Origin: Burkholderia contaminans
GTDB lineage: Bacteria > Pseudomonadota > Gammaproteobacteria > Burkholderiales > Burkholderiaceae
DNA: 64,000 bases
Assembly (NCBI RefSeq): GCF_029633825.1
Contig: NZ_CP090642.1
Location: forward strand, 1,302,001 to 1,366,000
Direction: 5' to 3'
Under the pieces are notes generated by a model. That model was not told where the DNA came from. It made no database searches and saw only the letters and a program-made list of their open reading frames with translations. Of the stretch, positions 1-64,000 are shown piece after piece (position 1 is the first letter of the stretch; every line of letters begins with the position of its first letter). A program made the position numbers and the translations under genes.

Positions 1-525
1 CTTGGTCAGGTGCACGATCGCCACGTTGCGCATGCCGGACAGCTGCTTGCTGCCGCGGCCCGTCAGGCCGCCGATGTTGACGATCCGGCCGAAGCCGTTG
101 GCCCGCATGTACGGTGCGGCCGCCTTCGCGCAACGCAGGTAGCCGACCACCTTGATGTCGATGTCCTGCAGCAGTCCCTGCGGATCCGCGTGTTCGAGTT
201 CGGCGCGCACGAGCCCGCCCGGATGCGCGGCGCCGTTCAGCAGGATGTCGAGCCGGCCGAAGCGCTCGACGCCCGCGGCCATCGCCGCTTCGATCGATGC
301 CATGTCGGTCGTATCCACCGTGACGGGCAGGATCGTGCCGGCTGCGTCGCCGAGCGGCGCGAGCGCCGTGCGAATCTCGGCGGCCGCCGCTTCCAGATGT
401 TCGATGCGCCGCGCGGCGATCGCGACGTTGACGCCTTCGCGCGCCAGTTCGAGCGCGACCGCCTTGCCGATGCCCATGCTGCCGCCGGTGATGAACGCGG
501 CTTTTCCGTGCAGTTGCAGATCCAT
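1..525 (-). CDS. SDR-family oxidoreductase (3' end outside window)
   Basis: The first 175 residues of a short-chain dehydrogenase/reductase are visible; the C-terminus lies beyond base 1. The Rossmann glycine motif TGGSMGIG is near residue 14 and NGAAHPGG occupies the usual NNAG position. The strand before the active site reads RIVNIGGLTGRG. The classical catalytic YxxxK is not visible: where YSASKAAV is expected the protein has SGMRNVAI, so both Tyr and Lys are replaced. A GxRN form of this kind occurs in a divergent SDR subgroup. The gene starts 49 bases after the thiamine-diphosphate enzyme stop and probably shares its transcript. Substrate unknown. Confidence 0.85.
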   Translation of the reverse strand, partial: MDLQLHGKAAFITGGSMGIGKAVALELAREGVNVAIAARRIEHLEAAAAEIRTALAPLGDAAGTILPVTVDTTDMASIEAAMAAGVERFGRLDILLNGAAHPGGLVRAELEHADPQGLLQDIDIKVVGYLRCAKAAAPYMRANGFGRIVNIGGLTGRGSKQLSGMRNVAIVHLTK

Positions 526-574
526 GTCGATGAAAGGTGAGAGTCGGGATTGAAGAAAGGAGCCGGTGGCGCGA

Positions 575-2155
575 TCAGGACAACTGCATTTCGATGAGCG
601 TCGGCCCGTCGGTATGCGCGAGTGCGTCGTCGAGCGCTTGCGCCAGCACATGCACGTCGCTCACGCGCTGGGCCGGCACGCCGTAGCCGCGCGACAACGC
701 GAGCCAGTCGATCGGCGGATCGTCCAGTTGCGTCAGGCGGCTCGCGTGCGGCGTGTCGGCCGGCAGGCCGCTGCGCGCGAGTTCGGTCTGCAGGATCCCG
801 TAGCGCCGGTTCGATGCGATCAGCATCACGATCGGCAAACGCTCGCGCGCCATCGTCCAAAGCGACTGGATCGTGTACTGCGCGCTGCCGTCGGACTGCA
901 GCGCGAACACGCGGCGCTCCGGGCACGCGACGGCGGCGCCGAGCGCCACCGGCAGGCCCTGGCCGATGGCACCGCCCGTGTTCGTCAAAATGGTGTGACG
1001 ACGCGCGCGCGCCGATGCGGTCACGAACGGGTAGCCGCAGGTGCCGCCTTCGATCGACACGATCGCATCGTCGGGCAGCGCATTCGCGAGCACGCGGCCG
1101 ACGGCCTGCGGCGTGAGCGGGCCGTCCTCCACGCGCCAGCGCTCGACGTGCACACCCACGTCGTTCCCCGCCGCGCCAATGCGATCGGCCAGCGCCTCCA
1201 GCGCGTCGTCCGCCGCGTCGCCGGGCGTTGCGAGCGTCACGATGTCCTCGGGCCGCGCGAGTTCGCCCGGAATGCCCTCGTAGCCGAAGTAGGTAACGGG
1301 CGCGAGCGCGCCGGCCAGCACCACGCGCCGGCCGGCCAGCGCCGCGAGCGCCGGCTCGGGGAAGTAAGGCAGGCGGTCGATGTCCGGCAGGCCGCCGCCG
1401 CGCTCCGCCCGTGCCGGAAAAGTCTCGCTGAAGCAGGTCGCGCCGGTGGCCGCCGCGATGCGCGCCGCCGCCCGCTGCCCGCGCGCCGACAGCGCGCGGG
1501 CGCCCATCAGCAGGACGGCGCGATGACCGCTGAGCAGCAGATCGGCGACCTGTTCGACCCGAGCGGCATCGAACGACACCGCGGCCGGGCGCACGACGGC
1601 GGGCCACGCCGCGCCGCGCACGCTGGCCGACTGAAGATCGACCGGCAGCACGAGGGTCGCGACGCCGCGTTGCGCGCCCATCGCGGCCGAAATCGCGTCG
1701 GCCGTATCGGTCGCGAGATCGGTGTCGCGCGCCACGCTGCGATACCACACCGACACCGGACGGGCGAGCGATTCGATGTCCGACGTCAGCGGGGCGTCGT
1801 ACTTCAGATGCTCGCGCGTGTGATCGCCGACGATGTTCAGGATCGGCGTGCGGGCGCGGCGCGCGTTGTGCAGGTTGGCAATGCCGTTCGCGTGGCCGGG
1901 CCCGAGGTGCAGCAGCGTCATCGCGGGCTTGCCGGTCATGCGGCCATAGCCGTCGGCCGCGCCCGTGCACACGCCCTCGAACAGCCCGAGGATCGACCGC
2001 ACGCCGGCCACGGTATCGAGCGCACCGACGAACGGCATCTCGGTCGTGCCGGGATTGGCGAAACAGACGTCGACGCCCGCGTCTCGCGCGGTGGTGAGCA
2101 CGACGCTCGCCCCGCTTCTTGCTTCGGTATCGCTGTCCAACTGTGGGATGTTCAT
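575..2155 (-). CDS. Thiamine-diphosphate-dependent enzyme, acetolactate synthase/benzoylformate decarboxylase-like
   Basis: A 526-residue protein with the three-domain layout of the ThDP decarboxylase/carboligase family. FANPGTTEMPFV near residue 32 and the ThDP-activating Glu60 in LFEGVCTGAADGYGR are family hallmarks. The C-terminal cofactor motif is SDGSAQYT (421-428) with Asn449 completing the GDG-x(~27)-N pattern. Genome pipelines usually call such proteins acetolactate synthase large subunit, but no regulatory subunit is nearby and it is paired with an SDR. A 2-keto acid decarboxylase or carboligase of a small catabolic pathway is at least as likely. The promoter and operator lie about 35-65 bases upstream of the ATG; the ribosome binding site is weak. 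Confidence 0.85.
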   Translation of the reverse strand: MNIPQLDSDTEARSGASVVLTTARDAGVDVCFANPGTTEMPFVGALDTVAGVRSILGLFEGVCTGAADGYGRMTGKPAMTLLHLGPGHANGIANLHNARRARTPILNIVGDHTREHLKYDAPLTSDIESLARPVSVWYRSVARDTDLATDTADAISAAMGAQRGVATLVLPVDLQSASVRGAAWPAVVRPAAVSFDAARVEQVADLLLSGHRAVLLMGARALSARGQRAAARIAAATGATCFSETFPARAERGGGLPDIDRLPYFPEPALAALAGRRVVLAGALAPVTYFGYEGIPGELARPEDIVTLATPGDAADDALEALADRIGAAGNDVGVHVERWRVEDGPLTPQAVGRVLANALPDDAIVSIEGGTCGYPFVTASARARRHTILTNTGGAIGQGLPVALGAAVACPERRVFALQSDGSAQYTIQSLWTMARERLPIVMLIASNRRYGILQTELARSGLPADTPHASRLTQLDDPPIDWLALSRGYGVPAQRVSDVHVLAQALDDALAHTDGPTLIEMQLS

Positions 2156-2189
2156 GCGGCTGCTCGACGGGTTTGGCTGAGATGTTTTT

Positions 2190-2219
2190 ACTGTAATCCC
2201 GAATTACGGGATTTGTCAA
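2190..2219 (-). promoter_or_regulatory. Promoter with palindromic operator for the ThDP/SDR operon
   Basis: Read on the minus strand, TTGACA (2219-2214), an 18-base spacer and TACAGT (2195-2190) form a good sigma-70 promoter. The spacer is almost entirely an inverted repeat, AATCCCG-TAATT-CGGGATT (2195-2213). A repressor bound there would block RNA polymerase directly. No regulator gene is adjacent in the window, so the binding protein is unknown. Confidence 0.7.
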
Positions 2220-2433
2220 ACGGTCCATTTCACTTTCGCGATCCACGAAGGATCTCGTTTACCCGAAATTTCGCGACTATTTCGCGCGACAACGAGGTGA
2301 CGACGTTATCCGATCGCCCTCGCGACGCGATTTGTTTCCCACCATTCGGAATTTCAATAAATTGCCCCGCCACATTGACCGCGCCCGCGCCGTGCACCGT
2401 TTCACCCCGCGCCTCCACGCTCAAAATTACGAT

Positions 2434-2454
2434 TGCAAATGCCTCTCATTTGCA
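2434..2454 (+). promoter_or_regulatory. Fur-box-like inverted repeat upstream of the TonB receptor
   Basis: TGCAAATG-CCTCT-CATTTGCA is a perfect 8-base inverted repeat with a 5-base spacer, 94 bases before the receptor ATG. Its AAATG/CATTT arms match the core of Burkholderia and other Fur sites. The downstream gene is an iron-siderophore receptor, the expected Fur target. Confidence 0.75.
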
Positions 2455-2548
2455 TTAAATTGCCGCCCAAATGTACTGTTTGGAACACAGATGCCGGCGC
2501 AAGGCCGCCCGCCGTGCCCGAACGCGAACGACACAAAAAGGGAGGGGT

Positions 2549-4654
2549 ATGAGCAGGAGAAATTGGGCGGCCGCACCGATGGCCATCGTCGTCGGCACGG
2601 CTGGCATGGGCGCCGCCGACGCGCAGGAGACGGCGCTGCCGACCATCGAGGTGTCCGCGCAACGCGCGACGGCGCCGTTTCGCACGCGCGAATCGACGAG
2701 CGCGACGCGCAGCGAGGCGGACGTGATGGAGATTCCGTTCGCGGTCAGCAGTGTCGATACGAAGCTGATCCAGACCGTGGCCGCCACGCGCGGCGACGAT
2801 CTTTACGACTGGGTCGCGGGCGTGTCGCGCCAGAACAACTTCGGCGGCCTGTGGGACAACTACGCGGTGCGCGGCTTCGCCGGCGACGGCAACACGTCCG
2901 GCACCGACTACCTGGTCAACGGCTTTTCGTGGAATCGCGGAATGAGCGTGCCGCGCGACACCGTCAACCTCGAGCGCATGGAAGTGCTCAAGGGGCCGGC
3001 GTCCGCGCTGTATGGCCGCGGCGACCCGGGCGGGATCATCAGCTATACGACGAAGCAGCCGCAGTTCGCCCGCGCGAACACCATCGGCGTGTCGGCCGGC
3101 AGCTACGGCGCACTGCGCCAGACCCTCGATTCGACCGGCCCCGTCACGAAATCGCTCGCGTACCGCTTCGTCGCGATGAACGAGAACAACGGCAGCTTCC
3201 GCGACACGGTATCGAGCAAACGCTACCTGTTCTCGCCGTCGTTCACGTGGGACATCGGCGCGGACACGACGCTCCACTACGAATTCGAGAGCGCGCGTCA
3301 GAGCGCCCCGCTCGATCGCGGCGTGCTGGCGGTCAACGGCCAGCTCGGCGTGATCCCCGCGTCGCGCTTCCTCGGCGAGCCGCGCGACGGCGACTACGAC
3401 GTGCGCAACACGGGCCACCAGTTCACGCTCGAGCATCGCCTCGATTCCAGCTGGTCGATCAATGCCGGCGTCGCGCAACGCAACACCGACCTGTCGGGGC
3501 GCTCGTCCGAAGCATTCGCGTTGCAGCCGGACGGTCGCACGCTGTGGCGCCGCTACCGGCAAGTCGCGTTTCACTCGAACGACCTGCAAGGCCGCCTCGA
3601 AACCGCCGGCTCGTTCCGCACGGGCAGCATCGGCCATACGCTCGTGATGGGCGTCGATGCGTACCGCTTCAACTATGACCAGTTCGTCACGCGCTCCACG
3701 CCGAGCGCCGCGGCGCCGTATGCGATCGACATCTTCGATCCGGTCTACGGCCAGCCCGCGCCGACACCGCGCACCGCGACCAACCTGCTCGAACGCGATA
3801 ACGGACAAGGCGTCTACGCGCAGGACACGCTCGCGTTCGGGCCGCACTGGAAGATCCTGGCCGGGCTGCGCTGGGATCGCTTCCACCAGTCGATCGACAA
3901 CCGCCTGAAGAGCGTGACGACGAGCCAGCTGCAGACCGCGGTGAGCCCGCGTATCGGCGTCGTGTACGAAATGAGCCCCGCGTGGTCGTTCTATGCGAAC
4001 ACCGCGTACTCGTTTCGGCCGAACAACGGCGCCGACGTCGGCGGCAACGCGTTCGATCCCGAGAAAGGCCACGGCTACGAAGCCGGCGCGAAATGGGCCG
4101 GCGCGCGCTCGCTCACGACCGTCTCGGCGTTCTACGTGACCAAGCGCAACGTGCTCACCGCCGATCCGGCGAATGCCGGTTTCTCGCGCGCGGCCGGCGA
4201 AGTGCGCAGCCGCGGCATCGAGTTCGAATGGAGCGGCGACCTCGGTCACGGCCTGCGCGGCATCGCGAACTTCGCGTACGTCGACGCCGAGGTCACGCGC
4301 GATACCGTGCTCGCGCCCGGCTCTCGCCTCGTCGACGTACCGCGCCTGAGCGGCAGTGCGCTGCTGATGTACGAGACGACCCTGCCGTTCGCGGACAAGG
4401 CCGGCGCCGGCGCGGGCGTGATCTATGTCGGCCGCCGCGCCGGCAACACGGCCAACACGCAGGACGGTTTCGAACTGCCGGCCTACGCGACCGTCCAGCT
4501 CAACGGCTATCTTCAGGTCAACAAGCACCTGCGTGCGTCCGTAGTCCTGAACAACCTGTTCAATCGCACCACCTACGTCAGCTCGTACAACAGCCTGTGG
4601 GTCACGCCGGGCGCGCCGCGCAGCCTGTTCGCGTCGCTCGCGTACTCGTTCTAG
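2549..4654 (+). CDS. TonB-dependent siderophore receptor
   Basis: Outer-membrane ferric-siderophore receptor of 701 residues. The ATG at 2549 is chosen because GGGAGGGG lies directly before it and it gives a proper signal peptide (MSRRNW...GAADAQ). An upstream in-frame start would add 26 residues without a signal. A TonB-box-like stretch (ALPTIEVSA) follows the cleavage site. The plug domain carries AVRGFAGDG and the typical VEVLKGP-like sequence MEVLKGPASALYGRGDPGG, and the rest is a 22-strand-barrel-type sequence ending in the aromatic residue of LAYSF. It most resembles the FhuA/FiuA/FoxA-type siderophore receptors; the ligand cannot be told from sequence. Iron control by Fur is likely from the upstream box. 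Confidence 0.93.
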   Translation: MSRRNWAAAPMAIVVGTAGMGAADAQETALPTIEVSAQRATAPFRTRESTSATRSEADVMEIPFAVSSVDTKLIQTVAATRGDDLYDWVAGVSRQNNFGGLWDNYAVRGFAGDGNTSGTDYLVNGFSWNRGMSVPRDTVNLERMEVLKGPASALYGRGDPGGIISYTTKQPQFARANTIGVSAGSYGALRQTLDSTGPVTKSLAYRFVAMNENNGSFRDTVSSKRYLFSPSFTWDIGADTTLHYEFESARQSAPLDRGVLAVNGQLGVIPASRFLGEPRDGDYDVRNTGHQFTLEHRLDSSWSINAGVAQRNTDLSGRSSEAFALQPDGRTLWRRYRQVAFHSNDLQGRLETAGSFRTGSIGHTLVMGVDAYRFNYDQFVTRSTPSAAAPYAIDIFDPVYGQPAPTPRTATNLLERDNGQGVYAQDTLAFGPHWKILAGLRWDRFHQSIDNRLKSVTTSQLQTAVSPRIGVVYEMSPAWSFYANTAYSFRPNNGADVGGNAFDPEKGHGYEAGAKWAGARSLTTVSAFYVTKRNVLTADPANAGFSRAAGEVRSRGIEFEWSGDLGHGLRGIANFAYVDAEVTRDTVLAPGSRLVDVPRLSGSALLMYETTLPFADKAGAGAGVIYVGRRAGNTANTQDGFELPAYATVQLNGYLQVNKHLRASVVLNNLFNRTTYVSSYNSLWVTPGAPRSLFASLAYSF

Positions 4655-4663
4655 GCCGGCCGG

Positions 4664-4699
4664 GGCGGCTGACGCGACGCGCTTCGCGCGTCAGCCGCC
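4664..4699. terminator. Hairpin between convergent genes (bidirectional terminator candidate)
   Basis: A 13-base perfect stem, GGCGGCTGACGCG (4664-4676) against CGCGTCAGCCGCC (4687-4699), with a 10-base loop. It lies just past the receptor stop and overlaps the stop codon of the convergent permease gene. There is no T-tract. Confidence 0.5.
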
Positions 4700-5944
4700 G
4701 ACCACGAACCGCGCGCCCAGCGCGAGCAGCAACGCAGGCGCCATCACGCACGCGCCGACCGCGAGAAATTCGCGGAAACCGACCTGCAGCCCTTCGCGCC
4801 GGATCGCCGCCAGCCACAGAATCGTCGCGAGCGAGCCGGTGATCGACAGGTTCGGGCCAAGATCCACGCCGATCAGAATCGCGTCGACCACCGTTTGCGG
4901 GCTGTGCGCCGCGTGGATCGTCGAACTCGCGATCAGCCCGGCGGGCAGGTTGTTGACCGCATTCGACACCAGCGCGACCGCGACGCCGGCCACGGCCGCG
5001 GCGACGTGCTCGCCGCTTTGCATCAGCATGTGCAGCAGGCCCGCCAGCGCGCGCACCGCGCCGGTCCGGTCGAGCGTCTCGACGACGACGAACAGCCCAG
5101 CGACGAGCGGCAACACGCTCCATGAAATCTCGCGAACGATCGGCACGCACGCCGCGCGATCGCGCATCGCCACGCACGCGACCGTGACGACGCCCGCCAG
5201 CGCGGTCGGCAACCCGAGCGGGCGATCGGCGACCGACACCGCCATCAGCGCGACGGCCGTTGTGGCGATGCCCGCGAGCGCGATGCGCCCGCCGCGCGTC
5301 AGCGGCTGCACCGGCAGCGCGGACTCGCAATGGCCGGACAGCGCACGTCGCTGCACAATCCGCAGCATCACGAACGTGCAGACGATCGACGCGACGGACG
5401 GCGCCGCGAAGTGCGCGAGCCAGACGCCGAGCGCCGGCATGTGCGCACCGTACAGTACCAGGTTCGCCGGATTCGAAATCGGCAGCACGAAACTCGCGGC
5501 ATTGGCGACGAGCGCGCAGCTGTACAACAGCGGCATCGGGTCGGCCTTCGCGCGGCGCGCGGCGGCCAGGACCGCGGGCGTCAGCACGACGGCGGTCGCG
5601 TCGTTAGACAGGAACACCGTGGTGACGACACCGACGCCGTAGATCAGCGCGAACAACCGCCGCGGCGAGCCCTGCGCGAGATTGACGACGTGCGTCGCGA
5701 CCCAGTCGAACAGCCCCTCGCGACGGGCCGCCTCGGACAGCAGCATCATGCCCGTCAGGAAGAGGTACACGTCGCCGCCTTTTGCGACGGCGTCCAGCGC
5801 CTGGGCAGCAGGCAACAGGTTCAACACGACCAGCAGTAGCGCGCCGCTCACGGCCCACGTGGCTTCGGGCCAACCGAACGGACGTGTGATGACGCCCGCG
5901 GTGGCGAGCGCGGAAATCAGCCATGCAAGCGAAACAGGATTCAT
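4691..5944 (-). CDS. ArsB/SLC13-type inner-membrane anion permease
   Basis: A 417-residue polytopic membrane protein of the ion-transporter superfamily that includes ArsB and NhaD. About ten to twelve hydrophobic segments are visible. Conserved helix-hairpin sequences FLSNDATAVVLTPAV and LPISNPANLVLYG match the paired Asn-rich re-entrant motifs of ArsB-like permeases. It probably exports arsenite or transports another anion coupled to ions. No arsR, arsC or arsH lies nearby, so an arsenic role is not supported by context. The ATG at 5944 is preferred to an in-frame TTG two codons upstream. It is co-directional with the MFS gene 37 bases upstream. Confidence 0.85.
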   Translation of the reverse strand: MNPVSLAWLISALATAGVITRPFGWPEATWAVSGALLLVVLNLLPAAQALDAVAKGGDVYLFLTGMMLLSEAARREGLFDWVATHVVNLAQGSPRRLFALIYGVGVVTTVFLSNDATAVVLTPAVLAAARRAKADPMPLLYSCALVANAASFVLPISNPANLVLYGAHMPALGVWLAHFAAPSVASIVCTFVMLRIVQRRALSGHCESALPVQPLTRGGRIALAGIATTAVALMAVSVADRPLGLPTALAGVVTVACVAMRDRAACVPIVREISWSVLPLVAGLFVVVETLDRTGAVRALAGLLHMLMQSGEHVAAAVAGVAVALVSNAVNNLPAGLIASSTIHAAHSPQTVVDAILIGVDLGPNLSITGSLATILWLAAIRREGLQVGFREFLAVGACVMAPALLLALGARFVVGG

Positions 5945-5981
5945 GGGCAAGTCGATAGAGGCATGAGAATCGACATCGCGT

Positions 5982-7253
5982 TCACGACGATGTCGCCGAT
6001 AGATCGGCGGGCTTGCCGCACACGCTGCTCAGCGAGCGTGCATGACCGAGCCACAGCGCGAGCGAGCCCGTCGACACGGCGCCCAGCACGACGAACGCGG
6101 ACGGATAGCCGAAGTGTTGCGCGAGCACGCCGCCCAGCACCGGGCTGAGCGCCGCGCCGATACCCTGCGCGGTCGCGACGGCGCCCTGCCCGGCATTCAC
6201 GCGGCCGGAACCATGTAGCAGGTGAACGACGAGCGCGGGCACGACCACGCTTTGCAGCCCGGCGCCGATGCCGTCGAGCACCTGCACCGGCCACACGCCC
6301 GCTTCGCTCATCCACGCCGCGGCGACCAGCCCGCGCACCGGCAGCACGAGGTACGAGAACAGCAGCACGCGCCAGTAACCGTGCGAGCGAATCAGCCGGG
6401 GCGCGAGCCACGCCGCCGCGATCATCACGCACTGCGCGATGACGATCGTCTGTGCGGTGAACGCGCTCGCATTGCTGCGCTGCGTGACGACGACACCCAT
6501 CCCGTAGAGCGGCAGCATCGCGGCGTTGCCGAGATGAAACAGCGCGAGCGACGCGCCGAGCAGCACCAGCGGCCGGTTCTCGGCGAGCGTGCTCAGGCCG
6601 CCGACGCGCGACGTCGACGCCGACACCGCGTCCGACGCATGCGGATGCGCAGCTTCCGTTCCCGGTGCGGCACCGGCAGGATCGAGACCCCGTGCGGACG
6701 CATGATCGATCGCGTGCCCGGGAATCGCCAGCGTGCTCACGACGGCGAGGACCGTAAACGCGCCGACCAGCGCGAACACCGCGTCGAATCCGACATGCCA
6801 GCCGAGCCACCCGGCGAGCGCCGCACCGGCGACGTTGCCGGCGTGGTTCGCCATCTGGTTGCGCCCGAACTGCCGGTCGAAACCCTGCCGGCGCACGATG
6901 CCGAGCGTTACGCCCGCGGCGGCCGGCGCGAGCACCGCGCCGCTGACCGCCGCCACGATCTGCGACGCCGCCACCGCCGGATAGCCGTGGACGAACATCA
7001 TCGCCAGCGACGCAAGCGCCGTCACCGCGGTCGCCGCGACGATCAGCGCCCGCTTCGCGCGCACCGCGTCGACGAGCGCGCCGGCCAACGGCGTCGCGGC
7101 CATCGCGGCGAGCCCGGCCAGCGTCATGACCGAGCCGATCGCATCGGCGCCCCAGCCGCGCGACAGCAGGATGACGCCGATGAACGGGCCGATGCCGGCC
7201 TGCACGTCGGCCAGGAAGAAGTTGAGCGCTTCGAGCGCGCGCGCCGGTCTCAT
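5982..7253 (-). CDS. MFS transporter
   Basis: A 423-residue major facilitator superfamily protein. Two six-helix halves can be followed, split by a hydrophilic loop around residues 185-225 rich in Ala, Asp and His. The N-terminus (ALNFFLADVQAGIGPFIGVILLSRGW) and the loop 2-3 region (GALVDAVRAKR) fit small-molecule exporters. It starts 21 bases after the stop of the cytoplasmic repeat-domain protein and is probably the last or next-to-last gene of that sigma-54-linked transcript. Substrate unknown. Confidence 0.88.
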   Translation of the reverse strand: MRPARALEALNFFLADVQAGIGPFIGVILLSRGWGADAIGSVMTLAGLAAMAATPLAGALVDAVRAKRALIVAATAVTALASLAMMFVHGYPAVAASQIVAAVSGAVLAPAAAGVTLGIVRRQGFDRQFGRNQMANHAGNVAGAALAGWLGWHVGFDAVFALVGAFTVLAVVSTLAIPGHAIDHASARGLDPAGAAPGTEAAHPHASDAVSASTSRVGGLSTLAENRPLVLLGASLALFHLGNAAMLPLYGMGVVVTQRSNASAFTAQTIVIAQCVMIAAAWLAPRLIRSHGYWRVLLFSYLVLPVRGLVAAAWMSEAGVWPVQVLDGIGAGLQSVVVPALVVHLLHGSGRVNAGQGAVATAQGIGAALSPVLGGVLAQHFGYPSAFVVLGAVSTGSLALWLGHARSLSSVCGKPADLSATSS

Positions 7254-7274
7254 GGTCGTGTCACCGTCGCTCGC

Positions 7275-7823
7275 TCATTCGACATCCGCATCGACGAGCT
7301 CGGCGATCTCGCTCACGTCGAGCGTCGTGCCGTGCGGCGTGACGACGCCGTGCCCCCACGCCTGCACATGGACCCCGGGACGCAGATATTCGTGCAGCGC
7401 CTCAGCCGCATGCGGCGGCACCCGCAACGCGACGCCGCTCGTCAGCAACGCACCGTTCACCTCGCCTTTCGGGCCATGCAGCGCGAACGCGACTTCGCCG
7501 CTCGATTCCATCGGTTGTCGAGCGGGGTGCGTCGGCTTCGGCGGTGCAGCGTGCGCGGGCCCGTCGTCGACGATATCGACGCCGTCGCGGCCGGTCAGTT
7601 GCACGGCCGCGATGATCTCCGCGCGACGCGGCTTGACGCCCCGCACGCGGATGCGGTCGCCGACCGCGACGCGGCGTACCAGTTCGCGGCCCAGATGCGG
7701 CGGCACGTGCACCTGCAGGTCGCCGTTCAGGATCAGGCCGTCGATGTCTCCGTGCGGATTGAGCAGGAACTGGGTGACGCGGCCGCGCGTTTCGGGCAGG
7801 CAGGCGGGATCGATCCAATGCAT
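7275..7823 (-). CDS. Two-repeat beta-barrel-like protein, cytoplasmic (unknown function)
   Basis: I do not recognise a named family. The 182-residue protein contains two copies of an about 65-residue domain (roughly 12-80 and 108-176). Each copy follows the pattern G-x-V, then P-x-G-x-x-(D/N)-G, then L-x-x-G, then a V-P-P-H motif, then G-D/V-x-V-x-x-G. Predicted short beta strands suggest an OB-fold-like barrel. The same domain occurs twice in the exported product of the next gene upstream. There is no signal peptide. GAAAGGAG seven bases before the ATG is a strong ribosome binding site. The gap of 42 bases to the upstream gene suggests one transcript. Confidence 0.75.
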   Translation of the reverse strand: MHWIDPACLPETRGRVTQFLLNPHGDIDGLILNGDLQVHVPPHLGRELVRRVAVGDRIRVRGVKPRRAEIIAAVQLTGRDGVDIVDDGPAHAAPPKPTHPARQPMESSGEVAFALHGPKGEVNGALLTSGVALRVPPHAAEALHEYLRPGVHVQAWGHGVVTPHGTTLDVSEIAELVDADVE

Positions 7824-7865
7824 GGCAGGACTCCTTTCGATGAGTTGCGGAATAGCGCCGCGCGA

Positions 7866-8633
7866 TTAGCGCGCGACATCGTCATAGAGATTCACGACAT
7901 GGCCCGGCGCGCCGAACGCCGTCGCCTGCAGCGCTTCGCCGTACGCGTTGCGCGTGCCGTAGCCGACCGCGGCCACGCGCTCGCCGGGGGCGAGCAGCGC
8001 ACCGAATTGCTGGGCGGCCGGAACGGTCAGCTTGACGATCGCCCCGCTGTCGAGCATCACGCCGTCCGGCTCGCCGCGCGGCGCCCGCGTCACGCGGCGC
8101 ACGACGCCGGACACGCTCAGGCGGGCGAGGTTGACGCCGCGCAGCATGGGCGCGACGGGCGCGCGCGGCTGATCGGACAGCGACGCGCCGCTGCCGTCAT
8201 TGCGGACCACGCGGGCACGGATTTCATCGTCGACGCGTCGCTCGCCGGCTACCGTCACGCGGTCGCCCGTCTTCACGAGCGCCGTCAGTTGCGAACCGAG
8301 ATGCGGCGGCAGGCGGACGAGCGTGCCGTCGGTGAGCACGAAGCCGTCGACGGTGCCTTCCGGATTGATCGTCAGGCGCGACAGCGTGCCCGACACCAGC
8401 GCATTCGATGCGGTGTCGTTTCCGGGTACGGCAGGCACAAGCGCGCGGGGCCGAGGAGGAGCAGGCGGCGGCATGGCGCCGGCCGGGTCGTCCGCGCGCG
8501 GCGCCGGCGGCACCTGCGCCAGGCTGACCGTTGCGACGGCAACGAGTGCGGCAGCGCAGAGCATGCGAGACGAGCGGCGCACGGCGGCACGGCACGGCGG
8601 CCGCGATCGAACGACAGGCAGGTACGACTTCAT
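7866..8633 (-). CDS. Exported two-repeat protein under a sigma-54 promoter (unknown function)
   Basis: A 255-residue protein with an N-terminal signal sequence (basic start, hydrophobic core AAALVAVATVSLA, likely cleavage before QVPPAP), then a Pro/Ala-rich linker to about residue 70. Two copies of the P-x-G-x-x-D-G...V-x-L-P-P-H domain follow. They are homologous to those of the next gene, for instance NPEGTVDGFVLTDG here against NPHGDIDGLILNGD there. The start at 8633 has GGAG six bases upstream and is placed 27 bases after the predicted sigma-54 transcription start. It is probably periplasmic. Function unknown; an OB-fold-like role in binding a ligand or polymer is only inference. Confidence 0.8.
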   Translation of the reverse strand: MKSYLPVVRSRPPCRAAVRRSSRMLCAAALVAVATVSLAQVPPAPRADDPAGAMPPPAPPRPRALVPAVPGNDTASNALVSGTLSRLTINPEGTVDGFVLTDGTLVRLPPHLGSQLTALVKTGDRVTVAGERRVDDEIRARVVRNDGSGASLSDQPRAPVAPMLRGVNLARLSVSGVVRRVTRAPRGEPDGVMLDSGAIVKLTVPAAQQFGALLAPGERVAAVGYGTRNAYGEALQATAFGAPGHVVNLYDDVAR

Positions 8634-8670
8634 GACGGGCTCCGGCGACGGGTTGCGATGCCTCGATATC

Positions 8671-8687
8671 CGCAATACCCGTGCCAA
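8671..8687 (-). promoter_or_regulatory. rpoN-dependent promoter: Sigma-54 (-24/-12) promoter
   Basis: On the minus strand TTGGCACGGGTATTGCG matches the consensus TGGCACG-N4-TTGC exactly, with GG at 8685-8684 and GC at 8673-8672. Predicted transcription start is near 8660, 27 bases before the ATG of the exported repeat protein. Confidence 0.88.
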
Positions 8688-8737
8688 CCCGCAACGCCCC
8701 GCGTGGCCATGCGCCGAACGACGACGCGTGCGAAACA

Positions 8738-8754
8738 TGTCGGATTTCCCGACA
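8738..8754. promoter_or_regulatory. Upstream activator palindrome 1
   Basis: TGTCGG-ATTTC-CCGACA, centred near -86 from the predicted sigma-54 start. It is a likely site for the enhancer-binding protein encoded immediately upstream. Confidence 0.75.
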
Positions 8755-8769
8755 CGTCGCGTCACCGGA

Positions 8770-8786
8770 TGTCGGCATTCCCGACA
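8770..8786. promoter_or_regulatory. Upstream activator palindrome 2
   Basis: TGTCGG-CATTC-CCGACA, the same palindrome as site 1 and 32 bases away centre to centre, about three helical turns. It is centred near -118 and lies 15 bases beyond the regulator stop codon. Confidence 0.75.
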
Positions 8787-8801
8787 GTCGAAATGGCGCG
8801 G

Positions 8802-10184
8802 CTAGCCGTCGCGCTCGATCCCGAGATTCGCCATGCGCGCATAGAGCGACTGGCGGCCGATGCCGAGCTGCCTCGCGGCTTCCGCGCGGTTGCCGTTCGC
8901 ACGCTCGAGCGCGTGCAGGATGGCTGCGCGCTCGACCGTCGCCAGCGCATCGGTCAGCGGCATGTCGAGCAGGTGCGCCGGCACCGCATCGGCGCCCGGT
9001 TCGCGCGCCGGCACGGCGGCCGAGCCGAGATCGGCCGCGCTGACGGCCGGCCCGGGGGCGAGCGCGGCCGCCCGCTCCATCACGTTGCGCAGTTCCCGCA
9101 CGTTGCCCGGCCAGCGGTGATCGAGCAGCGCGCGCTGCGCGTCGTTCGTCAGATGCAGCGCGCGCATGCCTGCCGCGTTGCGCAGGAAATGCGCGGCGAG
9201 CGGAAGGATGTCGGCCACACGCTCCGCGAGCGGCGGCAGGTGCAGCGGAATGACGTTCAGCCGATAGAAGAGATCTTCGCGGAACGTGCCGTTCGCGACG
9301 GCCGCAGCGAGGTCGCGGTGCGTCGCGGCCACGACGCGAATGTCGATTGCCGTGGCGCGATCCGCGCCGAGCGGCGTCACCTGGCGCTCCTGCAGCGCGC
9401 GCAGCAGCTTCGCCTGCATCGCGGCGGGCATGTCGCCGATCTCGTCGAGAAAGAGCGTGCCGCCGTCGGCCTCGACCAGGCGCCCCGCGCGATCGGCATG
9501 CGCGCCCGTGAACGCGCCGCGACGATGCCCGAACAACTCGCTTTCGAGCAGATCGGCCGGAATGGCCGCGCAGTTCACGGCGACGAACGGCCCCGCATGC
9601 CGGGCCGATGCCGCATGCAGCACGCGGGCGGCCACCTCCTTGCCCGTGCCCGTCTCGCCGGTCAGGAGCACGGTCGCGTCGCTCATCGCGGCGCGGCCGA
9701 CCTGCTTTTGCACGTCGCGCATCGCGGCGCTCACGCCCAGCAGTCGCGGCCGGTCCGCCGACGGTTCGCCCGCGAAACCACCGTCGGGCGGCGCGGTCGC
9801 GAGCGCGGGCGGCTGATTCGCCGACACGACGCGTTCGAGCAGTTGCGCGATGTCGCGACGCCCGATCGGCTTCGTCAGGTGATCGAATGCGCCGAGCCGC
9901 ATCGCTTCGATCGTGTTGTCGCTGGTCGCATGGGCCGTCAGCATGACGACCGGAATCGCGGCCAGCGCGGGATCGTCGCGCAGTTGCGCGAGCACGGCCA
10001 GCCCGTCCAGATCCGGCAGGCGGAAATCCAGGAAGATGCATTCGACGCCACCGCCGTCGCGCAGCGTGCCGAGCGCGGCGCGACCGGTTGCGGCCTCGAC
10101 GGCCCGATGACCGAGATCGGCGAGCGTTTCGGCGAGGCCGTCGCGAAAGGCCGCGTCGTCGTCGACTATGAGGATGTTTGCCAT
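8802..10184 (-). CDS. Sigma-54-dependent response regulator (NtrC/AtoC type)
   Basis: A 460-residue enhancer-binding response regulator. The receiver domain (1-120) has the acidic pair DDD at 8-10, phospho-acceptor Asp53 (FLDFRLPD) and Lys105. The AAA+ domain follows with Walker A GETGTGKE (176-183), the sigma-54 contact loop GAFTGA (223-228), Walker [12 protein letters not shown] and the RPGNVREL-type sequence [10 protein letters not shown]. The C-terminal Fis-type helix-turn-helix reads [20 protein letters not shown]. Its start overlaps the end of the sensor kinase gene by 19 bases, so the two are translationally linked. The palindromes just downstream of its stop are its most likely targets. 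Confidence 0.95.
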
Positions 10185-11656
10185 GGAATTTCAATCACGA
10201 ATGCGGCGGCCCCGTCGAGGCGCGCGTGCCCGCCGTGCGCCGCCGCCACTTCGCGGACGACGGCAAGACCGAGGCCCGTCCCATCCGCGCGACCCGTCAC
10301 GAACGGTTCGAAAATCCGCTCGCGCTGCGCGGCCGGCACGCCGGGGCCGCTATCCGACACGGTGAGGCACAGCCAGTCGCGCCCGGCGAACGCGCGCCGC
10401 TCGGCGGCGAGCGTGACCGCGCCGCCGTCGCCCGCGTGGTGCAGCGCGTTGAGCAGCAGATTGTCGAGCGCGCGCCGCATCTGGTCGGGATCGAACGCGG
10501 GGAAATCCGACGGCCACGCAAGCCGCTCGCCCTGCCCCGCGAGCGACAGCGTCAGGTCGATCGCTTGCCGCTGTGCCAGCTCGCGGTGCGCGTCCACCAC
10601 CTGCGCGAGCCACGCGTCGACGTCGACCCGTGTCGCATGCGGGCGCACCGGCTGCGTCAGCGCGAGCAGGCTCGACAATTGCGCATCGATGCGCTCGATC
10701 TGCGCGAGGATCACGCGCAGCGCGTCCTGCTGCCGCCGGCCATCGCCGGCCAGCGCGTTTTCCGCCTTCAGCCGCATCGCGCCCATCGGATTGCGAATCT
10801 CGTGCGCGACCTGCGCGGCAAGCTTCCCCAGCATGCCGAAGCGTTCGGCCTGCGCGAGGCGCGTGCGCAGTTCGTCGGCCTGCTGTTGCAGCAGGTCCGC
10901 GCGCCGCGCCCGCTCGTTGAACGCATCGATGACGCGGTCGAGATCGGGCTCGCCGACATACGGCAGGTGATGCTCGCGACCGTCGGGCCCCAGCCCGCTC
11001 TCGATCCGCGCGAGATTGCGCTTCCATCGGCGCAGCGCCACGGCCAGCGCCGCCGCGATCGCCAGAATCACGGCAAGCACGGCCGCGAGGCCCGTGGCCA
11101 GCAGTTCGCCGTGCCGGCCCAGCGGCGGGCGCGCACGTGTGAGCATCCACACGTACAGCCCCGAGCCGCCGCGTACCGGGCAAGCCGCCGCGACCACGGC
11201 ATCCTGCGCGCCTTCGACGACGTTCGCCGTCGCGGCATGCGTCGCGGCCGCGGCGCGCAGCGTGCGGAGGATCAGCGGCGTTTCCGCTTCCGGAACGTCG
11301 CGTTTGACGCCGCTGCCCTGGTAGGTGGGAAAGGAATACGCGAGAAAGCCGCTTGCCGCCGGGGCGGCGCCGGGCATCCAGAACCCGCCTTCCATGTCGG
11401 GCGCACGGGAGAGCACGATGTCGAGGATCGCGTGCATCAGGTCCGGGGCGGGCCCGGCGCCTGGCGACGCTGAAGACGCGCTGTAACGCGACGCGACCGC
11501 CTCGCATGCCGATGCGCCGGCGGCCTTCGCGCCGGCGACCTGCTGGCTCTCGGCGGAACTCGCCGTGACCCAGACGACCGCGACCAGCGTCGCGCACAGC
11601 GCGGCGACGAGTGCCCAGAGCATGACAAGTTGGGTGGAAAACGACGGACGCTTCAT
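10166..11656 (-). CDS. Sensor histidine kinase (partner of the sigma-54 regulator)
   Basis: A 496-residue membrane histidine kinase. Transmembrane segments lie near 10-30 and 185-207, enclosing a periplasmic sensor region of about 150 residues with no recognised domain. A HAMP-like stretch follows, then the H box with His285 (AAQVAHEIRNPMGAM), N box LDNLLLNALHHAG, G1 box DSGPGVP and G2 box GTGLGLAVV. The kinase class resembles NtrB/AtoS-like partners of sigma-54 activators. The stimulus is unknown. The gene is divergent from the PL5-like gene, with a 195-base intergenic region in which I see no convincing sigma-54 site. Confidence 0.93.
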   Translation of the reverse strand: MKRPSFSTQLVMLWALVAALCATLVAVVWVTASSAESQQVAGAKAAGASACEAVASRYSASSASPGAGPAPDLMHAILDIVLSRAPDMEGGFWMPGAAPAASGFLAYSFPTYQGSGVKRDVPEAETPLILRTLRAAAATHAATANVVEGAQDAVVAAACPVRGGSGLYVWMLTRARPPLGRHGELLATGLAAVLAVILAIAAALAVALRRWKRNLARIESGLGPDGREHHLPYVGEPDLDRVIDAFNERARRADLLQQQADELRTRLAQAERFGMLGKLAAQVAHEIRNPMGAMRLKAENALAGDGRRQQDALRVILAQIERIDAQLSSLLALTQPVRPHATRVDVDAWLAQVVDAHRELAQRQAIDLTLSLAGQGERLAWPSDFPAFDPDQMRRALDNLLLNALHHAGDGGAVTLAAERRAFAGRDWLCLTVSDSGPGVPAAQRERIFEPFVTGRADGTGLGLAVVREVAAAHGGHARLDGAAAFVIEIPWQTSS

Positions 11657-11851
11657 CGGATCGGGCTGGCGGGTGAGTACGACAGAATAACGTATTGCAT
11701 GTCATGCGAAGCCGCCGCGATCGCCATGCGTCGCACGGGTGGCCCGCCGGGCCGGCGGCACCGGCTCACCCCGGAAAGCCGGGCGAAAGCCTCGGGCGCT
11801 AGACTGCCTTCGGTCCAGCGTCCACCCCGAAACATCACCGTCGAGCCCCCC

Positions 11852-12808
11852 ATGCGCGCCCGTTCCGTTCGAATCTTGTCCGCTGTCCTGTTCGCCGTCG
11901 GTACGCTCGTCGGCACGGCCTCCGCCAGCCACGCATGCGAAGTGCCTGCTCCCGTGCGGACGATCGACCCGCCCGGCTACTACGACGACCCCACCGGTTA
12001 TGCGCGCGACGTGAAGCCGATGCGCGACTTCGTCGCGAAGCTGAACACGGCGGCGGATCATGGCGACTGGTCGTGCGCGTTGACGCTGCTCGACAGCTGG
12101 GCGCAATCGGATGCGTTGATGGGCGCGATCTCCGGTTATCAGGGCTACTACGAGCGCTCGTGGGCCGGCACCGATTTCGCGATGGTGATCCTGCGCATGC
12201 CGCGCGGGTTGCGCGAAGCGAACCGCGGGAAATTCAACGCGATCGACCCATGGCTCGAACGCATCGCGATCGCGACCCGCAATGCGGAAGCGATCAACCA
12301 CCTGCACAACAATCTTGTGTACTGGGCCGGGCTCAACCTGATCGCGATCGGCACCGTCACTGATAATGCCAGCCTGATCGATTCCGGCTTGCTGCGGGTG
12401 CGCGAAGGCATTCGCGACATCCGCCCGGACGGCTCGCTCGAGCGCGAGGTCAAGCGCGGCGACCGCGCGCTCCACTATCACACCTTTGCGCTGCTGCCGC
12501 TCGTGTTCGCGGCCGAACTCGTTCAGCGGCGCAACATCGATCTCTACCGCGAAAACGACGGTGCGATCGGCCGCCTCGCGAACCTCGTGATCGACGCGGT
12601 GGAAGACCCCGCGAGTTTCACGAAGATCACGCCGGTCAAGCAGGACCTGTTTCCGTGGACGTTCCGCGACGAACTGAGCTGGGTCGAGCCGTACTACGCG
12701 CGCTTTCACGATCGCCGCCTGCCGGCGATCATCGCGCCGCGCCGCCCGTTCAGCGAATGGCGGCTCGGCGGCGACGTGACGGCGGCATGGGGCGCGCCGC
12801 TGCCATGA
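11852..12808 (+). CDS. Alginate-lyase-fold (PL5-like) secreted protein with altered active site
   Basis: A 318-residue protein with a signal peptide (MRARSV...TASASHA). The start at 11852 is the first that yields one. The body aligns with polysaccharide lyase family 5 (AlgL, Sphingomonas A1-III): NNxxYW, the GTVT region and KRGDRALHYHTFAL are family landmarks. Counting from A1-III residues Asn191, His192, Arg239 and Tyr246, this protein keeps Asn154, Arg202 and Tyr209 at identical spacing but has Leu155 in place of the catalytic His. It may be inactive, act on another polymer or use another base. No alginate biosynthesis genes are nearby. Confidence 0.8.
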   Translation: MRARSVRILSAVLFAVGTLVGTASASHACEVPAPVRTIDPPGYYDDPTGYARDVKPMRDFVAKLNTAADHGDWSCALTLLDSWAQSDALMGAISGYQGYYERSWAGTDFAMVILRMPRGLREANRGKFNAIDPWLERIAIATRNAEAINHLHNNLVYWAGLNLIAIGTVTDNASLIDSGLLRVREGIRDIRPDGSLEREVKRGDRALHYHTFALLPLVFAAELVQRRNIDLYRENDGAIGRLANLVIDAVEDPASFTKITPVKQDLFPWTFRDELSWVEPYYARFHDRRLPAIIAPRRPFSEWRLGGDVTAAWGAPLP

Positions 12809-12824
12809 CGCGCGGCGCATTCGA

Positions 12825-13946
12825 TCAGAAGCGGTGGCGAATGCCGACGATCGCAAGCTCCTGGGTCGCCTTGCCGCCGTCGATGTAGGCGTCCGCAATC
12901 ACCGCCTGCGCCGGGCCCGCGCCGTTGCTGCCCGACGCGTGCCCGTAGCTCACCGTCGCGTAGAGATCGGTGCGCTTGCTGAGCGCGTAGTCGGCCGCGA
13001 GCGTGACCTGCTGGTACGTGGCCGATGAATCGCCGTGCGATTTCAGGTAGTTGTAACCCGTCTCGAACAGCAGCGCGGGCGAAGCCTGCCACGCGACGAA
13101 CACCGAGCCGTTGTTGTAGCGCTCGGCCGTCCCGAACGTCGAATTCCCGTCGCGCAGGTATTCGGCATAACTGTAGTGGCCGCCCACCGTGAATGCGCCG
13201 AGCACGTAGCTCACGCCGGCGCGCGCGATATTCACCGCGCTGGCCGTCGCGTACGCGTTATTGACCGGCGACAGGAAGATCGTATCGGCACTGCTTGCGC
13301 CGCGCGTCGACAGCACCGCGTTCCCGTTGTCCAGATGCGCGTAGCCGGCCGCGACGGTCAACGGCCCGGCCGTATACGACATCGCCGCGTTGTACGCCTG
13401 CCCCGAGCCGACCGAGCCGGCCACGCCGCCGAACCCGTACATCGCGGCCACCTGCAGGCCGCCCCACGACGGGCTCACCCATTTGACCGCATTGCTGTTG
13501 CGAACCGAGCCGTCGGCATTGTCGACGTCGCCGGGCGCCGTGAAGTACTCGAGGAAATTGTTGCCCTGCACCGTCAACACCAGATCCTGCAACGTATCCT
13601 GCTGACGGCCGGCCGTCACCGTGCCGAACCCGCCCGCCAGCCCGACGAACGCCTTGCGCCCGAACAGCAGGCCGCCGCTCATCTTGCCGCTGTTCACGTT
13701 GAAGCCGTTCTGCAGGTTGAACAGCGCGCTCAGGCCGCCGCCGAGATCCTCGGTGCCTTTCAGCCCCCACTGGCTGACGGACATCTGCCCCGACTGCAGC
13801 TTGACCTGGTTGCTCGCGCCGCCGGTGTTGTGCGTGTACTGAATCGATTCGTCGATGACGCCGTAAAGCGTGACCGAGCTTTGCGCGAATGCGTTGCCGC
13901 ATATGCCGGCCGCGCATGCGAGGGTGGTCGATGCGATCCATTTCAT
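12825..13946 (-). CDS. Outer-membrane porin (Burkholderia OmpC-like family)
   Basis: A 373-residue general porin of the beta-proteobacterial 16-strand trimer family. The start at 13946 has AGGAGAG upstream and gives a typical signal peptide ending GNAFA before QSSVTLYGVIDESIQY. Repeated aromatic beta-strand ends, the GRKAFVGLAGGFGTVTAGRQ loop-strand motif and the C-terminal Phe (IVGIRHRF) needed for outer-membrane insertion are all present. It ends 16 bases from the convergent PL5-like gene. Being co-directional with the transport operon upstream it may serve solute entry, but it has its own 100-base-plus leader. Confidence 0.93.
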   Translation of the reverse strand: MKWIASTTLACAAGICGNAFAQSSVTLYGVIDESIQYTHNTGGASNQVKLQSGQMSVSQWGLKGTEDLGGGLSALFNLQNGFNVNSGKMSGGLLFGRKAFVGLAGGFGTVTAGRQQDTLQDLVLTVQGNNFLEYFTAPGDVDNADGSVRNSNAVKWVSPSWGGLQVAAMYGFGGVAGSVGSGQAYNAAMSYTAGPLTVAAGYAHLDNGNAVLSTRGASSADTIFLSPVNNAYATASAVNIARAGVSYVLGAFTVGGHYSYAEYLRDGNSTFGTAERYNNGSVFVAWQASPALLFETGYNYLKSHGDSSATYQQVTLAADYALSKRTDLYATVSYGHASGSNGAGPAQAVIADAYIDGGKATQELAIVGIRHRF

Positions 13947-14106
13947 TGCCTTTCTCTCCTGTCGTTGCGGGGTTGATCCATCTGATTGACGTGCTTCAGA
14001 CATCATTCGTCATTTGATTTGGATAACGAATTGATGAAGGCGATACCGGTCGCTGCGTTTCGGCGGAACGCGACGGCGACACGTAGCGCCGGCGCGCCCC
14101 GAGGCT

Positions 14107-15081
14107 CTACCTGTGCCGTGCCGCGCGAGCGCGATGCCTGAACAGGCAGATCAGCTCGCTCGCCACGTGCGCGGCGACCAGCGCGGTAATGTCCGCATGA
14201 TCGTAGGCGGGTGCGACCTCGACCACGTCCGCGCCGACCAGGTCGACCGACGTGAGCCCGCGGATGATCGACAGAGCCTGCGCGCTCGACAGGCCGCCCG
14301 GCACGGGCGTGCCGGTGCCGGGCGCGAAGGCCGGATCGAGCCCGTCGACGTCGAAGGTGAAATAAGCCGGCCGCGCGCCCACGATCTCGACGATGCGCGC
14401 GATGGTCGCGTTCACGCCGTGCTCATGCACCCAAGCCGCATCGAGCACCGACACGCCCATGAAATCGTCGTTCCACGTGCGGATGCCGACCTGCACCGAG
14501 TGGGCGGGATCGATCAGCCCGTCCTTGATCGCCTTGTAGAACATCGACCCATGATTGAGGCTGTCCGGTTGATCGTCGGGCCAGGTATCGCAGTGCGCAT
14601 CGAAATGGATCAATGAAAGCGGCCTGCCGTACTTTTCCGCATGAGCCACGAGTAGCGGGTAGCTGATGTAGTGATCACCGCCGAGCGTCAGCATCCGAGC
14701 ACCGGCATCGAGAATCGTGCGCGCATGCGTGACGATCGTCTCCTTGACGGTCGACGGATTGTGCACGTCGAGCCAGCAGTCGCCGTAGTCGATCACCGCA
14801 TAGTCGTCAAACGGATTGATCCCCCATGGATACGGCAGCAGCACGCCGAGCTGGCTGCTCGCCGCACGGATCGCGCGTGGGCCGAGCCGTGCGCCCGGAC
14901 GGTTGGTCGTCGCGATATCGAGCGGCACACCGGTCACCGCGAGATCGACGCCTGCCAGTTCCTTCGTATACAGGCGCCGCATGAACGACACCACGCCCGC
15001 ATAGGTGTTCTCCTTCGACGAACCATAGGGCGATTCGCGACGGATCGCGCCGTCACCGCGCACGACTGGCTGCTTCTGCAT
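14107..15081 (-). CDS. speB: Agmatinase/guanidinobutyrase family ureohydrolase
   Basis: A 324-residue ureohydrolase of the arginase superfamily that removes urea from a guanidino substrate with a binuclear Mn centre. Metal-binding motifs are all present: GGDH (YIS following), FDAHCDTW and DVDGLDPAFAPGTGTPVPGG. N-terminal PGARLGPRAIR is typical of agmatinases and guanidinobutyrases. Whether the substrate is agmatine, 4-guanidinobutyrate or a related compound cannot be fixed by eye. It follows the gamma-glutamyltransferase-like gene by 45 bases and belongs to the GntR-linked basic-amino-acid cluster. The length matches the family. Confidence 0.9.
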   Translation of the reverse strand: MQKQPVVRGDGAIRRESPYGSSKENTYAGVVSFMRRLYTKELAGVDLAVTGVPLDIATTNRPGARLGPRAIRAASSQLGVLLPYPWGINPFDDYAVIDYGDCWLDVHNPSTVKETIVTHARTILDAGARMLTLGGDHYISYPLLVAHAEKYGRPLSLIHFDAHCDTWPDDQPDSLNHGSMFYKAIKDGLIDPAHSVQVGIRTWNDDFMGVSVLDAAWVHEHGVNATIARIVEIVGARPAYFTFDVDGLDPAFAPGTGTPVPGGLSSAQALSIIRGLTSVDLVGADVVEVAPAYDHADITALVAAHVASELICLFRHRARAARHR

Positions 15082-15126
15082 GATGCGTTACCCCTGTTTC
15101 GTGTGCCGATAACGCGCACTCCGGTA

Positions 15127-16716
15127 TCAGATGCCCAGCGCGCAGCCGTCCTTGCGATGGTCGGACGCGCCGATCAGCGTGCCGGCCTCCCAGTCGATCC
15201 GGATCGCCTGCGCGCCGCCGATCGCCCAGCTCGGCGCGACGACGTTGAAGCCGCGACGCGCGAGCGCTTCGCGCACTCCCGCGGGCATCGTGCATTCGAC
15301 CTCGACCTGATCGGTGCCCGGCCGCGGAAAGATGCGCGGCAGGTCGATCGCCGTTTGCAGGTCCAGGCCGTAGTCGAGCACCTTCGACAGGAAGTGCGCA
15401 TGCCCCATCGCCTGATAGTGGCCGCCCATCACGCCGAACGTGATCTGCACCTTGCCGTCGCGGGTCACCATGCCGGGAATGATCGTGTGCATCGGCCTCG
15501 CGCGCGGCGCGATCGCGTTCGGGTGGCCGGCTTCGAGCGTGAAACTCTGGCCCCGGTTGTGCAGCATCACGCCCGTTTGAGCGGACATGATGCCGCTGCC
15601 GAACGGATGAAACAGCGAATTGATGAAGCTCGCGCAGTTGCGATCCTTGTCGACCACGCAGATGTACACCGTATCCTTGTGCTCCACCGTCGCCGCGACC
15701 GGCGCGCCGAGCGCGTGAAGCGCCGCGATGCGCGTACGCAGCGATTCGACGGATGCCTCCGACAACAGCGTCTCGACGTCCATCGGCCGCCGGCGCGGAT
15801 CCGCCAGCAGCACGTCGCGCAGCGCATACGCGACCCGTGCGGCATCGATCTCGCGGTGCAGGCGCTCGGCGCCGAGCGGATCGTCGTTCGCGTCGAAGCC
15901 TTCGAGCAGCTTCAGCATCAGCAGCGCGATGACGCCCTGCCCGTTCGGCGGACACTCGTGCACGTCGTAGCCGCGAAAGCGCGCGGTGATCGGCGTCACG
16001 TATTCGCCATGGAACGCCGCGAAATCGTCCATCGTATGCAAGCCGCCCATGCTGCGCAGGCGCGCCACGATGTCCTCCGCGACCCCGCCTTCGTAGAACA
16101 CGCGCGGGCCCCCTTGCGCGATCGCCTCGAGCGTGCGTGCGAGCAGCGGCTGCCGATGCACGCTGCCTGCCCGCGGCGCGTGGCCGGCCACCAGCATCTG
16201 CGCGCGGCTCGTCGCGTCCAGCGACAGCAGTTGCGCCTGATGCGCCCAGTCCGCCGCCGCGCGCGGCGCGACCGCATAGCCGTCACGGGCGAACCGGATT
16301 GCCGGCGCGAGCAACGCGGAAAGCGGCAGCGAGCCGTGGTCGCGCGCGAGCGTCGCCCATGCGTCGACCGCACCGGGCACCGTCACCGCGTGCGGCGAGT
16401 GGCGCTCGATCGACGTGACACCGAGCGCGCTCAGCCGCTCGACGCTGGCGGCGGCCGGCGCCCAGCCCGACCCGTTGAAGCCGACGATGTCGTCGCCGCC
16501 GCCGCGCGAATAGAGCGCGAAGCAGTCGCCGCCGATGCCGGTCGAGCCCGGCTCGACGACGCATTGCACCGCGCACGCGGCAATCGCGGCGTCCATTGCG
16601 TTGCCGCCCGCTTCCAGGATCCGGACGGCAGCCAGCGTCGACGCGGGATGCGACGTCGCGGCCATCGCGCCGGTCGACATCACGAGCGAGCGGCCCGGTT
16701 GTTCGAAATTCCTCAT
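15127..16716 (-). CDS. Gamma-glutamyltransferase family protein lacking a signal peptide
   Basis: A 529-residue Ntn-hydrolase of the gamma-glutamyltranspeptidase family. N-terminal GGNAMDAAIA and STGIGGDCFA are family signatures. The autoprocessing/nucleophile Thr is in EHKDTVYICVVDKD, aligned with the TTHxSVVD motif of E. coli Ggt. The later glycine motif reads GVMGGHYQAMGH. Unlike classical periplasmic Ggt there is no N-terminal signal sequence: the protein begins MRNFEQPGRSLVMSTGAMAA. A cytoplasmic amidohydrolase acting on a gamma-glutamylated amine or peptide is therefore more likely than glutathione salvage. It lies 14 bases after the aminotransferase stop, within one operon. Confidence 0.88.
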   Translation of the reverse strand: MRNFEQPGRSLVMSTGAMAATSHPASTLAAVRILEAGGNAMDAAIAACAVQCVVEPGSTGIGGDCFALYSRGGGDDIVGFNGSGWAPAAASVERLSALGVTSIERHSPHAVTVPGAVDAWATLARDHGSLPLSALLAPAIRFARDGYAVAPRAAADWAHQAQLLSLDATSRAQMLVAGHAPRAGSVHRQPLLARTLEAIAQGGPRVFYEGGVAEDIVARLRSMGGLHTMDDFAAFHGEYVTPITARFRGYDVHECPPNGQGVIALLMLKLLEGFDANDDPLGAERLHREIDAARVAYALRDVLLADPRRRPMDVETLLSEASVESLRTRIAALHALGAPVAATVEHKDTVYICVVDKDRNCASFINSLFHPFGSGIMSAQTGVMLHNRGQSFTLEAGHPNAIAPRARPMHTIIPGMVTRDGKVQITFGVMGGHYQAMGHAHFLSKVLDYGLDLQTAIDLPRIFPRPGTDQVEVECTMPAGVREALARRGFNVVAPSWAIGGAQAIRIDWEAGTLIGASDHRKDGCALGI

Positions 16717-16730
16717 GGTGTGCTCCCGAT

Positions 16731-18101
16731 TCAGCGGGCGGCCAGCGACCGGCGCCACGCGAGCGTGTCGTCGAGCGCGCGTTTCGACGCATCGAACAAC
16801 TGGTCGATTTCGTCGTGCGTGATGATCAGCGGCGGGCAGAAATTGAATGCATCGCCGAGCGCGCGCGTGATCACGCCGTACGCGAGCGCCCGCTCGCCGG
16901 CATGGGCGGCCACGCCTTCGGACGGCGGAAACGGCGTTTTCGTCGCCTTGTCGGCGACCAGCTCGACCGCCGCGAGCAGCCCGGCCCCGCGTGCTTCGCC
17001 CACGAGCGGATGCTCGGCGAGATCGGCCACGCGCTGCTGGAAGTGCGGGATCACGCTGCGCACGTGGTCGAGCACGCCGTCTTCGTCGTAGATGCGCAGC
17101 GTCTCGAGCGCGACGGCCGCGCAAACCGGATGGCCGCTATACGTGAAGCCGTGGCCGAAGGTGCCGATCTTCTCGCTTTCGGCCACGAGAGCGCGATAGA
17201 TCGCATCGTTGACCATCAGCGCCGAGATCGGCAGGTAGCCGGCCGACAGCTGCTTGGCGACGACGATCATGTCGGGCTGCATGCCGAAAGTTTCCGAGCC
17301 GAACATGTTGCCGGTGCGACCGAACCCGCAGATGACCTCGTCGGCCACGAGCAGGATGTCGTACCGCTTCAGCACGCGCTGGATCTTCTCCATATAGGTG
17401 GCCGGCGGGACGATCACGCCGCCCGACGCCATGATCGGCTCGGCAAAGAACGCGGCGATCGTGTCGGGCCCTTCGCGCAGGATCAGTTGCTCGAGCGACT
17501 CGGCGCAGCGCGTCGCGAACTGCTCCTCCGATTCGCCCGGCAGCGCATGGCGGTAGTAGTGCGGGCAATCCGTATGCAGGATGCGATCGATCGGCAGGTC
17601 GAAGTCGCGATGGTTGTTCGGCAGGCCGGTCAGGCTCGCGGACGCGATCGTCACGCCGTGGTACGCCCGCGTGCGTGCGATGATCTTTTTCTTCAGCGGC
17701 CGCCCGAGCGCGTTGTTGTAATACCAGATCAGCTTCATCGCGGTATCGTTGGCTTCGGAGCCCGAGTTCGCGAAGAACACCTTCGACATCGGCACGGGCG
17801 CCATCGCGATCAGTTTCTCGGCCAGCAGGATCGACGGTTCGGACGACTTATGACCGAACGCGTGATAAAACGGCAGTTTGCGCATTTGCCGGTCCGCCGC
17901 GTCGGCGAGCCGCGATTCGCTGAACCCCAGCGACGCGCAGAACAGGCCGCTCAGCGCCTCGATATAGCGGTTGCCTTCCGTGTCGTACACGTAGACGCCC
18001 TCGCCGCGCTCGATCACCATCGGCCCGACATCGCGATGGCGGCTCAGGTTCGTGTACGGATGAAGGACGTGATCGATGTCGTTCTGCTTCAGAGTGTGCA
18101 T
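16731..18101 (-). CDS. Class III PLP-dependent aminotransferase
   Basis: A 456-residue fold-type I, class III aminotransferase, close in length to putrescine- and omega-amino acid-pyruvate transaminases. Visible landmarks are FANSGSEANDTAMKL (phosphate cup), YHG in RTRAYHGVTIA, the cofactor-ring Asp in LLVADEVICGFGRTG and the Schiff-base Lys in VVAKQLSAGYLP. With transporter, agmatinase and gamma-glutamyltransferase-like neighbours it may transaminate putrescine, 4-aminobutyrate or another omega-amine. The precise amine is inference only. An inverted repeat GGCCTG-AA-CAGGCC lies in the 79-base gap before it. Confidence 0.88.
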   Translation of the reverse strand: MHTLKQNDIDHVLHPYTNLSRHRDVGPMVIERGEGVYVYDTEGNRYIEALSGLFCASLGFSESRLADAADRQMRKLPFYHAFGHKSSEPSILLAEKLIAMAPVPMSKVFFANSGSEANDTAMKLIWYYNNALGRPLKKKIIARTRAYHGVTIASASLTGLPNNHRDFDLPIDRILHTDCPHYYRHALPGESEEQFATRCAESLEQLILREGPDTIAAFFAEPIMASGGVIVPPATYMEKIQRVLKRYDILLVADEVICGFGRTGNMFGSETFGMQPDMIVVAKQLSAGYLPISALMVNDAIYRALVAESEKIGTFGHGFTYSGHPVCAAVALETLRIYDEDGVLDHVRSVIPHFQQRVADLAEHPLVGEARGAGLLAAVELVADKATKTPFPPSEGVAAHAGERALAYGVITRALGDAFNFCPPLIITHDEIDQLFDASKRALDDTLAWRRSLAAR

Positions 18102-18180
18102 GAGTACCTTCCTGGTTTCGTCTCTTCCATGGTCGTGTCCTGCGTGTACGGCACCGGCCTGAACAGGCCGCCCGTTCCCG

Positions 18181-18945
18181 CTATTTGAGCCCGCCGGACA
18201 GGAACTTCTGCAATCGCCCGCTTTTCGGCGTCTTCAATATGTCGCGCGGATGGCCTTCCTCCTCCACGATGCCCTCGTGCAGGAACATCACGTGGTTCGA
18301 CACTTCGCGCGCGAAGCCCATCTCGTGCGTGACGACGATCATCGTGCGGCCTTCGCGCGCGAGATCGCGCATCACCTTGAGCACGTCGCCGACCAGCTCC
18401 GGATCGAGCGCCGACGTCGGCTCGTCGAACAGCAGCGCGTCGGGCTCCATCGCGAGCGCGCGGGCGATCGCGACACGCTGCTGCTGACCGCCGGACAGGT
18501 GCGCCGGATACGCATCGGCGAAACGCGTCATGCCCACCTGCTCGAGATAGCGCGCCGCCCGCTCGCGCGCCTCCGCGCGGCCGAGCTTCAGTACGCGCAG
18601 CGGCGCCTCGACGACGTTCTGCAGCACCGTCATGTGCGCCCACAGATTGAAATGCTGGAACACCATCGCGAGCCGCGTGCGCATCCGGCGCAACTGGACG
18701 GGATCCGAGATCCTGATCTGGCCGCTGCGGTCGACCGACGTCCTGACCTCGCCGCCGCCGAGCGAGACGCGGCCCGACGAAGGCGATTCCAGGAAATTGA
18801 TGCATCGAAGCAGCGTGCTCTTGCCGGACCCCGACGAACCGATCACGCTGATCACGTCGCCCGGGTTGGCGGCCAGCGAGACGCCTTTCAGCACCTCGTT
18901 GTCGCCGTAGCGCTTGTGAAGATTTTCGACGGACAGTGCATTCAT
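18181..18945 (-). CDS. Polar amino-acid ABC transporter ATP-binding protein
   Basis: A 254-residue ATPase of the HisP/GlnQ/ArtP type. Walker A is GSSGSGKST, the Q-loop region [14 protein letters not shown] is typical of amino-acid importers, the signature is [16 protein letters not shown] and Walker B is [13 protein letters not shown], followed by the H-loop [10 protein letters not shown]. The start at 18945 overlaps the upstream permease stop by four bases. It should energise the two permeases and work with the binding protein encoded at the head of the operon. The HisP-like insertion before the Q-loop fits histidine/lysine/arginine/ornithine transporters. Confidence 0.93.
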
Positions 18946-19682
18946 GTGGCGTGGCTCCGCGATTGGGCGAGCGGGGAAAGCGGCAGCGGCCGCAAGTGAA
19001 CGAGCAGCCGGCGCTCGGTTGCGCGGATCAGCAGCGCGACGAGCCCGGTCAACGCGAAATAGACGGTGCCGACCGAAATGAACGCCTCGAACGGCGCGTA
19101 ATAGTTCGCGTAGAAATCGCGCGCCGCGCCCGTCAGGTCGATCAGCGTGATCGCGCTGACGAGCGACGTGCCGTGCAGCATCAGGATGACTTCGTTGCTG
19201 TACGCGGGCAGGAACCGGCGCAGTGCCGACGGCAACACGATGCGGCGCCAGGCGGTCGCACGCGACATCCCGTACGCCTGCGCCGCTTCGATTTCGCCGT
19301 ATGCGGTCGCGCGGATCGCGCCGGCCAGGATTTCGACGGTGTACGCGCAGGTGTTCGCCGTCAGCGCGATCATCGCGCAGCCGAACGGATCGCGCAGCAG
19401 CAACAGCAGCGGATTGCCGCGCTGCCACGCGTCCTGCACCCACTGGAACTGGCCGAAGCCGTAATACACGATCATCAGTTGCGCGAGCAACGGCGTGCCG
19501 CGCATGAACCACGTATAGACCGCCACCGGGCCGTGCACGAAGCGGTTCGGCGACACGCGCAGCACGGCGAGCGGAATCGCGAGCAGCAGCCCGAGAGCAA
19601 GCGAACCCACGGTCAGCTGCACCGTCACCCACAGCCCGCCTGCGTACGCACCGAGCAGCGACATCCATTGTTCATGGCTCAT
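18942..19682 (-). CDS. Amino-acid ABC transporter permease (HisM-like)
   Basis: A 246-residue inner-membrane permease with about five helices. The cytoplasmic EAA loop that contacts the ATPase reads [22 protein letters not shown]. It starts inside the stop codon of the preceding permease gene (four-base overlap) and ends overlapping the ATPase start, indicating tight translational coupling. The two permeases probably form a heterodimer as HisQM or ArtQM do. C-terminal residues after about 230 are hydrophilic and variable. Confidence 0.92.
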
Positions 19683-20377
19683 CCGTGCAGCCTCCCCTCG
19701 CGCATGCCGCGGTTCAGGCGCACGCGGGCACGCGCCGCGCACGCCGTCGATCCCGACGTCACCAGCAGATACACCGCGCAGGCCGCGAGATAGAACGTCA
19801 TCGGCGCCTGGGTCGTGCGGCCGGCCTGGTCGGAGATGAACATCACGTCGTGCAGGCCGATCAGCGACGCGATCGCCGTGGTCTTGAGCAGCACCAGCCA
19901 GTTGTTCAGGGCGGCGGGCAACGCGAGCCGCGCCATCTGCGGCAACAGGATGCGGCGAAACGCGAGCCAGCCCGAGAATCCGTATGCGCGCGCCGCCTCC
20001 ATCTGGCCGCGCGGCACACCGAGGATCGCGCCACGGAACGTCTCCGTGTAGTACGCGCCGAATATGAAACCGATCGTCAGCACCGCGGTGGCGAACGCGT
20101 CGACGTCGGGCGCACGCAAGCCGAACGCGGCCGACAGACGGTTCAGCACGATCTGGCCGCCATAGAACACCAGCAACATCATCACGAACTCCGGCACGCC
20201 GCGAATCAGCGTGGTATACGCGGTGGCGGCAGACACCAGCACGCGCGAGCCCGACAGCTTGGCCATCGCGCCCGCGATGCCGATGCACACGGCGAGCGCG
20301 ACGGACAGCAAGGCGAGCACGATCGTCACCTGGGCGCCGCGCAACAGGGCCGGCAGGTATTGCTGTAATGCGGACAT
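19679..20377 (-). CDS. Amino-acid ABC transporter permease (HisQ-like)
   Basis: A 232-residue inner-membrane permease, partner of the next gene. It carries the family EAA loop QMEAARAYGFSGWLAFRRILLP and LIRGVPEFVMMLLVFYGGQ in the second helix region, typical of basic amino-acid importers. The start at 20377 was chosen over one 14 codons upstream because it sits at the normal family N-terminus (MSALQQYLPALLRGAQVT). It begins 85 bases after the binding-protein stop. Confidence 0.92.
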   Translation of the reverse strand: MSALQQYLPALLRGAQVTIVLALLSVALAVCIGIAGAMAKLSGSRVLVSAATAYTTLIRGVPEFVMMLLVFYGGQIVLNRLSAAFGLRAPDVDAFATAVLTIGFIFGAYYTETFRGAILGVPRGQMEAARAYGFSGWLAFRRILLPQMARLALPAALNNWLVLLKTTAIASLIGLHDVMFISDQAGRTTQAPMTFYLAACAVYLLVTSGSTACAARARVRLNRGMREGRLHG

Positions 20378-20462
20378 GACGCTCCTTTCCCGCGCTGTCG
20401 GGGTTCGGCCCGGCCGCACCGGCGCATCCCTGCGCGCCGGCGCGATGCCGATCGCCCGACGA

Positions 20463-21260
20463 TCAGTAGATGTCGAAATCGAAGTACTTCTTCTCGATGG
20501 ACTGATACACGCCGTTCGCGCGAATGGCCGTGATCGCCTGGTTCAGCTGCTGCCGGAGATCGTCGTCGGTCTTGCGCACCGGAATGCCGTAGCCCTCGCC
20601 CAGCAGCGTCTTCTGCTCGGGCGTCGTCCCGACGATCGGCGTGCCGACGAACTTGAAGTTCGCGCCTTCCGGTTTCGTCAGGAACGCGGAATAGGCGGCG
20701 GTCGCGTCCTGCAACGCGGCATCGATGCGGCCCGAACGCAGATCGAGATAGACCTCGTCCTGGGTCGGATAGCGCACCAGCTGCACGCCGTTCTGCACCC
20801 AGTACGCGCTCGCGTACTTGTCGGCCAGCGTGCCGCGCTGGACGCCGACGCGCTTGCCCTTGAGTTCCGCCGGCGTCGCGTCCTTGATCGGGCTGTTCTT
20901 CGCGACGACCAGCCGGCGCGGCGTGTTGTAGTACTTGTCGGTGAACGCGACCTTCTGCTTGCGCTCGGCGGTGATCGCGACCGACGCGACGATCGCGTCG
21001 ACCTTGTCGGCCATCAGCGCGGGGAGCAGGCCGTCCCAGCCGATCTGAACCAGCGTGCAATTGGCGTGCATCTGGGCGCACAGTGCATGGATGACGTCGA
21101 TGTCGAAGCCCACCGGCGTGCCGTCGGGCTGCATCGACGAAAACGGCGGGTACGCGCCTTCATAGCCGATCCGGATGTCCTTCCACTCTTTCGCCTGGGC
21201 CTGCGCGGCCGCCAGCAGGACGGCGACGAGCAGCAGGAATCTCATCATGGGTCGTTTCAT
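20463..21260 (-). CDS. Periplasmic basic-amino-acid-binding protein
   Basis: A 265-residue solute-binding protein of the bacterial extracellular family 3. A signal peptide (MKRPMMRFLLLVAVLLAAAQAQA) precedes the mature KEWKDIRIGYEGAYPPFSS. GFDIDVIHALCAQM and the disulfide pair around MHANCTL are characteristic of the LAO/HisJ/ArgT branch that binds lysine, arginine, ornithine or histidine. A second Met, four codons in, could also be the start. It is the first structural gene of the operon. A GntR-type operator lies about 60 bases upstream. Confidence 0.92.
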   Translation of the reverse strand: MKRPMMRFLLLVAVLLAAAQAQAKEWKDIRIGYEGAYPPFSSMQPDGTPVGFDIDVIHALCAQMHANCTLVQIGWDGLLPALMADKVDAIVASVAITAERKQKVAFTDKYYNTPRRLVVAKNSPIKDATPAELKGKRVGVQRGTLADKYASAYWVQNGVQLVRYPTQDEVYLDLRSGRIDAALQDATAAYSAFLTKPEGANFKFVGTPIVGTTPEQKTLLGEGYGIPVRKTDDDLRQQLNQAITAIRANGVYQSIEKKYFDFDIY

Positions 21261-21318
21261 ATCGACACTCCGTAACGTGTTTCGTGGGAAATGATTGCGT
21301 GATCGTGTTGCAGGTTGT

Positions 21319-21329
21319 TTGTCCGACAA
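21319..21329. promoter_or_regulatory. Candidate GntR (FadR-subfamily) operator
   Basis: TTGTCCGACAA is a perfect 5-base inverted repeat around one central base. It fits the FadR-subfamily pattern T-N-G-T-N3-A-C-N-A. It lies between the regulator gene and the binding-protein gene, 58 bases before the latter's start, ideally placed to control the transport/catabolic operon. Confidence 0.6.
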
Positions 21330-21389
21330 TTCGTTCGGATGACTTATCGACAGGCACGAGGCGACAGCCGTCGCCTCGTCCTGTTTCCG

Positions 21390-22067
21390 TCAGTGCCCGC
21401 CCGTCATCCAGTCGCGCAAGGCCGGGACGGTCGCTTCGATGTGCTCGCGCACCGCGGCCTCGAGCGCGGCAGGATCGCGGCCCCGGATCGCGTCGATCAG
21501 CCCCATGTGGTCGTCGCGCGACGTCTTCGGCTTGTAGGCCAGTTCGAGCCACAGACGCATGTGCGGCTCCACCACCGTGTGCAGCCCGGCAATCTGCGTG
21601 ATCAGGCGCTGGCGGCCGCACAGCCGGCACAGATATTCGTGAAAGCTGCGGTGCGCGGTGACCCATTGCTGGCCGTCGGCTTCCGCGCGCTCCATCGCAT
21701 CGATCAGGCGCGTCAATTCGTCGACATGCTGCGGCGTGATGTTCGGCAGCGCCATGCGCGCCGCCAGCCCTTCGAGTACGCCGCGCATGCCGAACACCAC
21801 CTCCATCTCGTCGACGTCGAGCCCCCGCACGATCGCGCCGCGATTCGGACGGATCGCGACCAGCCCTTCGCTGGCGAGCCGACGGAACGCCTCCCTCACC
21901 GGCATGCGGCTCGTATTGATCTCGGCGGCGATGTCCTCGGGAATCAGGCGATCGCCGGCCTTGTACGTTCCCATCCGGATGCGGTAGAGCACGTGTGCGT
22001 AGGCCTCTTCCTCGGCCGTGGCGGGAAATTGCGGATGCAGCGGCGGCGTACGTGTGTCCATGTTCAT
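21390..22067 (-). CDS. GntR-family transcriptional regulator (FCD type)
   Basis: A 225-residue regulator. The N-terminal winged helix (about 20-85) reads AYAHVLYRIRMGTYKAGDRL...INTSRMPVREAFRRLASEGLVAIRPNRGAIV, the GntR signature. The C-terminal all-helical FCD effector domain (about 95-220) has the expected Asp/Glu and three His positions (for example HRSFHEYL, VVEPHMRL, EHIEA). The start at 22067 has AGAGG seven bases upstream. It leads the co-directional set of transporter and catabolic genes and probably represses them until a substrate or intermediate binds. Confidence 0.92.
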   Translation of the reverse strand: MNMDTRTPPLHPQFPATAEEEAYAHVLYRIRMGTYKAGDRLIPEDIAAEINTSRMPVREAFRRLASEGLVAIRPNRGAIVRGLDVDEMEVVFGMRGVLEGLAARMALPNITPQHVDELTRLIDAMERAEADGQQWVTAHRSFHEYLCRLCGRQRLITQIAGLHTVVEPHMRLWLELAYKPKTSRDDHMGLIDAIRGRDPAALEAAVREHIEATVPALRDWMTGGH

Positions 22068-22283
22068 GCAATGACCTCTTTCGCGGAACGTCGGCATCGC
22101 CGCGCAATGCCCGCACGCGCAGGCGCGTGGCAGGCTCGCGAACTTCCGTTCGATCCCGAATGAAAGGATTGTGTAATAGTGGATATTTGTATCTACGGCT
22201 GCACTATACGACGCCAGAAATAATGTCGAATATGGGTTAACCCTTGGGATCGGCGAGGCACTGACGCGCCCTCACCCGCCAAC
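22068..22283. other. Intergenic region, GntR promoter side
   Basis: No gene is supported between the GntR start and the xyl terminator. An imperfectly spaced dyad, ATAGTG (22176-22181) and CACTAT (22202-22207), flanks an AT-rich stretch and may belong to the GntR promoter. This is weak. Confidence 0.35.
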
Positions 22284-22319
22284 AAAAAACGCCCGACGCC
22301 GGGAATCCGGCGTCGGGCG
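22284..22319 (-). terminator. Rho-independent terminator of the xyl operon
   Basis: A 13-base perfect stem, CGCCCGACGCCGG against CCGGCGTCGGGCG (22290-22302 and 22307-22319), with a GAAT loop. It is preceded on the plus strand by six A residues (22284-22289), which become the U-tract of leftward transcripts. It lies about 100 bases past the last gene of the xylose operon. Confidence 0.92.
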
Positions 22320-22419
22320 TATCAACCCATTGCAGCGTGCGCCTCGATGCGCCGCGTTGAGCACACGGCATGCGTGGCGTTTTTTTAGCCTGCGGCCCGC
22401 GCGTCGGCCGCCTGGCCTG

Positions 22420-22737
22420 TCAGCGCGCGTCCGCGGGCACGGCAGCGCGCTTCGACACGCCGTCCCGCTCGATCCGTTCGACGATACGAGCGAGCCGAAT
22501 GATGTCGGTCAGCGCGAAATCGGCCGCATCGGGCCGGGGCCGGCCGCACTGGTCGGCCATGCGCATCGCGAACGCGAGCGCTTCGGAACGCTCGCGCAGC
22601 AGCGCGCGCAGCGCATCCGCGATCACCTGCCGGTCGCGCGGGTCATCCAGGCCCAGCACGGAACCGGCATCCGGCATCGCAAACGGCCCGGCCGGCCGCA
22701 CGGCAACATCCGGCACGCGCATCGTGTTTCGTTCCAT
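22420..22737 (-). CDS. Small uncharacterised protein at the end of the xylose operon
   Basis: A 105-residue protein that I do not recognise. It is mostly helical and charged (for example DRQVIADALRALLRERSEALAFAMRMADQ) with no signal peptide, membrane span or metal motif. It begins 47 bases after the xylH stop and is followed by the operon terminator, so it should be made with the xylose transporter. The coding frame is the only plausible use of this stretch. A small regulatory or chaperone-like role is conceivable but there is no direct evidence. Confidence 0.65.
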   Translation of the reverse strand: MERNTMRVPDVAVRPAGPFAMPDAGSVLGLDDPRDRQVIADALRALLRERSEALAFAMRMADQCGRPRPDAADFALTDIIRLARIVERIERDGVSKRAAVPADAR

Positions 22738-22784
22738 GGTCTTCCTCTTTATCGACTCGCGACCGACCGACACCGACCGGCACG

Positions 22785-23996
22785 TCACCGCCGGTTCGAC
22801 CGCGACACCACGTCGATCCACACCGCCAGCACCAGCACGGCGCCCTTGACGATCATCTGCCAATACGCGTCGACGTCGAGCATCGACATCCCGTTGTCGA
22901 GGCTGGCCATCACGAGCGCGCCGATCAGCGCGCCGTAGACGGTGCCCGACCCGCCGCGCATCGACGTGCCGCCGATGAAGCACGCGGCGATCGCATCGAG
23001 CTCGCCCATCGTGCCGGCGGACGGCGACCCGGCCGCGAGCCGCGCCGTGTTGACGAGGCCGGCAAACGCGCACATCAGCCCCATCAGCGCGAAGATCACG
23101 AGCTTCACGCGATCGGTATCGACACCCGACAGCCGCGTCGCCTCCAGGTTCGACCCCACCGCGTAGATGCGCCGGCCGAATACCGTCTGCGTCGCGATCC
23201 ACGAGAACACGCCGAGCAGCACGAGCAGCAGCAGCACGGGCACCGGAATGCCGCCGTAACGGTCGAGCGTCGCGACGAACGCGAACAGCACGGCGCCCGC
23301 GCCGACGATCTTCGCGACGTCCTGCCACAACGGCGCGACCGTGAGCCGGTAGCGCCGCCGCGTGCCGCGCTGCCGTACCACCAGCAGCGTCGCGACCACG
23401 AACAGCAGCACCGCGAGGCCATCGCCGGCGATGCGCGGCAGATAGCCCTGCCCGATGAACACGAAGCCGTCCGACACGGGCGCGATCGTCGAGCCGCCCG
23501 TCACGCCGAGCAGGATGCCGCGAAACGCGAGCATCCCGCCGAGCCCGACGATGAACGACGGCACGCGCCGGTAGGTCGACCACCAGCCGTTGAAGAGCCC
23601 GATCAGCACGCCGAGCGCGAGCACGACCGGCACCGTGGCCGCGACCGGCCAGTGGCGGTTGACGTCGAGGATCGCGGCGACGCCGCCGAGCAGCCCGAGC
23701 AGCGAGCCGACCGACAGGTCGATCTCGCCCGCGATGATGACGAACACCATCCCGCACGCGAGCATGCCGGTGATCGACATCTGCCGCAGCAGGTTCGATA
23801 CGTTGCGCGGCGTGACGAACGCGCCGTCGGTCAGCACCGAGAAGAACGCCCAGATCGCGACGACCGCGAACAGCAGTGCAAGCAGCTTGTAGCGCGTGAA
23901 GATATGACGCAACGCCAGCCGCGGCGCACGCCCGTCGGGACGACGCGCATCGGTATCCGGCGTCGCCGGGGTCGAGGAAGAAAGTTCGGAATTCAT
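22785..23996 (-). CDS. xylH: D-xylose ABC transporter permease
   Basis: A 403-residue inner-membrane permease of the ribose/xylose class with about ten helices. Conserved segments [16 protein letters not shown] and [34 protein letters not shown] are typical of XylH/RbsC. The length and the extended region around 190-240 fit XylH rather than the shorter RbsC. The start overlaps the xylG stop by four bases. It should form the membrane channel with XylG and XylF. Confidence 0.95.
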
Positions 23997-25552
23997 GATG
24001 CACTCGCTGCGGTGGGTTCGGCGGGCAGCCGCGCGGGCTTCAGCGCGGCGCCGAGAATCTGTTCCTGCGTGAGGCCCTGGTTGACGAAATCGCCGCGCAG
24101 TTCGCCTTCACCGATCACCAGCACGCGATCGGCGAGACCGAGCACCTCCGGCAGTTCCGACGACACGACGATCAGCGCGACGCCGCGCTTCGCAAGCGCG
24201 AAGATCAGCCGGTAGATCTCCACCTTCGCGCCCACGTCGACGCCGCGGGTCGGTTCGTCGAGGATCAGCACCTGCGGCTCGGTCAGCAGCATCTTCGCGA
24301 GCACCGCCTTCTGCTGATTGCCGCCCGACAGGCTCGCGATCGACAGGAACGGATGCGCGGCGCGCACCGACAACCGCTGCATCTCGGTGCGGATCGCATC
24401 GAGCTCGGCGGCCGCGTCGATCCGCCCGCGCGCCGCGAAGCGCCGCAGCACCGCCAGCGTGATGTTGTGGCCCACGCCGAGCTGCGGCACGATGCCGTGG
24501 CGCTTGCGGTCCTCCGGCACCATCGCGATGCCGGCGCGGATCGCGTCGGCCGGCGAGCGGATCGACAGCGGCCGGCCGTTCATCGTCACGCTCGCCGTGC
24601 ACGCGCCCGGATACGCGCCGAAGATCGCCTGCATCAGCTCGGTGCGGCCCGCGCCGACGAGCCCGGCGACGCCGAGAATCTCGCCGCGCCGCACGCTGAA
24701 CGACACGTCGTCGACCCGCTTGCGGCGCGCGTTCGTCACGTCGCGACAGGTCACGTTGCGCGCTTCCAGCACGACCTCGCCGATCTCGTGCGGCTCCCGC
24801 GGATACAGGTCGCGGATCTCGCGGCCGACCATCATCGCGATGATCCGGTCGGTGGTCAGCGCGGCCATCGGCTCGGTCGCGACATGACGGCCGTCGCGGA
24901 TCACGGTGACCGTGTCGCAGACGGCCGCGACCTCGTCGAGCTTGTGCGAGATGTACACGCACGCCACGCCGCGCCGCTTCAGGTCGCGCACGATGTCGAG
25001 CAGGATGCGCGTTTCGGCGGCGCTCAGCGACGACGACGGTTCGTCGAGGATCAGCAGCTTCGCGTCCTTGTTCAACGCCTTCGCGATCTCGATCAACTGC
25101 TGGTGGCCGCCGCCGTAGTTCATGACCGGCTGCGCGACGTTGATCGAGTCGATCCGCAACTCGCGCAGCAGCTCCTCGGCGCGCTGGACCATCGCGGAGA
25201 AGTTCATGCGCCCGCCCGGCAGCGTGATCTCGTTGCCGAGGAAGATGTTCTCGGCCACCGACAGTTCGGGCACGAGCATCAGCTCCTGGTGGATGATCAC
25301 GATGCCCGCCCGCTCCGTGTCGCGCACGCCGGATGCCTCGAGCGGCGCGCCTTCCCAGCGGATTTCACCGTCCCACGTGCCGTGCGGATAGACGCCCGAC
25401 AGCACCTTCATCAGCGTCGATTTGCCCGCGCCGTTCTCGCCGCACAGCCCGACGCATTCGCCGGGCCGCACGGTGAGGTCGATACCGTCGAGCGCTTTCA
25501 CGCCGTCGAATGCCTTGACGATGCCGCGCATCGTCAGCAAGGGTTCCGTCAT
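23993..25552 (-). CDS. xylG: D-xylose ABC transporter ATPase (duplicated)
   Basis: A 519-residue sugar-type ATPase with two fused nucleotide-binding domains. The N-terminal half has Walker [10 protein letters not shown] and Walker [13 protein letters not shown]. The C-terminal half has the degenerate Walker A region [10 protein letters not shown] and signature [15 protein letters not shown] with [11 protein letters not shown]. This arrangement is shared by XylG, RbsA and MglA; neighbours fix the sugar as xylose. It lies 66 bases after xylF. Confidence 0.95.
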
Positions 25553-25618
25553 TCGTTCGTTGCCTCGCAGTAAGCGCGGCCGCCGTCGCGGCGGCTGCGC
25601 GTCGCGTCCGTCGTCCGC

Positions 25619-26647
25619 TTACTGGCTCGCCAGCTGCGCCTGGGTATAGAAGCCGTCCTTCACGACGACGTCGACGTTACGCTTGGTCAGCAGCGTCGGC
25701 TGCAGCAGCACCGTGTCGACCTTCTTCCGGCCGTTGTCGTACTGCGCGTTGAACGCGGGCTTCGTGCCCTTCGCGAGATCGACGGCAAGCTTCGCGGCCT
25801 CGCTCGCGATCAGCTTCAGCGGCTTGTAGACGGTCATCGTCTGCGTGCCGGCGATCACGCGCTTGACCGCCGCGAGATCCGCGTCCTGCCCGGATACCGG
25901 CACCTTGCCGGCCAGATGCTGCGCGGCGAGCGCCTGGATCGCGCCGCCGGCCGTGCCGTCGTTCGACGCGACGATCGCATCGATCTTGTTGTTGTTCGCG
26001 GTCAGCGCATCCTCGACGATCCGCAGCGCGGTCGACGCGCTCCATTCGGGCACCCACTGCTGGCCGACGACCTTGATGTCGCCGCGATCGATCGCGGGCT
26101 TCAGCACCTTCAGTTGTCCTTCGCGCAGCATCTTCGCGTTGTTGTCGGTCGGCGCGCCGCCGAGCAGGAAGTAGTTGCCCTTCGGCTTCGCATCGAACAC
26201 GCCCTGCGCCTGCAGCTCGCCGACCTTCTCGTTGTCGAACGAGATGTAAGCGTCGACATCCGCGTCGAGGATCAGCCGGTCGTACGATACGACCTTGATG
26301 CCGGCCTTCTTCGCTTCGGCGACGACGTTGCCGAGCGTCTTCGAATTGAACGGCACGATCACGATCACGTCCACGCCGCGCGAGATCAGGTTCTCGATCT
26401 GCGAAATCTGCCGCTCCTCGCTCGCATCGGCCGACTGCACCGACACCTTCGCGCCGAGCTTCGTCGCGGCCGCGACGAAATAGTCGCGATCGCGCGACCA
26501 GCGCTCGACGCGCAGGTCGTCGATGCAGAAGCCGATTTCGGGTTTGTCCTTGCTCGCATGCGCGAGCGGTGCGCCCAGCGCGAACAGCGCCAGCGCGGCG
26601 GCGCCGGCAAGCGAACTCAATACGGTACGACGCGTCACGGTTTTCAT
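25619..26647 (-). CDS. xylF: D-xylose periplasmic binding protein
   Basis: A 342-residue sugar-binding protein with a signal peptide (hydrophobic core LAGAAALALFALGAPLAHA). The mature part matches XylF: GFCIDDLRVERWSRDRDYF, SVQSADASEERQISQIENLI, VSYDRLI and SFDNEKVGELQA contain the ligand-contacting Arg, Asp and Asn residues. The start at 26647 has AGGAG-like sequence upstream. It lies third in the operon after xylA and xylB. Confidence 0.95.
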   Translation of the reverse strand: MKTVTRRTVLSSLAGAAALALFALGAPLAHASKDKPEIGFCIDDLRVERWSRDRDYFVAAATKLGAKVSVQSADASEERQISQIENLISRGVDVIVIVPFNSKTLGNVVAEAKKAGIKVVSYDRLILDADVDAYISFDNEKVGELQAQGVFDAKPKGNYFLLGGAPTDNNAKMLREGQLKVLKPAIDRGDIKVVGQQWVPEWSASTALRIVEDALTANNNKIDAIVASNDGTAGGAIQALAAQHLAGKVPVSGQDADLAAVKRVIAGTQTMTVYKPLKLIASEAAKLAVDLAKGTKPAFNAQYDNGRKKVDTVLLQPTLLTKRNVDVVVKDGFYTQAQLASQ

Positions 26648-26735
26648 GTCTCCAAACTCCTTGTTATGGAACCACCTCACGAACCGCGGGCGGCCGCCGG
26701 AATGCGCCGCCCGCATCGAGTCACTGCAATGCGCG

Positions 26736-28214
26736 TCAAGCGCCCGTCGCGAACACCGGTTCGAGCGCGCGGTACAGCGCGCGAAACGTCGGCCGGCGCA
26801 CGTCGCGATACCACGCGTGGCGCTCGGGATCGGGCTCGCGCACCGCGACGACGGGCGGCTGCGGGCACACGTCGCCGAGCCGCGCATGCGGTTCGACTGC
26901 GAGATGCGCGAGCCGCGCGGCGCCGAGCGCCGGCCCCACTTCGCCGCCCGCGCGCAGCGTCAGCGCGCGGCCGCTCAGGTCGGCGAGCATCTGCGTCCAG
27001 TACGCGCTGCGCGAGCCGCCGCCGATTACCGTGATGCCGTCGGGTGCGAGCCCGGCCGCATGCAGCGCGTCGATGCCGTCGAGCAGCGCGAAGCCGACGC
27101 CTTCGAGCGTCGCGTTCGCGAGATCGGCGCGTTGCGTGTCGGGCGTGAGCCCGTAGAACACGCCCTTCGCGTTCACGTCGTTGTGCGGCGTGCGCTCGCC
27201 GCTCAGGTACGGCAGGAACCACGGGCGGCTCGCGCGTGCATGCGTCTGCGCATCGTCGAGCAGCGCCGCCACGCCGTCGTAACCGGCCAGTTGCGCGGTG
27301 AAGTCGATACAGCCGGCCGCGTTCAGCATCACCGACATCAGGTGCCACGTATCCGGCAGTGCATGACAGAAGCTGTGCACCGCCGATTCGGGATTCGCAC
27401 GAAACCCGTCCGACACCGCGAAATACACGCCCGACGTGCCGAGCGACAGCAACGCATCGCCGGGCCGCACGATGCCGACGCCCACCGCGCCGGCCGCGTT
27501 GTCGCCGCCGCCGGCCACCACCGGGATCTCGCGCAGGCCGAGCGCCCGTGCGACGGCCGGCAGCAGCGTGCCGGTAACGCGGTTGCCTTCGAACACGGCC
27601 GGCATCTGCTCGCGCGACAGGCCGCACGCGGCGAGCAGCGTGTCGTCGTAATCGCGCTTCGCGACGTCGAGCCACAGCGTGCCGGCGGCATCCGACGGAT
27701 CGGTCGCGAATGCGCCGGTCAGCCGGTAACGCAGGTAGTCCTTCGGCAGCAGCACATGGGCGATGCGCGCGAACACGTCGGGCTCGTGACGACGCACCCA
27801 CAGCAGCTTCGGTGCGGTGAAGCCCGGCATCGCGATGTTGCCGGCCACCGCGCGCAGCGCGGGCGCGAGCCGTTCGAGTTCGTCGCACTCGGCGTCGGCC
27901 CGGCCGTCGTTCCACAGAATCGCGGGGCGCAACACGTCGCCGTGCGCATCGAGCAGCGTCGCGCCGTGCATCTGGCCGGTCAACCCGAGTGCGTCGATGT
28001 CGCGCGGATCGATACCGCCCGAGCGCGCGTCCGACACGAGGGCGGCGAGCGCGCCGCAGGCGGCGTCCCACCAGTCGCGCGGCGCCTGCTCGGACCAGCG
28101 CGGCTGCGGCCGGCTCACCGTGAGCGGGCGGCTCGCGCTCGCGCGCACCGCCCCGTCGCGGTCGAGCAGCACCGCCTTCACGCCCGACGTGCCGAGATCG
28201 AGTCCGATGTACAT
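26736..28214 (-). CDS. xylB: Xylulokinase
   Basis: A 492-residue FGGY-family kinase that phosphorylates D-xylulose to D-xylulose 5-phosphate. It begins MYIGLDLGTSGVKAVLLD (phosphate-binding loop of the actin-like ATPase fold). GLTGQMHG with QMHG is the xylulokinase substrate motif, WNDGRA follows, and the second signature region reads GVGFALLDGIDAL with VIGGGSRS near the ATP site. The gene starts four bases after the xylA stop, so the two are coupled. Confidence 0.96.
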   Translation of the reverse strand: MYIGLDLGTSGVKAVLLDRDGAVRASASRPLTVSRPQPRWSEQAPRDWWDAACGALAALVSDARSGGIDPRDIDALGLTGQMHGATLLDAHGDVLRPAILWNDGRADAECDELERLAPALRAVAGNIAMPGFTAPKLLWVRRHEPDVFARIAHVLLPKDYLRYRLTGAFATDPSDAAGTLWLDVAKRDYDDTLLAACGLSREQMPAVFEGNRVTGTLLPAVARALGLREIPVVAGGGDNAAGAVGVGIVRPGDALLSLGTSGVYFAVSDGFRANPESAVHSFCHALPDTWHLMSVMLNAAGCIDFTAQLAGYDGVAALLDDAQTHARASRPWFLPYLSGERTPHNDVNAKGVFYGLTPDTQRADLANATLEGVGFALLDGIDALHAAGLAPDGITVIGGGSRSAYWTQMLADLSGRALTLRAGGEVGPALGAARLAHLAVEPHARLGDVCPQPPVVAVREPDPERHAWYRDVRRPTFRALYRALEPVFATGA

Positions 28215-28218
28215 GGCG

Positions 28219-29541
28219 TCAGCGCAGCCCGTAGATCGCCTGGTTCACGATGTTCTCCAGCCGCTCCTGCGCGCCGCTCACGTGCCGCGGGTTCACGCCG
28301 CGCGCGAGCGCATCGGCCGCGAGCGACTCCAGCGTATAGCCGCCCGACAGGATCTGGCGGCCGAATGCGTCGTCCCACTGCGCATAGCGTTGCCGGCGCA
28401 GCGCGTCGAGCCGGTCGTTCTCGACCAGCACCGCCGCGCGTTCGAGCGCGAGCGCAAGCACGTCGATCGCGCCGACGTGGCCGTAGAACAGGTCTTCCGG
28501 ATCGATGCTCTGGCGGCGCACCTTCGCGTCGAAGTTCATCCCGCCGGTCGTGAAGCCGCCGTGGCGCAGGATCTCGTAGAACGCGAGCGTCAGCTCCTCG
28601 ACGCTGTTCGGGAACTGGTCGGTGTCCCAGCCGTTCTGCGGATCGCCGCGGTTCGCGTCGACGCTGCCGAACACGCCGAGCGCGAACGCATTCGCGATCT
28701 CGTGATGGAACGAATGGCCGGCGAGCGTCGCGTGATTCGCCTCGATGTTCACGCGGATCTCGTTCTGCAATCCGTACTGCACGAGGAAGCCATGCACGGT
28801 CGCGACGTCGTAGTCGTACTGGTGCTTGGTCGGCTCCTGCGGCTTCGGCTCGATCAGCAGCGCGCCCTTGAAGCCGATCCGGTGCTTGTGCTCGACGACC
28901 ATCGACAGGAAGCGGGCGAACTGGTCGCGCTCGCGCTTCAGGTCGGTATTGAGCAGCGTCTCGTAGCCTTCGCGGCCGCCCCACAGCACGTAGTTTTCGC
29001 CGCCGAGCCGGTGGGTCGCGTCGAGCGCGTGGCACACCTGGGTCGCGGCCCACGCGAACACGTCGGGGTTCGGGTTCGTCGCGGCGCCGGCCGCGAAGCG
29101 CGGGTGCGAGAACAGGTTCGCCGTACCCCACAGGAGCCGCACGCCGCTTGCCTGCTGGCGCTCGCCGAGATAGTCGACCATCCGCGCGAAATTCGCCGCG
29201 TATTCGCGCAGGCTGTCGCCTTCCGGCGCGACGTCGGTGTCATGGAACGTATAGAAAGGCGTGCCGAGCTTCGTGAAGAATTCGAATGCGGCATCGGCCT
29301 TCATCCGTGCGCGTTCGAGCGCGTCGCCCGGCTGCTGCCACGGCCGCTGGAATGCGGCCTGCCCGAAGATGTCGTGGCCCGGCCAGACGAACGTGTGCCA
29401 ATAGCAGACGGCGATCCGCAGATGCTCGGCAAGCGTCTTGCCGAGCACGCGCTTCTCGGGGTCGTAATGGTGATACGCAAGCGGGTTGTCCGATTGCGGG
29501 CCTTCGTAGCGAATCGCGGGAATGTGTTCGAAATACGACAT
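28219..29541 (-). CDS. xylA: Xylose isomerase
   Basis: A 440-residue class II xylose isomerase, converting D-xylose to D-xylulose in the cytoplasm. Active-site sequences are clear: [10 protein letters not shown] (catalytic His/Asp), [31 protein letters not shown] and [10 protein letters not shown], then GSVDANRGD and the metal-binding [13 protein letters not shown]. It is the first gene of the leftward xyl operon and is divergent from xylR, with a 265-base control region between them. Confidence 0.97.
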
Positions 29542-29641
29542 GGCGTCTCCGTGCAGGTTCTTGTTGCAGCGCAACGCGCGTCGTGGTGGCGCACGCGGCC
29601 GAATTCGGTAGGCTGGATCGTGCCCGCGCCCCTGCCGGGCG

Positions 29642-29657
29642 GCAATTGCGAAATTGC
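29642..29657. promoter_or_regulatory. Candidate XylR operator in the xylA-xylR intergenic region
   Basis: GCAATT-GCGA-AATTGC is a perfect 6-base inverted repeat with a 4-base spacer. It also contains a direct repeat of AATTGCG (29644-29650, 29652-29658). It is the only conspicuous symmetric AT-rich element between the divergent xylA and xylR genes, where an AraC-type XylR should bind. Confidence 0.5.
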
Positions 29658-29806
29658 GCAGCACGCTTAATGTTTCTTGCCAGCCGCTGCGCGCGGCGCA
29701 CGTTCCGCCCTACAATCGCCGAACACCAGACATCGCGCGCCGCCGACCCGGGCGCGCCCCGGAGACAACGGCACGCGCCCCCCGACGCGCGTGCCCCGAG
29801 ATCGAG

Positions 29807-31000
29807 ATGACACGCGTCCCTTCCGCCCAGACACCGCATCGCATCGCGCTGCTGTTCAACGCGAACAAGGTCTACGACCGCGAGATCATCAGCGGCATCG
29901 GCCAGTACCTGCACACGACGCGCGTCGTGTGGGACCTGTTCCTCGAAGACGACTTCCGCTGCCGGCTCACCGGCATCGAGCGCTTCGACGGCGACGGCAT
30001 CATCGCGGACTTCGACGATCCGGCCGTCGCCGACGCGCTCGCCGGCTCGCCGCTGCCGATCGTCGCGGTCGGCTCGTCGTACGAAGATCCGGCCCAGTAT
30101 CCCGACGATGTCCCATATATTGCGACGGACAACCCGAAGCTGGTGTCGCTCGCGTACACGCACCTGATCGGGGCGGGACTCGCGCATTTCGCGATGTACA
30201 GCCTGCCGATCGCGCAGGAGAACCGCTGGGCGCAGCAGCGCGAGCTCGCGTTCGACCGGCTCGCGCGCGCGGACGGGCTCGATGCGCCGATCTACCGCGG
30301 GCTGTCGACGAGCGCATCGGGCTGGAATCACGCGATCGAACAGTTGATCGACTGGCTGCATGCACTGCCGAAGCCCGTCGGCGTGATCGCCGTGACCGAT
30401 GCGCGTGCGCGGCACCTGCTGCAGGCGTGCCTGATCGCCGGGATCGCGGTGCCGGAACAGGTGGCGATCATCGGCATCGACAACGACCCGCTCACGCGCA
30501 CGCTGACGCGCATTCCGCTGTCGTCGGTGATCCAGGGCACCGAGGAAATGGGCCGCACCGCCGCGCACCTGCTGCACCGGATGCTGCGCGGCGCGCGCTT
30601 TCCCGGGCAGCGCATTCTCGTGCCGCCGGTCGGCATCAACGTACTTGAATCGACGCGCCACCAGCCGCTGGCGAGCCCGCACGTGATGCGTGCGCGGCAT
30701 TTCATTCGCCAGTACGCATGCCAGGGGATCAAGACCGAACAGGTTGCCGACTACGTCGGCGTGTCGCGTTCGCTGCTCGAGGAGCACTTCCGGCGCGAAC
30801 TGCAGCGCACCGTGCACCAGGAAATCCTGCGTCACAAGCTCGAAGCCGCGCAGGCGCTGCTCGCCGGCCGGCAGGCGTCGAGCGCGGAGGTCGCGATCCG
30901 TTGCGGGTTCACGTCGCTTCAATACATGTACGCGGTGTTCCGGCGCGAACTCGGCTGCACGCCGCGTGAATACCAGGAACGTGCGGCCGCCACGAACTGA
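29807..31000 (+). CDS. xylR: Xylose operon regulator, AraC family with LacI-type sensor domain
   Basis: A 397-residue regulator with the architecture of E. coli XylR. The N-terminal periplasmic-binding-protein-like sugar sensor (about 8-285) includes LLFNANKVYDREIISGIGQYL and VAIIGIDNDPLTRTLTRIPLSSV. The C-terminal AraC double helix-turn-helix (about 290-395) includes QVADYVGVSRSLLEEHFRREL and SAEVAIRCGFTSLQYMYAVFRRELGCTPREYQ. The ATG at 29807 matches the family N-terminus; a longer in-frame extension is low-complexity. It is expected to activate xylA-xylB-xylFGH when xylose is bound. Confidence 0.94.
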   Translation: MTRVPSAQTPHRIALLFNANKVYDREIISGIGQYLHTTRVVWDLFLEDDFRCRLTGIERFDGDGIIADFDDPAVADALAGSPLPIVAVGSSYEDPAQYPDDVPYIATDNPKLVSLAYTHLIGAGLAHFAMYSLPIAQENRWAQQRELAFDRLARADGLDAPIYRGLSTSASGWNHAIEQLIDWLHALPKPVGVIAVTDARARHLLQACLIAGIAVPEQVAIIGIDNDPLTRTLTRIPLSSVIQGTEEMGRTAAHLLHRMLRGARFPGQRILVPPVGINVLESTRHQPLASPHVMRARHFIRQYACQGIKTEQVADYVGVSRSLLEEHFRRELQRTVHQEILRHKLEAAQALLAGRQASSAEVAIRCGFTSLQYMYAVFRRELGCTPREYQERAAATN

Positions 31001-31027
31001 CGCCCGCCGCCCATTCGACATCCACTC

Positions 31028-32116
31028 ATGCACATCGATACCGAATCCTCCCATCTGACACCCGGCGCGCCACGCGTGCTTGCCGAGCCGTGGGGCGCAC
31101 TGCCCGACGGCGAGCCCGTGCGGCGCTATACGCTGCGCAACGCGCACGGGATGCGCGTCGTCGTCAGCGACCTCGGCGCGACCGTCGTGTCGTGGCTCGC
31201 GCCCGACCGCACGGGGCGCTTTGCCGATATCGTGCTCGCGCACGACACGCCGGCCGAGTACCTCGAATCCGGTGCCTACCTCGGCGCGACGATCGGCCGC
31301 TGGGCGAACCGGATCGCCGGCGCGCGCTTCGAGCTCGACGGCATCGGCTACCCGCTCGACCGCAACGAGAACGGCAACCTGCTGCACGGCGGGGCGAACG
31401 GCTTTCATCGCGCGCGCTGGGACGTGATCGACGATTGCGGCGGGCTGACGCTTCGACTCGCTTCGCCGGAAGGCGACGGGGGGTTTCCGGGTAACGTGAC
31501 CGTGCAGGTTCGCTACACGCTCGACGACGACGGCACGCTGACGATCGACTATTCCGGGTGGACCGATGCGCCGACGCCGCTGAACCTGACGAATCACAGC
31601 TACTTCAACCTGAACGGGCGCCCGGGCAGCGACGTGCGCGGCCATCTGCTGCAGATCGACGCCGACGCGTTCCTCGAAGTGGACGATGCGCTGATCCCGA
31701 CCGGCACGGCCGACGTGACAGGTACCGCGTTCGATTTCCGGCACAGCGCGCCGCTCGGCGCGCGCCTCGACTGGCCGCACGCGCAACTGGCTCGTGCACG
31801 CGGCTTCGATCATTGCTTCGTGCTGGGCGACGGCGCGCACGAGGCCCGGCCCGTCGCACGCGTCTACGATCCGGAAAGCGGCCGCGAGCTGGTCGTGTCG
31901 ACCGATCAGCGCGGCCTGCAACTCTATACCGGCAACTATCTCGATGGCCTGCGCGTGAGCGGCGGCACACGTTGCACGCAACACGCGGCGCTGTGCCTGG
32001 AGGCGGGCGGCTTTCCGGACCAGGTCAACATGCCCGGCCTGAGCGGCGACGTGATCCTTTATCCGGACGCCGTCTATAGACAGACCACCCGGTATCGGGT
32101 GGCCGTTCATGCGTAG
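31028..32116 (+). CDS. galM: Aldose 1-epimerase
   Basis: A 362-residue mutarotase that interconverts alpha and beta anomers of aldoses. Conserved active-site features are NRIAGARFELDG, NENGNLLHGG, the first catalytic His in LTNHSYFNLNG, RGFDHCFVL and the Glu near LEAGGFPDQVNMP. It begins 27 bases after xylR, so it likely belongs to the xylose regulon and supplies the anomer that xylose isomerase prefers. No signal peptide. Confidence 0.93.
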   Translation: MHIDTESSHLTPGAPRVLAEPWGALPDGEPVRRYTLRNAHGMRVVVSDLGATVVSWLAPDRTGRFADIVLAHDTPAEYLESGAYLGATIGRWANRIAGARFELDGIGYPLDRNENGNLLHGGANGFHRARWDVIDDCGGLTLRLASPEGDGGFPGNVTVQVRYTLDDDGTLTIDYSGWTDAPTPLNLTNHSYFNLNGRPGSDVRGHLLQIDADAFLEVDDALIPTGTADVTGTAFDFRHSAPLGARLDWPHAQLARARGFDHCFVLGDGAHEARPVARVYDPESGRELVVSTDQRGLQLYTGNYLDGLRVSGGTRCTQHAALCLEAGGFPDQVNMPGLSGDVILYPDAVYRQTTRYRVAVHA

Positions 32117-32327
32117 CGTGCGCGGGCGGACGAGCGGCAAGCCGGCTCCCGAAGCCGCTGGACCGCGTTGAAAATCCGCCCGACCGCATGGCCCGACACA
32201 TCGCGCCCCATCGGGGCAAAAACTGCACCCGGCGGCAAAACGTCCCCTGAAACAGCTCGGTAAAGTGGCCGGCGGCCCTGCGTCATGCATCACGGCCGCG
32301 CCAAAAATCCGATTCAGGAGACAAGCA

Positions 32328-34343
32328 ATGCAACGCATCACGAGATCAGCCATTCGCCGATCGGCACGGGCCGCATCCGGCACCGCGCTCACGCTGGGGC
32401 TGTTTGCCTGCGGCGGCGTCGACTCCTCTGCCCCGCCTGTCACGCAGCAGGACTTCGGCTACACCACGTTGAACCTGATCACCCGGGACGGCCTGAAGTT
32501 CAAGGACATGGACAAGAGCGGTCAGATCGAACCGTACGAAGACTGGCGGCTGAGTGCCGAAGTGCGTGCGCGGGACCTGGTCGGCCGCCTCACGCTGGCC
32601 GAGAAAGCCGGCCTGATGATGCACGGCACCGCGCCGGTGCTGAACGACACGACCGGTGCGGGCACCGGCTCCGCGTACGACCTGGCGGCGCTCAAGACGC
32701 TCATCAATCAGCGGGGCGTCAACACCTATATCACGCGCATGAGTGCCGATGCGCGCACCATGGCCGACCAGGCGAACCAGATTCAGACGCTGGCGGAGCA
32801 GTCGCGGCTCGGCATCCCGGTGTCGATCAGCTCCGATCCGCGCAATCATTTCCAGTACACGCTTGGCGCAAGCGCGGGCAGCAGCGGTTTCTCGCAGTGG
32901 CCGGAAACGCTCGGCTTCGCCGCGATCGGCGATACGGCGCTCACGCGAAAATTCGGCGACATCGCGCGCCAGGAGTATCGCGCCGTCGGCATCACCGTGG
33001 CGCTTTCACCGCAAGCCGATCTGGCAACCGAACCGCGCTGGGCACGCATCAACGGCACCTTCGGCGAAGACGCCGATCTCGCCCGCACGCAGGTCCAGGC
33101 CTATATCGAAGGCTTCCAGGGCGGCAGCAACGGCATCCAAGCCAATAGCGTCATCGCGGTCGTCAAGCACTGGGCCGGATATGGCGCGCAGAAACTCGGG
33201 TTCGACAGCCACAATTACTACGGCCGCTATGCGACCTATCCGGGCAACAATTTCGCCTACCACCTGAAGCCGTTCGAAGGCGCCTTCGCCGCCAACGTAG
33301 GCTCGGTCATGCCGACCTATTCCGAACCGGACATGACGGTGACGGTCGACGGCATCACGCTGGAGCCGGTGGGCGGCGCCTACGACAAGGCGTTGCTGAC
33401 CGACCTGCTGCGCGGGAAATACGGCTTCAACGGCGTGATCGTGTCCGACTGGCTGATCGCCGACGACTGCGACGCGAACTGCATCAACGGTGTGTCGTCG
33501 GGCGCGCCGTCGTTCGTCGGGCTGGGCATGCCCTGGGGGATGGAAGGCGCGACCCGCGTGCAGCGCTTCACCCGCGCGGTCAACGCCGGCATCGACCAGT
33601 TCGGCGGAGACGACGATCCGAGCGACCTCATCGACGCCGTCAATCGCGGGCAGTTGTCGGAAGCGCGCCTGTCGGAGTCGGCCTATCGCGTGCTGCTGCA
33701 GAAATTCCAGCAAGGCCTGTTCGACCATCCGTATGTCGATGCGGACGCGGCCGGCAAGATCGTCGGAAACGCCGACTTCCAGGCCCAGGCGCTCGATGCG
33801 CAGCGCCGCTCGATGGTGCTGCTGCAGAACGACGGCAAGCTGCTGCCGATGACGGCGTCGGGCAAGAAAGTCTGGCTGTACGGCATCGATCCCGCCGTCG
33901 CGCGGCAATATGGCTATCAGGTCGTCGATACGCCGCAGGCCGCGGACGTCGCGATTCTCCGCGTGAGCACGCCCTATCAGACGCTGCACCCGAACTACAT
34001 GTTCGGCTCGATGCAGCATGAAGGCAGTCTCGCGTTCGTCGACGGCAGTGCCGACTACGAGGCCATCAAGCAGGCCGCGCTTGCGCCGAAGTCGATCGTC
34101 TCGGTGTACATGGATCGTCCCGCGATCCTGACCAACGTGCAGGACAAGGCCACCGCGATCCTCGCGAATTTCGGCGTGACCGATGCCGCGCTGTTCGACG
34201 TGCTGACCGGGAAAGGCCAACCGCAAGGGAAGCTGCCGTTCGAGCTGCCGTCGTCGATGGCGGAAGTCGCGGCGCAGCGGGAAGACGTGCCGCACGATAC
34301 CGCGCATCCGTTGTATCCGTTCGGCTTCGGCCTCTCGTATTGA
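32328..34343 (+). CDS. GH3-family glycosidase, predicted lipoprotein (beta-glucosidase/beta-xylosidase)
   Basis: A 671-residue glycoside hydrolase family 3 enzyme. The start at 32328 follows CAGGAG and gives a lipoprotein signal with lipobox LFAC, so the enzyme is probably anchored facing the periplasm or outside. The N-terminal barrel domain includes KHWAGYG and the nucleophile Asp in GVIVSDW; the C-terminal alpha/beta domain starts near residue 470 (RRSMVLLQNDGKLLPM). The protein stops at PFGFGLSY without the fibronectin-III domain of longer GH3 enzymes. Location beside xylR and the epimerase suggests release of xylose from xylo-oligosaccharides, but specificity for glucosides is possible. 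Confidence 0.92.
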   Translation: MQRITRSAIRRSARAASGTALTLGLFACGGVDSSAPPVTQQDFGYTTLNLITRDGLKFKDMDKSGQIEPYEDWRLSAEVRARDLVGRLTLAEKAGLMMHGTAPVLNDTTGAGTGSAYDLAALKTLINQRGVNTYITRMSADARTMADQANQIQTLAEQSRLGIPVSISSDPRNHFQYTLGASAGSSGFSQWPETLGFAAIGDTALTRKFGDIARQEYRAVGITVALSPQADLATEPRWARINGTFGEDADLARTQVQAYIEGFQGGSNGIQANSVIAVVKHWAGYGAQKLGFDSHNYYGRYATYPGNNFAYHLKPFEGAFAANVGSVMPTYSEPDMTVTVDGITLEPVGGAYDKALLTDLLRGKYGFNGVIVSDWLIADDCDANCINGVSSGAPSFVGLGMPWGMEGATRVQRFTRAVNAGIDQFGGDDDPSDLIDAVNRGQLSEARLSESAYRVLLQKFQQGLFDHPYVDADAAGKIVGNADFQAQALDAQRRSMVLLQNDGKLLPMTASGKKVWLYGIDPAVARQYGYQVVDTPQAADVAILRVSTPYQTLHPNYMFGSMQHEGSLAFVDGSADYEAIKQAALAPKSIVSVYMDRPAILTNVQDKATAILANFGVTDAALFDVLTGKGQPQGKLPFELPSSMAEVAAQREDVPHDTAHPLYPFGFGLSY

Positions 34344-34351
34344 CGCGTTGT

Positions 34352-34383
34352 CGATGCCGGCCCGCTGACCGGGGCCGGCATCG
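34352..34383. terminator. Hairpin between convergent GH3 and prnD genes
   Basis: CGATGCCGGCCC (34352-34363) pairs perfectly with GGGCCGGCATCG (34372-34383) around an 8-base loop. It lies in the 41-base gap between the two convergent stop codons and can act on both transcripts. No T-tract. Confidence 0.6.
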
Positions 34384-34384
34384 G

Positions 34385-35506
34385 CTAGGGCCGCCGGCTC
34401 GCGCCTTGCCGCTCGCTCGACGCGACGCGGTCGACCCAGCCCCGGTAGAACGCGCGGTACTTGAGCACGAGCTTGTCGTACTTGCTGTACGCGCCGCCGC
34501 CGTCCGGCTTCATCCCGTTCCAGATCTTGACGTCGTATCCCGCGGCCTGCCTGGTCTGCAGTCCGAACAGCACGTAGTCGATCGCGCGGCGCACGGGCCC
34601 GCCCGCCTTCCTGATCGAGATGAGCATGTGCATGACGTTCCTGCCGTCGCTCACCGGCGTCACACACTGGAGCAGCTTGTATTTGGTGTCTCCGTCCAGC
34701 GCGACGGTCATCACGCACCCGCCGGGGTAGCCGTCGAAGTGCAGGTTCATCTGCGACATGCTCAGGCCGAGCGCACGCGACAGCATGCCGAGGGGCCCGA
34801 AATACCGGTTCACGGTGAAGTCGATCCCGGCGCCGAACCACGCGCCCGCCCGGGCCAGCGGCTCGACCTCCGGCCACGGGCGCCAGTCGTCGCAGAGCTT
34901 GAGCTCGAACGCCGAGATCGGCAGCGCGTGGACCGGGTGCGCGTGCTGCGCGTCGTAGAAGTTCTCGACGATCCGCAAGACCGCCGTCGTCGTCTCGAAC
35001 GCGAAGTGCAGGTGCATGAAGTCGCCGTTGTCGACGTCGGCCGCGGCGATGTCGGGCAACGGGTGCAGCGGCTGCGGCGAGCCGTACCAGACCCACACGT
35101 AGCCGTACCGCTCGGTGGTGACCAGCGTCGGCTGGCGCGCGCCGCGCGGCACGGGCTCCAGCCGGTGCACCGCCTCGCTGTGGCCGGGAATGTGTACGCA
35201 CTGGCCCTGCTCGTCGTACCGCCAGTGATGAAACGGGCACTGGATGCACCCGTCCTTGACCTGCCCGTCGGCCAGGTTCGCGCCGAGGTGCGAGCAGTGG
35301 CGGTCCATCACCACGGCCCGCCCCATCGCGCCGCGCCACGCCACGCACGGCCGCCCGAACAGCGTCAGCTCCAGCGGCTTGTCCTTGAGGTCGTCCGAGC
35401 GCATCGCGACGTACCAGCTCGCGGCCACGCGCGTGGTCGCGTCGTACGCCCCCGACGGTTGCTCCCGGGCATCCGCTTGATGCAATTGAAATTGAACGTC
35501 GTCCAT
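34385..35506 (-). CDS. prnD: Aminopyrrolnitrin N-oxygenase
   Basis: A 373-residue Rieske-type arylamine oxygenase that turns the amino group of aminopyrrolnitrin into the nitro group of pyrrolnitrin, the last step. The Rieske centre ligands are Cys71/His73 and Cys90/His93 (RHCSHLG...QCPFHHW). The mononuclear iron site is in ENFYDAQHAHPVHAL. The sequence is very close to Pseudomonas PrnD as I recall it, with about ten extra C-terminal residues (ending RQGASRRP). It starts 23 bases after the prnC stop. An electron-donating reductase is not encoded in the operon. Confidence 0.97.
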   Translation of the reverse strand: MDDVQFQLHQADAREQPSGAYDATTRVAASWYVAMRSDDLKDKPLELTLFGRPCVAWRGAMGRAVVMDRHCSHLGANLADGQVKDGCIQCPFHHWRYDEQGQCVHIPGHSEAVHRLEPVPRGARQPTLVTTERYGYVWVWYGSPQPLHPLPDIAAADVDNGDFMHLHFAFETTTAVLRIVENFYDAQHAHPVHALPISAFELKLCDDWRPWPEVEPLARAGAWFGAGIDFTVNRYFGPLGMLSRALGLSMSQMNLHFDGYPGGCVMTVALDGDTKYKLLQCVTPVSDGRNVMHMLISIRKAGGPVRRAIDYVLFGLQTRQAAGYDVKIWNGMKPDGGGAYSKYDKLVLKYRAFYRGWVDRVASSERQGASRRP

Positions 35507-35529
35507 GGTCTCGTGGCAGTGTCGGCCGA

Positions 35530-37230
35530 CTACTTCAGCGCCAGGCCGATGCGGGTGGTGACGTACGCCCTGAGCAGCGCGAACATCGGGTTGTAGTCGA
35601 AGTACTTCTTCACCTCGGCCGGCGCGCTGGTCTGCGTCCAGTGCAGCAGCTTCATCGCCGGCAGCAGGCTGTACTTCGAATTGTTGAGCTGCGGTTTGGC
35701 CCCGGTGATGCAGTACCCGAAGCCGAACATCGGCTTCGCGAATTCCCGTTCGTTGATGAGGACGTGAATCCGCGCGGCGGCCTCCCCGGCCGTCTTGCGC
35801 CCGGCGCTCACCGCTTCGACCTCGGCCTTGGCGTCGTTGAACAACTGGTAGTACCCCTCCATGTCCGCGCACAGGAAGCCGAGATACGGCGCGTTGTCGT
35901 CGAGGTGATCGAGGTCACGCTCGTTGCGCGATGCGCGGAACCTCGCGTGGGCCTGCACGAGCCGGAACTGCCCGAGGATCGTGCCGACCGCCCACAACCG
36001 GTGGAACGCGTCCCACAGCCGGAAGTCCGAGAACGCCGTGTAACAGCAGCTGACGAAGTCGTCGTTGTGATCCAGCAGCTTCTGCTGCAGGCGCTCGATG
36101 TACTCGAAGCGCTCGGGGGAGAAATCGTCGTCGCGCAGCGCCTTGATGAGGCGCGCCGCGAGCGCGTGAATGGTCACCGCGGTGTTCTCGAGCCCGCGGG
36201 AGAAGAGCGGGTCGATGAACCCGTTCGCGTGCAGCATCAGGCAGTAGCGGTCGCCCACGCACGCGCGCGACGAGAACTGCAGGCGATCGGTCTTGACCCA
36301 GTCGCGCACCGGCACGGCATCGCGGAACTGCGCGCCGATGCTCGGGAACCGCGCGAGGAATTCGTCGAACTCCTGCTGCGCGGGGATATCCGTTTTCGGG
36401 TAGACGCGCGGGTCGAGCTGCAGGCCGACGCTCACCAGGTTGTTGGTCGACCGCGCGTGGTTGTTGAACGGAATCACCCAGAGCCAGCCGCCCTCGAACA
36501 TGTGGTGCAAGGTCCCTTCGTGCCAGCGCCAGCGCTGCCCCTTGACCTTGAAGATGTCGTCGAACGGCTTGACCCCGAGCATGTGCGTGTAGAGGCTGCG
36601 CGAGTGCGTCTTGAAACGGCACGGTTCTTCGCGGAGGTTGAACTTGGTCGCGAGCGGCGCGCGGGGCCCCCCGCAGTCGATCATGTACCGGCCCGTGAAC
36701 CGTTCGCCCTGGGCGGTGGCTACCGCGACGCCGTCCTTGTCGGCGTGGTAGTCGGTCACGCTCGTCTTCTGGCGGACCGTGCAGCCGTATTTGATGGCGG
36801 CCTGCAGCAGGTAGGCGTCGACGTCCTGCCGGTAATAATGGCTCTCCGGTCCCCACGGCAGCTCCGGAATGACGCACTGGGTGAACTCCTTCGGATCGTG
36901 CTCCTCGCCGGGCTTGTGGAACACGAAGCCGAAGTTGCGCTTGATGCCCGTGCTCGACGCGACGTAACGCTGCGTCGCATAGAACGACGTGATGTGGTCC
37001 AGCTCCGGAATGCCGTAGCGATCGGCGATGATGCGGTTCATCAGCGAGGTCTCGGGGATCGACGATTCCCCGATCGTGAACCGTGGGTGCGACGACTCCT
37101 CGATGATCAGGACACGAAACTTTTGTTTGGCCAGGATGGCCCCCATCTGGGTGCCGGACATGCCCGAACCGAGGATGATCACGTCGAAGTGGTGGTTATC
37201 GCGCTCGTTTGCAGTGCTCTTCTGAGTCAT
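35530..37230 (-). CDS. prnC: Monodechloroaminopyrrolnitrin 3-halogenase
   Basis: A 566-residue flavin-dependent halogenase that adds the second chlorine, acting on monodechloroaminopyrrolnitrin (third step). N-terminal FAD motif is VIILGSGMSGTQMG, followed by IGESSIPE. It resembles phenol/pyrrole halogenases rather than tryptophan halogenases. Residues recalled for Pseudomonas PrnC (567 residues) match along the length. It begins 58 bases after the prnB stop. Reduced FAD must come from a separate flavin reductase, not found in the window. Confidence 0.97.
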   Translation of the reverse strand: MTQKSTANERDNHHFDVIILGSGMSGTQMGAILAKQKFRVLIIEESSHPRFTIGESSIPETSLMNRIIADRYGIPELDHITSFYATQRYVASSTGIKRNFGFVFHKPGEEHDPKEFTQCVIPELPWGPESHYYRQDVDAYLLQAAIKYGCTVRQKTSVTDYHADKDGVAVATAQGERFTGRYMIDCGGPRAPLATKFNLREEPCRFKTHSRSLYTHMLGVKPFDDIFKVKGQRWRWHEGTLHHMFEGGWLWVIPFNNHARSTNNLVSVGLQLDPRVYPKTDIPAQQEFDEFLARFPSIGAQFRDAVPVRDWVKTDRLQFSSRACVGDRYCLMLHANGFIDPLFSRGLENTAVTIHALAARLIKALRDDDFSPERFEYIERLQQKLLDHNDDFVSCCYTAFSDFRLWDAFHRLWAVGTILGQFRLVQAHARFRASRNERDLDHLDDNAPYLGFLCADMEGYYQLFNDAKAEVEAVSAGRKTAGEAAARIHVLINEREFAKPMFGFGYCITGAKPQLNNSKYSLLPAMKLLHWTQTSAPAEVKKYFDYNPMFALLRAYVTTRIGLALK

Positions 37231-37288
37231 GGGGGCAAGCTCTCCTGGTGAGATGGAACACACGGCCAAGCACGTCAGGCATCTGGTA

Positions 37289-40581
<3,293 letters not shown>

Positions 40582-41184
40582 ATGTTGACGTTGAGCCCCA
40601 TGCTGAAGATGTCGTTCTACGCCGCAATCGTGCTGCTGGTACCCGGGCCGACAAACACGCTGCTGCTGTCCGCCGGGCTCAAGCTGAATCTGCGAGGTGC
40701 GTGCAGGCTGGTCGCGGCGGAGGCGTCAGGCTATGTGATCGCCATCACCGTATGGGGCTTTTTTCTCTGGTCGCTGGCGACGCAATATCCGTGGATCGTC
40801 AGCGTCGTCAAGCTGATCAGCGCCACATTCATCTTCTACCTCGCAGTGAAGATGTGGTTCAAGGGCGCCGACTTCGACACCACCGACTCGCCGCCGCTGG
40901 GGTTCCGAGGGCTTTTCCTCGCGACCTTGATGAATCCGAAGGCCTTGCTGTTTTCAAGCGCAATTTTCCCGGAGGCAGCGTTCAGGTCGCTCGAGATTTT
41001 CCTGACGTCGACAGGTGTATTTCTGATCACGCTGGTACCGATCGGATTGCTGTGGTCCCGGTCGGGCCGGCTGCTGGTCATGAATCGTACGGAGGGCCGA
41101 CTGGCCTCCATCGTGTTGCGGTGCTCCTCGCTCGTATTGCTGACGTTCGCAGCAACGCTGGCCAGTTCCGTGCTCAATCGATGA
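40582..41184 (+). CDS. LysE/RhtB-type exporter
   Basis: A 200-residue inner-membrane protein with about six helices. The N-terminal motif VPGPTNTLLLSAGLKLN is the family signature (PGP in helix 1), and the conserved NPKALLF lies near residue 120. Family members export amino acids or small metabolites. It is divergent from the pyrrolnitrin operon across the AT-rich region. A role in exporting tryptophan-derived compounds is only positional inference. GAGG eight bases before the ATG supports the start. Confidence 0.88.
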   Translation: MLTLSPMLKMSFYAAIVLLVPGPTNTLLLSAGLKLNLRGACRLVAAEASGYVIAITVWGFFLWSLATQYPWIVSVVKLISATFIFYLAVKMWFKGADFDTTDSPPLGFRGLFLATLMNPKALLFSSAIFPEAAFRSLEIFLTSTGVFLITLVPIGLLWSRSGRLLVMNRTEGRLASIVLRCSSLVLLTFAATLASSVLNR

Positions 41185-41386
41185 GGCGGTCGCGGTGCAC
41201 CTTTCCGCGTTGCATTGCCTTCGTCAAAACGAACGGCAAAAATCGCGGTGCGTTCTCGTGGCACCCATCGGCATGGATGCCGGGATCACCTTGCAGCGCG
41301 TTCACCAAATGCCTGACAGCGTTGCCCCGCGTTCGTCCTCGCTACGGCCGGCGTTGCGCCAAGGCTAAACGGAGGCCCACAACGGA

Positions 41387-41989
41387 TCAGGCACGACCGC
41401 TACGGGCTTTGCGCATGCTTTCCGCTGCGACCTTGGACTCGTTCAGCAGCATCTCCGCCGCCTGCCATGCCCTTGCGGCAGCGCGCGGATCCCCGATCGC
41501 GCGTGCATCCGCGGTCGCCCCGCTCAGCAACATCACGTACACGCCTGCCAGCTGACGGGCCCGGCGACGCGGAACGATCTCGGCGAGCAGTTGCTCCATG
41601 AGGGCCAGCAAGTCATCCCGATAGCGCACCGCCACGTCGGTCACCTTGGGGCAGGTCGCACCAAACTCGGCCAGCGCACGCTCGAACAGGCAGCCCGCGA
41701 ACTCCGGGCTGCTGAACCAGGTGCCGTACCAGTCGAATATTCCCTTCAGGCGCGCAGCGGCGTGCGGCATGGGGCCGAGCTTCGCGGCGATGCTCTCCAT
41801 GATGAAGGTGTAGCGCTGTTCCAGCACGGCCTTGATCAGGTCGTCCTTGCTCGCGAAGTGATGGTAGAGCGTCATGCGGGCAACGTCCGCTTCGGCGATG
41901 ATCCGGTCGATGCCGACCGGATGAAAACCATGGAGGGAAAACAACTCACCTGCCTTGTCGACCACCTGCTGGCGTTTGCTCGCGCGCAT
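41387..41989 (-). CDS. TetR-family transcriptional regulator
   Basis: A 200-residue repressor-type protein. The N-terminal helix-turn-helix (about 8-55) reads AGELFSLHGFHPVGIDRIIAEADVARMTLYHHFASKDDLI, typical of TetR. The C-terminal ligand domain (65-190) contains FDWYGTWFSSPEFAGCLFERALAEF, similar to regulators of efflux or oxidoreductase genes. Its gene faces the LysE-type gene tail to tail across about 200 bases without a clear terminator. Target unknown. Confidence 0.9.
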   Translation of the reverse strand: MRASKRQQVVDKAGELFSLHGFHPVGIDRIIAEADVARMTLYHHFASKDDLIKAVLEQRYTFIMESIAAKLGPMPHAAARLKGIFDWYGTWFSSPEFAGCLFERALAEFGATCPKVTDVAVRYRDDLLALMEQLLAEIVPRRRARQLAGVYVMLLSGATADARAIGDPRAAARAWQAAEMLLNESKVAAESMRKARSGRA

Positions 41990-42211
41990 TCATGCATCTC
42001 CTGACGACAGGGCGGCATCTTAGCACCGCCGCCCGCACCGCTCCTTTCAGCCTGTCGGGCACGTCTGCCCCTTGCCGGATACCGGGTTGACCAGGATGCG
42101 CAACCGATCGCCGTCGGCGAACAGCGTCACCCGGGCAGGCAAGTATGGGGTTTGAAGCAGAAGGCCCTACGTGGGGAATGGATGCCGCAATGACCGCCGC
42201 GCGAAGCGGTT

Positions 42212-43045
42212 TCAGCAAGGCACCCGGCCGCCGCCCATCATGCACCATCGTTGCGTCTCCTGTGGCGGGGGCGCATACGGCAGTCCGGTCCTCGGATCGA
42301 GGTTGTCATACTGCCCCATCGGGTGCCGAGCCCTCCAGGCGGCCTGCTCGGCATACTGTTGCTCGATCGCGGCGTGCTCTCGTGCCAGATCCGCCTTCTG
42401 CGCATCGTCCACTTTCTTCGTCATGGTCACGAGCCGGGCGAACTTGGGATCGCGAACACCCTGCAGCGGCGGAAACGGCGGCAAAGGCGGCATGACGAGC
42501 ACCGGGCCGGTGTATTTCGGTATCGGCAATTTCGACGGCCGGCCAAAGTTCGCCGCCATATCCATCTCCCACAACGCAGCGCTCATTCCGAGCACGTGTT
42601 CGTAGTCGCGATTGACGACCGCCAGCGTGACCGGCCCCGACGGCGCCGGCAATGGCTGCAGCGAAGGGGGAAGCGCCTGTCGAGCCTCGGGGTAGATGAT
42701 GCGGGCATACACGATGGCAGCGACGGAGTACTGCTGGAGGACCGCCTCGTATGCGTCCAGTATCTGCGCTCGACCATAGCCGCCAGGATTCTCGAACATC
42801 GGCTTGTATGCCAATACCTTCCGGCTATACAACGCATTCGCATTCCGCTGCTCTGCGACAGCCTGTTGTTGAGGATCGGCCGGCGCGGACGCCGATAGCG
42901 GCGCACACCCCGAAAACACGCTGGCGACGAGCAATAACCCGACTGTCGCGCAAACAGCCGCCGGGCGTTGACGCGACCTGTCAGCGGTCGCCCGGTTGAC
43001 CCGGGCGAACAAAATAGTAGCTTTCTTGATGGCTTTTGTCTGCAT
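42212..43045 (-). CDS. Uncharacterised lipoprotein
   Basis: A 277-residue protein of unknown function. The chosen start (43045) leaves a 33-residue basic leader before the hydrophobic segment VCATVGLLLVASVFSGC, whose last residues form a lipobox (FSGC). The mature part is helical and Pro-rich, with NANALYSRKVLAYKPMFENPGGYGRAQILDAYEA as a distinctive block, and a C-terminal CMMGGGRVPC. No known domain is recognised. It is the first of several envelope-directed unknown proteins between 42 and 49 kb. Confidence 0.7.
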   Translation of the reverse strand: MQTKAIKKATILFARVNRATADRSRQRPAAVCATVGLLLVASVFSGCAPLSASAPADPQQQAVAEQRNANALYSRKVLAYKPMFENPGGYGRAQILDAYEAVLQQYSVAAIVYARIIYPEARQALPPSLQPLPAPSGPVTLAVVNRDYEHVLGMSAALWEMDMAANFGRPSKLPIPKYTGPVLVMPPLPPFPPLQGVRDPKFARLVTMTKKVDDAQKADLAREHAAIEQQYAEQAAWRARHPMGQYDNLDPRTGLPYAPPPQETQRWCMMGGGRVPC

Positions 43046-43158
43046 GGCAGGGCGTCCGGAACGCGTGGTCATCTCGAGCTGGGTACTGATCGTGACTGCG
43101 AACGCGATGCTTCGCAGTCGAAACGAAAGCGGCACACAGCCGCGATTGGAGTTGAACA

Positions 43159-43530
43159 TCAACCGGGCGCACATCGCACGAGGATGCCCCGAACGACGAA
43201 CGACGTCAGCAACCCCGTATACGTAGGGCATGCGCCGGTCGCATGGTGTGCGAGCACATCGTCGATTTCGGCCCCGTCGTTGCGCACGCATTCGTACTGC
43301 CGCGCAGTGGATGGATGCATCGACGCAAACGCGCCGCACAAATGCACGAACGCAACGACTTCCTCGAACATTCTCGAATTGATCTCGAGGGCGACCATCA
43401 TTTCGGCGCTATATCCGCATTCCGAATCCACCTTGGCTGCATAGGCCCGCATGTCGTAGGCGGGCAGCCAAGGGGGCTCCAACCCGTTCAGGCTACGGGC
43501 AATCTCATTGATACTGTCTGTCAGCGTCAT
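43159..43530 (-). CDS. Small uncharacterised protein
   Basis: A 123-residue protein starting MTLTDSINEIARSLNGLEPPWLPAY, with AGGA eight bases before the ATG. The composition is ordinary for a soluble helical protein, with Cys residues at SECGYS, YECVRND and TGACPTY. It has no signal peptide and no motif I recognise. A longer frame upstream is AT-rich and lacks coding character. It is co-directional with the lipoprotein gene 113 bases downstream. Confidence 0.6.
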   Translation of the reverse strand: MTLTDSINEIARSLNGLEPPWLPAYDMRAYAAKVDSECGYSAEMMVALEINSRMFEEVVAFVHLCGAFASMHPSTARQYECVRNDGAEIDDVLAHHATGACPTYTGLLTSFVVRGILVRCAPG

Positions 43531-43941
43531 GGTGAAATTCCTGCGTATACCGAACTGGACGCCCCTGCACCGCTCGGCATCCGGTCCACACCTTGACGAC
43601 GCCAGAAGAACGATATGATGAATGTATACTAGTCGATCTACTTTGACTAGAATCGCGATCAGCAAGACCGAGGCAATCGGCGCACGCACGACGGCCGCCG
43701 TGTTTCTACTTCTCGATATATTTTCCGATCCTAATATTTGGGAAATGAACACGTTTCACAAAAATGCTATTCGGCGGTTAATACACGCCCGCAATGCCGG
43801 CAATCTGACGTTGATCACCGTCGGCGAGGGGGACTTCCCGTCTGTCACGGATTACGACGTCAAATGCCGCTGATCGCCTGTCACTGGCTGCGTCACCCGC
43901 GCCGCCGCGCAAACCAGGAGCGCGTCACGCAACGTCTGCCC
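43531..43941. other. Divergent intergenic region with an inverted repeat
   Basis: No gene is firmly supported here. CTAGTC (43629-43634) and GACTAG (43645-43650) flank a 10-base spacer in an AT-rich stretch, a TetR-like operator layout. An 83-codon plus-strand frame (43622-43873) crosses the region but has no ribosome binding site or recognisable product. The lipoprotein start follows at 43942. Confidence 0.5.
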
Positions 43942-44694
43942 ATGCGATTCCCGCCCCCCATGGGGCGTGCGCTATCCGCCGGCGTCCTGCTGATCGGCCT
44001 GGGCGCGTGCCAGCGCGCCACGCCGCCCGCCAGCCCGACGGCGGCCCCCGCCTCCGCGGTGTCGTTGTCGGCTGCCCAGATATCGGAAACGGCCCCTGCA
44101 TCGCCGTTGCAAACACTGTTGGGCGTATTCGGCGGGGCGAAGCCGGCAGCCTGGCCGGCGTTCGACAACCTGCCCGGCATGCAATGGAGCGACGCGAAGC
44201 CGCTCCGCAATCCGGACAGCCATTCCCCCGTGGCCACGCACTACCGTGGCGGCAGCACGCTGCTCGCCGGCTTCGGCGACGTGGATGTGCCGGACGGCAA
44301 GGTCGGCGAGGACGCCGGCGTCAAGACGGACAACGAAGGCCACGTCGGCGTCGTCCTCAATGGCAATGCGACCGCGGTCCTGTCGATCGCGCTGCGCAAG
44401 TTCTACCCGAGCGACGACACGCAGGACATCCTGCTGCGCCAGCTCGGCAGCCGCGCTACGGTCAGGCGCATCGCCGGCCGATGCGCGCTCGACTACGGCA
44501 CCACTGCGCCGAACACGCAAAACAACGTGTTCTTCCGGGTCACCATCGCCAACGCCGCCGTGCCGGTGTTTGCGGAAACGTACGTCGAAGAAGAAGGCGG
44601 CAATCAGGGCCCGGGCGCAACGAACTTCGTGTTCTACCGCTCCCGGCCGGACCAACGTATCGCAAGCATGAAATGCAAGGGCGCCGACGCCTGA
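43942..44694 (+). CDS. Uncharacterised lipoprotein
   Basis: A 250-residue protein with a clear lipoprotein signal: MRFPPPMGRALSAGVLLIGLGAC, lipobox LGAC, followed by a Pro/Ala/Ser-rich tether to about residue 60. The remaining domain (65-250) has alternating beta-type sequence with GGSTLLAGFGDVDVPDGKVGEDAG, a single Cys pair candidate (GRCALDYG and SMKCKG) and no known family signature. A second in-frame Met six codons later is an alternative start. It heads a rightward set of four genes for exported proteins. Confidence 0.7.
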   Translation: MRFPPPMGRALSAGVLLIGLGACQRATPPASPTAAPASAVSLSAAQISETAPASPLQTLLGVFGGAKPAAWPAFDNLPGMQWSDAKPLRNPDSHSPVATHYRGGSTLLAGFGDVDVPDGKVGEDAGVKTDNEGHVGVVLNGNATAVLSIALRKFYPSDDTQDILLRQLGSRATVRRIAGRCALDYGTTAPNTQNNVFFRVTIANAAVPVFAETYVEEEGGNQGPGATNFVFYRSRPDQRIASMKCKGADA

Positions 44695-44865
44695 GCTGGA
44701 GCACGCGGGCGTCAGGGCATGCGCCCGAGCCGGGCATGCCAGCACCTGCCCGGCGCCGCAAATGCGGCCGCGCAGCGAGTTTCGAGTGCGTCGCCGCCCA
44801 TCCGGACTGCTGATCGAATGGAAGACATCGGCTTGAAGCCATCACTACACGGGGGAAGCACCATC

Positions 44866-46737
44866 ATGAATTCCGCACGCCTGCGCCTGACATTCCTTGG
44901 GCTCATGCTGGGTCTCGGCTGGCACCACGCCGCGGCTGCGGCCGGCTGCGAAGCCAATTTCAAGCGTGAAGCCGACACCGGTGCCGGCACACGCTTCTCG
45001 ACGTTCGCCACAGTTCCGGGCCTGGACGCACGCAACGCCATCGCGCAACTCAAGCAGATTGCCGCGGGCGACGGCTTCCTGATCGGCGACGAGAACTACA
45101 CCGGTTCGGCCGGCCAGCTGACGATCCAGCAACAGCAAAGTGACCGCGCCCGCGGATTCGCCATTACGCTGACGGCCAATCAGGACACGAAAACCCTTTC
45201 CGTGGCGACGACGTTGCCCCCAGGCATGCAGGCAGCCCCCGAAACCATCCGGGGCGGCATGTGCGGCATGCTCGGCCGCGTCGACATGAGCCGCAACGCA
45301 GTGAGCACCGCCGTGTCGGCTACGGCGCCCGCGTCGCCCGGCGACGCCTTCCCGGGCGCGCCCGCCTTTACCACCTGCACCTACAACTTCCGCCCCGCTC
45401 TGGATGGCGTCACCGGCCGCCACTACACCACCTGGCTGCCGATCAAGGCGCTGAACCCGGCCGACGCGGCTGCCCGGCTGACACAAGCGGCCACCGCAGC
45501 CAAGCTGGGCGTGACGTCGAACGAACGGCACGGCACGCTGACCGAAGTCACGCTCGTCCAGCCGCTCCCGGACCAGGGCGAGAAGCGCGCGTTCCCGATT
45601 CGCTTCATGCTGGAGGAGTCGCTGGGCGTGATCTCCGTGGTCGCCCGACTCAACCCGAAGCAGGAGATGGACGACGAAACACTGCGCAAGGAAATCTGCT
45701 CGCTCGTCGCGGCCGCCACCGCGGCGGCGCCGGGCGAATCGAAAGAGCCGCCGGCGCTGCCCCGCGAGCGTAAGCTGGAACGCTGGCACGCCGGCATCGA
45801 CTGGCTGATCAACCGCGCCGTGGTGGCCGGCAAGTCCCTCGTGATCGTGCCCGCCATCAACCTCGACAGAAAGTACACCGGCGACGAAGCCGTCAACGAG
45901 AAGAAATGGGCATTCCGTACCGACGTGACCGCCACCACCATCTGGCAAAACAAGGCCAACGCCCGTGACGTGATACGCGTGGGGCCGGACGAACCCTTCA
46001 CCGAAGTGGGGCTGCACGGTTATGTCTCGACCTTCGTGGCGGGCAACACGCAGTACTTCGTCTACATCGTCAATCCGGGTACCTACACGGTCGCCGGCAA
46101 TACCTACGAGACGACCGCCGACACGATGTCGCAGCTCGGCACCCAGCAGAAGCCGGGGCGTTCGCCGCTGGGGCAGATCGCGTTGCTGCCGAAGAAGAAC
46201 ACCGACTTCATCCAGTCGCAGGAATGGTTCAACGCACAGTTTCGGGACCGGGAGGTCACGGATACGTACTGCTCGTCGGTCTTCGTCCAGAGCGGCGGCT
46301 GCGCATTCTGGGCGACGGAGAAGAGAACGGTGTCGGAGATGACCGAGCCCGCGGGATGGAAGACCGTCACCCGGGAGAAGTCCGTCGACGGGCTGGCGGT
46401 CTCGACCCGGCTCAAGCGCGAGTTTGCTTCGTTCAGCGTCGCGGCGGGCGAAGCCGTCGTGATTGACGGGCTGTACCCCACGCCGCCCAACGCGGACTAC
46501 GACAAGCAGGCCTGCGAGATCGTCAGCGGCCAGATCCAGTGCGACCTGACGCGCTATACCCTCACCCGTATCCCGGCCGACATGGCGCACGTACAGGGGC
46601 TCGCATCCGACCCGGGGTTCTACCCGCGCGCCACGCGCATCCTGTCCAACGCCAGGTATCGCCCGCTCAAGCTCCTGGGCAAGCCGGGTGAACTTCGCTC
46701 GGTGTACGGTCAGGACTATTCGCTCGGCGTGCGTTGA
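44866..46737 (+). CDS. Large secreted protein with a duplicated N-terminal domain (unknown function)
   Basis: A 623-residue protein with a signal peptide (MNSARLRLTFLGLMLGLGWHHAAAAA) and GGGGGAAG before the ATG. Residues about 28-140 and 165-290 are two copies of one domain. Each has Cys-x-x-NF near its start, a Gly-Arg or Thr-Arg-x-x-S/T-T strand, the helix L-x-A-x-x-A-x-x-x-L-x-Q-x-A, a central G-x-L-T strand and a final Cys after a T-x-R-x-x-x-C helix. The C-terminal half (about 300-623) is beta-rich with Cys pairs and matches no family I know. Envelope or extracellular function likely. Confidence 0.75.
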   Translation: MNSARLRLTFLGLMLGLGWHHAAAAAGCEANFKREADTGAGTRFSTFATVPGLDARNAIAQLKQIAAGDGFLIGDENYTGSAGQLTIQQQQSDRARGFAITLTANQDTKTLSVATTLPPGMQAAPETIRGGMCGMLGRVDMSRNAVSTAVSATAPASPGDAFPGAPAFTTCTYNFRPALDGVTGRHYTTWLPIKALNPADAAARLTQAATAAKLGVTSNERHGTLTEVTLVQPLPDQGEKRAFPIRFMLEESLGVISVVARLNPKQEMDDETLRKEICSLVAAATAAAPGESKEPPALPRERKLERWHAGIDWLINRAVVAGKSLVIVPAINLDRKYTGDEAVNEKKWAFRTDVTATTIWQNKANARDVIRVGPDEPFTEVGLHGYVSTFVAGNTQYFVYIVNPGTYTVAGNTYETTADTMSQLGTQQKPGRSPLGQIALLPKKNTDFIQSQEWFNAQFRDREVTDTYCSSVFVQSGGCAFWATEKRTVSEMTEPAGWKTVTREKSVDGLAVSTRLKREFASFSVAAGEAVVIDGLYPTPPNADYDKQACEIVSGQIQCDLTRYTLTRIPADMAHVQGLASDPGFYPRATRILSNARYRPLKLLGKPGELRSVYGQDYSLGVR

Positions 46738-46826
46738 GCGCACGCCCCAACCATCGTCATGGCCGCCAGGACTTGAAGCGCGGCCTGACCCAGGCCCTGA
46801 ACAACCGGATCGGTACGGAAACCAGC

Positions 46827-47663
46827 ATGAAACCCATCATCCAGCACGTCGCCTGCTTCGCCCTGCTCTTCACCGCAGCTTCCGCACATGCAATCGACTG
46901 CAAGAAGGCCAGCAACCGCGTCGAGCACACGATCTGTGCCGATGAACAGCTCAAGGCCGCCGATGCGGAAATGGGCAAAACCTATACGGCCGTCATGCAG
47001 CAGGCGGGCAACGATAGCGAATTGCGCGCGATGCTGGTACGCAGTCAGAAGCGCTGGCTCGCGGCGCGTGACAAGCGTTTCGCGGATCCGGTCGATTTTC
47101 CCGGCGCACCGAATGCCAAGGCCCTGCGTGCGAGCCTGCTCCAGGCGATCCGCCAGCGCACCGAGACCTTGAGCGAACGCGGCAAGGCCGCGCCGCGCCT
47201 GCTTGAAACGGCCCTTGCGCAGCGCACGTTTCTGACGCAATTCACGGGCGGCCCGTTCGCCGGATTCGAGACCCGATGCGACTTCCTGCCCCACGATGGT
47301 CAACTGAGCTATGGATGCTTCAGCGAACGCCGCTATCAGAACCACGACAGGATCTGCACGCTGCAGGACGATTGGGCGAGCGGCGGTTACTACGAGACGC
47401 GCCTGGTCGGCAACGTCGTCCAGGGCAGGCTGGAAACCGTTGCAGCATGCGGCGACGGCGCCGAGGGCGGCAGCCCGTGCCCGGATCCGGATGCGGATGA
47501 GCCGCGCAAGTCGGCCGCCGGCTGGAATCTCCATCCGGGCCGCCCGCCGTTGACGCCAACGGCCCTGCCCAAGCTGGACGCCGAAGCCGAACTGGGCACG
47601 GAAGACACGGGCTGGCTACGCGCCTGCCTGACCGACAGCCGCTACCCTCGCGCGGTACGCTGA
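46827..47663 (+). CDS. LprI-type (DUF1311) secreted protein
   Basis: A 278-residue exported protein. The signal peptide MKPIIQHVACFALLFTAASAHA precedes AIDCKKASNRVEHTICADEQLKAADAEMGKTY, then SQKRWLAARDK. This Cys-x(n)-E-x-x-I-C...L...AD-x-x-M...Y pattern is the LprI/DUF1311 domain, named from a mycobacterial lysozyme-inhibitor lipoprotein. The remaining 150 residues contain three further Cys pairs and no known domain. A role in resisting lysozyme-like enzymes is possible from the family name only; many DUF1311 proteins have no known activity. It lies 89 bases after the duplicated-domain gene. Confidence 0.8.
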   Translation: MKPIIQHVACFALLFTAASAHAIDCKKASNRVEHTICADEQLKAADAEMGKTYTAVMQQAGNDSELRAMLVRSQKRWLAARDKRFADPVDFPGAPNAKALRASLLQAIRQRTETLSERGKAAPRLLETALAQRTFLTQFTGGPFAGFETRCDFLPHDGQLSYGCFSERRYQNHDRICTLQDDWASGGYYETRLVGNVVQGRLETVAACGDGAEGGSPCPDPDADEPRKSAAGWNLHPGRPPLTPTALPKLDAEAELGTEDTGWLRACLTDSRYPRAVR

Positions 47664-47839
47664 GAACCGCGCGCATCGGGTGCGTCAGCGATGTTCATTC
47701 CCACGCGGAATCATGACATGCACCATTCCGCCGATGCGAAGCATTCGCTCCTACATGAACTGCCTATGTCCGCTCCTGTTGGCCATCGGGAGTGCGAAGC
47801 GCTCTCTTTACCTGTCGTCACCCGCCACAAGGATTCAGC

Positions 47840-48496
47840 ATGATGCCGCCCCGAAGCAGCATTCCGGAATTTTCAGTCCGGCGCACCGGCAGCATGTCCG
47901 TCACGCGGGGGATCGTCGTGGCGGCATTGAGTGTATGCATCCCGTTTGGCAGCGTGCACGGACAGCCTGCTGACGCGACCACGCCGGACCCCGCCGGCAA
48001 TTCGCCTACCGAATCCCGGACGCCGGCCAACCTGAGCGCGACGCAAGCGCTACAGCGCATGCTGGCGCTGATTCAGGCAAGCGGGCAGGTTACCGACATC
48101 ACGCCCGAAACGGTACACCGCATCTTCGGCGTGCAGACCACGGCGATCGGCAAGGATCAGTTCGGCTATGGTCAACGCTTGCCGGGCAACTGGGCATTCA
48201 GTCTCCAGCGGGTGACGGTCGGTGATACCGGGCCGCGTGTGGACCTGATATTTGATCCGATTCCCGGTACGCAGGCCTCTCCGTTGACGGCATGTGAGCC
48301 CACTTTCGCTCAATTCACGCACGCACTGGAGTCCATGGGGTTCAGTCGCCACACCCATTACGGCGAACACGGCCGGTGGGTCTTCGATTCTTTCGAGCGG
48401 CCACGCATGGATATCAGGGTCTATCCGCTCAGGGCGTTCTCCGACAACGGCGAGCCGCTGGGTCCGGCCTGCGTGAAGGCGGTATTGGTGCGATAG
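47840..48496 (+). CDS. Uncharacterised secreted protein
   Basis: A 218-residue protein of unknown function. The start at 47840 has AAGGA seven bases upstream; an internal ATG at 47894 would give a more usual signal peptide (MSVTRGIVVAALSVCIPFGSVHG). The mature region (from about 75) reads TQALQRMLALIQASGQVTDITPETVHRIFG and later a Cys pair (TACEPTF, GPACVKA). No domain is recognised. It is the last of the rightward exported-protein genes. Confidence 0.65.
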   Translation: MMPPRSSIPEFSVRRTGSMSVTRGIVVAALSVCIPFGSVHGQPADATTPDPAGNSPTESRTPANLSATQALQRMLALIQASGQVTDITPETVHRIFGVQTTAIGKDQFGYGQRLPGNWAFSLQRVTVGDTGPRVDLIFDPIPGTQASPLTACEPTFAQFTHALESMGFSRHTHYGEHGRWVFDSFERPRMDIRVYPLRAFSDNGEPLGPACVKAVLVR

Positions 48497-48526
48497 GGCA
48501 AGCCGCGAGCGAACCGGCGCGCACTG

Positions 48527-49102
48527 TCAATTCGATGCTCGGTGATAAGTCGCGATATATCGTGCCTGTCCCAGGATGTTTCCATGCATCTGATAGGCAA
48601 CGACCGCCGGACTCGACGTCGATTTCACGTCGACATGCGGAATGGACAATGCGGATACCGTCACGATATATCGATGAGACTCACCTTGCGGCGGGCATGG
48701 CCCACCGTACCGGGATTCGCCAAAATCGGTCAGCGTCTCGAGCGCGCCCACCGGCATGAGGCGCGCATCTCCCGATGCCCCTTTCCGAATCGACGTTTCC
48801 GAAGGCGGGATATTGACGACTTCCCAATGCGTCCAGCCGAGCCCGCCGGTCGGGGCATCAGGATCGTACAGGGTGACGACGATGCTTCTGGTTCCCGGCG
48901 GAACGTGTGCCCACGAGACGCGAGGCGAGACGTTGTCGCCGCGGCATCCGAATCCGTTGTACACCTGAGCATTCGTGAACTGACCGTCATGGTCGAGATG
49001 GTCGACCGTTACGGTAAGCGGATCAGCAAAAGCAACTGCGGGCACGATTGCAAAAAGTACCGTGGAGCAGATACCCGATCGCAGAAAAATATCAAATCTC
49101 AT
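48527..49102 (-). CDS. YbhB/YbcL-type (PEBP-like) secreted protein
   Basis: A 191-residue protein of the phosphatidylethanolamine-binding-protein family. A signal peptide (ICSTVLFAIVPAVAFA) is followed by the PEBP core: CRGDNVSPRVSWAHVPPGTRSIVVTLYDPDAP, WTHWEVVNIPP and YGGPCPPQGESHRYIVTVSAL. These contain the conserved Asp-Pro-Asp-Ala-Pro, His and GxPCPP-G-x-H-R ligand-pocket motifs. Bacterial members are usually annotated as Raf-kinase-inhibitor-like; their function is largely unknown. It is convergent with the preceding secreted protein gene, 30 bases apart. Confidence 0.88.
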   Translation of the reverse strand: MRFDIFLRSGICSTVLFAIVPAVAFADPLTVTVDHLDHDGQFTNAQVYNGFGCRGDNVSPRVSWAHVPPGTRSIVVTLYDPDAPTGGLGWTHWEVVNIPPSETSIRKGASGDARLMPVGALETLTDFGESRYGGPCPPQGESHRYIVTVSALSIPHVDVKSTSSPAVVAYQMHGNILGQARYIATYHRASN

Positions 49103-49478
49103 GGCGCGATCCCAAGCCAGGTTCGGTGTGATGTTTCGTACGACCAGATTGACACCCGAGATGCAGTGCATGCAACGATCGTCGACGCGGATTCCGCGCT
49201 CGCACTTCAAACATGAGTCGCACCGATGACGTGCTCACCCTGGTGCCTGTGCGAGAGCCTGCGCGACACATCCTAGGGTCATCGTGAATTCGGCAGTAGG
49301 TCGGCAGACAACATCAGCCTGGTGCGTGAAACAGAACAATCCGCGAACGCATGCCGGAACGGCTCGTCGCGCTGGCGGCACGCCATGGGCGCGCACCCGA
49401 TCCGCAAGATCGATGCCCCCAACCGGGCAGGCGGATTGCTCCTTGCATCGATTCCCGACAATCGCCCCGGAGACAACG

Positions 49479-50729
49479 ATGCCGACCGACCTCAACCCCC
49501 CGCCGCCCCAGCGCCATCGGCTCGGCGAATGGATGGCCCGCGAAGAAGCGCATATGGCCGCGTTCCGCGAAAAAGTCGCGGCGGAGGCCCGCGCGCAAGC
49601 CGGCGACCGGCTGCGTACGCCGGCCGTGCAGGAACTCGCGCGGCTGTTCGACGACCACGCGGTGCTGCGCATGAGCCTGGTCCGCGCGATCGATGAAGCG
49701 GTCGAATCGGGCCGCCGGCTCGGCTATGCGTCGATCGGCGAGCTGATGACCGTCCTGGATCACCTGATGACCTACACGCCGCCGTTCAGCGACGCGAGCC
49801 TGATCGTGTGCCCGATCAATGCGTTTCTCGACTGGCCGATGTGCATGCCGTCGGGCCATGCGGTGTTTCGCGACGCCACCGTCAACGCGCATCTGCAGAA
49901 CGTGCTGAACGTGTGGTGCGGCTTCCTTGGCGGCCCGCATTCGCGCACGCATCTCGACACGTCGGCGCCCGACGGCTGGTTCTGCGACGCGGCGCGCAAG
50001 CGCATCGGGCTGTCGCAGTTCCAGTATCGCGACGACCAGCCGCACGGCGGCTTCACTTCGTGGAACGACTTCTTCACGCGGCGCTTTCGCGAGGGCGAGC
50101 GCCCCGTCGCGGCGCCCGACGATCCGCACGTGATCGTCAGCGCATGCGAGGCCGCGCCGTACCACGTCGAATCGAACGTGAAGCTGCGCGACCGGTTCTG
50201 GATCAAGGCGCAACCGTATTCGCTGCGCGACATCTTCACGCCGGCCCGGCTGTCGCTCGCCGAGCGCTTCGTCGGCGGCGACCTGTACCAGGCGTATCTG
50301 AGCGCATACAACTACCATCGCTGGCACGCACCGGTGCGCGGTGTCGTCACGCATGCGTACCGCGTGCACGGCACCTACTACTCCGTCGTCGAGGCGGAAG
50401 GCCCCGACCCTGCCGGACTGAACGACTCCCAGGGGTACATGACGGCGGTCGCCACGCGCGCCGTGGTCGCGATTGCCTGCGACGATCCCGGCATCGGCAC
50501 CGTTGCCGCCGTGTTCGTCGGCATGGGCGACGTATCATCCTGCGTGATCGACGTCGTGCCGGGCCAGCGCGTCGACAAGGGCGACGAGATCGGTTATTTC
50601 CAGTTCGGCGGCTCGACCTGCTGCCTGCTGTTCGAAGCCGGCGTGATCGACCGGTTCGTGCCTGCGCCGCCGTTCGGCCACGACACCGCCGTCGTCAACG
50701 TCAATTCACCGGTGGCGATCGCTCGGTGA
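49479..50729 (+). CDS. Phosphatidylserine-decarboxylase-fold enzyme, likely amino-acid decarboxylase branch
   Basis: A 416-residue pyruvoyl-type decarboxylase. An N-terminal helical region (about 20-150) resembles the PSD-associated domain seen in fungal PSD-like decarboxylases. The catalytic domain has FFTRRFREGERPV, the His motif YHRWHAPV and the self-cleavage site GGST in YFQFGGSTCCLLFE, where the Ser becomes the pyruvoyl group. Classical bacterial Psd has LGST, has no such N-terminal domain and is about 215-320 residues. The architecture recalls the tryptophan decarboxylase PsiD, so an amino-acid substrate is plausible. GGAG seven bases upstream supports the start. Confidence 0.85.
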   Translation: MPTDLNPPPPQRHRLGEWMAREEAHMAAFREKVAAEARAQAGDRLRTPAVQELARLFDDHAVLRMSLVRAIDEAVESGRRLGYASIGELMTVLDHLMTYTPPFSDASLIVCPINAFLDWPMCMPSGHAVFRDATVNAHLQNVLNVWCGFLGGPHSRTHLDTSAPDGWFCDAARKRIGLSQFQYRDDQPHGGFTSWNDFFTRRFREGERPVAAPDDPHVIVSACEAAPYHVESNVKLRDRFWIKAQPYSLRDIFTPARLSLAERFVGGDLYQAYLSAYNYHRWHAPVRGVVTHAYRVHGTYYSVVEAEGPDPAGLNDSQGYMTAVATRAVVAIACDDPGIGTVAAVFVGMGDVSSCVIDVVPGQRVDKGDEIGYFQFGGSTCCLLFEAGVIDRFVPAPPFGHDTAVVNVNSPVAIAR

Positions 50730-50864
50730 GTCGCACGTGCGTCGGGCGCGCATGCTCGACGCACGCCGGCCATCGGTGCAATGTTTTCAACGCTTTGTAA
50801 TGCCGCAGAACGTCGATGGAACGCCGGCCGGGGCGACACGACGGATGGCGTCGCCCGCCACGGC

Positions 50865-51413
50865 TCACGCCCGCTGCGGCGCCAGCGAATCGATCAGCGC
50901 GCCGTTGAAGGCGGGCAGGTCGTCCGGCTTGCGGCTGGTGATGAACGGGCCGTCACGCACGACCTCCTGGTCGACCCACTTGCCCCCCGCATGACGGATA
51001 TCGTCCTGAAGGCTCGGCCAGCTCGTCATCGTGCGGCCTTCCACGAGACCGGCGGACACGAGCAGCCAGCCGCCGTGGCAGATCGCCGCGATCGGCTTGC
51101 CGGCGCCGACGGCCGCCGTCACGAACTCGCGCGCGGCCGGCACCATCCGGATCGCGTCGCCGTTCACGACGCCGCCGGGCAGCACGACCGCGTCGTAATC
51201 GCCTTCGCGCGCATCGTCGAACGTGCGGTCGACCTTCACGCGCTTGCCCTTGTCGACGTGCCTGAAGCCCTGGATTTCGCCGGGCTTCTGCGAAATCACG
51301 TCGACCTGTGCGCCTTCGGCCGCAAGCGCACGCTGCGGTTCGACGAGTTCGGCTTCCTCGAAACCGTCGACGGCAAGAATCGCCACCTTGCAATGAACCA
51401 GCCTTCCGCTCAT
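50865..51413 (-). CDS. PfpI/DJ-1 superfamily protein
   Basis: A 182-residue class I glutamine-amidotransferase-like protein of the PfpI/YhbO type. The nucleophile elbow is AAICHGGW with Cys112 and His113, and Glu residues near 18-25 (DGFEEAELVEP) complete the site. Members are described as stress-protective glyoxalase/deglycase or peptidase enzymes. It is the most downstream gene of the leftward stress block, 201 bases after the preceding gene. The upstream in-frame extension has no coding character, so the start at 51413 is preferred. Confidence 0.92.
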   Translation of the reverse strand: MSGRLVHCKVAILAVDGFEEAELVEPQRALAAEGAQVDVISQKPGEIQGFRHVDKGKRVKVDRTFDDAREGDYDAVVLPGGVVNGDAIRMVPAAREFVTAAVGAGKPIAAICHGGWLLVSAGLVEGRTMTSWPSLQDDIRHAGGKWVDQEVVRDGPFITSRKPDDLPAFNGALIDSLAPQRA

Positions 51414-51614
51414 GAAGCCCTCCGTCAGTGACGCGGCACACGTCGTGCCGCGCCGGTCTTGCAGCAAGCGGCGTGCCGTTTCCGCCCACGGGGCGCACCC
51501 GCCGTCCGGGAACGATGTCGCGCGCCGGGCACGCGGATTTCCTGCATGCCAGGCCCGACGCCGTCCGGCCGGCGACCGCCGCAGGCGAGCCGTCAGACGG
51601 CCCTGCCCGCACGG

Positions 51615-51989
51615 CTACTGCAGGTGGCTCGCCGCATCCAGCATCGCGTCGGTCACTTCGATCGTGAGCGTCAGGCGCTCGTCCGTGTCGGGCAGACGGT
51701 CGAGCATCGCCTGCACCGTGTCGTGCAAGATCGCATGCACGCGCATCCGCGTGCCGTCGTCGAGCGCCGCATAGCGCTCCATCGTGTCGCTGTCGAGCGC
51801 AAGTTCGACCGCATGCCCCGCGTATGCGGGCGGCGCATCGGGTGCGAGCGCCCAGGTCGAATGGAACTTGATCCTGCCCGTCGCGACGTCGACATGCACC
51901 GTCGTATCGAGATCGTCCACCTCGATCGTGTCGCCGTCGATCTCGTCGATGTCGTCGTTCTCCAGCCTGTTCCGGGAATTGGATTGCAT
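51615..51989 (-). CDS. Small acidic DUF3022-like protein
   Basis: A 124-residue protein with a very acidic N-terminus (NDDIDEIDGDTIEVDDLD). The later part, DTMERYAALDDGTRMRVHAILHDTV, aligns with [23 protein letters not shown] in the 128-residue protein at 59225-59611. The two are paralogues. The family is found mainly in Burkholderia and has no known function. There is no signal peptide. It lies 69 bases downstream of the frameshifted secreted-protein gene. Confidence 0.75.
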   Translation of the reverse strand: MQSNSRNRLENDDIDEIDGDTIEVDDLDTTVHVDVATGRIKFHSTWALAPDAPPAYAGHAVELALDSDTMERYAALDDGTRMRVHAILHDTVQAMLDRLPDTDERLTLTIEVTDAMLDAASHLQ

Positions 51990-52058
51990 GATGTCCTCCT
52001 GTGTCGTGGCGGCGTGCCCGTCCCGCGAAACCTCGCCGCCTTCGTCGGCACGGCGCCG

Positions 52059-52480
52059 TCAATAACCGCTGGAACCCGCGCTGCCCGCCCCGCCGGCGCC
52101 GCCGCCGCCCGTGCCCGTCGACCCGGGCGAGCTGCCGTTGCCGGCGCCGGTGCCATTCCGGGGCCATTGCCGGCGCCGCTGCCGCCCGCACCCGCGCCGT
52201 TAGGGCCGCCGCCCGGCTTCACATGGCCGGCCGATCCGCTGTGCGAGCGGGTGCCTTGTGTCGCACCGTGCTGCTGCATGCGCGCGGGCGGCGGCGGCGC
52301 GGCCGTGTTGCCGTTGGTGCCCGGCGTCGACATGTCCATCGACGGATTCGGCGCGCCGGTGCCCTCGTCCGGGCGCTGCGAGTTCTGCGCCCATGCCGCA
52401 GGCGCGGCCGCGATGATCGCGACAGCCGCGCACGCCAGCACGCGCGGCGCGACATACTTCGATTCGGATGCGGATTTCAT
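52059..52480 (-). pseudogene. Small secreted Gly/Pro-rich protein gene with a one-base frameshift
   Basis: The gene starts MKSASESKYVAPRVLACAAV with a signal peptide ending AAWA and GGGAG upstream. A Gly/Asn/Ala-rich tail then reads AGGSGAGNGPG. Near 52156 the frame is lost: one A seems missing in GGA-ATG where GGA-AAT would continue. Restoring it gives GNGTGAGNGSSPGSTGTGGG and an ending GSAGSSGY with a stop at 52059-52061, about 140 residues in all. Without it the frame runs on into the next gene with Arg-rich non-coding sequence. It is either a true frameshift or a sequencing error in a G-rich run. Confidence 0.7.
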
Positions 52481-52660
52481 GAAGTTTTCTCCCTGATAGA
52501 GACCACGTGACGGAAATTCCTGCCCTTTCCTTTCAGCAAGGCCCATGCCGCCACCGGTACGCGTGCCGGCCGTCGTGTCGACATCCGTGATCGCACACGG
52601 GATTTCCGCGAATCCGCCGATAACCGGGCACCACCGTCCGCAGTTTCCGCGCCGACACAT

Positions 52661-55405
52661 TCACGTTTCAGCGCCCAGCCGGGCGCGCATCGACGCGGTG
52701 ATGCGCTGCCGTGCGTGCGCATAGCCCTCCCACGGATCACGCTTCAACGCATCGAGGCGTTCGCGCAACGTGTCGATCGTCCATTGCGCACCGCCCGTCG
52801 TGTCGGGCACCTCGTCCCAGTCGAGCGGCACCGATACGCCCATGCCGGGCCGCGCGCGCACCGAATACGCGGCGATCGTGCTCGCGCCGCGGCCGTTGCG
52901 CAGGTAGTCGACGAAGATCTTGCCGCGCCGATGGCGCGGCCCCATCGTCGCCGTGAAACGGTCGGGCAGCGCACCCGCGACGTGCTGCGCCACCGCACGC
53001 GAGAAATTCTTCACGTCGTCCCAGCCCGCATGCCGCGTGAGCGGCACGACGACGTGCAGCCCCTTGCCGCCGCTCGTCTTGCAGAACGAGACGAGCCCCA
53101 GCTCGTCGAGCAGCCCGCGCACGAGCTGCGCGGCGTCGATCATCGCGCGCCACGGCAGCGCCGGATCGGGATCGAGGTCGAATACGATGCGGTCAGGCCG
53201 CTCGATGTTCGACGCGTGCGCGTTCCACGTGTGCAGCTCGATCGTGCCCATCTGCGCGGCGCCGAGCAGCGCATCGACGCTGTCGATCGACAGCAGCGGC
53301 CCGTGGCCGGGATCGAGCCCTTCGTGCTGCGTGACGAACGGGATCTCGCGGCGCTCGGCATGCTTCTGGAAGAACAGTTCGCCGGCGATGTCGCCCGGTG
53401 CGCGCACGAGCGACACGGGCCGGCCCTTCAGGTCCGGCAGCAGCCACGGCGCGACCCATTGCCAGTAGTGCGCGAGGTCGATCTTGCGCGTGCCGCTTTG
53501 CGGATCGAGCACCCGATCGGGATGCGTGATGCGCACGCGGCCGACACGATCGGCGGCCGCACCCTGCGTGTCGCCGGAAGACGCGGACGATCGCGCGCCG
53601 CGCGTGCGACCGTGCGCCGTATCGGTATGCGGGGCACGCGGGGATGCGTCGTGCGCCGCGCGGGATTCGTTCATCGTCACCTCCGTTTCGGTTGGCCGTG
53701 GCACTTCGCGGACGATCTGCCGCGCCGGCTTGTCTTCGCGCAGCGCGATGAACGCCGCCTGCCGCACGATGCCGTCGCTCGTCCATTCCGCGAATTCGCA
53801 TTCGGCGACGAGCGTCGGCTCGACCCAGTGGACACGCGTGCGGGACCGTTCGCGCGGCGGAGGATCGAACGGCGTCGTGCTGCGTTCGTGCTGGCGCAGC
53901 GTCGCCGCGAGCCGGTCGAGCAGACGCGTATCGAACCCGGTGCCGACCCGGCCGACATAGCGCAACGGCGGGGCGGCATGAGACCGCCTCGGCCGCTTGC
54001 CGCCCGCGGCCGGTTCGTACACGCCGAGCAGCAGCGCGCCGAAGCCGTGCCGGCTGCCCGACGGCTCGGTATAGCCGCCGATCACGAACTCCTGGCGCCG
54101 CCGGCATTTAAGCTTGATCCACGCGGACGAGCGGCCGCCGCGATAGCGTGACTCCGCGCGCTTGCCGATCAACCCTTCGAGCCCGGTATCGCACGCGCTC
54201 GCGATCAGCGACGCGACGTCGTCGCCGAGATCGGGCGAGTATCGCAGCCGCGCGGGATCGCTGCCGGCGAGCAACGGTTCGAGTAGCGCGCGCCGCGCGG
54301 TGAGCGGCGCATCGCGCAGGTCGTATCCGTCGAGAAACGGCAGGTCGAACACGAACAGCGTCACCGCGTCCGAACGGCCCGCGCCGAGCGCGTTCTGCAG
54401 CGCCTGGAAATCGGGCAGCCCATGCTCGCCCAGGACGACGGCCTCGCCGTCGAGCCACGCGTTGTCGACGTCGAGGGCCGCAAGCGCGTCGCGCTGCACG
54501 CGCAGTTTCGGCGTCCAGTCGCGACCTTCGCGCGTCATCAGCGTGACATGCCGCCGCGCACCGCGACCTGCAATCCGCGCAAGAATCCGGTAACCGTCGA
54601 ATTTCACTTCGTAGCGCCAGTCGTCGTGGGCAGGCGGTGCATCGACGAGCGTCGCGAGTTGCGGCGTCACGCGATCGGGCAATGCAGCGCGCACCGCGCC
54701 TTCCACCTGCGACGGATCGATCGCCGTCGTGCGCGCCCCGCCGTCATGCGGCGGGTGGGCAGGCGCCGTGTGCGACGCCCGTGTCCGGCCGTCATGCACG
54801 CTGCCCGGCTGCTGCGCGACGACATCGAAGCTGGCCGCATCGCGCGCGTCGTCGTCGCGCTCCTTGATCAGCAGCCATTGCTCCTGGCGCCCCTGCTGCC
54901 GCCCGCTGCGCACCAGCGCCCAGCCGCCGTGCAGCTTCGTGCCGTCGAGCCGGAACGTCAGCTTGCCCGCGCGGTAGCCGTCGCGCGCCCGGGCAATGCC
55001 GCCGTCGGGCGTCCACGTGCCCTCGTCCCACACGGCGACGGAGCCCGCGCCGTAATGGCCGGCCGGGATCTCGCCTTCGAACGACGCATATTCGAGCGGA
55101 TGATCCTCGACGTGCACGGCCAGCCGTTTCACCGACGGGTCGACGCTTGGCCCTTTCGGCACCGCCCATGACTTCAGCGTGCCGTCGAGTTCGAGACGGA
55201 AATCGTAGTGCAGCCGCCGCGCGTGATGCTCCTGGATCACGAAGCGCAGCGGCCTGGCCGTGCGCGTGGAGGATCGCGCCTGATGCGCGTCGTGCGCGCT
55301 CGCATCGGCATCCTTACGCGCGCGCCGCCGTCCGTGCGCCCCCGCGGGTTCCGGCGTCGCATCGAAGCGGCGCTTGCGGCGATAGGGTTCGAGCTTGCCG
55401 GCCAT
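52661..55405 (-). CDS. ligD: Multifunctional DNA ligase D for non-homologous end joining
   Basis: A 914-residue enzyme with the domain order phosphoesterase-ligase-polymerase, as in Pseudomonas LigD. Residues 50-200: 3'-phosphoesterase with EHHARRLHYDFRLELDG (His, His, Asp, Arg site) and PAGHYGAG. Residues 250-560: ATP-dependent ligase with adenylated Lys268 in YEVKFDGYR. Residues 635-914: primase-polymerase with catalytic Asp residues in VFDLDPDP and KTSGGKGLHV. Linkers are long, Ala/Arg/His-rich and poorly conserved, which explains the extra length over the roughly 840-residue relatives. It starts 24 bases after the ku stop. Confidence 0.97.
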   Translation of the reverse strand: MAGKLEPYRRKRRFDATPEPAGAHGRRRARKDADASAHDAHQARSSTRTARPLRFVIQEHHARRLHYDFRLELDGTLKSWAVPKGPSVDPSVKRLAVHVEDHPLEYASFEGEIPAGHYGAGSVAVWDEGTWTPDGGIARARDGYRAGKLTFRLDGTKLHGGWALVRSGRQQGRQEQWLLIKERDDDARDAASFDVVAQQPGSVHDGRTRASHTAPAHPPHDGGARTTAIDPSQVEGAVRAALPDRVTPQLATLVDAPPAHDDWRYEVKFDGYRILARIAGRGARRHVTLMTREGRDWTPKLRVQRDALAALDVDNAWLDGEAVVLGEHGLPDFQALQNALGAGRSDAVTLFVFDLPFLDGYDLRDAPLTARRALLEPLLAGSDPARLRYSPDLGDDVASLIASACDTGLEGLIGKRAESRYRGGRSSAWIKLKCRRRQEFVIGGYTEPSGSRHGFGALLLGVYEPAAGGKRPRRSHAAPPLRYVGRVGTGFDTRLLDRLAATLRQHERSTTPFDPPPRERSRTRVHWVEPTLVAECEFAEWTSDGIVRQAAFIALREDKPARQIVREVPRPTETEVTMNESRAAHDASPRAPHTDTAHGRTRGARSSASSGDTQGAAADRVGRVRITHPDRVLDPQSGTRKIDLAHYWQWVAPWLLPDLKGRPVSLVRAPGDIAGELFFQKHAERREIPFVTQHEGLDPGHGPLLSIDSVDALLGAAQMGTIELHTWNAHASNIERPDRIVFDLDPDPALPWRAMIDAAQLVRGLLDELGLVSFCKTSGGKGLHVVVPLTRHAGWDDVKNFSRAVAQHVAGALPDRFTATMGPRHRRGKIFVDYLRNGRGASTIAAYSVRARPGMGVSVPLDWDEVPDTTGGAQWTIDTLRERLDALKRDPWEGYAHARQRITASMRARLGAET

Positions 55406-55429
55406 CGCGTCACCCTCCTTCCCGTGCCG

Positions 55430-56437
55430 TCACGCGGCGTGCTTGCGGCGCACGGCGGCCTTCTTCGCCGCGTGCGTGCCGGTCGCGCCGTGCTTCGCGG
55501 CCGCGCGCTTCGCCGGGGCATTCGCCGGCGTCTTCGCCGTGCGTTTCGCAGATGTCTTCGCCGCAGGCTTGCGCCGCGCGGCCGTCGCATGCGAAGGCGC
55601 GCGGGCATCCTCGTCGTCGTCCGTGCGTGCGGCACGTGCACCGCCGCCGCCCTTCAGGCTGCGCTTGAGCAGCTCGGTGAGATCGACCACGTTGGTCGCC
55701 GTGCGCGCCGTCTGCGCGGGCCGGTCCTCGATTTCCTCGACGCGGCCCGCGCGCACCTTGCGCTCGACCAGCTCGAGGATGTCGTCGCGGAACGTGTCGT
55801 GATACTCGTCGGGTGTCCACGAGCCCGACATGTCGTCGATCAGCTTCTTCGCCATCGCGAGCTCGCGCGCACTGACGCCCGCGCGCTTCGCGTCGACGGC
55901 CGGCACCGACAGTTCGTCGAGCGGCCGCAGTTCCTCCTGCCAGCGCAGCGTATCGAGCGCGAGCAGCGGCCCGACCGGAATCAGCGCGCCGAGATGCTGG
56001 CGGTCGCGCATCACGACGTGCGCGATGCCGATCTTGCCGCTGTCCTTCAGCGCGTCGCGCAGCAGCGTATAGACCTTCTCGCCCTTGCGGTCCGGCACGA
56101 GGTAGTACGGCGTGTCGAGATACAGGAACGACACGGCGTCCTCGTCGACGAACGTGACGATGTCGACGGTCTGCGTCGACTCGGGGTTCGCCGCGCGGAT
56201 CTCGTCGTCGGTCAGCACGACATAGCGCTCCTTCTCGTACTCGTAGCCGCGCACGATGTCCTCGCGCGTGACTTCCTTGCCGGTGCGCTTGTTGATCTGC
56301 CGATAGCCGACCGGGTCCATCGAGCGCTTGTCGAGCAGCCGGAACGACGGCTTCACGGTGCGCGTGGCCGGGAACAGCTGCACGGGCACGTGAACGAGCC
56401 CGAAGCTGATCGCGCCCTTCCAGATCATGCGTGTCAT
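55430..56437 (-). CDS. ku: Ku end-binding protein
   Basis: A 335-residue bacterial Ku homodimer subunit that binds double-strand breaks and recruits LigD. It begins MTRMIWKGAISFGLVHVPVQL, the standard Ku start. The ring/bridge core runs to about residue 260 with VGYRQINKRTGKEV, IGIAHVVMRDRQHLGAL and ELAMAKKLIDDMSGSWTPDEYHD. The C-terminal 70 residues are a Lys/Ala/Pro-rich, histone-H1-like tail typical of extended Ku proteins that modulate DNA threading. It is directly upstream of ligD and 36 bases after the DUF421 gene. Confidence 0.97.
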   Translation of the reverse strand: MTRMIWKGAISFGLVHVPVQLFPATRTVKPSFRLLDKRSMDPVGYRQINKRTGKEVTREDIVRGYEYEKERYVVLTDDEIRAANPESTQTVDIVTFVDEDAVSFLYLDTPYYLVPDRKGEKVYTLLRDALKDSGKIGIAHVVMRDRQHLGALIPVGPLLALDTLRWQEELRPLDELSVPAVDAKRAGVSARELAMAKKLIDDMSGSWTPDEYHDTFRDDILELVERKVRAGRVEEIEDRPAQTARTATNVVDLTELLKRSLKGGGGARAARTDDDEDARAPSHATAARRKPAAKTSAKRTAKTPANAPAKRAAAKHGATGTHAAKKAAVRRKHAA

Positions 56438-56473
56438 CGATGTTCTCCTTGCGGCATCCGCCGCACGCGGCCG

Positions 56474-56977
56474 TCACGGCTTTCGGCAACGGCTGCGCCG
56501 CACGATGCTGACGTGGCCGTTACGCTCCAGGATCGCCGCGTCGACGTCCGACAGGTCGTCCGCGCCGAGCGCCTGACGCACGCTTTCACGGATGTCCGTC
56601 GGCGTGATCAGGGCCGCGCGCATCTGCGCGTCGTCGAAGCGGCCATTGCGGTACACCTCGCGCTCCGCGCCGACCAGCAGCCGCTCGAGGCGGCGCGAGC
56701 GCACGCAGGCCCAGCCGATCACGCGATGCAGCAGCGCGATCGCGAGCGACGCGGCCACCGTCGCGACGAACGGCGACGCACCGACCACCGCGCGGCTCAG
56801 GATCGCGCCGAGCAGGATGCCGACCACGTGGTCGAACGGCGAACGCTGGCCGAACGCGCGCCGCCCGGCGATGCGGATCAGCACCAGCGCGACCACGAAC
56901 ACGACGATCGCCCGCAGCACCATCTGCCCGGGGCCGAGCATCCGGCCCTGTCCGAACAGCGCGACGACGACGTCCAT
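56474..56977 (-). CDS. DUF421 (YetF-type) membrane protein
   Basis: A 167-residue protein with two to three N-terminal helices (MVLRAIVVFVVALVLIRIAGRRAFGQ, VGILLGAILSRAVVG, VATVAASLAIALLHR). A cytoplasmic domain follows with the family landmarks RSRRLERLLVG, LITPTDIRESVRQAL and DDLSDVDAAILERNGHVSIV. YetF-type proteins are of unknown function and often accompany stress genes. It lies between katE (12 bases) and ku (36 bases) and is probably co-transcribed with both. Confidence 0.9.
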   Translation of the reverse strand: MDVVVALFGQGRMLGPGQMVLRAIVVFVVALVLIRIAGRRAFGQRSPFDHVVGILLGAILSRAVVGASPFVATVAASLAIALLHRVIGWACVRSRRLERLLVGAEREVYRNGRFDDAQMRAALITPTDIRESVRQALGADDLSDVDAAILERNGHVSIVRRSRCRKP

Positions 56978-56989
56978 GATCGCGCGGCG

Positions 56990-59095
56990 CTAGGCCGGCA
57001 ACTCGGCGGCCTGCTGCTCGCGTGCCCAGACGCGATGACGGCCGAGGTGGTCGGACAGGTCGTTCAGGACTGCGTCGAGATCGACGGCCTCCCCGACGCA
57101 CACGCCTTCGGCCGGATCCGGCAGGTGCGCGGCGCTCAGCAATTGCCGCCCCGCCCCGACGGCCGCGATCGGCTTCAGGTGCTTGAACGCTTCGCGCACG
57201 AAATGCCGCGCGTCGGCGCTGTGCGCAAGGTCGCGGCCGTCGCCGTCGCCGCCGCACACGAACACCGCGTCGAACATCACCGACGGCATGCCGGCCAGCG
57301 TCGCCTGCGGCACGATGCTGCCGATCGGCGCCAGCGTCGGCGCGACGATCGTCGGCACCGCGTGCGCGGCCTGCAGCGCATCGCGCACTTGCTGGACGAG
57401 CGTCTCGCTCGTCCCGGCGGTCGCGATCAGCGCGATCTTGCGCGACCGGATGCCGGGCTTCGAGCGGCCGATCAGGCTCAGCGCGGGCGAACGCTGCGCG
57501 ACCGCCGGCGTCGCGCCTCCGTGTGGTGCCGGCAGCCCGAGCCGTTCGGCCACCTGCGCGGCCAGCCCCGCGTCGAAGCGGGCGATCATGTCGTTGACCA
57601 CCCGCTCGCGAATGTGCGGCTGCGTCACCTTGCCGAGCTCGAAGCAGTATGCGTCGCGGATATGCCGCTGCTCGATGTCGGTCATGCTCTGGTAGAACAG
57701 CGCGGGCTGCGAGAAATGATCGGCGAACGATTCGCTGCGCACGCGCACCTTGTCGCCTTCGAGCGGCTCGTGCACGGTCTCGAAGCCGCCGCCGGCCGGC
57801 GCGGGCGGCGTCTCGCGCGGCCAGCCGCCACTCGTCGAATTCGGTTCGTACGACGCTTGCCCGACGTTGATCGTCTGCCGGTGCATCGCGTCGCGCTGGT
57901 TGTTCGCGAACGGGCACACCGGCCGGTTGATCGGGATCTCGTGGAAGTTCGGGCCGCCGAGCCGGCTCAATTGCGTGTCGGTGTACGAGAACAGGCGCCC
58001 CTGCAGCAGCGGATCGTTCGTGAAGTCGATGCCGGGCACCACGTGCCCCGGATGAAACGCGACCTGCTCGGTTTCCGCGAAGAAGTTGTCGGGATTGCGG
58101 TTCAACGTCATCCGGCCGATGGGACGCACCGGCACGAGTTCTTCCGGCACCAGCTTGGTCGCGTCGAGCAGGTCGAAGTCGAACTTGTCGGCATCGGCCG
58201 GATCGATCATCTGCACGCCGAGTTCGAACTCCGGATAGTCGCCGCGCTCGATCGCCATCCACAGGTCGCGCCGGTTGAAATCCGGGTCATGGCCGGCAAT
58301 CCGCTGCGCCTCGTCCCACAGCAGCGAATACGCGCCGCTCACGGGCCGCCAGTGGAACTTCACGAAACGCACGGCGCCGGCGGCGTTCACGAAGCGGAAC
58401 GTGTGCACGCCGAAGCCGTCCATCGCGCGGTAGCTCGCGGGCAGCGCGCGGTCGGACATCAGCCACAGCACCGTGTGGGTGGTTTCCGGCACCAGCGACA
58501 CGAAATCCCAGAACGTGTCGTGCGCGGACGCGCCGGTCGGCATCTCGTTCGGCGCCTCGGGCTTCACTGCGTGCACGAAATCGGGAAACTTGATCGCATC
58601 CTGGATGAAGAACACCGGCATGTTGTTGCCGACGAGGTCGTAGTTGCCCTCTTCGGTATAGAACTTCACCGCGAAGCCCCGCACGTCGCGCACGGTGTCG
58701 GACGAGCCGCGCGGCCCCTGGACCGTCGAGAAGCGCACGTACACCGGTGTTTCCGCGGCCGGATCCTGCAGGAACGCGGCCTTCGTGTAGTCGGCCATCG
58801 GCTCGTACACGCGGAACACGCCGTGCGCGGCCGAGCCGCGCGCGTGCACCACGCGCTCCGGAATGCGCTCGTGATCGAAATGCGTGATCTTCTCGCGCAT
58901 GATGAAGTCTTCGAGCAGCGACGGGCCGCGCGTGCCGCCACGCAACGTGTTCTGGTTGTCGGCGATCCGCACGCCCTGGTTGGTGCGCAGTGCCTCGTGG
59001 TCGGGCCGCGAACGGTGCTCGTCGAGCTGGCGCGATTTCGCGCTGTCCTGCGGCTGGACGGGCGGCGTCGTTCCGGATGAGGGGGAATGGGTCAT
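56990..59095 (-). CDS. katE: Large-subunit catalase HPII
   Basis: A 701-residue clade 2 catalase that breaks down hydrogen peroxide. The active-site His lies in [20 protein letters not shown], the distal Asn in [11 protein letters not shown] and the haem-ligating Tyr in [22 protein letters not shown]. After about residue 540 comes the flavodoxin/DJ-1-like C-terminal domain of large catalases ([22 protein letters not shown]...[10 protein letters not shown]). Size and layout fit E. coli KatE. It begins the katE-DUF421-ku-ligD series. In many bacteria such genes are stationary-phase controlled; no specific promoter was identified here. Confidence 0.97.
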
Positions 59096-59224
59096 CGATC
59101 AGGTCCTCGTGGCATTCGAAGGGGTATCCGCCATGCGCGCGCCGCGTTGCCGCGACCCGCACGGGCGGACAGCAGGAAAACCGGCGCGGCCGGGCGCGAC
59201 CGCACCCGCCGGCCGGCGGTGGCG

Positions 59225-59611
59225 TCAGGGCGCGCGCAACGCTGCGTCGAGTTCGGCGCGCGTCACGTCGAGCGCCACGTTGCACTCGATCGCCGCATCC
59301 TCGACGCGCGGCTTGCGCGCATCCACCGCGCGCCGCGCGCTATCGCACAAACGGGTGCGCACGCGCAGCCGGCCGGCTGCGTCGAGCGATGCGTAGCGCG
59401 TGATCACGTCCGGATCGAACCGCAGGTCGACCGCGCAACGCCAGTCGCGCGCGCTTGCGTCGGCCGGCACACGCACCCACGACACCTGGATCGTCAGCTG
59501 CCCGGACGCGTCGTCCGCGTGCACGACAACGGTCGATTCGGACGGGAAACCGTTCGCAAGCGCGTGCTCGAGTTCCGCGATGCGCTGCGACCGGTCGGGC
59601 GTGACGCTCAT
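59225..59611 (-). CDS. DUF3022-type small protein
   Basis: A 128-residue soluble protein of a Burkholderia-centred family of unknown function. It begins [33 protein letters not shown] and contains [22 protein letters not shown], shared with its paralogue at 51615-51989. Its ATG overlaps the stop of the upstream DUF1328 gene by four bases (ATGA), so translation is coupled. It ends 129 bases before katE. Confidence 0.82.
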
Positions 59612-59769
59612 CGTCGGACGACGCCCAGCAGCAGCGTGACCAGGAAGATCACCACGAAGATGTAGAACAGGATCTTCGCGATCTCCGCCGCGCCGGCTGC
59701 GATGCCGCCGAACCCGAACACGGCCGCGATGATCGCGATGATGAAGAAGATGATGGCGTATCGAAGCAT
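59608..59769 (-). CDS. DUF1328 small membrane protein
   Basis: A 53-residue protein, almost entirely two hydrophobic helices: [20 protein letters not shown] then [20 protein letters not shown] and a short basic end. This is the YtjA/DUF1328 pattern. The ATG has AGGAGGG-like sequence (GGAGGGTTCC) upstream. Family members are abundant stress-associated inner-membrane peptides without known activity. It overlaps the next gene by four bases. Confidence 0.9.
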
Positions 59770-59815
59770 GGAACCCTCCTGGATGACAGCGGTCGCCGGC
59801 GCGCGTCGGCGTCGA

Positions 59816-60004
59816 TCAGGCGTCGTGCTTGTGTTTCGGTTTGCCGTGGGCCGGCGTGGAGGCCATTTTCTCGAGCTCCTTCTCGCTCATCGATTTGGCC
59901 ATCGACTTCGAAGGCGGTTTGAGGTCCTTCATTTTCGTCTCGCCGCGCTTGGCCGACAGGGCGGCCCCGGCGGCGCGTTGCTGGGCCTGAGATTTTGCTG
60001 GCAT
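59816..60004 (-). CDS. DUF3008-type small basic protein
   Basis: A 62-residue hydrophilic protein: [20 protein letters not shown], then a short linker, then [20 protein letters not shown] and a His/Lys tail. This matches the DUF3008 pattern, with the [12 protein letters not shown] core. It has GAGGAGGAG upstream. Small, charged and disordered, it resembles stress-induced proteins; no biochemical role is known. It is 46 bases upstream of the DUF1328 gene. Confidence 0.88.
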
Positions 60005-60503
60005 GGTCGTGCTCCTCCTCTCGTGAATGCGCGCATCGCGGCAAGCGATGGTGCGCACGCGGTTGAACGCGGTGAACGCGGTTGAATCGCCCGGCCGCCT
60101 GGCCGCGTCGCCGCACCGCGGGCCGGCCGGCGGCATCGTCATCGCCCGGCGATCCTTCGTCACGGTGCAACGCGCAAGAACGATGCCTCGGCCGCGAGGC
60201 GCCCGGCGAATCCGGCCTCGAAAGCCGTCAGGCGATTCGATTCACGGTTGACCGTCTGCATCCCTCATGCATTGAGCGTGCCAGGTCGTCGAAGCGCGTC
60301 GGCTGTGGGTGCGCCCCACGTGTCGCAGCAGGTGGGAACCGCTTATTTACAAGCCGGCGGAAAGTTTTGGACACGCATTTCCGTAAGCCGGAAAGCATGT
60401 CGGATCGTGACCAGTCATCGCTTCGCATCGATGCGATCGGACGGCGCGCCGCACGGCGCACGCGATCCCGCGCGCATGCCGTGGGTGATGTTGCGGTGCC
60501 GGG
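60005..60503. other. Intergenic region upstream of the DUF3008 gene
   Basis: No protein-coding gene is supported. The stretch has a direct repeat of AAGCCGG followed by GGAAAG or AAAG at 60351 and 60385, 34 bases apart, next to a short AT-rich run (CTTATTTAC). These may mark the promoter of the leftward small-protein/katE set, but no consensus sigma site was identified. Confidence 0.4.
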
Positions 60504-60809
60504 TCAGTACTGCATCAGCGGCGGCGTGCCCGGCAGCGGCCGGTCGCCCTGCACATCGTTCGAGCCGGTCGACGGCCCGTCGGCCGCTTCGCCGCCGGCC
60601 GCGCCCTGCGGCATCACGGCGCCCGGCGAAGGCCGCGTGGCGTCACGCGCATGCGCGTCGGGCATCGTCGTGGTCGACTGTGCGCCACGGCTGTCGGCTG
60701 GCGCCCCGCGGGTGCCGTAGGGGCCGTTCGCCGGTTGCGTGCATGCGCCCAGCGCGCACGCGGCGGCACACGCCAGGATGCCCGTGCGTATCGTCTGGAT
60801 CGGGTTCAT
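60504..60809 (-). CDS. Small lipoprotein
   Basis: A 101-residue predicted lipoprotein: MNPIQTIRTGILACAAACALGAC with lipobox LGAC, then a Pro/Gly/Thr-rich, probably disordered mature part (PYGTRGAPADSRGAQSTTTM...GTPPLMQY). GGGAGG lies upstream of the ATG. No domain is recognised. It is part of the run of small minus-strand genes of the stress block. Confidence 0.72.
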   Translation of the reverse strand: MNPIQTIRTGILACAAACALGACTQPANGPYGTRGAPADSRGAQSTTTMPDAHARDATRPSPGAVMPQGAAGGEAADGPSTGSNDVQGDRPLPGTPPLMQY

Positions 60810-60834
60810 CGAAATCCTCCCTGTGCCCGGCGTC

Positions 60835-61146
60835 TCATAGCCGGTTGAAATGGAAATCGCCCGCATAGGCGGTCGGGGTGCGACGCGCCATCATCGCGTC
60901 GAATTCCACCGCCACGCGCGTGAGCGCGCGACGCTGCGATTCGATGCCGGCCTGCTCGAGCGCGGCGAACGCGTCGGCGTCGAACGCCACGGTCAGCGAC
61001 GCAGGATGGCCGTCGACGCGAAAGCCGATATGCAACGCGCCGACCGGCGCTTCCTCGATATGGAACGGCATCGCGCGCGCCTCGAAATGGCGGCCGAGCG
61101 TTTCGGCGATGTCGCGCAACACGCCGGGTTTCACGCGGATGCTCAT
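60835..61146 (-). CDS. Small uncharacterised protein
   Basis: A 103-residue soluble protein (MSIRVKPGVLRDIAETLGRHFEARAMPFH...). It has an alternating beta/helix pattern: a beta hairpin GALHIGFRVDGHPASLTVAFD and a helix AFAALEQAGIESQRRALTRVAVEFDAMMARR. Unknown family, no signal peptide. Its start overlaps the upstream proline-rich gene by four bases (ATGA), indicating coupled translation. Confidence 0.75.
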   Translation of the reverse strand: MSIRVKPGVLRDIAETLGRHFEARAMPFHIEEAPVGALHIGFRVDGHPASLTVAFDADAFAALEQAGIESQRRALTRVAVEFDAMMARRTPTAYAGDFHFNRL

Positions 61147-61370
61147 GGCAATGCCTCTTTGCGCGTTCCCGATACCGCGCTCATCGGCGGCGTATGCACG
61201 GGCGGCTCGCGCTCGGGCGGCGCATGCCCCGGTGGATCGCCCTCGGGTTGCCGGTAAGGTTCAGGCAGGTCGGGGGGCACGTCGTCGGGATCGGGCGGTT
61301 CCGGATCCGGCCCGATGTCGGGCAGCGGCGGTTCGGGCCGCTGCAACCACTGCGCTGGGTCAGGTGTCAT
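61143..61370 (-). CDS. Small proline-rich acidic protein
   Basis: A 75-residue protein dominated by Pro, Glu and Asp (PDPEPPDPDDVPPDLPEPYR, then PPGHAPPEREPPVHTPP). It is likely disordered. GAAGGAG precedes the ATG at good spacing, and the four-base overlap with the following gene supports real translation. Function unknown. Confidence 0.65.
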   Translation of the reverse strand: MTPDPAQWLQRPEPPLPDIGPDPEPPDPDDVPPDLPEPYRQPEGDPPGHAPPEREPPVHTPPMSAVSGTRKEALP

Positions 61371-61554
61371 CGGCGCTCCTTCATGGCGGGGTCCGCGGGT
61401 CGGTAGCGGACGCGACCTTCGCCTGCCGAGGGCGCGCAAGCCGCATGCCGTCCTTCACGTCATCCGAAGGTCCGCCGCGACGCACACGCGGGCGACGCGA
61501 ACGGCCTGCCGTGCCTTCGCTACACCGTTCGCTGCAAATCTTGCAACGGCGCGG

Positions 61555-61860
61555 CTACGCGTCGTAGGCAGCCATCACGAGCCACAGCTCGCGGCCGTCG
61601 TCGTGCACCTGCGCGGCGAGCGCATACGGGTCAGACGGCTCGCACGCGCGCTGCAGCGCGAACCGCGCCGGCTCGGTCGAGCCGAACGCATCGCCGCCGA
61701 GCGGCCGCACGTCGGCCTTGCCTTCGAACATCCGGCGCTCGGGCCGGTAGATCAGCGGTTCATGCTTCCATCCGTTGAAATGGTTCTTCAGCGAATCGAA
61801 TCCGCCGCCGCATACATTGACCTCGTAGCGCACGCCAGGTCGTCGTTTCGGAATCGTCAT
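61555..61860 (-). CDS. Small uncharacterised protein
   Basis: A 101-residue protein: MTIPKRRPGVRYEVNVCGGG, then FDSLKNHFNGWKHEPLIYRPERRMFEGKADVRPLG and a helical C-terminus ending LVMAAYDA. GGGAGG precedes the ATG. It has no signal peptide and no family I recognise. It is the first gene of the minus-strand block and is divergent from the small hydrophilic protein at 62029, with a 168-base shared upstream region. Confidence 0.7.
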   Translation of the reverse strand: MTIPKRRPGVRYEVNVCGGGFDSLKNHFNGWKHEPLIYRPERRMFEGKADVRPLGGDAFGSTEPARFALQRACEPSDPYALAAQVHDDGRELWLVMAAYDA

Positions 61861-62028
61861 CGTGCCTCCCGCTCGAAGTGTGCGGGGCGGGCACCTTCCG
61901 TACCACGCGCCGCGGTCATCGCCTTCGTGGCAAGTTGCGTGCCGCCGAAGTCCAGAGCGAACCCCGCGCGTACCGGGCACGGCCGTTGCGGCAGGAACAC
62001 GCCATTGGCATCGACACGGAGGCTCGCG

Positions 62029-62283
62029 ATGAAGGATTCGACCCGGACCGGCCACGACGCGCCGGCACACGAACGGCAACCCGATCCGTCGCCGCCGCTC
62101 AAGCACCGCGACCGCGCGCGTACGCATCATTCGGAACGCCATATCGACAAGCAGCTCGAGGACACGTTTCCCGCGAGCGATCCGCCCGCGACCGGCGGCG
62201 TCACGCGCATCGAGCCGGACACGCCGCCCGGCACGCACGACGACGGGCCGTGGCAGGACAAGCGCGAACGCGGCGACGCATGA
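62029..62283 (+). CDS. Small hydrophilic protein with a DTFPASDPPA motif
   Basis: An 84-residue, highly charged, His/Asp/Arg-rich and probably disordered protein. The only conserved-looking block is DKQLEDTFPASDPPATGG near the middle, a motif I associate with small proteins accompanying proteobacterial stress genes. ACGGAGG seven bases before the ATG supports translation. Function unknown. It leads the rightward series of small protein, CBS and PRC-barrel genes. Confidence 0.72.
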   Translation: MKDSTRTGHDAPAHERQPDPSPPLKHRDRARTHHSERHIDKQLEDTFPASDPPATGGVTRIEPDTPPGTHDDGPWQDKRERGDA

Positions 62284-62362
62284 GCGCCTGCGGCATGCGG
62301 CTTGCTGATTCCGTACCGCCCGTTTCGAACCATTGCACTACCGAACTCGAGAGGAGAAATTC

Positions 62363-62794
62363 ATGCATCGCGTCAACGAAATCATGTCGCAGGACGTCGT
62401 GCACATCGCACCGACCGACTCGATCCGTCATGCCGCGCAACTGATGGAGCGCTACGACGTCGGCGCGCTGCCCGTGTGCGACAACAACCGGCTGATCGGG
62501 ATGGTGACGGACCGCGACCTCGCGGTGCGCGCGATTTCAGCCGGCAAGCCGCCGGAGACGCGCATCCACGAAGTCGCGTCGGGGCCGATCGAATGGTGTT
62601 TCGACGACGATTCGCTGGACGAGATCCAGCACTACATGGCGGACGCGCAACTGCGCCGCCTGCCGGTCGTCGATCACGACAAGCGGCTGGTCGGCATGCT
62701 GTCGCTCGCGGATATCGCGACGCGCATGGCCGGCCCGGAGCGTGACGATCTCGCGAACACGCTCGAAGGCGTGTCGCAACCGAAGCAGACGTGA
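62363..62794 (+). CDS. CBS-domain-pair protein
   Basis: A 143-residue stand-alone Bateman module. CBS 1 (about 5-60) reads IMSQDVVHIAPTDSIRHAAQLMERYDVGALPVCDNNRLIGMVTDRDLAVR; CBS 2 (about 75-130) ends RRLPVVDHDKRLVGMLSLADIATR. Such pairs bind adenine nucleotides and sense energy state. GAGGAG before the ATG at 62363 is preferred to a start ten codons earlier. It is 79 bases after the small hydrophilic protein. Confidence 0.93.
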   Translation: MHRVNEIMSQDVVHIAPTDSIRHAAQLMERYDVGALPVCDNNRLIGMVTDRDLAVRAISAGKPPETRIHEVASGPIEWCFDDDSLDEIQHYMADAQLRRLPVVDHDKRLVGMLSLADIATRMAGPERDDLANTLEGVSQPKQT

Positions 62795-62885
62795 CGGAGC
62801 GCTCGCCGCCCCGTCCCGACCACCCCGCGCGACCCGCAGGGCCCGCCCCGGGCACCGTCGCGCCACATGCAGCCTGGAGGAAACC

Positions 62886-63368
62886 ATGCAGACTTCCGAT
62901 CAAGGTCAGACCCGCATCATCGGCAAGGGCGCCGCAACGGCGGCCGGCCCTGGCCCCGACGTGATGGCGGCCGATACGCTCGAAGGTAACAAGGTCTATA
63001 CGACCGATGGCGACGACGTCGGCAAGATCAAGGACATCATGCTCGACGTGCGCTCCGGCCGCGTCGCCTACGCGGTACTGTCGAGCGGCGGCATCCTCGG
63101 CATCGGCGACAAGCTGCACGCGATCCCGTGGAGCGCGCTCACGCTCGACACCGAGCGCAAATGCTTCCTGCTGTCGGTGTCGTCCGAGCGGATCCGCAAC
63201 GCACCGGGGTTCGACAAGGACCACTGGCCGGCGATGGCCGACCCGCAATGGGCCGCGCCGCTGCACGAGTTCTACGGCAGCACGCCGTACTGGAGCGCCG
63301 GCGACGAACTCGGGCTGACCGACCCGACCGAGGAACTCAACGATCCGCGCGCACGCGACCGTCACTGA
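62886..63368 (+). CDS. PRC-barrel-domain protein
   Basis: A 160-residue protein with a PRC-barrel (about 28-105): LEGNKVYTTDGDDVGKIKDIMLDVRSGRVAYAVLSSGGILGIGDKLHAIPWSAL. The C-terminal tail includes DKDHWPAMADPQW and HEFYGSTPYW, often seen in stress-related PRC-barrel proteins of soil bacteria. Function unknown; a role in nucleotide, RNA or partner binding is only inferred from the fold. GGAGG precedes the ATG. It ends just before a strong terminator. Confidence 0.9.
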   Translation: MQTSDQGQTRIIGKGAATAAGPGPDVMAADTLEGNKVYTTDGDDVGKIKDIMLDVRSGRVAYAVLSSGGILGIGDKLHAIPWSALTLDTERKCFLLSVSSERIRNAPGFDKDHWPAMADPQWAAPLHEFYGSTPYWSAGDELGLTDPTEELNDPRARDRH

Positions 63369-63411
63369 TCGCGCCGCCACGCGGCGCCGGTTCGCCGGCG
63401 CAGCCGCGTCG

Positions 63412-63439
63412 AACGCCCCGCCCGCGCGGGGCGTTTTTT
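63412..63439 (+). terminator. Rho-independent terminator
   Basis: Stem AACGCCCCGC (63412-63421) pairs with GCGGGGCGTT (63426-63435) around a CCGC loop, followed by a six-T run (63434-63439). It ends the rightward small protein/CBS/PRC transcript and separates it from the convergent LysR gene. Confidence 0.93.
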
Positions 63440-63479
63440 CTTGCCGGGCGTCGCGACGGCGGCCCCGACGCGACACGCG

Positions 63480-64000
63480 CTACGCGCGATGCCGCAGCGC
63501 GTCGATCACGACGGTGAACGCACGCGACGCCGGGCGGCGGCTCGGATAGTACGCGTGGTAGCCGGGAAAAACCGGGCACCAGTCCGGCATCACGATCCGC
63601 AGGCGGCCGCTGCGGACATGCTCCAGCACGATGTCCTCGGTGACGAACGCGATGCCGAAGCCGTCGAGCGCCGCCTGGACCATGTGCGGCTGCGTGTTGC
63701 AGGTGATCCGGCCGTTCACGCGCGCCAGCACGTCGTTCCTGCCCTTCTTCAGCTCCCACGCATAGATGCCCTTCGCCGTGGCGAGCCGCAACGTGACGCA
63801 ATCGTGATCGAGCAGGTCCTGCGGCTTCTTCGGCGGCTTGCGGCCGTCGAGATAGGCCGGCGCCGCGACCATCGCCATCCGGACATCCGGGCTGATCCGC
63901 ACGGCGATCATGTCCTTCGCCACCTGGTCGCCGTAGCGCACACCGATGTCGTAGCGCTCCTCGACGATGTTCGACAGCCCGTAATCGACCGACAGCTCGA
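63480..64000 (-). CDS. LysR-family transcriptional regulator (5' end outside window)
   Basis: The C-terminal 173 residues of a LysR regulator. The visible part is the effector-binding domain: ELSVDYGLSNIVEERYDIGVRYGDQ, then SPDVRMAMVAAPAYL, DLLDHDCVTLRL, MVQAALDGFGIAFVTEDIV and FPGYHAYYPSRRPASRAFTVVIDAL, all standard positions of type 2 periplasmic-binding-fold LysR domains. The helix-turn-helix lies beyond base 64000. Its regulated gene is not in the window. Confidence 0.92.
   Translation of the reverse strand, partial: ELSVDYGLSNIVEERYDIGVRYGDQVAKDMIAVRISPDVRMAMVAAPAYLDGRKPPKKPQDLLDHDCVTLRLATAKGIYAWELKKGRNDVLARVNGRITCNTQPHMVQAALDGFGIAFVTEDIVLEHVRSGRLRIVMPDWCPVFPGYHAYYPSRRPASRAFTVVIDALRHRA

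Follow-up and report, generated by a model that had tools for sequence, protein, structure and literature searches.

In ZraPSR from E. coli and Salmonella, the genes of a sensor kinase and a sigma-54 response regulator share a locus with that of an exported protein, ZraP, a zinc-binding periplasmic chaperone encoded divergently from zraSR; excerpts of two reports describe the system as a near single-target regulator (PMC8249747, PMC4987338). For a second system, QseE/QseF (GlrK/GlrR), the site TGTC(N)10GACA is given in part of the latter report (PMC4987338), and its exported partner QseG acts on the kinase QseE according to an excerpt of another (PMC6075780); its targets are glmY and rpoE. Exported OB-fold proteins under two-component control provide a further point of comparison. 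The SipA/VisP/YgiW proteins (BOF family) contain one OB domain each and are not known to be controlled from a sigma-54 enhancer. They are exported and induced via a two-component system, and SipA binds antimicrobial peptides, as stated in sections of PMC6370654 and PMC5636140.

Here we describe a locus on a 64-kb stretch of Burkholderia contaminans DNA (the window, at its full length) that, judged from its sequence, probably encodes a sigma-54 two-component module dedicated to a single main target. As in ZraPSR, kinase and sigma-54 regulator are encoded next to a protein predicted to be exported; however, its tandem OB and transporter genes lie downstream in the same direction. Its predicted sites, TGTC-N9-GACA, closely resemble that of QseE/QseF, but the spacer is nine instead of ten in both window dyads (relatives were searched with a spacer of nine only), and its predicted targets include transporters. 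With SipA/VisP/YgiW it shares an exported OB-fold protein under predicted two-component control, which in contrast to these proteins has two OB-like domains.

The regulator gene (8802..10184, minus strand) encodes a sigma-54-dependent response regulator with a receiver, an AAA+ domain and a Fis-type HTH. These domains score 88.1 (receiver), 237.9 (sigma-54 activator) and 49.1 bits (HTH_8) in Pfam, with cut-offs of 30.2, 20.2 and 22, respectively. The translation contains a GAFTGA loop and a phosphoacceptor Asp53, both located by eye and presumably placed correctly by the usual rules. Based on its domains, the GAFTGA and Asp features, and the target promoter with its upstream sites, the protein classifies as a bEBP of the NtrC family, for which ATP-dependent activation is predicted. 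Overlapping the regulator gene by 19 bp is that of a membrane sensor histidine kinase (10166..11656, minus strand) that is hydrophobic around residues 12-30 and again around 190-208, with a domain between these two segments. This periplasmic domain has neither a Pfam match above cut-off nor a relative in the PDB by sequence at E<=1, which agrees with the unknown signal of the original prediction. Within the sensor domain of the window kinase, C51 and C159 are nearly invariant and may form a disulfide or a redox site. Membership of the pair in ZraSR, AtoSC, NtrBC or GlrR was rejected, as the NCBIfam cut-offs were missed among the best 25 of 111 families for the regulator and the best 25 of 68 for the kinase: the equivalog scores reach 356.9 for ZraR (cut-off 760), 131 for ZraS (479) and 340.9 for GlrR (763).

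RpoN is encoded by two genes above the family cut-off (G000:C1:626377-627849 and G000:C3:888856-890274), the second of which shares its replicon with the module; the acting sigma-54 could be either product. Divergent from the kinase gene lies an alginate lyase gene (window 11852-12808, plus strand; NCBIfam poly(beta-D-mannuronate) lyase, 628.4 bits, cut-off 615) that was matched in two of 56 loci of relatives.

The original prediction had placed an exact -24/-12 promoter and two identical-arm 17-base palindromes, 32 bases apart, directly after a GAFTGA activator gene that overlaps its kinase gene, and this arrangement is borne out in every part. On the minus strand, TGGCACGGGTATTGC at 8672-8686 matches TGGCACG-N4-TTGC exactly and is the sole exact match in the window, while about 0.07 such elements per 64 kb are expected by chance (60 first-order simulated sequences); at up to one mismatch, five elements were counted versus 2.33 expected. 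The complete predicted promoter TGGCACGGGTATTGCG (8671..8686, minus strand) includes base 8671, a G directly after TTGC, where the usual sigma-54 consensus has A/T. Transcription would start near 8660 if, as we assume, the usual -12 rule applies, with the ATG of the first target gene (8633) following about 27 bases past this start behind a CGGAG recognized by eye. Upstream, both predicted enhancer dyads carry perfect TGTCGG-N5-CCGACA arms. The proximal one, TGTCGGATTTCCCGACA (8738..8754), begins 68 bp before the first -24 base and the distal one, TGTCGGCATTCCCGACA (8770..8786), lies 32 bp or about three helical turns further (start to start), so that their centres precede the predicted start by about 86 and 118 bp. 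Exact dyads are expected about 0.03 times per 64 kb. Three places are listed in the 9.4 Mb genome, two of them in the window locus and the third at C2:350741 (L001).

A scan of named genomes with the cytoplasmic OB protein yielded 88 confirmed loci, of which 80 were kept, spanning Burkholderia, Paraburkholderia, Caballeronia, Robbsia, Noviherbaspirillum and Bradyrhizobium. In 56 of these, the regulator gene immediately precedes an OB gene, and the counts below refer to these 56 loci, which are related and hence not independent; the other 24 were dropped because a regulator match within 900 bp upstream of an OB gene was missing or because a contig end truncates the locus. Between regulator and OB gene, a -24/-12 element with up to two mismatches occurs in 51/56 loci, versus 0.67 expected from shuffles and three on the reverse strand, and an exact TGTC-N9-GACA in 48/56, the eight exceptions being L074, L112 and six Bradyrhizobium loci. 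When a looser promoter pattern was combined with two dyads, each with at least six of eight arm bases, the first dyad was found at 67-70 bp and the second a further 22 bp (46 loci) or 32 bp (5 loci) away, i. e. in 51/56 loci (all except L061, L064, L078, L091 and L094) compared with 0 of 2800 mononucleotide shuffles. Such whole-turn spacings would keep both dyads on one face of the helix, an arrangement that would suit cooperative binding.

The Bradyrhizobium dyads, inspected by eye, have the form YGTCAG-N5-CTGAC(G/A), and a weaker second copy follows after 22 bp. In L128 from this genus, both predicted dyads fall, by eye, within the 3' end of the regulator coding sequence, and such an overlap is also seen in L130, L131, L133 and L135, so that the C-terminal tail of the regulator would be encoded by its own predicted binding site. 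At another locus (L087:6300-9000), kinase and regulator are each matched in two overlapping pieces, which may mean a broken module in this assembly from a symbiont; the locus was nevertheless counted among the 56.

Downstream of the promoter, four minus-strand genes form a predicted operon with intergenic gaps of 42, 21 and 31 bp. The first encodes a tandem OB-fold protein, P0001 (7866..8633), with an N-terminal export-signal-like segment seen by eye. It is followed by a 32% identical tandem OB-fold protein that has no such segment and would be cytoplasmic (7275..7823), an MFS transporter (5982..7253) and an ArsB/CitMHS-family transporter (4691..5950; listed start TTG at 5950, with an ATG at 5944). 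The exported and cytoplasmic repeat proteins and the MFS exporter that had been named as targets are hence all present, but that list lacked the ArsB/CitMHS gene at 5950-4691. Their description as uncharacterised can be lifted in part, to tandem OB folds, an MFS protein, an ArsB/CitMHS carrier and, in some relatives, a metallophosphoesterase, whereas any substrate is still a matter of inference.

Both window repeat proteins are predicted to be tandem OB-fold proteins on the basis of structure models. Foldseek TM-scores, taken on the query, are low for P0001 (0.16-0.25), VIA-align tested the OB fold well for residues 71-157 only, and the second OB domain is predicted from its similarity to the first and from the structure model. 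Neither protein reaches a Pfam cut-off. P0001 was not assigned to DUF5666, given 12.1 bits versus a Pfam gathering score of 27, and this profile is matched at E<=1 by seven of 19 OB family members including P0001 (best E 5.2e-4). BOF was likewise rejected: the OB fold itself agrees, but the BOF Pfam profile gives no match to P0001 at E<=1 and is absent from the 11 Pfam families matched by the 19 OB relatives. A PDB search with the profile of A2 gave weak, scattered matches only.

Among solved proteins, the MFS transporter has its best, though weak, match in the drug exporter NorA (E 2.4e-4). The fourth gene product belongs to the ArsB/CitMHS superfamily, exceeding the Pfam cut-offs of ArsB (85.1 bits, cut-off 22.2) and CitMHS (143.5 bits, cut-off 31.9) but staying below those of NCBIfam for ArsB (158.4 vs 457 and 134.4 vs 415); of the solved proteins, an arsenical pump membrane protein is closest to it. 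Neither transporter reaches any NCBIfam cut-off. The metallophosphoesterase, detected in 6/56 loci, resembles in one relative solved proteins of the phosphohydrolase, Rv0805 and Icc types. At L048:2873-4636 (minus strand), the cytoplasmic OB protein and a metallophosphoesterase form one ORF of 588 residues. An OB pair at L047:5986-9175, with neither kinase nor regulator match in 16 kb, adjoins a Tox-REase-5 protein and an Imm52-like protein that falls just below the cut-off.

With regard to mechanism, the domains suggest that a cue in the periplasm or inner membrane is detected by the kinase, which in turn phosphorylates the receiver of the regulator, whose AAA+ ring with GAFTGA would then remodel the sigma-54 polymerase and open the promoter. 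Acting via the two helically phased dyads, the regulator would drive the genes for the exported OB, cytoplasmic OB, MFS and ArsB/CitMHS proteins from one promoter. Tentatively, and with less than even confidence, we propose that the trigger is envelope stress or a toxic compound that the OB proteins bind and the two transporters expel. The exported OB protein may bind the toxic compound or a damaged envelope component and might feed back on the kinase, its cytoplasmic counterpart could do the same binding inside the cell, and the MFS and ArsB/CitMHS transporters would carry the toxic compound out. This stress role is inferred from domain families and analogy, because ZraP beside its sigma-54 kinase pair (PMC8249747, PMC4987338) and the two-component-induced SipA (PMC6370654, PMC5636140) both serve it and because transporters accompany the module.

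Sigma-54 two-component systems often control nutrient uptake. The module might instead serve the transport of an anionic or organophosphate nutrient, which the CitMHS/ArsB-family or MFS protein would import and the metallophosphoesterase of the relatives process, the signal then being the nutrient rather than stress. The CitMHS score and the resemblance of the relative's enzyme to the phosphohydrolase, Rv0805 and Icc point in this direction. Yet, few loci carry the metallophosphoesterase, the MFS protein is related (if weakly) to a drug exporter, and the annotated regions that were read show no catabolic genes recurring next to the core, which makes nutrient uptake an unlikely alternative to the stress role.

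The question of how far the regulator reaches was addressed by searches for the composite site of -24/-12 element and dyads, in line with the check proposed with the original prediction. It occurs once in the own 9.4 Mb genome, versus none for a reversed control pattern, and at 34 places in 32 of 200 family genomes, again versus none. By position, 30 of these 34 lie at module genes (G171 being inferred from distance) and four elsewhere (G190, G117, G182 and G130). Relatives of P0001 are found in 43 of the 200 genomes (own included) and in eight of 25 genera; an exact composite stands at the module in 28 of these 43 and is absent in 15. On both strands of the 80 loci, which cover about 20 kb around the module, 52 composite sites were counted, each upstream of a module gene: 48 precede OB genes and four a divergent MFS gene (L082, L106, L120, L121). 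Thus, four of five loci with a divergent MFS gene have a separate site for it, and in the fifth (L108) inspection by eye shows a dyad and an element resembling the promoter, farther apart than in the usual geometry. In one relative (L056), whose module gave no ArsB match when searched for it, the same promoter and two dyads precede a pair of metallophosphoesterase and ArsB genes at a distance of about 94 kb from the module. Since composite sites lie at module genes including split-off transporters, the predicted regulon comprises both OB genes, the MFS and ArsB-type genes and, where present, the metallophosphoesterase gene. Lone cytoplasmic-OB relatives were also seen outside modules: five of them (L069, L079, L100, L104, L126) have no composite site, and one (L140) lies beside a FadR/GntR regulator gene.

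Might the regulator nonetheless run a broad regulon, for example in envelope homeostasis, with this operon as one target and the exported OB protein as a general envelope factor? Dyads with up to one mismatch occur at 81 places in the own genome versus 16 for the reversed pattern, so that weaker targets, also at dyads lacking a promoter element, may exist, and E. coli ZraR, single-target by gSELEX, gained 25 targets by ChIP-seq according to an excerpt of PMC8249747. However, the full composite site is unique in the genome, and all 52 composites in the 80 loci (about 20 kb each) are at module genes, which renders a broad regulon improbable. Still less probable is a new compound-defence operon under one private sigma-54 switch, in which the paired tandem OB proteins would bind a phosphodiester- or nucleotide-like toxin, the metallophosphoesterase would cleave it, and the MFS and ArsB-type transporters would expel the products. 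A sigma-54-controlled operon for resistance to arsenic or metalloids, as suggested by the Pfam ArsB match, the arsenical pump as best solved relative and a Caballeronia relative named 'arsenic transporter', was set aside as a leading idea and is the most improbable reading, since the NCBIfam ArsB cut-offs are missed by far, CitMHS scores above ArsB in Pfam, and the annotated regions consulted, whose gene tables are incomplete, name no arsR, arsC or arsH next to the module.

Concerning distribution, the kinase was found in 55, the MFS gene in 50 and the ArsB gene in 32 of the 56 loci (those cut by contig ends included). The order HK-RR-OB-OB-MFS-anion transporter also occurs in Bradyrhizobium. 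Because several strains carry the module on a third chromosome or a plasmid, it may be mobile; kinase-regulator-OB sets lie on plasmids of Bradyrhizobium, Methylocystis and Acidiphilium. In a smaller relative (L168), where 13 kb hold the kinase, regulator and OB genes and no transporter was detected, the set-up hints that the exported OB protein acts as core effector or else partners the kinase in the way QseG does with QseE.

Taken together, the wiring of the dedicated module, with its regulator, paired dyads, one sigma-54 promoter and small target set, is well supported by comparative sequence evidence, and its recurrence in many soil bacteria gives it the look of a genuine signalling unit. 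The self-contained sigma-54 module originally proposed has thereby gained weight from the conserved geometry, the one genomic composite site and the same site at split-off transporter genes. While the type of circuit is already known, the effector set seems undescribed: the combination of tandem OB, MFS and ArsB-type proteins was not found in the literature searched, which consisted of titles and abstract openings with most subscription journals missing and therefore does not prove its absence. In the main text of a paper on the sigma-54 regulon of P. phymatum (PMC5979394), five gene-type terms are absent, and 'two-component' appears three times, on NtrBC. The module offers a complete testable input-output unit of sensor, activator, sites, promoter and effectors, the targets of which are defined by comparative genomics, and it is built around a pair of OB-fold proteins that reach no Pfam cut-off. 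Its inducer, once found, would give a role to four genes that recur in similar order in many Burkholderiaceae and some Alphaproteobacteria.
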